Assembly: GCA_030041005.1 (NCBI GenBank) | Contig: JASHOR010000084.1 | Coordinates: 1-41,874, forward strand | Direction of reading: 5' to 3' | Origin: Xanthobacteraceae bacterium | GTDB lineage: Bacteria > Pseudomonadota > Alphaproteobacteria > Rhizobiales > Xanthobacteraceae | Length of the DNA: 41,874 bases | Shown: one piece after another, positions 1 through 41,874 of the stretch | Layout: each line of letters begins with the position of its first letter | Numbering within the stretch: position 1 is the first letter of the stretch | Made by a program: the position numbers and the translations under genes | The notes under the pieces: model-generated | Told to the model about the DNA's origin: nothing | The model's input: the letters and a program-made list of their open reading frames with translations, nothing else | The model's database searches: none

Positions 1-37
1 TCAGAACAAAACTCGCAACAGCCGTCGCGGGGGACAT
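1..37 (-). CDS. 5' end of a gene downstream of mce (truncated by window; possibly DUF1467 protein)
   Basis: An ATG at 37-35 on the minus strand opens a frame reading MSPATAVASFVL that runs off the window edge. It starts 8 bases after the mce stop codon, so it would be the next gene of the same transcription unit. In related alphaproteobacteria a short two-helix membrane protein of the DUF1467 family often follows mce. The hydrophobic start fits that, but twelve residues are too few to assign it. No strong ribosome binding site is visible. The suggestion rests on gene order and is tentative. Confidence 0.35.
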   Translation of the reverse strand, partial: MSPATAVASFVL

Positions 38-45
38 GGCGGCAC

Positions 46-450
46 TTAGGCCTGTTCCAATTCGACCAGGGTGCCGGCGAAGTCCTTCGGGTGCAAGAAC
101 AGGACCGGCTTGCCATGCGCGCCGGTCTTCGGCTCGCCATCGCCGAGCACGCGCATTCCGGCCGCGCGGAGCGCATCGCGTGCGGCGCGGATGTCGGGCA
201 CTTCGTAGCAGAGGTGGTGCATGCCACCCTCCGGATTGCGCTCGAGGAACTTCGCGACCGGCGAGCCGGGGCCGAGCGGCTCCAGCAGTTCGACTTTCGT
301 GTTCGGCAAGGTGACGAACACCGTGGTGACGCCGTGCTCGGGCTGAGGCACCGCGTCGGAGACCCTTGCGCCCAAAATGTCGCGGTAGACGGCCGCCGCC
401 CTGTCAAGGTCGCTGACCGCGATGGCCACGTGATTGAGCCTGCCGATCAT
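46..450 (-). CDS. mce: methylmalonyl-CoA epimerase
   Basis: The 134-residue product is a glyoxalase-fold (vicinal oxygen chelate) protein. It interconverts (2R)- and (2S)-methylmalonyl-CoA in the propionyl-CoA to succinyl-CoA route. The start reads LNHVAIAVSDL, with the first metal-binding His at residue 7. Further conserved residues are Glu54 in KVELLEP, the His pair at 78-79 in GMHHLCYEV and Glu130 in GTLVELE, which together match the metal site of the family. The length is normal. An AGGAG sits about 9 bases before the ATG. It follows rnj by 122 bases on the same strand, and this birA-rnj-mce order downstream of nuoN is common in Hyphomicrobiales. Confidence 0.93.
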   Translation of the reverse strand: MIGRLNHVAIAVSDLDRAAAVYRDILGARVSDAVPQPEHGVTTVFVTLPNTKVELLEPLGPGSPVAKFLERNPEGGMHHLCYEVPDIRAARDALRAAGMRVLGDGEPKTGAHGKPVLFLHPKDFAGTLVELEQA

Positions 451-572
451 GCTTCGTCAACTCCTATGCGGCGCGACAAATGTGTATCGCGTGGCAAGAG
501 GCCGTGAGCCGAAGCCGACGCGAGCGGACGAGCCAACGCCACCGGTGTCGGCTTGGCTTGGCTCGCCGCATG

Positions 573-2240
573 CTACACCACGAGCACATGCACGTGGCAG
601 ATTGGCTTCTTGTTCCAGCGTTCGGCGATGGCCGAGCGCACCGCGCGCTGCACCGCCTCGGCCACCGAGTCCGGGTCGCGCCGACGCGGTTTCGGCAAGG
701 ATTGGAACGCCTCCTCGACTGATTGCCGTGCAATTTCGATCATCGCGGCACTGGCGACGTCGGTTTCCGGTACGCCGGTGAGTTCGATCTCGGGATCGGC
801 AACGAGGACGCCCCTGTCGCTCAATGCCAGCGCCACGCTGACCACGCCGGCAAAGCTCAAGCGGCGACGAGCAGCCACCGTGCGCGCTTCGGCATTAACC
901 AGGAGCGTGCCGTCCTTATAGAGCCGGCCCGCGGGAATTTCGTCGATGATCTCCGCCTTGCCGGGTGCCAAACGTACCAAGTCACCGTTGCGGCAGAGCA
1001 GAACCTGCGGAACTCCGGCTCGGCGGGCAAGTTCGGCATGTTCGGACAGGTGCAGCGGCTCGCCGTGGGCTGGGATGAGGACTTTGGGCCGCACCCAGCC
1101 GATCATGTCGAGCAACTCGCCGCGGCGCGGGTGGCCGGAGACGTGGACCAGATGCGTACGGTCGGTAATGACTTCGACACCCTGGGCGACGAGGCCGTTG
1201 ATGACGCGATCCACCGCCTTTTCGTTGCCGGGAATGGCGCGCGAGGAAAAGATCACGCGGTCGCCGCGCCCAAGCGTGACATCGGGGTGCTCGTCCTCGG
1301 CAATCCGAGAGAGCGCCGCACGCGGCTCGCCCTGGCTGCCCGTGCACAGCGCCAGGACTTTATCGGGCGGCAGATAGCCGTAACTCTCAGCACTGCGGAA
1401 ATCCTGCACCCCATCAAGGTAGCCGGTCTCGCGCGCGACCTGCACCACCCGCTCCATCGCCCGGCCGACCACGACCACTTCGCGGTCCGCAGCGCGTGCC
1501 GCATCAGCGACGGCGCGGATGCGGTCGACATGGGAAGCAAACGTCGTAACCGCGACACGGGCCGGCGCGCTGCGAACGAGTTCGGCCAGGGTCTTGGCCA
1601 CGTCCGCCTCCGAGGGCGAGCGGCCGTCGCGGATCGCATTGGTGGAATCACCGATGAGCGCGAGCACGCCCTGCTCGCCCAGCGCGGAAAGCCGGGCCGC
1701 ATCGGTGACCGAACCGACAAGCGGAGTAGGATCGATTTTCCAATCGCCGGTATGCACCACCGTCCCGACCGGCGTGCGGATGGCAAGCGCGTTCGATTCC
1801 GGGATCGAGTGCGCGACGCTGATGAGTTCGATGGCGAACGGACCGAGTCCGAACTTGCCCCGCAGCGGCACGACATTGACGGGAATTCGCGGCGCGCCCG
1901 GTTCGGCCGCGCGCTTGGCCTCGAACAGCGCAGCGGTGAACGGGGTCGCGTAGATCGGTACGTTCAGGCGCGGCCACAAATCGATCAGCGCGCCCATATG
2001 GTCCTCGTGACCGTGGGTGAGCACCAGACCGAGGATGTTCTTTCGTTCCTCGATCAGATAGCGGATGTCCGGCATGATCAGGTCGATGCCCGGCAAGTGC
2101 TCCTCGGCGGCGAAGGAGACCCCGCAATCGACCATGAGCCATTGTCGCCGACGGCCGTCTCCGACGCCGTAGATCGACAGATTCATGCCGATCTCGCCGA
2201 TGCCGCCCAACGCTGCAAAAACAAGCTCAGTCTGCGCCAT
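573..2240 (-). CDS. rnj: ribonuclease J
   Basis: The 555-residue product is an RNase J, a metallo-beta-lactamase/beta-CASP ribonuclease with 5'-3' exonuclease and endonuclease activity in mRNA decay and rRNA maturation. The zinc-binding HxHxDH motif is visible as LTHGHEDHMGAL (His76, His78, Asp80, His81). The N-terminus TELVFAALGGIGEIGMN is typical. I chose the internal ATG at 2240 because the family starts there; the 26 codons upstream read as basic nonsense and lie inside birA. The gene overlaps the 3' end of birA by 14 bases, which suggests translational coupling. Its place after nuoN-birA is a conserved alphaproteobacterial arrangement. Function is secure from motif and length. Confidence 0.95.
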   Translation of the reverse strand: MAQTELVFAALGGIGEIGMNLSIYGVGDGRRRQWLMVDCGVSFAAEEHLPGIDLIMPDIRYLIEERKNILGLVLTHGHEDHMGALIDLWPRLNVPIYATPFTAALFEAKRAAEPGAPRIPVNVVPLRGKFGLGPFAIELISVAHSIPESNALAIRTPVGTVVHTGDWKIDPTPLVGSVTDAARLSALGEQGVLALIGDSTNAIRDGRSPSEADVAKTLAELVRSAPARVAVTTFASHVDRIRAVADAARAADREVVVVGRAMERVVQVARETGYLDGVQDFRSAESYGYLPPDKVLALCTGSQGEPRAALSRIAEDEHPDVTLGRGDRVIFSSRAIPGNEKAVDRVINGLVAQGVEVITDRTHLVHVSGHPRRGELLDMIGWVRPKVLIPAHGEPLHLSEHAELARRAGVPQVLLCRNGDLVRLAPGKAEIIDEIPAGRLYKDGTLLVNAEARTVAARRRLSFAGVVSVALALSDRGVLVADPEIELTGVPETDVASAAMIEIARQSVEEAFQSLPKPRRRDPDSVAEAVQRAVRSAIAERWNKKPICHVHVLVV

Positions 2241-3048
2241 CAGTCCACGCTTGATCTTCGACCGGGCGCTGCGGCGGCCGGCCGCTGCCTGTGAGCGCAA
2301 ATACGTCTCCGGCCGCAATGGCCTCTATTGTGCCGTCGGCGAGCCGCAACAACAGGCGGCCGGAGGTATCGAGCGTTTCGCCGCGCCCGAGAACCTCCCG
2401 GCCAGGAAGCCTCACCCGCATCTCGCCGCCGAGCCCGTGGGCGCGCTCAAGCCACTCCGATCGAACAGCCGGAAATCCCTCACCGCGGCGCCACTGCCGC
2501 AGCCTCCGCGTCATGGATCCGGACAGCGCGAAGAACAGATCGTCGGCCGAAACTCCGGCGCTGGCGGCGGCGAGATCGGTCGCCGGATACGATGCTTGCG
2601 ACGGATGGTGCAGGCAATTGACCCCGATACCGATTGCGACGACGGGGCATTTGTCCTGCACCTGCCCTTCAATCAGAATGCCGGCCACCTTGGCGGCGGC
2701 GCAAAGCACATCGTTCGGCCATTTGAGCGCCAGCCTTTCACGCAGGTCGGGAGCGCAGTCGAGGATGGCGTCATGGACCGCAAGCGCCGCCACAAACGAC
2801 AATTCCGGCGCTTGGCACACCGGTCCGGGATCGATCAGCAACAGCGTGGCATGGAGGTTGCCGCGCGGTGAAATCCAGGCCCTGCCGCGCCGGCCGCGGC
2901 CGGCCGTTTGCACGCGAGCCGTCACCCACAGCGGTCGCGCGTCGCCGCCGTTCGTGGCGCAGGCGAGCGCCGTCGCATTGGTCGAGGCCAGCGTATCGTG
3001 CGTCACCAGGCGGTAACCGGCGGCAGCCGCGGCTGGGGCGAGGTCCAT
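2227..3048 (-). CDS. birA: biotin--[acetyl-CoA-carboxylase] ligase
   Basis: The 273-residue product attaches biotin to the biotin carboxyl carrier protein through biotinyl-AMP. The signature loop TAGRGRRGRAW spans about residues 48-58. The biotin-binding KWPNDV is at 109-114, followed by KVAGIL, which carries the conserved Lys120. There is no N-terminal helix-turn-helix, so this is the monofunctional class and not a repressor like E. coli BirA. The start at 3048 is chosen because its ATG shares one base with the TGA of nuoN (TGATG), a layout that favours translational coupling. A longer reading up to 3132 would lie inside nuoN. The gene overlaps rnj by 14 bases. Confidence 0.93.
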   Translation of the reverse strand: MDLAPAAAAAGYRLVTHDTLASTNATALACATNGGDARPLWVTARVQTAGRGRRGRAWISPRGNLHATLLLIDPGPVCQAPELSFVAALAVHDAILDCAPDLRERLALKWPNDVLCAAAKVAGILIEGQVQDKCPVVAIGIGVNCLHHPSQASYPATDLAAASAGVSADDLFFALSGSMTRRLRQWRRGEGFPAVRSEWLERAHGLGGEMRVRLPGREVLGRGETLDTSGRLLLRLADGTIEAIAAGDVFALTGSGRPPQRPVEDQAWTDGAD

Positions 3049-4481
3049 CAGAACAGAGACCGGGCGGCCGCGCTCGCTGCCTCGACCAGCGGTCCCGGAT
3101 AGACAAAGAACAGAAGGTTGAAGAGGCCGCAAATGCCAAGCACCACTCGCACCCCAATCGGCATCGCATAAAAGCCCTCGGCCGCTTCGTCGAAATACAT
3201 GATCTTGACGATGGCCAGGTAATAGTAGGCGCCGACCGCACTGGCGAGCACGCCGATCACCGCCAGGATGTAAAAGCCCGCCTGGATGGCGGCGAGGAAG
3301 ACGTAAAACTTGCCAAAGAAGCCGGCGAGCGGCGGCACTCCCGCCATCGAAAACAGCAGCATCGCCAGCACGAACGCCCTCATCGGGTGGGTGCGCGCGA
3401 GCCCGGCGAGTTGGTCGATCGATTCAACCATCCCGCCGCTTCGGCGCATCGACAGGATCACGGCGAACACGCCGAGCGTCATTGTGATGTAGATCGCCAT
3501 ATAGACGAGAACGCCCTGGACGCCTTGCGATGTGCCGGCGGCCAGCCCAACGAGAGCGAAGCCCATGTGGGCGATCGACGAATAGGCCATAAGCCGCTTG
3601 AAATTGCGCTGGCCGATGGCGGCGAATGAACCAAGCAGCATCGAGGCGACGGAGACGAAAACGACGATTTGCTGCCATTCCGAGGTGATGCCGGGAAAGG
3701 CCATCACCGCGCCGCGCACGAACATGGCGATACCGGACACCTTCACCGCGGCCGCAAAAAACGCGGTCACCGGGGTCGGCGCACCCTGGTAGACGTCCGG
3801 CGTCCACATATGGAACGGCACCGCGGAAACCTTGAAGCAGAAGCCGGCGAATAAAAATACCAGCCCAAAGATCAGCCCCACTCCGCCATGACTGGCGGCC
3901 TGCGCAATGCCAGTGAAGCTGACGGTGCCGGTGAAGCCGTAGATCAAAGAGGCGCCATAAAGCAGCATCCCGGACGACAACGCGCCGAGCACAAAATATT
4001 TCAGGCCCGCCTCGGTCGAACGCAGTTCGGTACGGTGGCTCGCGGCCACGACGTAAAGCGGCAGACTCATCAATTCGAGGCCGAGATAGAGCGCTATCAA
4101 GTCGGCAGCCGAGATCAGCATGAGCATGCCGAGCGTCGACAGCACAATGAGCACGGAGTATTCGAAGTGCTGCTGCCGTTCGCGCTTGGTGTAATCGAGC
4201 GACATGGCGATGGCGGCGGCGGACCCGATCAGCGCCAGGATTTTCAAAAAGCGGGCGAAATCATCGACCACGAAGCTGCCGCCGAAGCTGGTGAGCCGAC
4301 CCGCCGGCAGTGCCAGAAGGATGGCGCCGGCAATCACGAGCAGCGCGATTGCCGAGAAGTCGACGACCTGCACGGTCAGGTTGCCGCGAAATGCGCCGAC
4401 CATCAGCAGCGCCATGGCGCCCAGCCCCAGCACGATCTCCGGCAGCAGCGGAACGAAGGCGGGAAGCTGTACAGCGGTCAT
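3048..4481 (-). CDS. nuoN: NADH-quinone oxidoreductase subunit N
   Basis: The 477-residue polytopic membrane protein is one of three antiporter-like proton-pumping subunits of complex I. About fourteen hydrophobic helices are evident. Family motifs include [13 protein letters not shown], with the conserved Glu of TM5, and [10 protein letters not shown] around the broken helix. It lies 4 bases after nuoM and its stop codon overlaps the birA start. It is the last nuo gene in the cluster. The start at the MTAVQLPAF Met gives the usual length. Confidence 0.96.
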
Positions 4482-4485
4482 CGCC

Positions 4486-5991
4486 TTACCTCGTCAAAGC
4501 CGCTGCTTGCACGCTGCCCAGCGCATGGTGGTAGTTGTCGATCAATTGTGTCACCGATGCCGCCGAGAAGTCGAGCACGGGCTTCGGATATACGCCGATC
4601 AAGATTGTCACGATCACGAGCGGCGCGAGCACGGTGATCTCGCGCCAACCGAGGTCCCTGATCCATCGCAGGCTCGGCTTCTCCAGTTTGCCGAAGATCA
4701 CCTTGCGATAGAGCCACAGCATGTAAGCGGCGGACAGGATGCTGCCGAGCGCCGCCAGCGTTGCGACCCAATTGTTGACGCGGAAGGTGCCGATCAGCGT
4801 CAGAAACTCGCCGACAAACCCCGATGTGCCCGGCAGACCGATATTGGCCAATGAAAACACCATGAACACGAAGGCATAAAGCGGCATGCGGTTGACCAGC
4901 CCGCCAAAGATCGAAATCTCATGTGTGTGCATTCGGTCGTAGACCACGCCGACGCAAAGGAACAATGCTGCCGAAACAATGCCATGCGAGAGCATTTGAA
5001 AAATGCCGCCGGAGACGCCCTGCGCGGTGACCGCGAATATGCCCATGGTGACGAAGCCCATGTGCGCCACCGACGAATAGGCGATGAGCTTCTTCATATC
5101 CTCCTGCATCAGGGCGACGAGTGAGGTGTAGATGATGGCCACGACCGAGAGCGCATAAATCAACGGCGCCAGTTGCTGCGAGGCTTCGGGAAACATCGGC
5201 AGGGAGAAACGCAGGAAGCCGTAGCCACCGAACTTCAAGAGGATAGCCGCCAGAATCACCGAGCCGGATGTCGGCGCTTCGACGTGAGCGTCCGGGAGCC
5301 AGGTATGGACCGGCCACATCGGCATTTTGACGGCGAACGAGGCGAGGAAGGCGAACCAGGCCCAGGTCTGCAGCGTACGCGGAAAGGAGTGATGCAGCAG
5401 CGTCGGGATATCGGTAGTGCCGGCCTGCCAATACATCGCCATGATGGCGAGCAGCATCAGTACCGAGCCGGCAAACGTGTAGAGGAAGAACTTGAAGCTC
5501 GAATAGACGCGACGCGGGCCGCCCCATACGCCGATGATCAGAAACATCGGGATCAGACTTCCCTCGAAGAACAGATAGAACAGGACAAGATCGAGGGCGC
5601 AGAAGCTGCCGACCATCAGCGTCTCGAGAACCAGGAAGGCGATCATAAAACCGCGGACGCCGCGCTGGATCACGGTCCAGCTCGCAAGAATCGCGATCGG
5701 CATTATCGCGGTGGTCAGGATCACGAAAGGAAGCGAAATGCCGTCGACACCCAAGGAATAATTGATCGCGCCGCCGAGCCACGGCTCTTTTTCGACAAAC
5801 TGAAAGTCCGCAGTCGAGGTATCAAACCGCCACACGAGGATGAGCGAAATCGCAAACGTGATCAGCGTCGTCCACAGCGCCACCCAGCGTGCATTGCGTG
5901 CGCCCGCTTCGTCGTTGCGCAGGAAAGCGATGAACAGCGCGCCGACGATCGGCAGGAAGACGACGACGGAGAGGATCGGCCAGCTCGTCAT
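4486..5991 (-). CDS. nuoM: NADH-quinone oxidoreductase subunit M
   Basis: The 501-residue product is the second antiporter-like membrane subunit of complex I. It shows about fourteen transmembrane helices, the [17 protein letters not shown] segment with the conserved Glu of TM5, the [20 protein letters not shown] segment and [10 protein letters not shown]. Length is normal for the family. Its ATG overlaps the TGA of nuoL by four bases (ATGA at 5988-5991), so the two genes are probably translationally coupled. It sits in the conserved nuoL-M-N order. Confidence 0.97.
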
Positions 5992-8084
5992 CCGTGTCCT
6001 CCCACGAACATGAACCAGGTGAAGAAGGCGGCGACGCCGATCAGCATGGCGAAGGCGTAATGATAGAGGTAGCCGGTCTGCAGGCGGATGACGTTACGCG
6101 TCACATCGAGCACGCGCGCGGAAACGCCGTCGGGACCGAAGCCGTCAATGATGAAGCCGTCGCCGCCCTTCCAAAGCAGCCGGCCGAGCCGCATCGCCGG
6201 GCGGACGAAGAGAAAGTCGTAGATCTCGTCAAAGTACCATTTGTTCAGGAGGAACTGGTAGAGCACGTATTGCTGGCGGGCCAGTTCTTCGGGCAGATCG
6301 GGCCGGCGGATGTAAAATACCCAGGCGACCAGGAAGCCGACGATCATCATGACGGTCGGCATGATCGAGAGCGCGAGCGGCAGTTTCTCGGCGTTCTCGA
6401 ACAGTCCGTTTGCCGTGCCGAGACTGAGCGCCCCGTGGAAGAATGTATCGGCGCCGTGGCCGGTGAATATGGCGAGCGCCGGATAGCCCGCGGCGATCGA
6501 CCCGATGGCGAGCACGACGAGCGGCACCAACATCGTCTTCGGCGTCTCGTGCGCCGCTTCGTAATGTTCGCGGTCGTGCGGCTCGCCGTGAAACGTCTTG
6601 AAGATCAGCCGCCAGGAATAGAACGCGGTCAACGCCACCGCAACCAGCGCCATGACAAAGCCGTAGGCCGCCATCGGGTGATTGCTGACCAGCGCCGCCT
6701 CGATGATCGCGTCCTTGGAAAAATATCCGGCGGTGAATGGAAAGCCGGTCAGCGCCAGCGTGCCGATGACCATGGTCACGTAGGTAACCGGCAGCTTGCG
6801 CCAAAGGCCGCCCATGTGCCTCGTGTCCTGCTCATGGTGCATGGCGATGATGACCGAGCCGGAGCACAGAAAAAGCAGCGCTTTGAAGAAAGCGTGGGTG
6901 AACAGATGAAACATGCCGATCGAATAGGCGCCCACTCCCATCGCCACGAACATGTAGCCAAGCTGGGAACACGTCGAATAGGCGATGATGCGCTTGATAT
7001 CGTTTTGCACCAGCGCGACCGTGCCTGCGAACACCGCCGTGGTCCCGCCGATGAAAACGACGAATGCCGATGCCCCCGGTGAGAGCGCAAACAGCGGTGA
7101 CAAGCGTGCCACCATGAACACGCCGGCGGTCACCATCGTCGCGGCGTGGATCAGGGCGGAGACCGGAGTCGGCCCCTCCATGGCGTCCGGCAGCCAGGTG
7201 TGCAGCAGAAACTGCGCCGACTTGCCCATGGCGCCCATGAACAGCAGCAGGCACACCACCGTGAGGGCGTTGGCGTCAAAGCTCAGAAAATGAAAGCTCT
7301 TGCCGGCGAGCGCCGGCGCCTGAGAGAAAATGGTGTCGAAATCGACCGCCCCGGTGAGGAAGAAAACGGCAAATATGCCGAGCGAAAAGCCGAAATCGCC
7401 GACCCGGTTGACGACGAAGGCCTTGATGGCGGCGGCGTTCGCCTCGGGCTTGTAGTACCAGAACCCGATCAGCAAATAGCTCGCCAGACCGACGCCTTCC
7501 CAGCCGAAGAACAGTTGCACCAGATTGTCGGACGTCACCAGCATCAACATGGCGAAGGTGAAGAACGACAGATAGGAGAAGAAGCGTGGACGATAAGGAT
7601 CGTCGCTCATGTAGCCGATCGAATAAAGGTGAACCAGCGAAGAGATGGTCGTGACCACCACCAGCATCACCGCGGTCAGCGAGTCGATGCGCAATGCCCA
7701 ATCCGAGTGCAGATCGGCGAAGGTAATGTAGGTGAAGAGCGTTACGCGGGCTTGGTGTCCGGCAATACCGACGTAGTAGAAGGCGTACCAGGACAGCAGG
7801 CAGGAAATCCCGAGCAGTGTCGTGGTGATGAGACCGGCGGCCTGCGAACCCGCGGCTGGCGGCTCGGCCGGCGGCTCTTCGGCGTGGGTGTTGGCAAAGG
7901 CGGCATGCGCCTGGTGCGGCGAAGGCGCCGCGCTCGCATGGCTTTCCTGAACCAGCGGCGCAGCATGATCGTCGTGCGGCGGTGGCGGATCCTCGCCCGG
8001 GAAGCGATTGCGCGCACCGATCAGCGCGATAGCGGCGGCGATGAGCGAGCCAATCAGCGGCAGCGCGACGATGGCTTCATACAT
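5988..8084 (-). CDS. nuoL: NADH-quinone oxidoreductase subunit L
   Basis: The 698-residue product is the distal antiporter-like subunit of complex I, with the long lateral amphipathic helix expected near the C-terminus. Core motifs are present: [37 protein letters not shown] and [14 protein letters not shown]. It is longer than E. coli NuoL mainly because about 53 residues rich in Pro, Ala and His (roughly 28-80) lie between the first and second hydrophobic helices. From memory, Bradyrhizobium NuoL has a similar His-rich loop, so this may be a lineage trait. A 117-base gap, the largest within the nuo genes, separates it from nuoK. Confidence 0.97.
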
Positions 8085-8201
8085 GCCGCTGTCCCCGTTC
8101 CCACCCGCCCTCTGGCCGACGATCCCCTTGCAGCCAATGCGCGTCGGCTGTTTTCGCGCCGCGTGCGGCCGGCGCGACGTCGTTTACAGCGAACATCCCC
8201 C

Positions 8202-8510
8202 TCAGCCTTTCATCAGATTGATGTCTTCGACCGCGATCGAGCCGCGGTTACGGAAATAAGCGACGAGGATGGCGAGCCCGATGGCAGATTCGGCCGCGGC
8301 GACCGTGAGCACGATCAAAGCATAGACCTGCCCAACGATGTCGCCGAGAAAGCTGGAGAAAGCCACCAGGTTGATGTTGACCGCGAGCAGAATAAGCTCG
8401 ATCGACATCAGGATGATGATGACGTTCTTGCGATTGAGAAAAATGCCGAAGATCCCCAGCGTGAACAGGATGGCGGCAACAGAAAGATAATGACCAAGCC
8501 CGATGATCAT
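8202..8510 (-). CDS. nuoK: NADH-quinone oxidoreductase subunit K
   Basis: The 102-residue product is a three-helix membrane subunit of complex I (ND4L homologue). It begins [19 protein letters not shown] and holds [13 protein letters not shown], with the conserved membrane Glu of TM2, and a second conserved Glu in [10 protein letters not shown] of TM3. The ATG at 8510 overlaps the nuoJ stop codon as ATGA. An open frame extends upstream to 8777, but that part is antiparallel nonsense within nuoJ, and the standard length supports the internal start. Confidence 0.96.
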
Positions 8511-9112
8511 GACAGCCCCTGCCCCGGCTTGACTTTGACCAGCTCGATTGCGCTCGTCGTTCGTCGCGCCACTTGTTCGGCGATGTTCTGCCGCCGCACG
8601 TTCGGCTTGTGTTGCAGCGTCATGACGATGGCGCCGATCATGGCGACAAGCAGGATGACGCCGGCGGCTTCGAAGAAGTAGACGTAGCGGGTGTAGAGTA
8701 CGAGCCCGATCGCCTGCGTGTTGGTCATGCTTGCCGAAGCCGAACCGGCGTGACCCACTCCGGGCGCGATCGCCCAACCGCCGACCACGAGCAGAAGCTC
8801 GACCAGCAGAACCGCCCCGACCAGGGCGCCGATCGGTAGGTAATTGAGAAAGCCCTGGCGCAACTCAGTGAAATCGACATCGAGCATCATCACCACGAAC
8901 AGGAACAGTACGGCAACCGCGCCGACATAGACGATGATCAAAATCATCGCCAGAAATTCGGCGCCGAGCAGCACGAACAATCCGGCGGCGTTCACAAAGG
9001 CGAGGATGAGGAAGAGCACCGAATGCACCGGGTTGCGCGCGGAGATGACCATCACCGCGGAGGCGACGCAGATGCCGGCGAACAGATAGAAGAAAATGGC
9101 GTTGACGATCAT
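8507..9112 (-). CDS. nuoJ: NADH-quinone oxidoreductase subunit J
   Basis: The 201-residue product has five predicted transmembrane helices and is the ND6 homologue of complex I. The pi-bulge helix segment [16 protein letters not shown] is clear near residue 60. The start [19 protein letters not shown] is typical. It overlaps nuoK by four bases and follows nuoI by 12 bases. Size and position in the operon agree with the family. Confidence 0.96.
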
Positions 9113-9124
9113 TCGGCTGCAAGC

Positions 9125-9613
9125 TCAGCGGTAGGGCGCATCGAGCGCGATGTTCCTGGCCAATTCGCGCTCCCAGCGGTCGCCGTTCGCCAAAAGGCGC
9201 TCCTTGTCGTAATAAAGCTCCTCGCGCGTTTCGGCGGCGAATTCGAAATTCGGTCCCTCGACGATGGCATCGACCGGACACGCTTCCTGGCACAGCCCGC
9301 AATAGATGCACTTGACCATATCGATGTCGTAGCGCGTGGTGCGGCGGGTGCCGTCGTTGCGCCGCGGGCCGGCCTCGATGGTGATCGCCTGCGCCGGGCA
9401 GATCGCCTCGCACAGCTTGCAGGCGATGCAGCGCTCCTCGCCGTTGGGATAGCGCCGCAGCGCATGCTCGCCGCGAAAGCGCGGCGACAGCACGCCCTTC
9501 TCGAACGGGTAATTCAACGTTGCCTTCGGCTTGAAGAAGTAGCGCATCGACAGCACAAAGGCCTGCGCGAATTCCTTCAGAAACAGCGAGCGGGCGGCTT
9601 GATCGAGTTTCAT
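9125..9613 (-). CDS. nuoI: NADH-quinone oxidoreductase subunit I (2x[4Fe-4S])
   Basis: The 162-residue product carries the two tetranuclear clusters N6a and N6b that pass electrons towards cluster N2 in the peripheral arm of complex I. Two ferredoxin motifs are visible: [12 protein letters not shown] (Cys62, 65, 68, 72) and [12 protein letters not shown] (Cys102, 105, 108, 112). The N-terminal amphipathic part and overall length match alphaproteobacterial and mitochondrial TYKY proteins. The gene follows the 88-residue membrane protein by 22 bases. Confidence 0.97.
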
Positions 9614-9635
9614 CGCAAAACACCTCGCATGCGGC

Positions 9636-9902
9636 CTAGCGCAACGGCGGCAGAGCGCCGGGCCCGCCGATCGCTTTGCCGATCCAATAGCCCAAGGTGG
9701 CGAGGATGGCGATGTCTAGACCCAGGATCAAACGCCGCATGATCGACAGCTTCTCCTCGAATTCGTCGCGTTGTTCAAGCGACGCCGGACCGTTCTGCGT
9801 CCGCTTGCGCCGGTCGAGCAGACGAATCGCCGGCACGTAAATGGCAACCGCAACAATCGTCCCCACGAGCGCGCCAATCCAGGCCGGCAGCGAATATTCC
9901 AT
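9636..9902 (-). CDS. small two-helix membrane protein inside the nuo operon
   Basis: This 88-residue protein has no family that I recognise. Residues about 6-28 and 60-80 are hydrophobic helices. Between them lies a charged stretch containing [13 protein letters not shown], which could form a short helix. The C-terminus is Gly/Pro-rich. It lies 12 bases after nuoH and 22 bases before nuoI, all on the minus strand, so it is co-transcribed with complex I genes. It is not one of the fourteen core subunits. It could be a lineage-specific accessory or assembly factor, or a protein without a link to complex I. Only the position supports a link. Codon use looks like that of its neighbours. Confidence 0.8.
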
Positions 9903-9914
9903 GCTCCGCTCCGT

Positions 9915-10940
9915 TCATTGCGGCGCCAGCCCCGTTATCTGCAGCACGGCGGCCACGATCGCGACCATCGCCAGCGAGATCGGCAGGAACACCTTCCAAC
10001 CAAGCCGCATCAATTGGTCGTAGCGATAGCGCGGCACGAACGCCTTCACCATGGCGAACATGAAGAACACGAACAGCGCCTTGAGCACGAACCAGATCAC
10101 TCCCGGGATCCAGGTGAAAGGCACGATCGGGAACGGCGGCAGCCAGCCGCCAAGGAACAGGATCGTGCACATGGCGCACATCGTGCAGACCGCCACGTAC
10201 TCGCCGAGCATGAACATCATGTAAGGGGTCGACCCGTATTCGACCATGAAGCCGGCGACCAGTTCCGATTCCGCCTCGACCAGATCGAACGGCGGGCGGT
10301 TGGTCTCGGCCAGCGCAGAGACGAAAAAGATCACCAGCATCGGGAACAGCGGCAGCCAGTACCAGCCGAACAGACCCCAAGGGTGGTTCTGCGCCTCGAC
10401 GATGGCGGTGAGATTGAGCGAGCCGACGCAGAGCAGCACGGTGATGATGACGAAACCGATCGAGACCTCGTACGACACCATCTGCGCGGCCGAGCGGAGC
10501 GCGGCGAGGAACGGATATTTGGAGTTCGACGCCCATCCGGCCATGATGACCCCGTAAACGCCGAGCGACGAAATGGCGAAGATGTAAAGAATGCCGACGT
10601 TGATATTGGCGATGACCCAGCCGGCGCTAACGGGAATCACCGCCCAGGCGGCGAGCGCCAGAGTGCAGGTCACCAGCGGCGCGAGGAGGAACACGCCCTT
10701 GTTGGCGCCGGCGGGAATCACCGGCTCCTTGAGCACGAACTTGATCAGGTCGGCGAAGGATTGAAACAAACCCCACGGACCGACCACGTTGGGGCCGCGG
10801 CGGATCTGTACCGCGGCCCAGATCTTGCGGTCCGCATAAAGAACATAGGCGACGGCGATCAGCAAAATGATGAGAAGGAGCAGACTCTCCCCCACCATGA
10901 TCAAGAAGGGCAGAATGTAGTCGGACCAGGCCGCTTCCAT
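9915..10940 (-). CDS. nuoH: NADH-quinone oxidoreductase subunit H
   Basis: The 341-residue product (ND1 homologue) joins the membrane arm to the peripheral arm and forms part of the quinone chamber. Typical segments are [18 protein letters not shown], the acidic loop [20 protein letters not shown] and GFMVEYGS. Eight or nine hydrophobic helices are apparent. Length is standard. It lies 10 bases after nuoG. The start [13 protein letters not shown] places the first helix directly at the N-terminus, as in relatives. Confidence 0.97.
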
Positions 10941-10950
10941 CGTGCCGCTC

Positions 10951-13029
10951 CTATTCCGCCGCCGTCATGGCCACGCGCCCCGCGGCAATCGCTGAGCATT
11001 CGGCCATCACTGCCGAACAGCGGGCGATGGCGTTGGTGAAGTAGAAGTCCTCCACACTGGAACGAAACGGCGCACGTTCGGTAGTTCCGGGGCGGTGTTG
11101 GGCGAGCTTGTGTACGTCGGCGGGATCGCCAGGCGCGATCTGGCCGAGGCGCTGAAAATGCGGATAGGCCTTGAACAGCGCCTGCCGCAACGCCGCGAGC
11201 GAATCGTAGGGCAGCCGCTTGCCGAGCACGTCCGACAACGCACGCAGGATGGCCCAATCCTCGCGCGCCTCGCCCGGAGGAAACGAGGCACGCGTCGCCA
11301 TCTGCACGCGGCCCTCGGTGTTGACGTAGATCGCCGACTTTTCCGGATAGGCTGCACCGGGCAAAATGGCATCGGCGCGCATGGCACCGCGGTCGCCATT
11401 GCTGCCGATGTAGATCGAGAAAGCGCCAGGGGCGATTTCGAGTTCGTCGACGCCGAGCAGAAACACCACGTCGAGCGTGCCGGAGGCCGCCATTTGTCGC
11501 GCGTTCAGACCGCCTTCCCCGGGTACGAAGCCGAGATCGAGCGCGCCGACGCGCGAGGCCGCGCTGTGCAGAACGCTGTAGCCGTTCCAGCCCTCCTTCA
11601 CTGCACCGAGATCGACCGCCGCCTTGGCGGCGAGCGCCGCAATGGCGGCGCCATCCGGGCGCGCGAAGGCCGCGGCGCCGACCAGCAGCAGTGGACGCTC
11701 CGCCTGGCGCATCGCATCGGCAAAACTATGCCGGGCAATGTCGGCAAGCGTTTCCGGACCAGCGCCGAGATAATCATACGTGTAGGTCAGGTCCACTTTC
11801 GGCCCAATGAGCCCGATGGGGAAATTGCTGGTGCGCCAGCGCTTGCGGATACGTGCATTGAGGACGGCGGCTTCCCGGCGCGGATTGGAGCCGACGATGA
11901 GCAGCGCATCCGCGGCTTCGATCCCGGCGATCGTGGCGTTGAACAGATAACTCGCCCGGCCCCATTTCGGATCGAGCGCCGAGCCATCCTGGCGGCAATC
12001 GAGATTGCCTACCCCCAGCCGGGTCATCAGGTCCTTGAGCGCGAAGACTTCCTCTACCGCTGCAAGATCGCCGACGATCGCGCCGACACGCTTCGGATTG
12101 GCACGCGCAAGCTTTTGCGCGATGACCTTGAAAGCCTCGTTCCAGGAGACAGGCCGAAGCCGGCCGTTGTCGCGCACGTAAGGCTGATCGAGCCGCTGCG
12201 TGCGCAAACCGTCGACCACATGCCGCGTCTTGTCGGAGATCCATTCCTCGTTGATGTCGTCGTTGGTGCGCGGCAGAATGCGCATGACCTCGCGGCCGCG
12301 GGTGTCGATGCGGATGGCGGAGCCGAGCGCGTCCATCACGTCGACCGACTCGGTCTTGTTGAGTTCCCACGGCCGTGCCGCGAACGCATACGGCTTCGAG
12401 GTCAGCGCTCCGACCGGGCAGAGATCGACCACGTTGCCCTGCAATTCGGAGGTCATCGCCTCTTGCAGGTAGCTCGTGATCTCCATGTCCTCGCCGCGCC
12501 CGGTGGCGCCGAGTTCGGGGACGCCGGCGATTTCGGCGGAGAAGCGGACGCAGCGCGTGCACTGGATGCAGCGGTTCATCGACGTCTTGACCAGAGCGCC
12601 GAGATATTTGTCCTCGACCGCGCGCTTGTTCTCGCGGAAGCGGCTGCCGTCGATGCCGTAGGCCATCGACTGGTCCTGCAGATCGCACTCACCGCCCTGG
12701 TCGCAGATCGGGCAGTCGAGTGGATGATTGATGAGCAGGAACTCCATTACGCCTTCACGTGCCTTACGCACCATGGGTGAGCGCGTCCGCACCTCCGGCG
12801 GCTCGCCCTTCGGTCCGGGCCGGCAGTCGCGCACGGCCCAGGCGCAACTCGCTACCGGCTTCGGCGAGCCGACGAGTTCGACCAGACACATGCGGCAATT
12901 GCCGGGGATCGACAGCCGCTCGTGAAAGCAGAAACGCGGGATTTCCGCGCCCGCGGTTTCACAAGCCTGAAGCAGCGTGTACTCCGGCGGAACGTCGATT
13001 TCCTTGCCGTTGACGATGAGCTTGGCCAT
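10951..13029 (-). CDS. nuoG: NADH-quinone oxidoreductase subunit G
   Basis: The 692-residue product is the large iron-sulfur subunit of complex I. The N-terminal [2Fe-2S] ferredoxin domain has Cys34, Cys45, Cys48 and Cys62. The next cluster motif uses His102, Cys106, Cys109 and Cys115 ([14 protein letters not shown]). A [4Fe-4S] cluster uses Cys154, 157, 160 and Cys204 (CIQCTRC and DLCPVGAL). The rest is the molybdopterin-oxidoreductase-like domain, which lacks cofactor function in this family. Length fits alphaproteobacterial NuoG, shorter than in E. coli. It starts 8 bases after nuoF. Confidence 0.97.
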
Positions 13030-13037
13030 CTCCTACC

Positions 13038-14348
13038 TCACTCCGCCGCCACCGAGACCGGCTCCGGATGCGGGTTGGCCGTGTATTGGTCGATGCGCCG
13101 TTCGATTTCCGGCCGGAAGTGCCGCAGCAACCCTTGCACCGGCCAGGCGGCGCCGTCGCCGAAGGCGCAGATGGTGTGGCCCTCGATCTGCTTTGTCACC
13201 TCGAACAGCATGTCGATCTCGCGCTTTTGCGCGCGGCCTTCGGCCATGCGTTCAAGCACGCGCCACATCCAGCCCATGCCTTCGCGGCAGGGCGTGCACT
13301 GGCCGCAGCTTTCGTGTCTGTAGAAATAAGAGATCCGGGCCATCGCGCGTACGATGTCGGTGGACTTATCCATGACGATGACCGCCGCGGTGCCGAACGC
13401 GGATTTCTTGGCGACGCAGCCGTCGAAGTCCATCAGCAGCGTGTCGGCCTGATCGGCGCCGGCGGGAATCATCGGCATCGACGAGCCGCCGGGGATGACC
13501 GCGAGCAGATTGTCCCAGCCGCCGCGCACCCCGCCGGCATGCCGCTCGATCAGTTCGCGCAGTGGAATGCCCATCTCTTCTTCCACGTTGCACGGCCGCT
13601 CGACGTGGCCGGAGATACAGAACAGCTTAGTGCCGGTGTTGTTCTTCCTGCCGATGCCTGCAAACCAGGCGGAGCCGCGGCGCATGATGTCGGGGACCTG
13701 CGCGATCGTCTCCACGTTGTTCACCGTAGTCGGGGAGCCATAGAGGCCCATGTTCGCCGGAAACGGCGGCTTTAGCCGGGGTTGTCCCTTTTTACCCTCG
13801 AGGCTCTCCAGCAGCGCGGTCTCCTCACCGCAAATGTAGGCGCCGGCGCCGTGGTGGAGCACGATGTCGAAGTCGAAGCCGTGGATATTATTCTTGCCGA
13901 TGAGCTTGGCCTCATAGGCCTGATCGATCGCCGCTTGCAGCCGTTCGCGCTCACGGATGAATTCACCGCGGATGTAGATGTAACAATGCTTCGCCGCCAT
14001 GGCGCAGCCGGCGATCAAGCAGCCTTCGATCAACAGATGCGGATCGTGGCGCATGATTTCGCGGTCTTTGCACGTGCCTGGCTCCGATTCGTCGGCGTTG
14101 ACCACGAGGTAATGCGGCCGCCCCTGCTGCACTTCCTTCGGCATGAACGACCATTTCAATCCGGTCGGGAAGCCGGCGCCTCCGCGGCCGCGCTGCCCTG
14201 AGGCCTTGCACTCATTGACCAGCGCGTCACGGCCTCTTGCAAGAATGTCTTTGGTGCCGTCCCAGGCGCCGCGGGCGCGGGCGCCTTCGAGGCCCCAATC
14301 ATGCTGGCCGTAGAGATTTCTGAAGATGCGATCCTTGTCGGTCAGCAT
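13038..14348 (-). CDS. nuoF: NADH-quinone oxidoreductase subunit F
   Basis: The 436-residue product binds NADH and FMN and holds cluster N3. The glycine-rich [10 protein letters not shown] is at about residues 54-63, and the FMN/NADH region [19 protein letters not shown] at about 168-185. The [4Fe-4S] ligands are Cys348, Cys351 and Cys354 in [12 protein letters not shown] plus Cys394 in GHTICAFG. All key residues are present. It follows nuoE by 3 bases, and the two products form the NADH-dehydrogenase module together with NuoG. Confidence 0.97.
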
Positions 14349-14351
14349 CGA

Positions 14352-14951
14352 TCAAGCCTTCTCTGCCAGCGTCGTCAGGCCGCCGGCTGGCGCGGAATTG
14401 AGCCGATCGACCTGTGGCCCCGGTTTTGGCGTCTTGCCGTTTGATAGATCGTTGATGATCTGTGTCAGAGTTTCCGGGGTCAAATCCTCGTAGTAATCGG
14501 CGTTGATCTGTACCATCGGAGCGTTGACGCAGGCGCCCAGGCATTCGACTTCGACCCAGGACAATTTGCCGTCGCCCGTCACCTCATTCTCTTCGCCGAT
14601 CAAGCGATGAAGAACTTTCTTCAGCCCATCCGCGCCGCGCAGCAGGCACGGCGTCGTGCCGCAGAACTGCACGTGGTATTTGCCGACCGGCGCCAGATTG
14701 AACATCGTGTAGAAGGTTGCCACTTCGAGCACGCGAATTTTCGCCATGCCGAGCAGATCGGCGACCGCTTCGATCGCCTTTTGCGGCAGCCAGCCGCCGC
14801 ACTGGTCTTGCGCCCGCCACAGCAACGAAATCACCGCGGATTGTTGCCGGCCCGGCGGATACTTTTCCATCTGCCTCTTCGCCCAGGCCAGATTCTCCGC
14901 GGTGAAGGCGAAGCTGTCGGGCTGCTTCTCGGCGAGGCGGCGCACGCTCAT
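14352..14951 (-). CDS. nuoE: NADH-quinone oxidoreductase subunit E
   Basis: The 199-residue product is the thioredoxin-fold [2Fe-2S] subunit (24-kDa subunit homologue, cluster N1a). The ligands are Cys97 and Cys102 in FCGTTPCLL and Cys137 and Cys141 in CLGACVNAP. The start [16 protein letters not shown] is typical of the group. Its ATG overlaps the nuoD stop codon as ATGA. The last 30 residues are a low-conservation Pro/Ala-rich tail. Confidence 0.96.
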
Positions 14952-16138
14952 CGGTCAACCTCGCCGAAAACGATATCGATGCTTCCCAGAATGGCCGAGA
15001 TATCGGCCAGCATGTGCCCGCGCGACAGAAAATCCATCGCTTGCAAATGCGCGAAGCTCGGCGCCCGAATCTTGCACTTGTAGGGTTTGTTGGTGCCGTC
15101 CGCGACCAGATAGACGCCGAATTCGCCCTTGGGCGCCTCGACCGCGGCATAGACTTCGCCCGGCGGCACCTTGAAGCCCTCGGTATAGAGCTTGAAATGA
15201 TGAATGAGCGACTCCATCGAGCGCTTCATCTCGGCGCGCCGCGGCGGCGAAATCTTGTGGTCGTCGATCAGCACGAGGCCCGGCGTCTTGGCCAACAGCG
15301 CGATGCATTGCTTCATGATACGGATCGACTGGCGCATCTCCTCCATGCGGATGCAATAGCGATCATAGTTGTCGCCGTTCTTGCCCACCGGAATATCGAA
15401 CTCGAGTTCGGAATAAATCTCATAGGGCTGTGACCGGCGCAAATCCCACGCCGCGCCCGAGCCACGCACCATGACGCCGGAGAATCCGCGCGCCCAGGCG
15501 TCGGCCAGCGATACCACGCCGATGTCGACGTTTCGCTGCTTGAAGATGCGGTTATCGGTAAGGAGTTCTTCGAGATCATCGCACACTTTCAGGCACGGGT
15601 CGCAGAACGCCGCGATGTCGTCGATGAGCTTCGGCGGCAAATCCTGACGCACGCCGCCGACGCGGAAATAGGCCGCGTGCATGCGTGAGCCCGACGCGCG
15701 CTCGTAGAAGCCCATGAGCTTTTCGCGCTCTTCGAAGCCCCACAGCGGCGGCGTGAGCGCGCCAACGTCCATGGCCTGTGTGGTGATCTGGAGCAGGTGC
15801 GACAACAGCCTGCCAATCTCGCAATAGAGAACGCGGATGATCTGTCCGCGCCTCGGCACCTCGATGCCGAGGAGCTTTTCCGCCGCCAGGCAGAAGGCGT
15901 GCTCCTGATTGATCGGCGCCACGTAGTCGAGGCGATCGAAGTAGGGAATGGCCTGCAGATAGGTCTTGTGTTCGATCAGCTTTTCGGTGCCGCGATGCAG
16001 CAGGCCGATATGCGGATCGACACGCTCGACCACCTCGCCGTCAAGTTCGAGGACAAGCCGCAGCACACCGTGCGCGGCCGGATGCTGCGGACCGAAATTG
16101 ATGGTGAAGTTGCGGGGCGAAGGAGCCGGTTCCGCCAT
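14948..16138 (-). CDS. nuoD: NADH-quinone oxidoreductase subunit D
   Basis: The 396-residue product is the 49-kDa subunit homologue that forms the quinone site with NuoB. It contains [20 protein letters not shown] near the N-terminus, and [11 protein letters not shown] and [18 protein letters not shown] further on. I chose the ATG at 16138 because the protein begins [16 protein letters not shown] there, as in relatives, and because this ATG shares one base with the TAA stop of the thioesterase gene (TAATG). A start 60 bases upstream would sit inside that gene. The direct coupling to a non-nuo gene, instead of nuoC, is unusual. Confidence 0.96.
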
Positions 16139-16569
16139 TATACCAATTCCGCTGCTTTCGCGGCCTTCGCCGCGAGTCGCGCATTGAATTTGTCCCAATA
16201 GACAACAAAGCGCTCGTGCCGCCCCTCGCCAATCAGGTCGATACCGTCATGCGCCTTGACTTTGAAGCCAACGCGATTGCCCACAATTCTTTCCACCTCC
16301 GCATCGACCGTCACCGTCTGACCCGGCAAGGTCGCGGCGAGATGGCTCACGTCCACATGCACGCCAACGCTGCCCTCGCCGGCGTCGAGGTGCGGCGCCA
16401 GGAGCTGCGTGCAGGTCCATTCCATCAAAATGATCATGTTGCCGGTGGCAAATACCTTGGGCATGGAGGCGATTTCCGGGGCCTCCGGATACGTATAGGG
16501 CACGGTCTTGTTCTCGGGCACCTTGTAGGAAAACCGGTGCGCGAGACCGGATTTGAGGGTTCCCTTCAT
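16138..16569 (-). CDS. FlK-like acyl-CoA thioesterase (hot-dog fold) between nuoC and nuoD
   Basis: This 143-residue protein resembles fluoroacetyl-CoA thioesterase FlK of Streptomyces along its full length, as far as I can recall that sequence. Shared segments include [47 protein letters not shown] and KFNAR. The catalytic residues known for FlK (Thr42, Glu50, His76) fall at the same numbers here. The FlK lid residues Phe33 and Phe36, linked to fluorine recognition, correspond to Ile33 and Met36, so a different acyl-CoA is likely. The gene follows nuoC by one base and its stop overlaps the nuoD start, so it is fully embedded in the complex I operon. Hydrolysis of a short acyl-CoA is inference from the family. 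Confidence 0.88.
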
Positions 16570-16570
16570 G

Positions 16571-17191
16571 TCATGATCCCTGCCCGCCGCCGGATTTGGC
16601 CTTCTCGTCTCCGGGCAGCACGTACTCGGTGCCTTCCCAAGGGGAGAGGAAATCGAAGTTGCGGAATTCCTGCGTCAGCCGCACCGGCTCATAGACGACC
16701 CGTTTCAGTTCGTCGTCGTAGCGCACCTCGACAAAGCCGGTGAGTGGGAAATCCTTGCGCAGCGGATGACCGTCAAAACCGTAATCCGTGAGGATGCGCC
16801 GCATGTCGGGATGGCCGCTGAACACGATCCCGTACAGATCGTAGGTCTCGCGCTCGAACCAGTCGGCGCCGGGATGAACCTCGATGATCGAGGGTACCGG
16901 CGTCGACTCATCGGTCTCGGCCTTGACGCGAATGCGCGCGTTGTGCCTGGGCGAGAGCAGGTGATAGACGACGTCGAAGCGCCGCTCGCGGCCGGGCCAA
17001 TCGACCGCGGTCACGTCGATCAGACAGCAGAACAGACAGCCCGGATCGTCGCGCAAAAAGCGCATGACCGCGACGATGTCGCGGGCCTGCGCGCTAAGCG
17101 TCAGCTCGCGAAAGGCAATCGTATATCCGGTGACCGACGAGGGCAGCGCGCCCGCAATCGTTCGGCCGAGCCTATCCAGCGTTTCATCCAT
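16571..17191 (-). CDS. nuoC: NADH-quinone oxidoreductase subunit C
   Basis: The 206-residue product is the 30-kDa subunit homologue of the peripheral arm of complex I. The family signature [20 protein letters not shown] is present, followed by [19 protein letters not shown]. It is a separate protein and not fused to NuoD as in E. coli. It follows nuoB by 3 bases. The next gene, an FlK-like thioesterase, begins one base after its stop codon. Confidence 0.97.
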
Positions 17192-17194
17192 GAT

Positions 17195-17770
17195 TCAGCG
17201 TTCGATCGTGGCCGTGCGGCGGATTTTCTTCTGCAGAAGCAGCACTCCGTACAGCAGCGCTTCCGCGGTCGGCGGGCAACCCGGTACGTAAATGTCGACC
17301 GGCACGACACGGTCGCAACCGCGCACCACGGCATAGGAATAGTGGTAATAGCCGCCGCCGTTAGCGCACGACCCCATCGAAATGACGTAACGCGGCTCCG
17401 GCATCTGGTCGTAGACCTTGCGCAATGCCGGCGCCATCTTGTTGGTGAGCGTTCCGGCGACGATCATAACGTCCGACTGGCGGGGCGAGGCGCGCGGCGC
17501 ACAGCCGAAGCGCTCGACGTCGTAGCGCGGCATCGACACCTGCATCATCTCGACGGCGCAGCAGGCGAGCCCGAACGTCATCCACATCAGCGAGCCGGTG
17601 CGCGCCCAGGCGATGAGGTCGTCCGCCGCCGCGACCAGAAAGCCCTTGTCGGACAGCTCGGCATTGAGTTCGGAAAAATATCCATCCGCCGTCCCCACCG
17701 GCTTACCGGTGCGCGGATCCAGGATCGGCTGGCGCGAATTTGCAATCGCAGCGGGTTCGCTCAATCCCAT
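17195..17770 (-). CDS. nuoB: NADH-quinone oxidoreductase subunit B
   Basis: The 191-residue product holds cluster N2, the last iron-sulfur centre before quinone. Its ligands are the adjacent Cys70 and Cys71 in [10 protein letters not shown], Cys135 in GSCANGGG and Cys165 in [10 protein letters not shown] place the start at 17770 (MGLSEPAA), because a GGGAG lies 7 bases before this ATG. A start at 17791 would put that ribosome binding site inside the gene. It overlaps the end of nuoA by 10 bases. Confidence 0.96.
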
Positions 17771-18138
17771 TCGAGCGCTCCCTTTTTCCATTCATAGATA
17801 AACCCGATCGTGAGCACCGCAAGGAAGGTCATCATCGCCCAGAAGCCGTACACGCCGACCTTCCCGAACGTCACCGCCCACGGAAACAGGAAGGTGACTT
17901 CAAGGTCGAAGATGATGAACAGGATAGCCACGAGATAGAAGCGCACGTCGAATTTCATGCGCGCGTCGTCGAAAGCATTGAATCCGCACTCGTAGGCCGA
18001 CAGCTTCTCAGGATCCGGCTGCTTGTAGGCGACCAGAAACGCCGCAGCGAGCATCACCAGTCCGATCACCGCCGACACGCCGACGAAGACAATGAGTGGG
18101 ATATACGCCAACAGCAATTGACTGATCGAATGAGCCAT
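17761..18138 (-). CDS. nuoA: NADH-quinone oxidoreductase subunit A
   Basis: The 125-residue product is a three-helix membrane subunit (ND3 homologue). Family features include [16 protein letters not shown], with the loop cysteine, and [20 protein letters not shown] for which the visible form is [16 protein letters not shown] chose the ATG at 18138 (MAHSISQLL) because an AAAGGA lies 6 bases upstream; the frame continues to 18204 but the extra residues are not typical. It is the first gene of the 14-subunit operon. Confidence 0.95.
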
Positions 18139-18425
18139 CGGCAGTCCTTTTGTCAGCCGGGAATGACTTAATCCCTCTTCACGACGAAATCCCCATCGGC
18201 ACAAAGGAGGCTTCCGGCGGGTTCGCCCTCCCTCCCCTCGACTGGCGGCGAAGGCGAAGGAGTCGAGGAGAGCACGCTGATTTGCCGCGAAAACTAAGCA
18301 GATTCGGCCGCAAATCGAAGGCCTTGACCCTTAGCGCAGCGCACAAAAAGGTGCAAGGCAGGCCTGCGCGCATGCGTCATTAGCGTCGTCGCCGGCGGTG
18401 ATGGTACGATCCGGCAACGAACGTC
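18139..18425. promoter_or_regulatory. divergent control region between nuoA and the Bug cluster
   Basis: This 287-base stretch separates nuoA (minus) from the first binding-protein gene (plus) and must hold the promoter of the nuo operon. I see no unambiguous -35/-10 pair on the minus strand. A TTGACC at about 18322 on the plus strand could be a -35 box for the plus-strand cluster, but no matching -10 is evident. An inverted repeat with 12-base arms (one mismatch) is at 18232-18243 and 18261-18272. No gene is visible. Confidence 0.5.
18232..18272. other. inverted repeat in the nuo leader region
   Basis: CTCCCCTCGACT at 18232-18243 pairs with AGTCGAGGAGAG at 18261-18272 with one mismatch and a 17-base loop. 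It lies about 94-134 bases upstream of the nuoA ATG. If transcription of nuo starts further upstream, it would form a leader hairpin. It could also be an operator or a chance repeat. There is no T-run beside it, so it is not a classical terminator. Confidence 0.4.
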
Positions 18426-19436
18426 ATGGGAGGAACGCCGTTGCGGCGCGCATGGATCTGGCTGCGAAGTGCGACACATTTGCAGACGCTCGCACTCGCA
18501 GCGGCGGTCATTGTCGCCGTTGCCGGCGCCACCAACGCCGCCGGCTATCCGGATCGCCCCATCAAATTGATCGTCCCGTTTGGCGCGGGCGGGCCGCCGG
18601 ACGTGGCCGCACGCATCATCGGGGCCTACCTTTCGGAGCATCTCGGCCCCGTGGTGGTCGAAAATCATGTCGGCGCCAGCGGCACTCTTGCGGCACGGAT
18701 GGTGGCAGCCTCCGCGCCCGACGGCTATACGCTGCTCGCCGGCACGGCGGGGTCGCTCTCGATCAGCCCGCAACTTTATAAGAATGCCGGCGTCAACCCG
18801 CTCAAGGACTTTACCGCCGTGGCTCTTGTATCGTCGGCGCCGCTGGTTCTCGCCGTGAACCGGTCGGTTCCCGTCCACAGCGTCAAGGAGCTGGTCGCCT
18901 ACGCCAAGGCTCATCCGGGCAAATTGAACTACGGCGCCGTGATCGGCACGCCGCCGCATCTGAGCGGCGAAATGTTCAAGCACTTGACCGGCACCAACAT
19001 CGTCTTCGTCCCCTACAAAGCGGCATCGGAAGCGACAACCGATGTCTTGTCAGGGCAGATGAACATGACCTTCGAAGGGACGACCGCCATAGTGCCATTG
19101 GTCAGGTCCGGCCAACTGCGCGCGTTGGCGGTGACCAGCCCTCACCGCATCGCGGAGATTCCACAGGTTCCGACCATGGACGAACTTGGTTACACGGGAA
19201 TGCCGCCGGATTCCTGGCAAGCCATCGTGGCCCCTGCGGGCACGCCAGCCGCAATTGTGGAGAAGATCAATGCCACGGTGAACCGCGGCCTGAACGATCC
19301 GGCGGTCAGGAGCAAGATCGTCGGGCTCGGCGGGCAGCCGGAATCGGAGTCGGTATCGGATTTTGCGGCCTTTATCGCCTCCCAGTACAAGCGTTGGGGC
19401 GACGTCATCCGCGTCACCGGTGTCACGTTGAATTGA
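18426..19436 (+). CDS. Bug/TctC-type tripartite tricarboxylate transporter substrate-binding protein (1)
   Basis: The 336-residue product is a periplasmic binding protein of the Bug family. An N-terminal hydrophobic signal segment ends near residue 38 (VAVAGATNAAG). The mature start YPDRPIKLIVPFGAGGPPD holds the family's ligand-loop motif VPFGAGG. Later come VENHVGASG, ASAPDGYTLL, KAHPGKLNYG and VPYKAASEATTD, all typical. Bug proteins bind carboxylates, amino acids or related organic acids; the ligand cannot be read from sequence. No TctA or TctB membrane gene is nearby. It ends 17 bases before the next Bug gene and the two are probably co-transcribed. Confidence 0.93.
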   Translation: MGGTPLRRAWIWLRSATHLQTLALAAAVIVAVAGATNAAGYPDRPIKLIVPFGAGGPPDVAARIIGAYLSEHLGPVVVENHVGASGTLAARMVAASAPDGYTLLAGTAGSLSISPQLYKNAGVNPLKDFTAVALVSSAPLVLAVNRSVPVHSVKELVAYAKAHPGKLNYGAVIGTPPHLSGEMFKHLTGTNIVFVPYKAASEATTDVLSGQMNMTFEGTTAIVPLVRSGQLRALAVTSPHRIAEIPQVPTMDELGYTGMPPDSWQAIVAPAGTPAAIVEKINATVNRGLNDPAVRSKIVGLGGQPESESVSDFAAFIASQYKRWGDVIRVTGVTLN

Positions 19437-19453
19437 ACAAGCGGGCCAATCTC

Positions 19454-20443
19454 ATGCATATCCCGTCTGCCAAGTTCCGGCTCGCTCCGGCGCTTCTGAT
19501 CGTCGCGGCGGCGTTGATCTCGTTGCCATTGCCGAGCCGCGCCGAGAGCTACCCGTCGCGGCCGGTCAAGATCATCGTGCCCTTCGGCGCCGGCGGGCCG
19601 ACCGACGTCTACGTCCGCGCGCTGGCCGTAGAACTGCAAAAGTCGCTGCACCAGACTTTCGTGATCGAGAACCGTCCCGGCGCCGGCACCACAATCGGCA
19701 CCGACCTGGTCGCGCACGCAACGCCGGACGGCTACACGCTGTTGATGGCGAGCAGCACGCAAACCGTCAACGAGACGCTCTACAGGCATAAACCATACCG
19801 GCTCCTGCGCGATCTCGTCCCGATCGCGCCGCTTGAGGAGAACGACCTGGTGCTGGTCGTCAATCCGTCGGTGCCAGCCAAAAATCTGGCCGAGCTGTTG
19901 GCGTTGGCGCGGGCGAAACCCGGCACGCTCAACTTCGGTTCCTCCGGACCCGGTTCGAATTATCACATGGCCGCGGAGCTGTTGAAAAACCTCACCGGCA
20001 TCAACATCGTGCACGTCCCGTACAAGGGCTCTACCGGCATGCGCGTCGATATCCTCAGCGGCCAGATCCAAATGCTGTTCGATTCGATCCCGACCATGGC
20101 GGCTTATGTCAAAGCCGACAAGGTGCGCGCGCTCGGCACCACCGGCCTCAAACGCTCTCCCATTCTGCCAAACGTACCGACGATCGCGGAAACGGTTCCC
20201 GGCTTTCAGTTCAGCCAATGGGTCGGCTTCATGGCCCCAAAGGGAACGCCGCAACCGATCATCGACCTGCTGCACGACACCATCACCACAATCTTGAGCC
20301 GACCCGACATCAAGCAAGCCTGGGAAAAACAGGGCGCAACCCCGATGGTGATGACGCAGCCCGCGTTTGCGGCTTTCATGGCGGCCCAGGTCGCCAAGTG
20401 GGCCAAGGTGATCAAGGACAACCACATTACGCAGATCGATTAG
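19454..20443 (+). CDS. Bug/TctC-type tripartite tricarboxylate transporter substrate-binding protein (2)
   Basis: The 329-residue product is a second Bug-family binding protein. The signal peptide covers about residues 1-31 (ALLIVAAALISLPLPSRAES). The mature start YPSRPVKIIVPFGAGGPTD has the VPFGAGG motif, and ENRPGAGTTIGTD, ATPDGYTLLMAS and VPYKGSTGMRVD follow in the usual order. I took the ATG at 19454 because it begins directly at the signal peptide; the frame is open upstream into the previous gene, without typical residues. Product 1 and product 2 differ clearly in sequence, so this is not a recent tandem copy. The ligand is unknown. Confidence 0.93.
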   Translation: MHIPSAKFRLAPALLIVAAALISLPLPSRAESYPSRPVKIIVPFGAGGPTDVYVRALAVELQKSLHQTFVIENRPGAGTTIGTDLVAHATPDGYTLLMASSTQTVNETLYRHKPYRLLRDLVPIAPLEENDLVLVVNPSVPAKNLAELLALARAKPGTLNFGSSGPGSNYHMAAELLKNLTGINIVHVPYKGSTGMRVDILSGQIQMLFDSIPTMAAYVKADKVRALGTTGLKRSPILPNVPTIAETVPGFQFSQWVGFMAPKGTPQPIIDLLHDTITTILSRPDIKQAWEKQGATPMVMTQPAFAAFMAAQVAKWAKVIKDNHITQID

Positions 20444-20523
20444 GCTAGTAGAATGCGTTCCGCGACGGAGCGCAGCGCGCGCGCTTTCACGCTGTGCTTC
20501 ATCCCAGGCGCAAACGCAGGTGC

Positions 20524-21459
20524 ATGATGAACGATATTGCAGCGCTTTCCTCGGCTCCGATCAAGGCCGAGGACCATTGGACGGCCAAGGACGGCAACGT
20601 AAGACTATTCTTGTTCGAGAAATACGCGGGCGATCCAAAAGGGTCGATCGGCACCATCCTGTTCGTCCACGGCTCCTCGATGGCGGCGCAACCGACGTTC
20701 GATCTGCAGGTGCCGGGACGGCCGGACTCGTCGGCCATGGAGTTCTTCGCCCGCCGCGGCTTCGATTGCTGGAGCGTCGACATGGAGGGCTATGGCCGCT
20801 CCACCAAGGACCGCGACAACAATGCGCCGATCGCGCAAGGCGCCGACGACTGCTTCGCCGCAGCGAACTACATCGGGAAGCTTCGCGGCAAGCGGCCGCT
20901 TTTGGTCTATGGCATTTCTTCAGGCGCGTTGCGCGCCGCGTTGTTTGCCCAGCGCCATCCTGACCTCGTCGGACGTCTCGCGCTCGACGCCATGGTATGG
21001 ACCGGGGAAGGTTCGCCGACGCTCGCCGATCGCAGGAAAAAACTCGCCGAATTCCGCGCCAAGAACCGGCGCCCGATCGACAAGGCCTTCATCCATTCGA
21101 TCTTCGATCGCGACCATCCCGGCACTGCCGAAGAACGCGTCATCGACGCTTTCGCCGAGGCGGTCGTCGCGCTCGACACCTCGGTGCCCACCGGCACTTA
21201 CGTCGACATGTGCGCCAACCTGCCGGTGGTCGATCCGACGAAAATCACGGTGCCGACGCTCATCATGCGCGGCCAATGGGACGGGATCGCAAGCTTCGCC
21301 GACCTCATCGCGTTCTTCGACCGGCTGCCCAATCCGGACAAGCATTTCGCGGTGATGCCGGGCATCTCGCACGCCAGTTTCCAGCAAAAGAACTACGCGC
21401 TCGTCTACCACATCCTGTGGAGCTTCTTTACGCAGCCGGCGCCAGTTTATCGGGGGTAA
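20524..21459 (+). CDS. alpha/beta-fold hydrolase
   Basis: The 311-residue product has the complete triad of an alpha/beta hydrolase: nucleophile Ser132 in the elbow GISSG (130-134), acid Asp253 in GQWDGIAS and His283 in GISHASF. The oxyanion region is LFVHGSS near 47-52. There is no signal peptide, so it should be cytoplasmic. The start is one of two adjacent ATGs at 20524 or 20527; an AGG lies just before them. It lies in the same direction as the Bug genes and an Asp/Glu racemase-fold gene, which points to breakdown of an imported organic acid or ester. The substrate is unknown. Confidence 0.88.
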   Translation: MMNDIAALSSAPIKAEDHWTAKDGNVRLFLFEKYAGDPKGSIGTILFVHGSSMAAQPTFDLQVPGRPDSSAMEFFARRGFDCWSVDMEGYGRSTKDRDNNAPIAQGADDCFAAANYIGKLRGKRPLLVYGISSGALRAALFAQRHPDLVGRLALDAMVWTGEGSPTLADRRKKLAEFRAKNRRPIDKAFIHSIFDRDHPGTAEERVIDAFAEAVVALDTSVPTGTYVDMCANLPVVDPTKITVPTLIMRGQWDGIASFADLIAFFDRLPNPDKHFAVMPGISHASFQQKNYALVYHILWSFFTQPAPVYRG

Positions 21460-21532
21460 CACGATCCCGCCTGCGCCCCTTGCCCACGGGCAGGGAATGG
21501 GACAGGGGGGACGAGATTGAAAGGCCCGCATC

Positions 21533-22258
21533 ATGGCTTTCAGCTCTTGGCGCGGCGTCGTCGGCATGATCAATCCGACGATGCGCCCGGGCGTGACCGA
21601 GGAGGTGTGCCGGCTCCTGCCGGAAGGCATCGGGCTTATTCCGTTGTTCCTCAACATTCGTCGCGGTACCGCAGACGAATTCCACACCATGATGCCGCAT
21701 TACGAAAAACTCGTTGCCGTTCTCGCCGAACAACAATGCGATCTCATTCATCCGCACGGGGCACCGCCGTTCATGGTGCTGGGCCGCAAGGGCGAAGCAA
21801 AGATCGTCAAGACCTGGGAGAAGAAATACAAGGTGCCGATCATGAGCGTGGCGCAGAACCACGTGAACGCGCTGCACGCGCTAAAGGCCAGGAGCTTCGT
21901 CGGCGCCACCTATTTTCCACCCGCGCTCAACGCCATTTTCGCCGCCTATTTTCGCGGCGCCGGGTTTGCGGTGCGCGGCATGGCGGGCATCGACGTGCCG
22001 TTTGCAGAAGTGCAGAACCTGTCCGGCGAGCAGGTCTACGCCCACATCAAGAAGAACTTTCTCAAAGCCAAGGGGGCCGACGCCATCTACATGCTCGGCT
22101 CGGGCTGGCGCACCCTCAACATCATCGCCACGCTCGAGCAGGATCTCCAGGTTCCGGTCGTGCATCCGGTGCCGGCGCGGGTGTGGGAGATCCAGAAGCG
22201 ACTCCATGTCCGCCAGCCGGTGAAGGGTTACGGTCATCTCTTGGAGGCGTTTCCATGA
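21533..22258 (+). CDS. Asp/Glu racemase-superfamily protein, arylmalonate decarboxylase/maleate isomerase-like, catalytic Cys absent
   Basis: The 241-residue product looks like the maleate isomerase/arylmalonate decarboxylase branch of the Asp/Glu racemase superfamily. These enzymes use one or two cysteines. Here the first site reads CDLIHPHGAPPFMVLG, with Gly76 where isomerases have Cys and decarboxylases have Gly. The second reads YMLGSGWRTL, with Ser190 where the essential Cys (Cys188 in the decarboxylase) is expected. The only cysteines are Cys26 and Cys69. So the usual chemistry may be altered or lost. The fold assignment is from pattern and memory. It overlaps the next gene by four bases (ATGA), which suggests the two are used together. 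Confidence 0.78.
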   Translation: MAFSSWRGVVGMINPTMRPGVTEEVCRLLPEGIGLIPLFLNIRRGTADEFHTMMPHYEKLVAVLAEQQCDLIHPHGAPPFMVLGRKGEAKIVKTWEKKYKVPIMSVAQNHVNALHALKARSFVGATYFPPALNAIFAAYFRGAGFAVRGMAGIDVPFAEVQNLSGEQVYAHIKKNFLKAKGADAIYMLGSGWRTLNIIATLEQDLQVPVVHPVPARVWEIQKRLHVRQPVKGYGHLLEAFP

Positions 22259-23358
22259 AGATGCCTTTGCGTCCGGCCTGGTCCTCTCCCGGCAAGGCCG
22301 AGAACGGCGGCGAACGGCGCTTCGCTCTTGCCGTCGTCGGCAGCTTCATCATCGCCACCATCGCCGGCACAGCCCATGCCCAATCCGTCGCGCACTTCTA
22401 CAAGGACCGGCAGATCACCATGGTGGTCGGCAATGCGCCCGGCGGCATCAACGATATTTCGGCGCGCTTTGTCGCGCGCTATCTCGGCAAGTTCATTCCG
22501 GGCCGGCCGACGATCGTCGTGGAAAACGAACCTGGCGCCGGCGGCATCATCGCCGCTAACCGCCTGGCCAATGTCTATCCCCGTGACGGCACTTATCTGG
22601 CCAAGCTCGAACGCGCGGTGCCGCTTCTGGCCATCCAGGGCGATACCAACGTGCATTTCGATCCGCTCAAGCTGACCTGGCTCGGCAGCCTCTCGTCGTA
22701 TGCGCACGACGCCTACCTGATGCTGCTCATGGCGACCAACCCGATCACGTCGATCGCCGAGCTTAAACAGCCCGGCAAATCCATCACGCTCGGCGGCGAC
22801 AACGCCGCATCGAGCAACGTGATCTACGCCACGATCGCCAAGAAAATCCTCGGCCTCAACGTCAAGGTCGTGACCGGGTATCGCGGCGCCGCCCCGATGT
22901 TTTTGGCGATGCAGCGCGGCGAAATCGACGGCCAGGTGGTCGGCTACAGCTCGGTCCGCGCCGGCCAGCGCACGTTGTGGAATGCGCACGCCTTCCGCGC
23001 GCTGATGCAGTTCGGCCGCAAGACTCGCAATCGCGATTTTCCCGACATTCCGACGGCATATGAGTTGACCAGCGACCCCGCGGCGCGCGCGCTACTCAAC
23101 TTTGCCGACTTGCAGTTCTTCATCTCGCTGCCGTTCGCCGCACCGCCGGGAGTGCCGGCGGACCGCGCCGAGGCGCTGCAAACGGCATTCATGGCGATGT
23201 GCAAGAAACCCGAGGTGATCGCAGCCGCAGCGAAACTCGGCATCGAGATGAGTCCCATCGACGGGGACACGGTGCGCGCAGCGATCGCCAAGGCGGCCGC
23301 AACCCCGCGCCCAATCATCGACCGTTACAACGCGCTCCTTGGCCCCGCACTCCATTGA
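22255..23358 (+). CDS. Bug/TctC-like substrate-binding protein (3), divergent
   Basis: The 367-residue product is a more distant member of the Bug family. A signal peptide with hydrophobic core SFIIATIAGTAHAQS ends near residue 43. The usual VPFxAGG is replaced by MVVGNAPGGINDISAR, while ENEPGAGGIIAANRLAN and the later domain pattern remain. The ATG at 22255 overlaps the stop of the racemase-like gene, and a GGAGG lies about 8 bases upstream, which decides the start. The frame is open far upstream to 21517, but that part is the racemase-like gene read in another frame. Translational coupling suggests that this protein delivers the substrate, or a precursor, of that enzyme. Confidence 0.9.
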   Translation: MKMPLRPAWSSPGKAENGGERRFALAVVGSFIIATIAGTAHAQSVAHFYKDRQITMVVGNAPGGINDISARFVARYLGKFIPGRPTIVVENEPGAGGIIAANRLANVYPRDGTYLAKLERAVPLLAIQGDTNVHFDPLKLTWLGSLSSYAHDAYLMLLMATNPITSIAELKQPGKSITLGGDNAASSNVIYATIAKKILGLNVKVVTGYRGAAPMFLAMQRGEIDGQVVGYSSVRAGQRTLWNAHAFRALMQFGRKTRNRDFPDIPTAYELTSDPAARALLNFADLQFFISLPFAAPPGVPADRAEALQTAFMAMCKKPEVIAAAAKLGIEMSPIDGDTVRAAIAKAAATPRPIIDRYNALLGPALH

Positions 23359-23440
23359 CCGCCGTCCGCTACGGCGCGAAGTTATACGCGCGTTTCCACG
23401 CGCTCGACATTGCGATCAATTCTGACAAGGAGGGGTCGTC

Positions 23441-23962
23441 ATGCCCTACACGCTGCCGGATTTCTGCCGCGACGTGTCGGTGACACTCAAAGCGAAGGGC
23501 CAGAACGGCCTGCCCGACATCGCGCGCAAATTGACCGACCTTCTCAACAATCCCGCTTTCATTGCCGCAACCTTCAGCGACGACATGCCGCCCGGCAGAC
23601 GCGAGCTCTGGCACGATCCGGATACCGACGCCTACGTGCTCGCGCACGTCCAGGAGGGCGGCAAAGTCGGCAAACCGCACAGCCACGGCGCGTCGTGGGC
23701 GATCTACGGAACCGCCCGCGGCGTAACCGAGATGACCGAATGGCGGCGCGTCAATCCGGCGCATGAGGAGGGCTTGGTGCTGGAGAAAGGCCGACAGTAC
23801 GCGCTCGGTCCGGGACAGACGCGCGGCTACGCTTCCGGCGCCATCCACTCCACGGCGCATCTGCAGACAGCGTGGGTGATCCGCGTCACGGGAACGGATC
23901 TCGACGCCATTCCGCGTTATCACTTCAACGCGAACACCGACAAAATCATGGAAAAGGTATGA
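23441..23962 (+). CDS. cupin-fold protein, cysteine-dioxygenase-like
   Basis: The 173-residue product has a cupin core. The first motif is GKPHSHGASWAIYG, with His80 and His82 as likely metal ligands. The second carries GYASGAIHSTAH, with His136. The arrangement recalls the cysteine dioxygenase-type dioxygenases or a related metal enzyme, but I cannot name the reaction. There is no signal peptide. A strong AAGGAGG lies about 7 bases before the ATG. It is the last gene of the plus-strand cluster and lies 82 bases after the third Bug gene. GC-rich hairpins follow it. Confidence 0.8.
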   Translation: MPYTLPDFCRDVSVTLKAKGQNGLPDIARKLTDLLNNPAFIAATFSDDMPPGRRELWHDPDTDAYVLAHVQEGGKVGKPHSHGASWAIYGTARGVTEMTEWRRVNPAHEEGLVLEKGRQYALGPGQTRGYASGAIHSTAHLQTAWVIRVTGTDLDAIPRYHFNANTDKIMEKV

Positions 23963-23992
23963 GCGGCGGTTTTCCGCTGCAGCGGACGCATT

Positions 23993-24009
23993 AGGCGGCA
24001 TTGCCGCCT
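23993..24009. terminator. hairpin after the cupin gene
   Basis: AGGCGGCA at 23993-24000 and TGCCGCCT at 24002-24009 form a short perfect inverted repeat with a minimal loop, 31 bases after the cupin stop codon. There is no long T-run, so it is at best a weak intrinsic terminator for the plus-strand cluster. Confidence 0.35.
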
Positions 24010-24063
24010 TCCGTCGCCACGGCATGGCCGCCTTACGCCGAACGACCCGGCCGGTGAAGCGAA

Positions 24064-24098
24064 CTCGCGACCAAGCCGCTAAGCGGCTGAAATCGCGA
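24064..24098. terminator. hairpin downstream of tRNA-Asp
   Basis: AGCCGCT (24074-24080) and AGCGGCT (24082-24088) form a 7-base-pair stem, with an outer CGCGA/TCGCG pair at about 24066-24070 and 24094-24098. It lies 16-40 bases past the 3' end of the minus-strand tRNA-Asp and may end its transcript. No clear T-run is present. Confidence 0.35.
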
Positions 24099-24113
24099 AG
24101 ACACTTGTTATCA

Positions 24114-24190
24114 TGGCGGGAGCGACGGGGCTCGAACCCGCGACCTCTAGCGTGACAGGCTAGCGCTCTAACCAACTGAGCTACGCCCCC
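24114..24190 (-). tRNA. tRNA-Asp (anticodon GTC), CCA encoded
   Basis: Read on the minus strand, a complete cloverleaf is visible. The acceptor stem GGGGGCG pairs with CGCTCCC (one G-U). The D-arm is GCTC...GAGC and the anticodon stem CTAGC/GCTAG encloses the loop CTGTCAC, giving anticodon GTC. The T-arm GCGGG/CCCGT encloses TTCGAGC. The discriminator base is G and CCA is encoded. The gene lies directly beside the accessory cluster, whose last gene ends 151 bases from its 3' end. Confidence 0.96.
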
Positions 24191-24424
24191 GCGGGCGCGG
24201 TGCGCAGTTAAGGCCGGCCCCCCTCCAAGTCAAGGATTTAAGACCTAAATCGCCGGCGGCAGCGTGCCTTAAGCACGCCACAGAGTGCCCTGACATAGGG
24301 GATTAATGCCGAAAACATCGGTGGAATCGGCAAAACAAGCGTGGTCAGATGAAACCGAATCGTCTAACTGCATCGCGGTGAGGTTCACATTTCGCCCGCC
24401 AACGCTTCATTCGAGGAGGGTCTT
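24191..24424 (+). promoter_or_regulatory. HU upstream region with a short hairpin
   Basis: These 234 bases hold no gene. GCGTGC (24262-24267) and GCACGC (24273-24278) form a 6-bp hairpin with loop CTTAA. The HU ribosome binding site GAGGAGGG is at about 24414-24421, close to the ATG at 24425. The HU promoter must lie here, but no clear -35/-10 pair stands out. The tRNA-Asp promoter, on the minus strand, must also lie here. Confidence 0.4.
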
Positions 24425-24718
24425 ATGGCATCCAAACCAGCCACTACCGTTACGCTGAAACACCTTGCGGCAACTCTCGCCGAAGACAACGAGCTGTCGA
24501 AGAAGCAGGCCGAAGCCATCCTCGGCGGCTTGGTTGGCAACATCGTCAAACACCTGAAAAAAGGCGAGCGCATCCGCATCGGCGGTCTCGGCATCTTGCA
24601 GGTGCGCAAGCGGGCGGCACGCATGGGCCGCAATCCCGCGACCGGCGAGCCGATCCAGATCAAGGCGAGCAAGAAGGTGGCGTTCCGCGCCTCGAAGGAA
24701 CTTAAGGAAGCCATTTGA
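24425..24718 (+). CDS. hup: HU-family nucleoid-associated protein
   Basis: The 97-residue product is a histone-like HU protein that bends and compacts DNA. It contains the dimer region KKQAEAILGGLVGNIVKHL, the turn KKGERIRIGGLGILQVRKR and the DNA-binding arm GRNPATGEPIQIKASKKVAF, with the intercalating proline. The N-terminus has about 7 extra residues (MASKPATT) compared with E. coli HU. A strong GAGGAGGG precedes the start. In related genomes hup and the tRNA-Val/tRNA-Asp pair lie near nuoA; here hup is on the plus strand, between the two minus-strand tRNA genes. Confidence 0.95.
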   Translation: MASKPATTVTLKHLAATLAEDNELSKKQAEAILGGLVGNIVKHLKKGERIRIGGLGILQVRKRAARMGRNPATGEPIQIKASKKVAFRASKELKEAI

Positions 24719-25068
24719 CCCTCCCCGCGCGAGCCGAAACGCGGATCGCGCAAGGTGCTCCGGCCGCCTGGCTTCCATCAGGAAGCCGGTGCGGCGGGTA
24801 GCCGGCTAACAATCTTGGTTCATGGTCGGGACGGATGCGTGCCTTGCAGGCGGCGCGTTGCGCGCTGTTTGGCTATGGTGCCCAAACCATTCTGTCTCTC
24901 CGATACGGGATCCTTGCTCGGGTTCGGGCTTGCGGTTGGGCTGCGACGTTGACGGCGCAATAGAGTTGATTGTCCCAGCGGCGACGGTCGGAAGCCTATG
25001 CGCGCGATAAGCGTATTTGTCAGATACCTTCGGTCACCCATGTCTCCGGGCCGGACACAAAGAGTGCG
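24719..25068. other. gene-free gap between HU and tRNA-Val with one hairpin
   Basis: No convincing coding sequence is seen in these 350 bases. Short open frames exist on both strands but have no family features or ribosome binding sites. An imperfect GC-rich hairpin spans 24763-24795 (CTGGCTTCC / GGAAGCCGG with loop ATCA). It lies about 45 bases after the HU stop codon and may terminate that transcript, although no T-run follows. Confidence 0.5.
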
Positions 25069-25144
25069 TGGTGGGCGGTGACGGACTCGAACCGCCGACA
25101 TCCTGCGTGTAAAGCAGACGCTCTACCGACTGAGCTAACCGCCC
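25069..25144 (-). tRNA. tRNA-Val (anticodon TAC), CCA encoded
   Basis: On the minus strand the acceptor stem GGGCGGT pairs with its complement ACCGCCC before an A discriminator and an encoded CCA. The D-arm is GCTC...GAGC. The anticodon stem CTGC/GCAG encloses the loop TTTACAC, with anticodon TAC for valine GTA/GTG codons. The T-loop reads TTCGAGT. All structural parts are intact. Confidence 0.96.
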
Positions 25145-25268
25145 TCACAGTAAGATTTATCGCCGCGCAGCCATCGTGCGCAAGTTGATCGGCGAAAATT
25201 GCCGGCCCCCGCGCGAGCGAGTTGTGATATCCTATTAAATGAGGCGACGCGATCGGCGGGAGGGGGGC

Positions 25269-25538
25269 ATGAGACATCGGGTAGCCGGTTTAGCTTTGGC
25301 TTTGTTTTTTGCCGGCACGTCGGCCGCGCTGGCGCAGTTCCCACCGCAGCCGCCGCCCCCGGCTTTGCCCGGAAGCCCGCAGCAACGCGCCGCTTGTCAC
25401 CCCGACGTGGTGAAGTTCTGCCAGGCTGAACTCGCCAGGAACAAGGACGACATTTTCGCGATCCTCGGCTGCCTGCAACGCAACCGGTCGAGGATCAGTC
25501 TCGCGTGCAGCGAAGTGCTGACCGCCAACGGCAAGTAA
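25269..25538 (+). CDS. small secreted cysteine-rich protein
   Basis: The 89-residue product starts with a clear signal peptide (about 1-23, ALALFFAGTSAALAQF), so the mature protein is periplasmic. A Pro-rich linker follows, then a compact domain with cysteines in CHPDVVKFC, AILGCLQRN and LACSEVL. The spacing recalls the cysteine-rich repeat seen in Golgi glycoprotein GLG1 and in many short rhizobial proteins. The role is unknown. I chose the ATG at 25269 because the purine-rich GGAGGGGGG lies just upstream and the signal peptide begins there. The frame is open 30 bases further up. Confidence 0.75.
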   Translation: MRHRVAGLALALFFAGTSAALAQFPPQPPPPALPGSPQQRAACHPDVVKFCQAELARNKDDIFAILGCLQRNRSRISLACSEVLTANGK

Positions 25539-25616
25539 CAACGGCAAGTAAGCCCGGCCGCGATCCCTTTGCCGGCCGCGGACGGCCACCCCAGTATCGC
25601 GACCGAGCAGGGTTTA

Positions 25617-25647
25617 CTCGTGTCCCGATTCCGAAGTTCGCATCATT
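25617..25647 (+). repeat. half copy of the palindromic repeat family
   Basis: CTCGTGTCCCGATTCC followed by GAAGTTCGCATCAT resembles the arm without TTT of the complete repeats: it is close to the right arm of the copy at 31842-31917 and to that of the copy at 25682-25760. No complementary TTT-bearing arm is found next to it, so it looks like a remnant. It points the same way as the neighbouring full copy. Confidence 0.6.
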
Positions 25648-25681
25648 ATGCGGCACCCTCGTTTGCGCGCAACCTATTGAT

Positions 25682-25760
25682 CTCGTGTGGCTTTGGTTCA
25701 GAAAATCCGCATGACGAGGTCGCGGCAGGAATGATGCGGACTTCTGAACCGCCACACTAG
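25682..25760. repeat. palindromic interspersed repeat, copy A (79 bp)
   Basis: The left arm CTCGTGTGGCTTTGGTTCAG continues AAAATCCGCATGAC (25682-25715). The right arm, 25731-25760, read on the minus strand, is CTAGTGTGGCGGTTCAGAAG then TCCGCATCAT. The arms pair over nearly their full length, apart from an extra TTT in the left arm and two or three mismatches. The centre is about 15 bases. The CTAG at the right end contains the TAG stop codon of the minus-strand gene that ends at 25757. It belongs to the same family as the two copies at 31750-31917. Confidence 0.8.
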
Positions 25761-25957
25761 GCGCCCTCGTCCACAGAGTCCGGTAGGCTGATCGTGTCCT
25801 CCGGCCCGCAAGACGGACCTCGGGCAACATGCTCGGCCAGACGGACCCACGATTGCGCCAGTGTCAGCCAGAGTGCCTTGTCGCCATCGTCATCGGCACG
25901 CTGGGCCATAGCAACGCACTCTTCGGCGTAACGCCGATGGTCCTGTGCGGTCCCCAT
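25757..25957 (-). CDS. small conserved hypothetical protein
   Basis: This 66-residue soluble protein has a pattern that I know from many short Bradyrhizobium-type proteins: HRRYAEECVAMAQRADD, then KALWLTLAQSWVRLAEHV, i.e. two amphipathic helices with conserved Cys, Trp and Leu positions. The function is unknown. A GGGGA lies about 6 bases upstream of the ATG. Its TAG stop codon lies inside the CTAG end of the palindromic repeat at 25682-25760, so its last residues (DEGA) directly abut the repeat. Confidence 0.7.
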   Translation of the reverse strand: MGTAQDHRRYAEECVAMAQRADDDGDKALWLTLAQSWVRLAEHVARGPSCGPEDTISLPDSVDEGA

Positions 25958-26288
25958 GCTATTCCCCTACGCACTTAACGGAACGCTGATATCAGCCATC
26001 GAGTTCGGCGCCGCCGCGGTGGCGGCATGGCCGAACTTGGGCGAAGATCTCATTAATGATGGCGCTCGGAACTGAATATCCAGAATTGCCTCTGCGGCAT
26101 AACTAGCGGCAGCAATAATGGCTTCTCGTGCGGCGCTCCACGACGAGCTTTCGCATTACTTAATAATTCTCGCATCCTCTTATGTAAATTTTTCCTAGCT
26201 GCATTGCAGCATAATATTGTGCGGCGCAGCGGACGAATGTCTATATTCAGGCAGCGATTCCGGCGCGAGCCGGGGAAAGGAGCCTAAT
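25958..26288 (+). promoter_or_regulatory. AT-rich upstream region of the DUF1127 gene
   Basis: No gene is seen in these 331 bases. The second half (about 26155-26220) is much richer in A and T than the surroundings, with CTTATGTAAATTTTTCC and GCATAATATTGTG, and holds the short palindrome GCTGCATTGCAGC at about 26199-26211. A promoter for the downstream gene is likely in this stretch; TTGCAG...ATAATATTG is suggestive, but I cannot fix the boxes. A strong AAAGGAG at about 26277-26283 is the ribosome binding site. A small RNA cannot be excluded. Confidence 0.4.
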
Positions 26289-26441
26289 ATGATCACTTCG
26301 TTCATCCGTTTCATTCAAAACTGGCGGCAATATGGGGAAGCGGTCCGCGAACTGTCGAATCTCAACGATCGCGAATTGGCCGATCTGGGGATTACCCGGG
26401 CGGACATCCCCCGCGTCGCCCGCCAATACCTGCCACGCTGA
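26289..26441 (+). CDS. DUF1127 small protein
   Basis: The 50-residue product matches the DUF1127 (YjiS-like) pattern: an N-terminal amphipathic helix ITSFIRFIQNWRQYGEAVREL, then LNDRELADLGITRADIPRVA. Small proteins of this family in alphaproteobacteria have been linked to RNA turnover and phosphate or nutrient responses, but I make no specific claim here. The start is chosen from the strong AAAGGAG 6 bases upstream and the family's usual N-terminus. An intrinsic terminator follows. Confidence 0.9.
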   Translation: MITSFIRFIQNWRQYGEAVRELSNLNDRELADLGITRADIPRVARQYLPR

Positions 26442-26462
26442 TCGGAACCATCGGCAGCGCCG

Positions 26463-26507
26463 AAAAAGGGCCATGCGACCGCTGCACGCGGGCGGCGGCC
26501 CTTTTTT
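26463..26507. terminator. bidirectional intrinsic terminator
   Basis: AAAAAGGGCC (26463-26472) is complementary to GGCCCTTTTTT (26497-26507). The GC stem and flanking A and T runs give a classical rho-independent terminator in both directions. It serves the DUF1127 gene (ends 26441, plus) and the ModA-like gene (ends 26531, minus), which converge here. Confidence 0.85.
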
Positions 26508-26530
26508 CGATAATCGATCCGGCTGTCCGG

Positions 26531-27307
26531 TTATGGGCTCGCCGGTTCCATCCCCTTCGACTTGATAATGGAAATCGCGTGCGGTCCCGAGAGGAACTGC
26601 ACCAGTGATTTCGCGCCCGCGCCGGCCCCGGCGGCGACGCCGGCGGAATAGACCGTGAAATTCTGAATGGCCGCCGGCAACGGCCCCACCAGCACGGCGC
26701 CCTTCACCGCGAGGATTTCGCTGATTTGATGAATGCCAATTTCGGCCTCGCCGTCGACGACGTGAGCAGCCACCTCGCCGCCTTGCACTAGCACCGCCTT
26801 GGCATTGATGTCCTTGGCGATGCCGAGCCGCTCCAACAGCTTGCCGACATAAATTCCGCTCGAGCCGCCGGCCGCCGGATCGATATAGGCGACCGATTTC
26901 GCCGCCAGCAGTGTCTTCTTGAACGCCTCAACGGTGCTGATGTCGGGAAGCGGGCTGCCCGCCTTCACCACGACGCCAACTCCGGTCTTGGCCAAATCGG
27001 TGCGGCTGCCGGGGATTACCTTGCCCTCTTTGATGAGACCGTCGATCGCTTCGGGCGTGAGCACGGCGACCGCGAAGGTCTCCTGCCCGCTGCCGACCAA
27101 TTTGAGATGTTGGCCGACCGTTCGATAGGTGATCTCGACTTTGTTGCCGCTTTCCTTCTCGTACTGAGCAGCAAGGGCGGTGAGAACCTGCTTGAAGGCG
27201 CCACCGCTGATCACCTTTACCTCCGTAGGCTTGGCAGACTGGGGCATGGCTGATTGCGTCAGTGCAAGCGTGAGTGTGACCGCTGCAACGGTTCGAGCAA
27301 GAGGCAT
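26531..27307 (-). CDS. orphan ModA-like periplasmic substrate-binding protein
   Basis: The 258-residue product is a type II periplasmic binding protein resembling ModA-like molybdate/anion binders. The signal peptide is about residues 1-23 (AAVTLTLALTQSAMPQ). The mature part begins EVKVISGGAFKQVLTALA. Other features are YEKESGNKVEI, AYIDPAAGGSSGIYVGKLL and GEAEIGIHQISEIL. No modB or modC-like gene lies nearby, so it may serve a distant permease or have a sensing role. Many orphan proteins of this type occur in Bradyrhizobium relatives. The ATG at 27307 is chosen because the signal peptide begins there; the frame is open far upstream over the PEBP gene in another frame. Confidence 0.87.
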   Translation of the reverse strand: MPLARTVAAVTLTLALTQSAMPQSAKPTEVKVISGGAFKQVLTALAAQYEKESGNKVEITYRTVGQHLKLVGSGQETFAVAVLTPEAIDGLIKEGKVIPGSRTDLAKTGVGVVVKAGSPLPDISTVEAFKKTLLAAKSVAYIDPAAGGSSGIYVGKLLERLGIAKDINAKAVLVQGGEVAAHVVDGEAEIGIHQISEILAVKGAVLVGPLPAAIQNFTVYSAGVAAGAGAGAKSLVQFLSGPHAISIIKSKGMEPASP

Positions 27308-27348
27308 GAGCGACCTGCCATGGCGCGCGGCGAAGGACGAGCGGCGTT

Positions 27349-27846
27349 CTACCTTTTGAACAGGCCCATGATTTCGGCCCTCGCCAGCGTGTTGAAATGC
27401 AGGTTGAAGCCGACCACGGCCGCGGACGTGTCCGCTTTCACATCGAGTCTGTCGGCTTTCACTGCGAACACCGTAAACAGGTAGCGGTGCGGATGGTCGC
27501 CCTGCGGCGGGCATGGTCCGCCGTAGCCGGGGACGCCGAAATCGGTGCGGGTCTGCAGCGCGCCGGCCGGCAGCGTGCCGCCCGAGCTGCCCGCGCCTTC
27601 GGCGAGTTCGCTCACGCTCGCCGGAATATTCACGACCAGCCAGTGCCAGAACCCGGACCCGGTCGGCGCGTCCGGATCGTAGCAGGTCACGGCGAAACTC
27701 TTGGTGCCCGCCGGCGCATTCGACCACTTCAGATGCGGCGACTTGTTGTTGCCGGCGCAGCCGAAGCCGAAATCGGCCGAGAGGATGAAATCCTTCGGCA
27801 GATAGTCGCCATCCTTGAAGCTGTTGCTCGCTAGGGCAAACGCCAT
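27349..27846 (-). CDS. YbhB/YbcL-family PEBP (Raf kinase inhibitor-like) protein
   Basis: The 165-residue product is a phosphatidylethanolamine-binding protein homologue of the bacterial YbhB/YbcL family. Signature parts are SPHLKWSNAPAGTKSFAVTC, YDPDAPTGSGFWHWLVVNIP, GGPCPPQGDHPHRYLFTVFA. The anion-binding pocket residues Asp and His of DPDAPT...HW and PHRY are present. The biochemical role of this family in bacteria is not settled. I chose the start MAFALASNSF at 27846; a longer frame to 27936 adds residues that are not family-like. It lies 41 bases upstream of the ModA-like gene on the same strand. Confidence 0.9.
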   Translation of the reverse strand: MAFALASNSFKDGDYLPKDFILSADFGFGCAGNNKSPHLKWSNAPAGTKSFAVTCYDPDAPTGSGFWHWLVVNIPASVSELAEGAGSSGGTLPAGALQTRTDFGVPGYGGPCPPQGDHPHRYLFTVFAVKADRLDVKADTSAAVVGFNLHFNTLARAEIMGLFKR

Positions 27847-28015
27847 TTGCCTGCTCCCTTGCGCGAAAGGCGGATCGGCCGCGGAAAGTGCTTCAGGCGT
27901 CCACGTCGCTACCGCGGCGGGCGACGCGGAACCCATTCCAAGCCCACCATAATCGCGCGCACGACAAGAGAAAAGTGGCGTTGGCGGGGTGGGCGAAGCA
28001 TGTTAACCGGCGGTC
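27847..28015. promoter_or_regulatory. divergent gap between the PEBP gene and ruvX
   Basis: These 169 bases separate two divergent genes, so promoters for both should lie here. No clear -35/-10 elements or repeats were recognised. Confidence 0.3.
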
Positions 28016-28504
28016 ATGCCGGTTCTTGCGCTCATGGATGCGGCGACGCTTTTCCCGACGCGTGGTGCGCTGATCGGGCTCGATCTCGGCACCAAGACGA
28101 TCGGCGTCGCCGCCAGCGATCCCGACCGCCGCGTGGCGACGCCGGTGGAAACCGTCCGCCGCAACCGCTTTCATCTCGACGCGCGGCGCATTCTCGACCT
28201 CGCCGCCGAACGTCACGCCGTCGGTTTTGTCTTGGGTCTACCCATCAACATGGATGGCAGCGAAGGTCCGCGCGCCCAGGCGACCCGCGCATTCGCCCGC
28301 AACCTCGAAAAACTCACGGGCCTGCCGATCGCGCTATGGGACGAGCGGCTATCCACCGCGGCGGTGGAGCGTGCCCTCATAGCGGCGGACGCCAGCCGCG
28401 CCGCGCGCAAGGCGGTCATCGATCAGCACGCCGCAGCCTATATCCTGCAGGGGGCGATCGATCGGCTGGCGCGAGATCAAGTTGGCATTCAAACGGCAAC
28501 TTGA
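28016..28504 (+). CDS. ruvX: Holliday junction resolvase-like protein RuvX (YqgF)
   Basis: The 162-residue product has the RNase H-like fold of RuvX/YqgF, an essential nuclease in many bacteria linked to 16S rRNA 5'-end maturation. Motifs: ALIGLDLGTKTIGVAASDP (catalytic Asp in the DLGTK strand), FVLGLPINMDGSEGPRA, WDERLSTAAVE and KAVIDQHAAAYILQ, with the final catalytic Asp. A second ATG at 28034 is a possible start. It converges with the acyl-CoA dehydrogenase gene, 40 bases away. Confidence 0.93.
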   Translation: MPVLALMDAATLFPTRGALIGLDLGTKTIGVAASDPDRRVATPVETVRRNRFHLDARRILDLAAERHAVGFVLGLPINMDGSEGPRAQATRAFARNLEKLTGLPIALWDERLSTAAVERALIAADASRAARKAVIDQHAAAYILQGAIDRLARDQVGIQTAT

Positions 28505-28544
28505 ACGCCGCGGCGGCGCCTGCACCGGTTCAGGGAATCGGCAG

Positions 28545-30182
28545 TCAATCTTCCGGAAGCACGCGTTGCAACAGCGCGTCCGCGGTCGCCGCGGCCAGAT
28601 CGGCGCTGCCGTAGAGCGCGCCGCGCGGCCTTGCCACGCGTGTCCGCACGAACGCGTCGGCCACGGCACCGGGCGCGCTCTCGCGCAGCGCCGTCGCGGC
28701 AGCCAAGAGCGCAAGCCTGCCGACCAGAGACCGCGCATCGACCTCCGTCGCCGAAGCGATGTCGACGGCGGCGTCGAGCGTGCCAGCGGAAGCCGCGCGC
28801 GCGAGCGCGGCAACGAGATTGCGTTCCTGCTCGCCCTTGAGCGCGCGCAGTACATCCAGGCACATGACGTTGCCGGAGCCTTCCCAGATGGCGTTGACCG
28901 GCGCTTCGCGATAGAGCCGCGGCAACAAGTTCTCCTCGACATAACCGTTGCCGCCCAGGCACTCCATCGCTTCGAAGGCGAAGGCCGGCGCGGTCTTGCA
29001 GATCCAATACTTGACCGCCGGCGTGAGGAGCCGCGCGTAAGCGGCTTCGCTTGCGTCCTCCGCCGCGCGATCGAAGGCGCGGCACAGCCGCATTGCCAAG
29101 GCAACCGCGCCCTCCAGTTCGAGTGCCATGTCGGCCAGGACGGCGCGCATCATCGGCTGGTCGTAAAGGGGTTTGTGAAAGACGCTGCGATGGCGGCAAT
29201 GGTGCACCGCCTGCGCCAACGCCATCCGCATGAGCCCCGCCGACGCGATCGCGCAGTCAAGCCGGGTGAGTTGTACCATCTGCAAGATGGTGCGGACGCC
29301 GGCACCCTCCTCGCCGACGCGCCAGGCGAACGCGCCGGTGAATTCCACCTCACTCGAGGCATTTGAGCGATTGCCGAGCTTGTCTTTGAGACGCTGGAAG
29401 CGAAGCGCGTTGACAGTGCCGTCGGGCCGAAAGCGCGGCAGCAGAAAGCAGCTCAATCCGCCCGGCGCCTGCGCCAGGACGAGGAACGCATCGCTCATCG
29501 GCGCGGAAAAGAACCATTTGTGACCGATCAGCGAATAGGCGTCGCCCTCCCGGGTCGCCGTGGTCGTGTTAGCGCGCACATCGGTGCCGCCCTGCTTTTC
29601 CGTCATTCCCATCCCAAGCGTCATTCCCGACTTTTCCCACCACGGCCGAAATGCCGGGTCGTAGCGACCGGCGACGACTCGAGGGACGATTTGCGCGGCC
29701 AGCGCCGGCTCGGCGGCAAGCGGCGCCAGCGCGGCGCGGGTCATGGTGATTGGACAAAGGTGGCCGGTTTCCACCTGTGCTGCCATGTAGAAACGCGCCG
29801 CGCGGACGACTTCCGCGGGCGGCGGGGCATGCTTGCCGCTCTCCGTCCAGGTCGAGGCGTGCATCCCGGCCGCCATGCTCTGTTCCATGAAGCGGTGATA
29901 GGCCGGATGGAACTCGACCGTATCGCGGCGAAAACCCTTGGGGTCGAAGATGTGCAGCCTCGGCGTATTCTCGTTCGCCTGCCGCCCCAGCGTGAACATG
30001 GCCGCCGTGCCCCATTGCCGGCCGAATTCCGACAGCGCGGCGGCTTCGTCGCCGGCGCCGTTTGCAGCCACGGCTTGCCGCAGCGGCGTATCGCTCGCGA
30101 ACAGATCGACGTTCTCGAAGGGCGGCGACTGGTTGAAGACCTCGTGGGTATCGAAAGGCGAGCGCGGAGCTTGTGGAAACAT
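28545..30182 (-). CDS. aidB: AidB-type acyl-CoA dehydrogenase
   Basis: The 545-residue product resembles E. coli AidB, a flavoprotein of the acyl-CoA dehydrogenase superfamily that is part of the adaptive response to alkylation damage and binds DNA through its C-terminal domain. Similar segments are THEVFNQSPPFENVDLFASD near the N-terminus, EKQGGTDVRANTT and YREAPVNAIWEGSGNVMCLD. Length agrees with AidB (about 540) and exceeds normal short-chain acyl-CoA dehydrogenases (about 380). I chose the ATG at 30182, with AGAGG about 10 bases upstream. No ada or alkB gene is in view, so regulation by alkylation is not shown. An enzymatic acyl-CoA role is also possible. Confidence 0.88.
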   Translation of the reverse strand: MFPQAPRSPFDTHEVFNQSPPFENVDLFASDTPLRQAVAANGAGDEAAALSEFGRQWGTAAMFTLGRQANENTPRLHIFDPKGFRRDTVEFHPAYHRFMEQSMAAGMHASTWTESGKHAPPPAEVVRAARFYMAAQVETGHLCPITMTRAALAPLAAEPALAAQIVPRVVAGRYDPAFRPWWEKSGMTLGMGMTEKQGGTDVRANTTTATREGDAYSLIGHKWFFSAPMSDAFLVLAQAPGGLSCFLLPRFRPDGTVNALRFQRLKDKLGNRSNASSEVEFTGAFAWRVGEEGAGVRTILQMVQLTRLDCAIASAGLMRMALAQAVHHCRHRSVFHKPLYDQPMMRAVLADMALELEGAVALAMRLCRAFDRAAEDASEAAYARLLTPAVKYWICKTAPAFAFEAMECLGGNGYVEENLLPRLYREAPVNAIWEGSGNVMCLDVLRALKGEQERNLVAALARAASAGTLDAAVDIASATEVDARSLVGRLALLAAATALRESAPGAVADAFVRTRVARPRGALYGSADLAAATADALLQRVLPED

Positions 30183-30304
30183 GACGGTCAGCCTCTTGGT
30201 CGGCGGATCGTAGCATGGTCGGCAATCTTTCCGGTGCAACACTGTCGCGGCCGGCCAAAGCAGGCTTGCCCGCGCGCCGCGAATGGGCCTATAGCAGCGC
30301 TTTA
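30183..30304. promoter_or_regulatory. divergent gap between aidB and pyrB
   Basis: The 122-base gap must hold the start signals of two divergent genes. No clear promoter boxes, attenuator hairpin or uracil-sensing leader (such as a U-tract with leader peptide) was recognised before pyrB. The ribosome binding site of pyrB is weak. Confidence 0.3.
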
Positions 30305-31753
30305 ATGACGAAGGCCCTGCCTCCGACGCGCCATATCATTTCGATCAACGACCTCAGCAACAAGGAGATCGAGACGATCTTCGAGGTCGCGCAGGAGTTT
30401 TTGCAGGAGCTTGCCGATCGGGAAATCCCCTACCGCATCGCGCGCAATACCGACCTCGCGTCCAAATGCGTGCTCGCAACTCTGTTCTACGAGCCTTCGA
30501 CCCGCACCCGGCTCTCGTTCGAAAGCGCGATGCTGCGTCTGGGCGGCGCCAACATCACCAGCGCCGATCCGGCGGTCAGTTCCGCCGCCAAGGGTGAAAG
30601 CCTCGCCGACACGATCCGCGTGATCGGCAATTACGCAGACATCATTGTCATTCGCCACCCGCGCGACGGCGCCGCCCGCCTTGCCGCCGAATATTCGCAG
30701 ATTCCGGTGATCAACGGCGGGGACGGCAGCCACGAGCATCCTACCCAGACCCTGTGCGACCTGTTCACCCTGCGCTCGAAGAAGAAGAGCCTGAAGGACA
30801 TGAAGGTCGCAATTTCCGGCGATCTCAAAGGCAGCCGCACCATCCATTCCTTCGTCTATGCGCTGGCGCGGTTTGGCGCCACCATCGATCCCCTCCCCGC
30901 GCCCGGCATGGAGCTGCCGGAGCACGTCGACCGCAGGCTGCGCGAGGAATTTCACAGCCGCATCGTTTCCAAGGATCCCAGCCGCACGGAAGCCGCCGAT
31001 GGCGGTTCGATCGACGCGCTGTACGTGACCGCCGACCAGCCGCATCAGCTTGCGCTCATTCCCGAGCCCGAGGATTACGGTGTCATTGTCCAGAAGAAGA
31101 TCGACGCAGTTTACGTCACGCGATTCCAGAAGGAGCGCTGGGCCGAAAAGGAGCGGCCCTATCCGAAGATCGATGCCAAATTCATGCGCGACGAGAAGTA
31201 CTCCGAAGCAAGCGTCATGCATCCCTTGCCGCGCGTCAACGAACTGGACGTCTCGCTCGACAAGGACCGCCGCGCGATCTATTTCCAGCAAGCCGCCTTT
31301 GGCGTTCCGGTACGAATGGCGTTGATTTCGCTGCTCTTGCAGCTACACAAGAACAAATCACTGCATCGATTCCCCGACGGCTTCGCCAAGCCCACGCATC
31401 CGATCTACGCCCAGCCAATCGCGACCGGAATTCAATGCGGCAATGCCAACTGCATCGTCTGCGACCCCGCCGAACGACAGTACGCCGCCAACAAGTTCTA
31501 CATCGTCGAAGACGAGGCACGACGGCACATCACCCTCCGTTGCCTCTATTGCGAGGCCGACATCGGCGAGGAGGTCTCTCGCCATTTTGTCGTCGCCGAC
31601 ACGCTGCGAAAGACGTTCGCGCGCGGTCTGTCCGCGCTCTCGCGGCTCGGCGCCGAACGGCTCAAGCATCTCGTCATCTATGGCCACGAAGCCGATGCGG
31701 CGGCGGCGGGCTTTGAGCAACGCGAAGGCGGCAAGAAGGCGCGAGCCGGCTAG
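30305..31753 (+). CDS. pyrB: aspartate carbamoyltransferase with fused C-terminal PyrI-like zinc domain
   Basis: The 482-residue product makes N-carbamoyl-L-aspartate in pyrimidine synthesis. Residues 1-350 are a complete ATCase: HIISINDLS near the N-terminus as in E. coli, carbamoyl-phosphate loop EPSTRTRLSFE (63-73), SSAAKGESLADT (92-103), HPTQ (145-148) and HPLPRVNELD (306-315). The chain then continues with a linker and a zinc-type module, CGNANCIVC (Cys378, 383, 386) and CLYC (Cys413, 416). This strongly recalls the C-terminal zinc domain of the regulatory subunit PyrI (C-x4-C ... C-x2-C). The nucleotide-binding allosteric domain of PyrI is missing. About 65 further residues follow. The stop codon lies in the end of a palindromic repeat. 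No pyrC follows. Catalytic assignment is firm; the role of the fused domain is inference. Confidence 0.92.
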   Translation: MTKALPPTRHIISINDLSNKEIETIFEVAQEFLQELADREIPYRIARNTDLASKCVLATLFYEPSTRTRLSFESAMLRLGGANITSADPAVSSAAKGESLADTIRVIGNYADIIVIRHPRDGAARLAAEYSQIPVINGGDGSHEHPTQTLCDLFTLRSKKKSLKDMKVAISGDLKGSRTIHSFVYALARFGATIDPLPAPGMELPEHVDRRLREEFHSRIVSKDPSRTEAADGGSIDALYVTADQPHQLALIPEPEDYGVIVQKKIDAVYVTRFQKERWAEKERPYPKIDAKFMRDEKYSEASVMHPLPRVNELDVSLDKDRRAIYFQQAAFGVPVRMALISLLLQLHKNKSLHRFPDGFAKPTHPIYAQPIATGIQCGNANCIVCDPAERQYAANKFYIVEDEARRHITLRCLYCEADIGEEVSRHFVVADTLRKTFARGLSALSRLGAERLKHLVIYGHEADAAAAGFEQREGGKKARAG

Positions 31754-31829
31754 TGGAGCGGATTTGACATTCGCTACTCCCCAAGCCACTAGGTCCTTGA
31801 AGCGAATGTCAAATCCAAAGCTCCACCAG
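31750..31829. repeat. palindromic interspersed repeat, copy B (80 bp)
   Basis: The left arm CTAGTGGAGCGGATTTGACA continues TTCGCT (31750-31775). The right arm, 31801-31829, read on the minus strand, is CTGGTGGAGCTTTGGATTTG then ACATTCGCT. The arms are identical over the inner 16 bases, and the right arm has an extra TTT. The left CTAG contains the stop codon of pyrB (TAG at 31751-31753). The 25-base centre holds another CCACTAG. The RNA would form a strong hairpin directly after pyrB. Confidence 0.85.
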
Positions 31830-31841
31830 CACTTGTATTTG

Positions 31842-31917
31842 CTCGTGGTCCTTTGATTCCGACATTCGCACGCGGGCGTGCCGAAACGGAATGCGAATGT
31901 TGGAATCGGACCACGAG
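31842..31917. repeat. palindromic interspersed repeat, copy C (76 bp)
   Basis: The left arm CTCGTGGTCCTTTGATTCCG continues ACATTCGCA (31842-31870). The right arm, 31892-31917, read on the minus strand, is CTCGTGGTCCGATTCC then AACATTCGCA. Again one arm has an extra TTT. The copy faces copy B so that the two TTT-bearing arms lie next to each other, 12 bases apart. The right end lies two bases before the plsY ATG. Confidence 0.85.
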
Positions 31918-31919
31918 GC

Positions 31920-32528
31920 ATGAGCGAGTGGCCGCTTGCGTTCCACTACCTCGCCGCCTTCGTCTTCGGCTATCTCTGCGGCTCAATCCCGTTCGGCGTG
32001 TTGATTACAAAGCTCGCCGGCGTACCTGATGTGCGCTCCATTGGCTCCGGCAATATCGGCGCCACAAATGTTCTGCGAACCGGCCGCAAAACGCTCGCCG
32101 CCGCGACTTTGCTGGGCGACATGCTCAAGGCCACGTTCGCGGTGCTGGTCACGCTCTCACTGTTTCCTCGTGAGGTCGCGTTGGCTGCCGGGCTTGGGGC
32201 GTTCCTCGGCCATCTGTTCCCGGTCTGGCTTCGGTTCAAGGGCGGCAAGGGCGTCGCCACCTATATCGGCCTGCTGCTCGGCTTCGGCTTGTGGATCGCG
32301 CTTGCGGCGTTTTGCGTCACCTGGGCGATCATCGCCGCCACAACCCGCTATTCGTCGCTCGCGGCCCTGCTGGCGAGCATTACCGCGCCAATGGCCCTTT
32401 CCTGGCACGGCGACGTCCCCGAACTGTGGCTCTTTCTCGTCCTGTCGCTGCTGCTGTGGTTGACGCACCGCGCCAACATCGCCCGGCTGATAAGCGGCAC
32501 TGAAAGCAAGATCGGCAGTCGCGGCTGA
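31920..32528 (+). CDS. plsY: glycerol-3-phosphate acyltransferase PlsY
   Basis: The 202-residue inner-membrane protein transfers an acyl group from acyl-phosphate to glycerol-3-phosphate, the first step of phospholipid synthesis. Its three conserved motifs are visible: [13 protein letters not shown]...[33 protein letters not shown] and the C-terminal [17 protein letters not shown]. Five or so hydrophobic helices agree with the family. I chose the ATG at 31920 ([11 protein letters not shown]). An ATG at 31878 in the same frame lies in the palindromic repeat, so it is unlikely. The sequence just before the start is the right arm of that repeat, and no ideal ribosome binding site is seen. Confidence 0.94.
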
Positions 32529-32607
32529 CTTTTTCGGCCATTGTGCCGGCACTTTCGAGGTATGCTCAGGCAACGCCGGAGTACAAGCCGGGGGGCGTTG
32601 ATGCTGC

Positions 32608-33729
32608 GTGAGTGAAAATCGGGACGGCATCCACCTGACGGACGAACAGCGAATCGACTGGCTGCGACTCATCCGCAGCCAGAACGTCGGTCCGCGCACC
32701 TTTCGCGCCCTCATCAACCATTTCGGCGGTGCGCGCGCGGCGCTTGAAGCGCTGCCGGGGCTGGCACGGCGGGGCGGACGCGGCACCACACCGCAGATTT
32801 GCTCACGCTCACAGGCCGAACGCGAGATCGACGCCGCGGATAAGATGGGCGCGCGGTTCGTCGCTGTCGGGGAAGCGGGCTATCCGAGACTACTTCAGGC
32901 CATCGACGATCGGCCTCCGCTTCTGGCGCTGCGCGGCAATCCCGATGCGCTTACAAGACCGGCCGCCGCCATCGTCGGCTCCCGCAACGCCTCGGGGGCG
33001 GGCCTTAAGATCACGCAGCAGTTGGCGCGCGGACTAGCTGCAGCCGGCTTTGTCACGGTCTCCGGCTTGGCGCGCGGCATTGACGCCGCGGCGCACCGGG
33101 CAAGCCTCGAAAGCGGAACGATCGCCGTGCTTGCGGGTGGACTCGATCGCCTCTATCCGCCCGAGCACGCCCCACTGGCCGACGCCATTCTGGCCGCCGG
33201 CATCGTGCTGTCCGAAATGCCGTTCGGCTGGGAACCGCGGGCGCGCGATTTCCCCCGGCGCAACAGGTTGATTTCCGGCATCGCGCTCGGCATCGTCATT
33301 GTGGAAGCGGCCAAGCGCTCGGGCTCGCTGATCAGCGCGCGACTTGCGCTGGAACAGGGTCGCGAGGTCTTTGCCGTTCCGGGATCGCCGCTCGATCCGC
33401 GCGCGGAAGGCACCAACGGGCTGCTCAAGCAAGGCGCAACGCCGGTGACGGAAGCTGCCGATGTCGTCGCAGCGCTGCAGCCGATCATCGGCCGCGAACT
33501 GCCGGCGCATGAACTGAAATCCGCCGATGACGGGCCGCCTGAATACGACGAACCGGCGCCGGACGAACGCACGCGCGTCATCGGGCTGCTCAGTCCGGTC
33601 CCGATTTCGATCGACGATCTCGTTCGACTGTCCAAGACGTCGTCGCGCGTGGTCCGTATCGTGCTCCTGGAACTCGAAATCGCCGGACGCCTGGAGCGCC
33701 ACGGCGGCGGCCTGGTGTCACTCGTCTAG
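32608..33729 (+). CDS. dprA: DNA processing protein DprA
   Basis: The 373-residue product is DprA/Smf, which binds incoming single-stranded DNA and loads RecA during natural transformation. It is also conserved in bacteria without known competence. The Rossmann-like core has [52 protein letters not shown] and [21 protein letters not shown]-terminal winged-helix-like domain (about 310-373) is present. The start is GTG at 32608, with GGGGGG about 11 bases upstream. It follows plsY and precedes a lytic transglycosylase by 11 bases. Confidence 0.93.
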
Positions 33730-33740
33730 CGGCGGAGAGG

Positions 33741-34949
33741 ATGAAGACGTTCCGCCGAAAGTTCAGGACGCTCATCCCGGCGTTGACGATGTTGGCGCTT
33801 CTGGCCGTTTGTGCGCGGGCGGGCGGCGCCGTCAGCGACCGGTTCGACACATTCCTCGCGGCCCTACAGCGGGATGCGGCGGCGCGTGGCGTCGCGCGAG
33901 CGACGTTCGCAGCGGCCTTTGCCGGCGTGACGCCTGACCCAGGCGTTATCGCTGCCATGAAGCGGGAGCCGGAATACGGCAAGCCGATGGCTGCGTATCT
34001 CGCGGGCCTGGTCTCGCCTGGGCGCATTGCAACCGGCCGGCGCAAGTTCGCGCAGTGGGCCCAAACCCTGCGCGCAGTGGAGAAGCGATTCGCCGTCGAT
34101 CCCTCGATCCTCGTTGCGATCTGGGGCATCGAATCCTCATTCGGGGAAGCACGCGATCCATGGGACGTCTTCCGCTCATTGGCGACACTTGCTTACGCGC
34201 GCTTTCAGCCGCCGCTGTTTCGCAACGAGTTGCTCAGCGCGCTCGAAATACTGCAGCAACGCGGCATTCCCCGCCGGCAGTTCGTCGGCTCATGGGCGGG
34301 TGCGATGGGTCAGCCGCAATTTCTGCCATCAAGCTATCTGGCCTATGCGGTCGATTTCACCGGCAACGGCCGCCCGGACATCTGGACCAACGTCCCCGAC
34401 GTGCTCGCCTCGATCGCCAACTATCTGCACAAGAAAGGCTGGCGTGCGGGCCTGAACTGGGGCTTTGAAGTGAACGTGCCGGCGCAATTCGACTTTCGAA
34501 CGAGCCGCGGCTCATTCCGGCAATGGACCGCGAGAGGCTTCAGGCGCGCGGACGGCGGGGTCCTCCCAGAGACCGGCGACGCCATCCTGTTCTTTCCCAG
34601 CGGTGCCGCGGGCCCGGCCTTCCTCGTGACGCACAATTTCATTGTCATCAAGCAATTCAACAACTCGGATGCCTATGCCCTTGCAGTTGGAGAGCTTTCC
34701 AACCGCGTCCTCGGGCTTGGCCCGATCCGCGCTGCCTGGCCGGCAGACGATTTCCAGCCGTCGCGCGGCGAGCGCATCGCGCTCCAACACCGTCTCGCCG
34801 ATCTCGGCCTCAAAGTGGACGACTTTAATGGCCATATCGATTTCGAGTTGCGCGACGACATTCGGCAGGTGCAGCAGCGGTTTGGGATGACTGCAGATGG
34901 CTACCCGGGCCGTGCACTGTTGCAGCGGATCGGCGTGCCGGCCCCGTAA
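33741..34949 (+). CDS. MltB-type lytic murein transglycosylase with peptidoglycan-binding domain
   Basis: The 402-residue product cleaves peptidoglycan glycan strands in the periplasm. The N-terminal hydrophobic segment (about 10-30) is a signal peptide. A Cys at 24 is not in a good lipobox. The family 3 transglycosylase domain holds the catalytic Glu131 in AIWGIESSFGEARDP, with GAMGQPQFLPSSYLAYAVDF and the metal-loop-like DFTGNGRPDIW. The C-terminal part (about 345-400) with LQHRLADLGLKVDDFNGHID and RQVQQRFGMTADGYPGRALL is a peptidoglycan-binding domain. It lies 11 bases after dprA. Confidence 0.92.
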   Translation: MKTFRRKFRTLIPALTMLALLAVCARAGGAVSDRFDTFLAALQRDAAARGVARATFAAAFAGVTPDPGVIAAMKREPEYGKPMAAYLAGLVSPGRIATGRRKFAQWAQTLRAVEKRFAVDPSILVAIWGIESSFGEARDPWDVFRSLATLAYARFQPPLFRNELLSALEILQQRGIPRRQFVGSWAGAMGQPQFLPSSYLAYAVDFTGNGRPDIWTNVPDVLASIANYLHKKGWRAGLNWGFEVNVPAQFDFRTSRGSFRQWTARGFRRADGGVLPETGDAILFFPSGAAGPAFLVTHNFIVIKQFNNSDAYALAVGELSNRVLGLGPIRAAWPADDFQPSRGERIALQHRLADLGLKVDDFNGHIDFELRDDIRQVQQRFGMTADGYPGRALLQRIGVPAP

Positions 34950-34998
34950 TAACGACGACGGGGGGCCAATTTGCGACCAAAGAGCAGATCCGCGACCG

Positions 34999-35214
34999 TC
35001 ATAGCCACTCCCGGGCGCCGTCCGAACCCTTTGCAATCTGATCAGCCTCCAAATGCGCCATGTCGAGAATGTAGGCAAGGCTTACCAGATGCTGACGGCG
35101 CGCCAGTTGGGCAAGTTCGCCGGCAAGCGTAGCGATATAAAGGGCGATATCGCTGGGTGATTGCGGCCGTTTCGTTTCGCCCGCGCGTTCTGACCGCATC
35201 GTGGAATTCCGCAC
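34999..35214 (-). CDS. small conserved hypothetical protein
   Basis: The 71-residue product reads SDIALYIATLAGELAQLARR and LVSLAYILDMAHLEADQIAKG, a helix pattern that I know from many short Bradyrhizobium-type proteins of unknown role. There is no signal peptide or membrane segment. An internal ATG at 35199 is also possible. The gene lies between the transglycosylase gene and topA, but on the opposite strand. The AT-rich stretch just upstream (about 35235-35262) may hold its promoter. Confidence 0.65.
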   Translation of the reverse strand: MRNSTMRSERAGETKRPQSPSDIALYIATLAGELAQLARRQHLVSLAYILDMAHLEADQIAKGSDGAREWL

Positions 35215-35463
35215 GCCTCACGTTAAGCGATTGGAGGCGTCGATATAGACTATTACTAGTATCTATGACTGAAAACAACTATCGCGAGCACGGCGGCCTC
35301 CAGGAAAAGACAAGGCAAAGGACCCGTTCATTGCTCCTGACGCATGGCTTCGGTCCCCGGCTGCGATTTGACAGGAAGGATGACATTACCCATCTTCCCC
35401 GCGGCCGGATGTCTGCCGGCGTCCCAGAAGTTGGAAAAAAGACTGTAAAATTATTGAGTTAGC
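35215..35463. promoter_or_regulatory. upstream region of topA, with a tentative promoter
   Basis: These 249 bases separate the 71-residue gene (minus) from topA (plus). TTGACA at 35368-35373 is followed after 17 bases by CATCTT (35391-35396), a possible sigma-70-like promoter for topA, with only a partial -10 match. The part just before topA (TAAAATTATTGAG) is AT-rich, as expected near a topoisomerase promoter. No strong ribosome binding site precedes the ATG at 35464. A 65-codon frame starting near 35265 ends here but has no supporting features. Confidence 0.4.
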
Positions 35464-38178
35464 ATGGACCTCGTACTGGTAGAATCGCCCGCCAAGGCGA
35501 AGACGATCAATAAATATCTGGGCCGCGGCTACGAAGTCATGGCCTCGTACGGTCACGTCCGCGACTTGCCAGCCAAGAGCGGTTCCGTCGACCCGGATGC
35601 CGATTTTCGCATGCTGTGGGAGGTCGATCCCAAAGCGCTGAAACGGCTCAACGACATCGTCCGTGCGGTCAAGGACGCCGGCAAGCTCATTCTTGCGACC
35701 GACCCGGATCGCGAGGGCGAGGCCATCTCCTGGCACGTGCTTGAGCTGCTCAAGCAAAGGAAGGCGCTCCACGGACAGCCGATCCAGCGCGTCGTGTTCA
35801 ACGCCATCACCAAGCAGGCGGTGACCGAGGCGATGCGGCAGCCGCGCGGAATCGATCAGTCGCTGGTCGATGCCTACCTCGCCCGCCGCGCGCTCGATTA
35901 CCTGGTCGGCTTTACCCTGTCGCCGGTGCTCTGGCGCAAGCTGCCGGGCGCGCGTTCGGCCGGACGTGTGCAATCGGTGGCGCTCCGGCTCGTGTGCGAC
36001 CGCGAGCTGGAAATCGAAAAATTCGTCCGCCGGGAATATTGGTCTATCTTGGCGACACTGGCGACGCCACGCCAGGAGACTTTCCAGGCGCGGCTGACCG
36101 GCGCCGACGGCAAAAAATTGCAGCGCCTCGATATCGGGTCTGGCGCGGAAGCCGAGGCATTCAAGCAGGCGTTGGAGCAGGCGGCATTCACGGTAGCGGC
36201 CGTCGAGGCAAAACCGGTCAGGCGGCATCCGCAGCCGCCGTTCACCACCTCGACGCTGCAGCAGGAAGCAAGTCGCAAGTTCGGGTTTGCCCCGGCGCAT
36301 ACGATGCGCGTGGCGCAGCGGCTCTACGAGGGCGTCGACATCGACGGCGAGACCGTAGGCCTGATCACCTATATGCGCACCGATGGCGTGCAGATCGCCA
36401 ACGAAGCCATCGTCGCGGCGCGGCGCTTGATCGAAACCGACTACGGCGCGCGCTACGTTCCGTCATCGCCGCGCCACTACGAGACCAAGGCCAAGAACGC
36501 GCAGGAGGCGCACGAGGCGATCCGGCCGACCGATCTCGGCCGTCGCCCGCGGAACGCCCAGCGCTTTCTCGATGCCGATCAGGCCAAGCTCTATGAACTG
36601 ATCTGGTTGCGCACCATGGCCAGCCAGATGGAATCGGCCGAACTCGAGCGCACCACGGTCGACATAACGGCGAAAGTGGCCCAGCGCCTGCTCGAACTGC
36701 GCGCCACCGGGACGGTGATCAAATTCGACGGCTTCCTGACGCTCTATCAGGAAGGACGCGATGAGGACGCCGAGGACGAGGAATCGCGCCGGCTGCCGGA
36801 AATGAGCGCCGGCGAGCGGCTGGGCAAGCGTTCGATCGATGTCGAGCAGCATTTTACCGAACCGCCGCCGCGCTATTCCGAAGCCTCGTTGGTCAAACGC
36901 TTGGAAGAGCTGGGGATCGGTCGGCCCTCGACCTATGCATCGATCCTGCAGGTGCTCAAGGACCGCAAATACGTGCGCCTCGACAAGCGCCGGCTCCATC
37001 CGGAAGATCGCGGCCGCATCGTGGTCGCCTTCCTGGAAAGCTTCTTTGCCAAGTACGTCGAGTACGACTTCACCGCGGGGCTCGAGGAGCAGCTTGACCT
37101 GATCGCCAACAGCGAAATCCCCTGGCGCCAGGTGTTGCGCGACTTTTGGCGCGACTTCATCGGCGCAGTCGATGAAACCAAGGATTTGAAAATCTCGCAG
37201 GTGATCGACGCGCTCGATGCGCTGTTGGCGCCGCATCTGTTCCCGCCACGCGCCGACGGCAGCGATCCGCGCCAATGCCCGACCTGCGGCAGCGGGCGCT
37301 TGACGCTGAAGCTCTCCAAATACGGCGCCTTCATCGGCTGCTCGAATTATCCGGAATGTCGCTATACCCGACCGCTGTCGCTGCCGGCCGAGGGCGCAGC
37401 CGACATCGGCACCAAAAAACTCGGCGAAGACCCCGAGACCGGCCTCGAAGTGACATTGCGCAGCGGCCGTTTCGGCCCCTACGTGCAGCTCGGTGAATCC
37501 GTTGACGGCGAGAAGCCCAAGCGCGCCAGCCTGCCTAAAGGCATGACGCCCGACGAGGTCGACCTGTCGCGCGCATTGGCGCTGCTGCGGCTGCCGCGCG
37601 AGGTCGGCCGCCATCCCGAAGACGGCGAGCCGATCCGCGCCGGCATCGGCCGTTTCGGGCCCTACGTACAGCACGGCAAGACCTACGCAAATCTCGAAGC
37701 CGGCGACGATGTATTCACCATCGGCCTCAACCGAGCCGTTACTCTCATTGCGGAGAAGATCGCCAAAGGCCCGCGCTCGCGCCGTTTCGGCACCGATCCA
37801 GGACGCAATCTCGGCGAGCATCCGACCAAGGGCGGTCCGGTCGTGGCCAAGAATGGCCGCTATGGTCCTTATGTCAGCCACGCCGGGATCAATGCGACGT
37901 TGCCGCGTGATCGGACGCCGGAGACAGTCACGCTCGACGAAGCCGTCGCCTTGCTCGACGCCAGAGCCAATCGCGGCACGCCGGCCGCTCCACACGCCCG
38001 GCCGCGCAAGTCCGCGCGCGCCGCGCCAGGCGCGGCACGACCGGGAAAGCGCAACGCCGCTGACCGGCCCGCGGGCGAAAGACCCGCCGAACGAGGCAGT
38101 GCAAGACCGGCGGCAAGATCGAAGCGGCCGGCGGCGACGAAGAAATCCCAGCGCAAGACCACGCAAGCTGCCGAATAG
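35464..38178 (+). CDS. topA: DNA topoisomerase I
   Basis: The 904-residue product relaxes negative supercoils. The toprim domain starts with LVLVESPAKAKTINKYLG (Glu7) and has the DPDREGEA motif (Asp80, Asp82, Glu84). The active-site tyrosine is Tyr303 in GLITYMRTDG. A C-terminal zinc finger uses Cys605, 608, 626 and 632 (CPTCGSGRL... GCSNYPEC). Three repeats with GRFGPYVQ or GRYGPYVS near residues 668, 732 and 798 form the C-terminal DNA-binding repeats. The tail (about 840-904) is Ala-, Arg- and Lys-rich and probably disordered. All catalytic residues are intact. It precedes rnr by 48 bases, a common alphaproteobacterial order. Confidence 0.97.
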   Translation: MDLVLVESPAKAKTINKYLGRGYEVMASYGHVRDLPAKSGSVDPDADFRMLWEVDPKALKRLNDIVRAVKDAGKLILATDPDREGEAISWHVLELLKQRKALHGQPIQRVVFNAITKQAVTEAMRQPRGIDQSLVDAYLARRALDYLVGFTLSPVLWRKLPGARSAGRVQSVALRLVCDRELEIEKFVRREYWSILATLATPRQETFQARLTGADGKKLQRLDIGSGAEAEAFKQALEQAAFTVAAVEAKPVRRHPQPPFTTSTLQQEASRKFGFAPAHTMRVAQRLYEGVDIDGETVGLITYMRTDGVQIANEAIVAARRLIETDYGARYVPSSPRHYETKAKNAQEAHEAIRPTDLGRRPRNAQRFLDADQAKLYELIWLRTMASQMESAELERTTVDITAKVAQRLLELRATGTVIKFDGFLTLYQEGRDEDAEDEESRRLPEMSAGERLGKRSIDVEQHFTEPPPRYSEASLVKRLEELGIGRPSTYASILQVLKDRKYVRLDKRRLHPEDRGRIVVAFLESFFAKYVEYDFTAGLEEQLDLIANSEIPWRQVLRDFWRDFIGAVDETKDLKISQVIDALDALLAPHLFPPRADGSDPRQCPTCGSGRLTLKLSKYGAFIGCSNYPECRYTRPLSLPAEGAADIGTKKLGEDPETGLEVTLRSGRFGPYVQLGESVDGEKPKRASLPKGMTPDEVDLSRALALLRLPREVGRHPEDGEPIRAGIGRFGPYVQHGKTYANLEAGDDVFTIGLNRAVTLIAEKIAKGPRSRRFGTDPGRNLGEHPTKGGPVVAKNGRYGPYVSHAGINATLPRDRTPETVTLDEAVALLDARANRGTPAAPHARPRKSARAAPGAARPGKRNAADRPAGERPAERGSARPAARSKRPAATKKSQRKTTQAAE

Positions 38179-38226
38179 ATCCGACCCGATGGGCCGCTCG
38201 CAACCGATCAAGTCTGTGAGCGGCCG

Positions 38227-40464
38227 ATGAGACGAACCACGCTGCCCTCGCGCGAGGAACTCCTTGCCTTCATTCGCGAGCGAAGCGGCAACGTCGGCGC
38301 GCGTGAGATCGCGCAAGCCTTCGGCGCCAAGAACGCGGATCGTGCCGCCCTCAACCGCATGCTGCGCGAGCTGAGCGAAGAAGGCCACATTCGCCGGCAC
38401 CGCAAGCGGCTGCATCGGGCCGGGACGCTCCCGCCCGTCGTACTGGCCGATATTACCAGCCGCGATCCCGATGGCGAATTTCTGGCGCGCCCGACCGAAT
38501 GGGACGAACAAGCTCACGGCGCCGCGCCGCTCATCCGCGTTGTTGCCTCGCGCCGCGCCCACCCCAGCGAAATCGCCGGCATCGGCGATCGGGCACTGCT
38601 GCGCATCGAGCGATCGGGCGAACGAGAACCGAGCGGACGCGTCATCAAGCTCATCGATCGCGCCAAACACCGCGTGCTTGGCATCTTCCGCGGGCTTCCG
38701 GGCGGCGGCGGTCGTCTGGTGCCGATCGACAAGAAACAGCTCGGCCGCGAACTCGCGATCGCAGCCGCGGCGACCCGCGGCGCGATGGATGGGGATTTGG
38801 TTGCCGTGGATGTCGCCCGCCAGGGCCGGTTCGGCTTGCCGGGCGGTTCAGTCGTCGAACGGCTCGGCTCGATCAAAAGCGAGCGTGCAGTCAGCCTGAT
38901 CGCGATCCATGCGCACGGCATTCCCCAGGTCTTTTCCCGCGCGGCGCTCGCCGAAGAAAAGGCCGCGCGTCCGATCTCGCTCGCCAAGCATGACGAGACG
39001 CGGGAAGATTGGCGCGGCGTGCCGTTCGTCACCGTCGATCCGCCCGATGCCAAAGATCACGACGATGCCGTGCACGCCGTGCCGGATACCGATCCGCGCA
39101 ATGTCGGCGGCCATATCATCAGCGTCGCCATCGCCGACGTCGCCCATTATGTGCGGCCGGGCATAGCGCTCGATCGCGAAGCTGCGGAGCGCGGCAATTC
39201 GGTCTATTTCCCCGACCGTGTCGTGCCGATGCTGCCCGAGCGCATCTCCAACGACTTGTGTTCGCTGCGGCCTGACGAGGACCGCCCTGCACTGGCCGTA
39301 CGCATGGTGATCGGTGCCGACGGCCGCAAGCGCTCGCACAGCTTCCACCGGGTGTTGATCCGCTCCGCTGCGAGGCTGCATTACGAACAGGCACAACTCG
39401 CCATTTCCGGTCGGCCGGATGAGGTCACCGAACCTCTCGTCCACAGCGTTCTCCAGCCTCTCTACGCCGCCTACCGCGCGCTGCGCCGCGCGCGCGACGA
39501 GCGCGAGCCGCTCGATCTGGACGTTCCCGAGCGCAAGATCGTGCTCAAATCCGACGGGACGGTTGACCGGGTGATCATGCCGCAACGCCTGGAATCGCAT
39601 CGGCTGATCGAGGAGTTCATGATCCTCGCCAACGTTGCCGCCGCCGAAACCTGCGAACGCGCGCGCGTGCCGCTGGTCTACCGGGTGCATGACGAGCCGT
39701 CTCCGGAAAAGATCAACGCGTTGCGGGAATTTCTCGCCACGCTCGACATTTCGCTGCCGAAAGGCGGCGCGCTGCGCCCGGAGGCCTTCAACCGAATCCT
39801 GGCCCGCGTCAAAGGCCGCGAGATCGAGCGGCTGGTGAACGAAGTGGTGCTGCGCAGCCAGGCGCAGGCGGAATATTCGGCAAACAACTTCGGCCATTTC
39901 GGCCTCAATCTTCGCCGCTACGCGCATTTCACCTCGCCAATTCGCCGCTATGCCGACTTGATCGTGCACCGCGCGCTGATCCGCGCGCTCAAATACGGAT
40001 CGGACGGACTGCCGGACGACCTCGAAACGCCGGCGCTTGCCGAGATCGCCGCCAACATCTCTGCGACCGAGCGCCGTGCCATGAAGGCCGAGCGTGAGAC
40101 CGCCGACCGCTTGATTGCGCATTTTCTGGCCGACCGCGTCGGGGCGCTCTTCGACGGTCACATTTCGGGCGTCACCCGCGCCGGTCTGTTCGTGGAATTG
40201 GACGAGACCGGCGCCGACGGGTTCATCCCGGCGCGCACGATCGGCGACGAATATTTTCGCTTTGACGAACCCAGCCGCGCATTCGTCGGCCGGAGGCAGA
40301 CACATCGCCTCGGCGACGCGGTGACTGTCGAGCTGGTGGAAGCCGCCCCCGTCGCCGGCGCCTTGCGATTCAAGCTTGTGCGACATGCTTCCGGCGCGGC
40401 GCAACAGCCTGGACACAAGCCGCCGCCGCGGCGCAAAACCGGACCACGGCGGGCGCGGCACTGA
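38227..40464 (+). CDS. rnr: ribonuclease R
   Basis: The 745-residue product is a processive 3'-5' exoribonuclease of the RNase II/R family that degrades structured RNA. An N-terminal winged-helix part (about 1-70) and cold-shock-like domains precede the RNB domain, whose metal-binding motif is DPPDAKDHDDAVH (about 272-284). Then come HFTSPIRRYADLIVHRALI and a C-terminal S1 domain near residues 640-715 (GHISGVTRAGLFVELDETGA). The tail is basic. It is 48 bases after topA and 13 bases before the NUDIX gene, so they are probably co-transcribed. Confidence 0.96.
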   Translation: MRRTTLPSREELLAFIRERSGNVGAREIAQAFGAKNADRAALNRMLRELSEEGHIRRHRKRLHRAGTLPPVVLADITSRDPDGEFLARPTEWDEQAHGAAPLIRVVASRRAHPSEIAGIGDRALLRIERSGEREPSGRVIKLIDRAKHRVLGIFRGLPGGGGRLVPIDKKQLGRELAIAAAATRGAMDGDLVAVDVARQGRFGLPGGSVVERLGSIKSERAVSLIAIHAHGIPQVFSRAALAEEKAARPISLAKHDETREDWRGVPFVTVDPPDAKDHDDAVHAVPDTDPRNVGGHIISVAIADVAHYVRPGIALDREAAERGNSVYFPDRVVPMLPERISNDLCSLRPDEDRPALAVRMVIGADGRKRSHSFHRVLIRSAARLHYEQAQLAISGRPDEVTEPLVHSVLQPLYAAYRALRRARDEREPLDLDVPERKIVLKSDGTVDRVIMPQRLESHRLIEEFMILANVAAAETCERARVPLVYRVHDEPSPEKINALREFLATLDISLPKGGALRPEAFNRILARVKGREIERLVNEVVLRSQAQAEYSANNFGHFGLNLRRYAHFTSPIRRYADLIVHRALIRALKYGSDGLPDDLETPALAEIAANISATERRAMKAERETADRLIAHFLADRVGALFDGHISGVTRAGLFVELDETGADGFIPARTIGDEYFRFDEPSRAFVGRRQTHRLGDAVTVELVEAAPVAGALRFKLVRHASGAAQQPGHKPPPRRKTGPRRARH

Positions 40465-40477
40465 CAGGGGCGGAGCA

Positions 40478-41239
40478 ATGAGCGATCACATGATCGATCC
40501 AGGTGTCGCCGCGGATCGGGCCGAACGGCTGACTCGCACCATTCGCGATCAGACATTTCCCAACCTCAAGCCGCGGGATTCCGCGACGCTCATTCTCATC
40601 GATCAATCGGAACGGGTTCCCAAGGTGCTGCTCGGCCGCCGGCACGAGCGGCATCGTTTCATGCCCGGGAAATTCGTTTTTCCCGGAGGTCGTATCGAGC
40701 CGGCCGATCGGCTGATGACCGCGCTCGCGCCTTTGCACGAGCGCGATATTGCTCGCCTCATGCAGCGCGTGCAGCAGGCAAGTCGGACAAAAGCGGCGGG
40801 CTTCGCGTTGGCGGCGGTGCGCGAAACCTATGAGGAAACCGGTCTGATGCTTGGTGTCCGCACCGCGGCGCCGGCAAATGCGCCGCCGGGCGCCTGGGAG
40901 GCCTTTGCCAAGGCCGGCATTCTGCCCGATCTGAGCGCCGTTCATTTCATCGCCCGCGCGATCACCCCACCGAAGCGGCCGCTGCGCTTCGACAGCCGCT
41001 TCTTCGCCGCTGATGTTTCAACCGTGGCCGATCGCTCGAAGGGCTTCGTCGGTCCCGATGCGGAATTGGTTGAATTGGTTTGGCTGCCAATCGATCAGGC
41101 GCGCAGCCTCGATATGCCCGGCATTACCGCGGTCGTACTGGAGGAGCTCGCAGACCGTATCGCCGCCGGGATGAATCGCGACCTTCCAGTGCCGCTCTAT
41201 CGCATGCTGCACAAACGTTTCGTGCGCGAAATCCTTTGA
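40478..41239 (+). CDS. NUDIX hydrolase
   Basis: The 253-residue product has a NUDIX core. The Gly-rich beginning of the box is FPGGRIEPAD (68-77), and the catalytic helix RETYEETGL is at 115-123. The two parts are separated by about 30 more residues than in the canonical box, with helical sequence HERDIARLMQRVQQ between them. From memory this layout occurs in NUDT19-like coenzyme A diphosphatases. The substrate cannot be fixed. The start at 40478 has GGAG about 5 bases upstream. The frame is open further up into rnr. In related genomes a NUDIX gene often lies between rnr and rpmG, as here. Confidence 0.9.
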   Translation: MSDHMIDPGVAADRAERLTRTIRDQTFPNLKPRDSATLILIDQSERVPKVLLGRRHERHRFMPGKFVFPGGRIEPADRLMTALAPLHERDIARLMQRVQQASRTKAAGFALAAVRETYEETGLMLGVRTAAPANAPPGAWEAFAKAGILPDLSAVHFIARAITPPKRPLRFDSRFFAADVSTVADRSKGFVGPDAELVELVWLPIDQARSLDMPGITAVVLEELADRIAAGMNRDLPVPLYRMLHKRFVREIL

Positions 41240-41255
41240 TCGGCGTGCGGTTTCC

Positions 41256-41283
41256 TTGACATTGGTGGCCTGCCGACTAGTTT
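41256..41283 (+). promoter_or_regulatory. sigma-70-like promoter of rpmG
   Basis: TTGACA (41256-41261) and TAGTTT (41278-41283) are separated by 16 bases. The pair lies 36 bases before the rpmG ATG, so rpmG can be expressed separately from the NUDIX gene. The -35 box is a perfect match; the -10 box is a partial match. Confidence 0.55.
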
Positions 41284-41319
41284 GACGGCCAGCAACGCAT
41301 CGCCTTTGAGGTGACCCAC

Positions 41320-41487
41320 ATGGCCAAAGCGACCACGATCAAGGTCAAGCTGGTGTCGAGCGCCGACACCGGCTTCTATTATGTGACGCGAAAGAACTCG
41401 CGCACCATGACCGACAAGCTGGTGAAGAAGAAATACGATCCGGTGGCGAAAAAGCACGTCGAGTTTCGCGAAACGAAGATCAAGTAG
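41320..41487 (+). CDS. rpmG: 50S ribosomal protein L33
   Basis: The 55-residue product begins [20 protein letters not shown], followed by [20 protein letters not shown] and a basic end [10 protein letters not shown], which is the L33 signature. It has none of the zinc-binding cysteines, so it is the cysteine-free form usual in alphaproteobacteria. It is a component of the large ribosomal subunit. A weak GAGGTGA lies about 8 bases upstream. Confidence 0.97.
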
Positions 41488-41874
41488 GACCGGCGTGACA
41501 GGTTTCGTGTTGGTTCGTTACGCTCGGCCTGTCATCCTCTGCCCGCGCTCCAGACCGATAGCCGGGCTTCGGGTCAAATAAGCCATCGAACTTCATCGGA
41601 TCAGTGAAGGAAGGGTGGCCGGCCGGGAACGGCGTCATGAGGAGGCCACTCGCACCGCTCCCGCGCCGGCCGAACCCCACGGACCCAGGAGATGCGGCGG
41701 ACCTGAGCACTCCGTAGGGTTGTTCAAAACTCAAGAGAGTCCGGGCCGCCGCCTGCGCGGGGCAAATCTTGTGGGTCCCGGCTGTGTTCGTTTGTCGACA
41801 AAAGCTATCTTACCCTGTGGAGAAAGCAACGGCCAAAATTTCGCCGCAAAACAGGTTTCGTGGATAACCACAAT
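41488..41874. other. 3' end of the window, no certain gene
   Basis: No recognisable gene is present in these 387 bases. A frame of 84 codons on the minus strand (41480-41734, with MTPFPAGHPSFTDPMKFDGL) has no family that I know and poorer third-position GC than its neighbours, so I do not call it a gene. An inverted repeat TGACAGG/CCTGTCA is at about 41499-41540. A perfect 12-base palindrome TTTGTCGACAAA is at 41791-41802. TGTGGAGAA (41816-41824) and CGTGGATAA (41859-41867) each differ by one base from an inverted DnaA box. This may be the upstream region of a gene beyond the window. Confidence 0.5.

Follow-up and report, generated by a model that had tools for sequence, protein, structure and literature searches.

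What becomes of an aspartate transcarbamoylase (ATCase) when the half of its regulatory partner that docks is kept in the same chain and the half that senses nucleotides is not? ATCase carries out the first committed step of pyrimidine synthesis, and its regulatory chain PyrI consists of a zinc half, which docks, and a nucleotide half, which senses and through which PyrI dimerises. The question is raised by an uninterrupted reading frame of 482 aa at 30305-31753 (+) in a contig of a Xanthobacteraceae bacterium; the window is the whole stretch of DNA that was analysed, 41,874 nucleotides long. An earlier note, made from the letters of this DNA, had read the frame as PyrB fused to the zinc domain of PyrI. 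The protein comprises the following parts.

30305-31753, + strand: whole ATCase chain, 482 aa, ending in a PyrI-type zinc domain and an Ada-N-like module (translation; Pfam/NCBIfam; AlphaFold model)
30329-31342, + strand: catalytic part, about residues 9-346 (11 active-site positions checked, as in E. coli PyrB)
30959-31090, + strand: insert, about residues 219-262 (~40 residues), before the aspartate-binding Arg273-x-Gln275
31010-31030, + strand: IDALYVT, residues 236-242, second strand copy
31100-31120, + strand: IDAVYVT, residues 266-272, strand leading to Arg273-x-Gln275
31343-31414, + strand: linker, residues 347-370 (modelled pLDDT about 91)
31415-31573, + strand: PyrI_C-type zinc domain, residues 371-423 (Pfam, NCBIfam, profile and fold searches)
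31436-31438, + strand: presumed zinc ligand Cys378
31451-31453, + strand: presumed zinc ligand Cys383
31541-31543, + strand: presumed zinc ligand Cys413
31550-31552, + strand: presumed zinc ligand Cys416
31583-31735, + strand: Ada-N-like module lacking the zinc cysteines, residues ~427-477 (hhalign; Foldseek)

The catalytic part and its host genome

Pfam places OTCace_N at residues 9-157 and OTCace at residues 264-343 of the window protein, which scores 285.5 bits against TIGR00670 (aspartate transcarbamoylase; curated cut-off 236.95), and the full ATCase that had been read at residues ~1-350 is thus borne out. The 11 active-site residues checked, which we take to be the E. coli PyrB set Ser52, Arg54, Thr55, Ser80, Lys84, Arg105, His134, Gln137, Arg167, Arg229 and Gln231, are all identical to E. 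coli PyrB in the window protein and in 48/48 members of the family described below. The AlphaFold model of the whole protein has a mean pLDDT of 81.3 and a pTM of 0.83. The idea that the position of E. coli Tyr240 is lost was dropped, because the alignment gap is ambiguous at this point and the conserved Tyr286 may be its equivalent.

The host genome (4.9 Mb, 95% complete) contains two OTCace_N matches, the window frame and one more, and the latter is an ornithine carbamoyltransferase (TIGR00658, 366.4 bits; cut-off 280.85). A resident pyrB, beside which the window gene would be an extra copy, was not seen, and the genome, at 95% completeness, yielded no second ATCase. Judged by its sequence, the product of 30305-31753 is the ATCase of the cell.

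The C4 motif is homologous in sequence to the zinc domain of PyrI

PyrI_C (PF02748) matches the whole window protein at E 7.1e-5 with 23.0 bits, just below the cut-off of 23.4, and the tail alone at E 1.4e-5 with 25.3 bits, above this cut-off; it also matches 44/44 family tails scanned at E up to 1, the best at 2.3e-12. TIGR00240 aligns over model positions 99-145 of 150, and its 23.1 bits lie far below the whole-protein cut-off of 148.55 because the zinc end alone is present. In a single-sequence PDB search with the window tail, 9/9 matches were PyrI chains, at an E of only about 1, and a search with the family profile returned 12 sequences at E up to 0.001, all of them PyrI chains (best 6.1e-8), followed by ferredoxins at E 0.3. 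For structure searches the tail was folded alone, since the catalytic domain fills the match list when the full model is used; Foldseek against the PDB then placed PyrI chains first, with a fold match to PyrI 102-153.

These profile and tail-model searches show the homology of the C4 motif to PyrI_C at the level of sequence and predicted fold, in agreement with the PyrI-type zinc domain proposed earlier, and the domain would, we infer, fold around Zn2+. The pattern C-x4-C ... C-x2-C was matched in 48/48 family members. The earlier note had listed Cys378, 383, 386, 413 and 416; the positions are correct, but only four of them make the conserved C4. The position of Cys386 holds a cysteine in 5/37 readable members (11/48 being unreadable with the pattern used).

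The docking surface accompanies the zinc domain

In the R state of the E. coli enzyme r-Asn111 bonds c-Glu109 (PMC6056424), and in a second source (PMC6981877) r-Asn111, r-Asn113, r-Glu142 and r-Lys143 are assigned to the catalytic-regulatory interface and c132 is paired with r142 and r143. On the zinc side of our family, r111 is Asn in 47/48 members, r113 is Asn in 39/48 and r142 is Glu in 47/48 and Asp in one, and r143 is changed, with Lys in only 3/48. On the catalytic side c132 is changed as well (His in 48/48). Position c109 is acidic (Asp/Glu) throughout the family (48/48) and the class-B-type PyrBs (24/24: 21 gamma, 2 alpha, 1 Woesearchaeota) and in 0/14 class-A-type alphaproteobacterial PyrBs; the corresponding counts for Arg/Lys at c113 are 47/48, 22/24 and 1/14. 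Among ten further PyrBs of other types c109 is acidic in 1/9 listed rows.

Since c109 and c113 are kept in the family and in class-B-type PyrBs and not in the class-A-type alphaproteobacterial ones, the docking surface appears to go with the presence of a zinc domain, a pattern for which shared ancestry could account in part. The most likely role of the zinc domain is docking in cis at the PyrI site of the trimer, which would be partly remodelled.

A duplicated strand and an Ada-like module

Two further parts of the chain are an insert in the catalytic part and a module behind the zinc domain. The insert with its second strand copy is a feature absent from the earlier note. IDALYVT and IDAVYVT are identical in 6/7 positions, and 0/200 shuffles were equally good in the window protein; a weaker likeness of 3/7, equalled by 35 to 71/200 shuffles, is seen in L049, L066, L073 and L079. 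AlphaFold models residues 224-263 with a confidence below 50. Many relatives carry DAxYxTPxxPHQ in their inserts, and D237, A238, Y240, T242, P246, H247 and Q248 are each at least 90% conserved (44 members).

The last 65 residues, previously set down as an unknown fold, resemble the N-terminal domain of Ada in Pfam, hhalign and Foldseek comparisons. Ada_Zn_binding is the most frequent tail Pfam family after PyrI_C (23/44 at E up to 1, best 2.8e-6), with AraC_binding next (3/44). The module of L057 alone matches the Ada Pfam family above the cut-off at E 5e-7, and the window's own module alone gave no Pfam match. With hhalign, the alphaproteobacterial modules align to E. coli Ada 26-73 with a probability of 92.6, the Chloroflexota-type modules align to Ada with 71.5, and the two module sets align to each other with 95.3. 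Foldseek with the window tail model lists N-Ada (1u8b) after PyrI, with a probability of 0.97 and E 0.16; matches that were neither PyrI nor N-Ada had probabilities of 0.30 or less among the best 50 listed from the PDB. Residues 477-482 are modelled at low confidence. The Ada domain (PF02805) binds zinc by four cysteines. These are absent from the third module: behind the CxYC motif, 43/48 members carry no cysteine, four carry one and one carries two.

The insert motif is present in 46/48 members and absent in L070 and L105, which are also the only two of the 48 without the Ada-like module; insert and module are thus jointly present in 46/48 and jointly absent in 2/48. L105 branches as sister to the remaining 32 alphaproteobacterial members and L070, weakly (support 47), to the Chloroflexota-type group, so that the pair was gained or lost together, possibly twice. 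L105 itself (1501-2643, minus strand; G749) is a PyrB-zinc chain of ~390 aa that occupies the same ruvX-plsY-dprA slot.

Nucleotide sensing and contacts between trimers

The PyrI nucleotide-binding domain (PF01948) gave 0 matches in the window protein and in the 95%-complete host genome, in a search whose control was positive in 7/14 known genomes. The missing nucleotide domain had been noticed before and is confirmed here. Because the PyrI sensor is absent, PyrI-type CTP/ATP control would be absent too, and loss of control by CTP and ATP is likely. No known RNA leader was matched by Rfam at gathering score in 29500-33000.

It had also been suggested that the retained zinc domain could lock a higher-order assembly. 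This proposal is not supported: the dimerisation domain is missing, and Tyr165 and Asp236 of E. coli, which form part of the contacts between trimers, are replaced, the former by Gly in 31/33 alphaproteobacterial members and the latter in the family.

An apparent swap of two genes for one

The gene lies between the following neighbours.

28545-30242, - strand: aidB-like acyl-CoA dehydrogenase, left slot border (Pfam AidB_N 1.6e-57)
31878-32528, + strand: plsY, right slot border (Pfam)
32608-33729, + strand: dprA, next conserved neighbour (Pfam)

The left border of the slot is aidB or ruvX in many relatives. Where the flank is long enough, plsY is the next gene in 29/30 alphaproteobacterial loci that encode chains with the architecture of the window protein (PyrB-Zn); the distance is at most 289 bp in 28 of them and 1.7 kb in L041, and L059 has no plsY match, with dprA present. 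A pyrC match in the fetched stretch was seen in 0/33 alphaproteobacterial PyrB-Zn loci. The ordinary-type loci of the order have pyrC behind pyrB in 9/9 cases (L025-L033), and 6/6 such loci with enough flank read pyrB-pyrC-plsY (L086-L091, where L086 is the same locus as L031). The HxH metal motif is missing from the pyrB-linked pyrC in 14/15 rows (13 different genes; L090 is unreadable with the pattern), as it is in pseudo-dihydroorotases, and ten unlinked pyrC copies read HVH in three cases and QVH in seven. Given this loss of HxH, the ordinary-type Alphaproteobacteria look like carriers of class A2 (pseudo-DHOase) ATCases. The pyrB-pyrC' slot of the Alphaproteobacteria looks like the site of a one-gene-for-two swap.

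In 12/15 Chloroflexota-type loci the fetched stretch contains a pyrC homologue, and HCH is kept in the six such homologues read; none was found in the fetched stretch of L067, L069 (a locus with little flank) and L079. The host genome of the window has an unlinked DHOase-like gene, C74, that passes TIGR00857 with 356.6 bits, with allantoinase close behind at 348.9. A dihydroorotase above the TIGR00857 cut-off is missing in 9/20 PyrB-Zn genomes, which may reflect incomplete MAGs or another type of dihydroorotase.

Three observations concern the surroundings of the gene. A perfect 16-bp inverted repeat with 25 bases between its arms (GGATTTGACATTCGCT) lies at 31760-31816 between the ATCase gene and plsY; it belongs to an interspersed palindromic repeat, whose half-site, when one mismatch is allowed, has 93 matches genome-wide, 44 of them forward and 49 reverse (control pattern 0). 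A ModA-like protein of 398 aa is encoded at 26531-27727 (-), with 46.7 bits against a cut-off of 62.5 and a match that begins only at residue 178. Finally, a reading of the region as a defence system was rejected, as there was no PADLOC match.

Distribution and phylogeny

Within the genus, counting the genome of the window, 17/20 genomes carry PyrB-Zn, and the three without it are 60-85% complete; in the same draw it occurs in 3/17 further genomes of the family and 0/24 from the rest of the order. This recurrence shows that it is not an assembly accident. One tail scan of a species-genome collection gave 48 loci: 31 alphaproteobacterial (15 named Xanthobacteraceae), 14 from Chloroflexota (10 named Dehalococcoidia or Dehalococcoidales), one from an unassigned bacterium, one from a Poribacteria MAG on a 3.6-kb contig and one from a Woesearchaeota whose PyrI is a separate 179-aa gene. 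The scan for relatives used two tail peptide patterns and under-counts divergent members. The 48-member counts given throughout omit near-duplicates and the fragments L020, L047, L081 and L106; row set A3 is without L041, L047, L050, L074 and L081, and row set A4 without L047, L050, L051, L070 and L074. In even draws PyrB-Zn is rare: PyrI_C was matched in 5/397 genomes of the order, two of which (G000, the genome of the window, and G099) proved on reading to be PyrB-Zn fusions, and in 4/385 genomes of the class; the tail profile matched in 3/376 genomes of the class. When 299 phylum genomes, the own one among them, were searched with the catalytic part, its strongest match in any other genome had an E of 1.7e-50, as against 1e-230.

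A tree of 97 sequences and 303 columns (LG+G4, 1000 ultrafast bootstraps) was complemented by a second one under a mixture model with a quick search. Alphaproteobacterial, Chloroflexota-type and Poribacteria PyrB-Zn form one clade (support 100), whose sister is the PyrB of an alphaproteobacterial family with PyrI_C on short separate frames (support 99); the next branch outward holds class B and the Woesearchaeota (support 75), and the class-A-type alphaproteobacterial PyrBs stand far from the PyrB-Zn clade. The alphaproteobacterial PyrB-Zn group is kept in both trees (100), the Chloroflexota-type group is weak (73 with LG+G4, 0 with the mixture model), and the long branches L070, L079, L103 and L104 make finer placement unsure. 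The enterobacterial-like catalytic part had led to the suggestion of transfer; the likeness holds, as the part is class-B-like in the tree, but direct transfer from Enterobacteria is not favoured, since the Chloroflexota/Poribacteria PyrB-Zn group branches closest and class B lies further out.

One of the fragments deserves separate mention. In L106 (1498-2136, minus strand), a 2.2-kb stretch of G681 from the alphaproteobacterial family with the short PyrI_C frames (f73), the PyrB chain continues straight into a C4 zinc domain; it has neither insert nor Ada-like module and is followed by a pyrC homologue. This MAG has a second PyrI_C match, which lies on a short frame of another contig. This chain is perhaps an independent fusion.

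A zinc clamp in cis and its alternatives

The architecture is real and conserved; its mechanism is what we infer. With somewhat better than even confidence, we favour the reading that the protein is a class-B-related ATCase in which the PyrI zinc domain docks in cis and clamps the enzyme without PyrI-type CTP/ATP control. The zinc domain would dock on a carbamoyl-phosphate domain, either in the same or in the neighbouring chain, at the surface used by PyrI, with Asn380, Asn382 and Glu417 on the zinc side facing Asp121 and Arg125 on the catalytic side, and would in this position clamp and stabilise the active trimer. Insert and Ada-like module probably form a packing unit close to the aspartate-binding loop, with a possible part in regulation, in stability or in the joining of trimers, and in the Alphaproteobacteria one polypeptide would have taken the place of the two-gene PyrB/pseudo-DHOase enzyme.

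It is conceivable, if doubtful, that insert and Ada-like module form a new control device that senses a ligand or a protein and acts on the aspartate loop, replacing control by PyrI. Their joint presence in 46/48 members and joint absence in L070 and L105 would fit such a device, as would the location of the insert directly before Arg273/Gln275 and its seven highly conserved positions; however, no ligand site was recognised, the zinc cysteines of Ada are missing, with no cysteine behind CxYC in 43/48 tails, and the insert is modelled at low confidence. In a wider form, to which we assign a rather low probability, the proteins would be a separate class of ATCase with rebuilt allostery, in which the zinc domain is a clamp in cis and the Ada-like module and the duplicated strand sense a signal other than CTP/ATP; were this true, a DNA-repair fold would have been recruited into a core metabolic enzyme.

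An unlikely arrangement is a hexamer of like chains, in which zinc domain and Ada-like module bridge two trimers. Partner chains join two trimers in the E. coli and class A enzymes (PMC7053772), and an extra module kept in 46/48 members could serve this end. Two members without this module still have the zinc domain, however, and the nucleotide/dimerisation domain of PyrI was not found; the Gly in place of Tyr165 and the loss of Asp236, two residues with roles between E. coli trimers, also speak against it. That the zinc domain is a mere fold-stabilising relic without specific docking would agree with the changes at r143 and c132, but both sides retain the remaining docking residues, and those of the catalytic side are missing in class-A-type alphaproteobacterial PyrBs, so that we regard this as quite improbable. 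A chance or unrelated zinc ribbon, to which the sub-threshold whole-protein PyrI_C score and the E of about 1 in the single-sequence PDB search might point, is scarcely credible and was rejected, since single-sequence, Pfam tail, PDB profile and fold searches all lead to PyrI.

If the cis-docking reading is correct, its interest lies in the standing of ATCase as the textbook case of allostery, since the clade appears to split in nature the docking function of PyrI from its sensing function. Alphaproteobacteria, Chloroflexota and one Poribacteria MAG retain the docking half in cis, and in the genome of the window no sensor was found. Such enzymes would let the effect of docking alone on the catalytic trimer be tested without engineered fragments. 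The data further suggest that an ATCase encoded by one gene displaced a two-gene ATCase at a single position of the chromosome, and that an Ada-type fold was reused in metabolism, apparently without zinc.

Comparison with known systems

No description of the PyrB-zinc architecture was found among the open-literature matches listed, a search in which subscription papers were mostly outside the scope. Class A2 ATCase consists of PyrB and a pseudo-DHOase (Pseudomonas; PMC7053772). Its two genes fill the same chromosomal slot in related Alphaproteobacteria; the catalytic part of the window protein, in contrast, falls in a distant branch, and its slot is without a partner gene. The N-terminal domain of Ada (PF02805) is similar in sequence and fold to residues 427-477 and their relatives, whereas the window protein has neither the four zinc cysteines nor a methyltransferase or AraC part.

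Fused PyrB-PyrI of Thermotoga (NF009916/PRK13376) unites catalytic and regulatory parts in one chain, as in the window, but has both PyrI domains where the window protein has only the zinc half; against NF009916 (525 positions) the catalytic part alone matches, with 94.5 bits and a cut-off of 800. The Thermotoga fusion is an allosteric enzyme, going by the title of Chen et al. (1998) as given in PMC4581275.

Class B ATCase, PyrB plus PyrI of the E. coli type, neighbours the window protein in the tree of catalytic parts, and the C-terminal domain of its PyrI is homologous to the zinc domain of the window, with most docking residues kept on both sides; the window protein differs in being one chain, in which no nucleotide-binding domain was found, with an extra insert and an Ada-like module. 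A further parallel comes from the laboratory: in 1991 Markby, Zhou and Schachman reportedly complexed the E. coli catalytic trimer with the isolated zinc peptide of PyrI. As here, a catalytic trimer and a zinc domain come together without a nucleotide domain, but whereas those were separate chains, the window protein is covalent, natural and equipped with extra modules.
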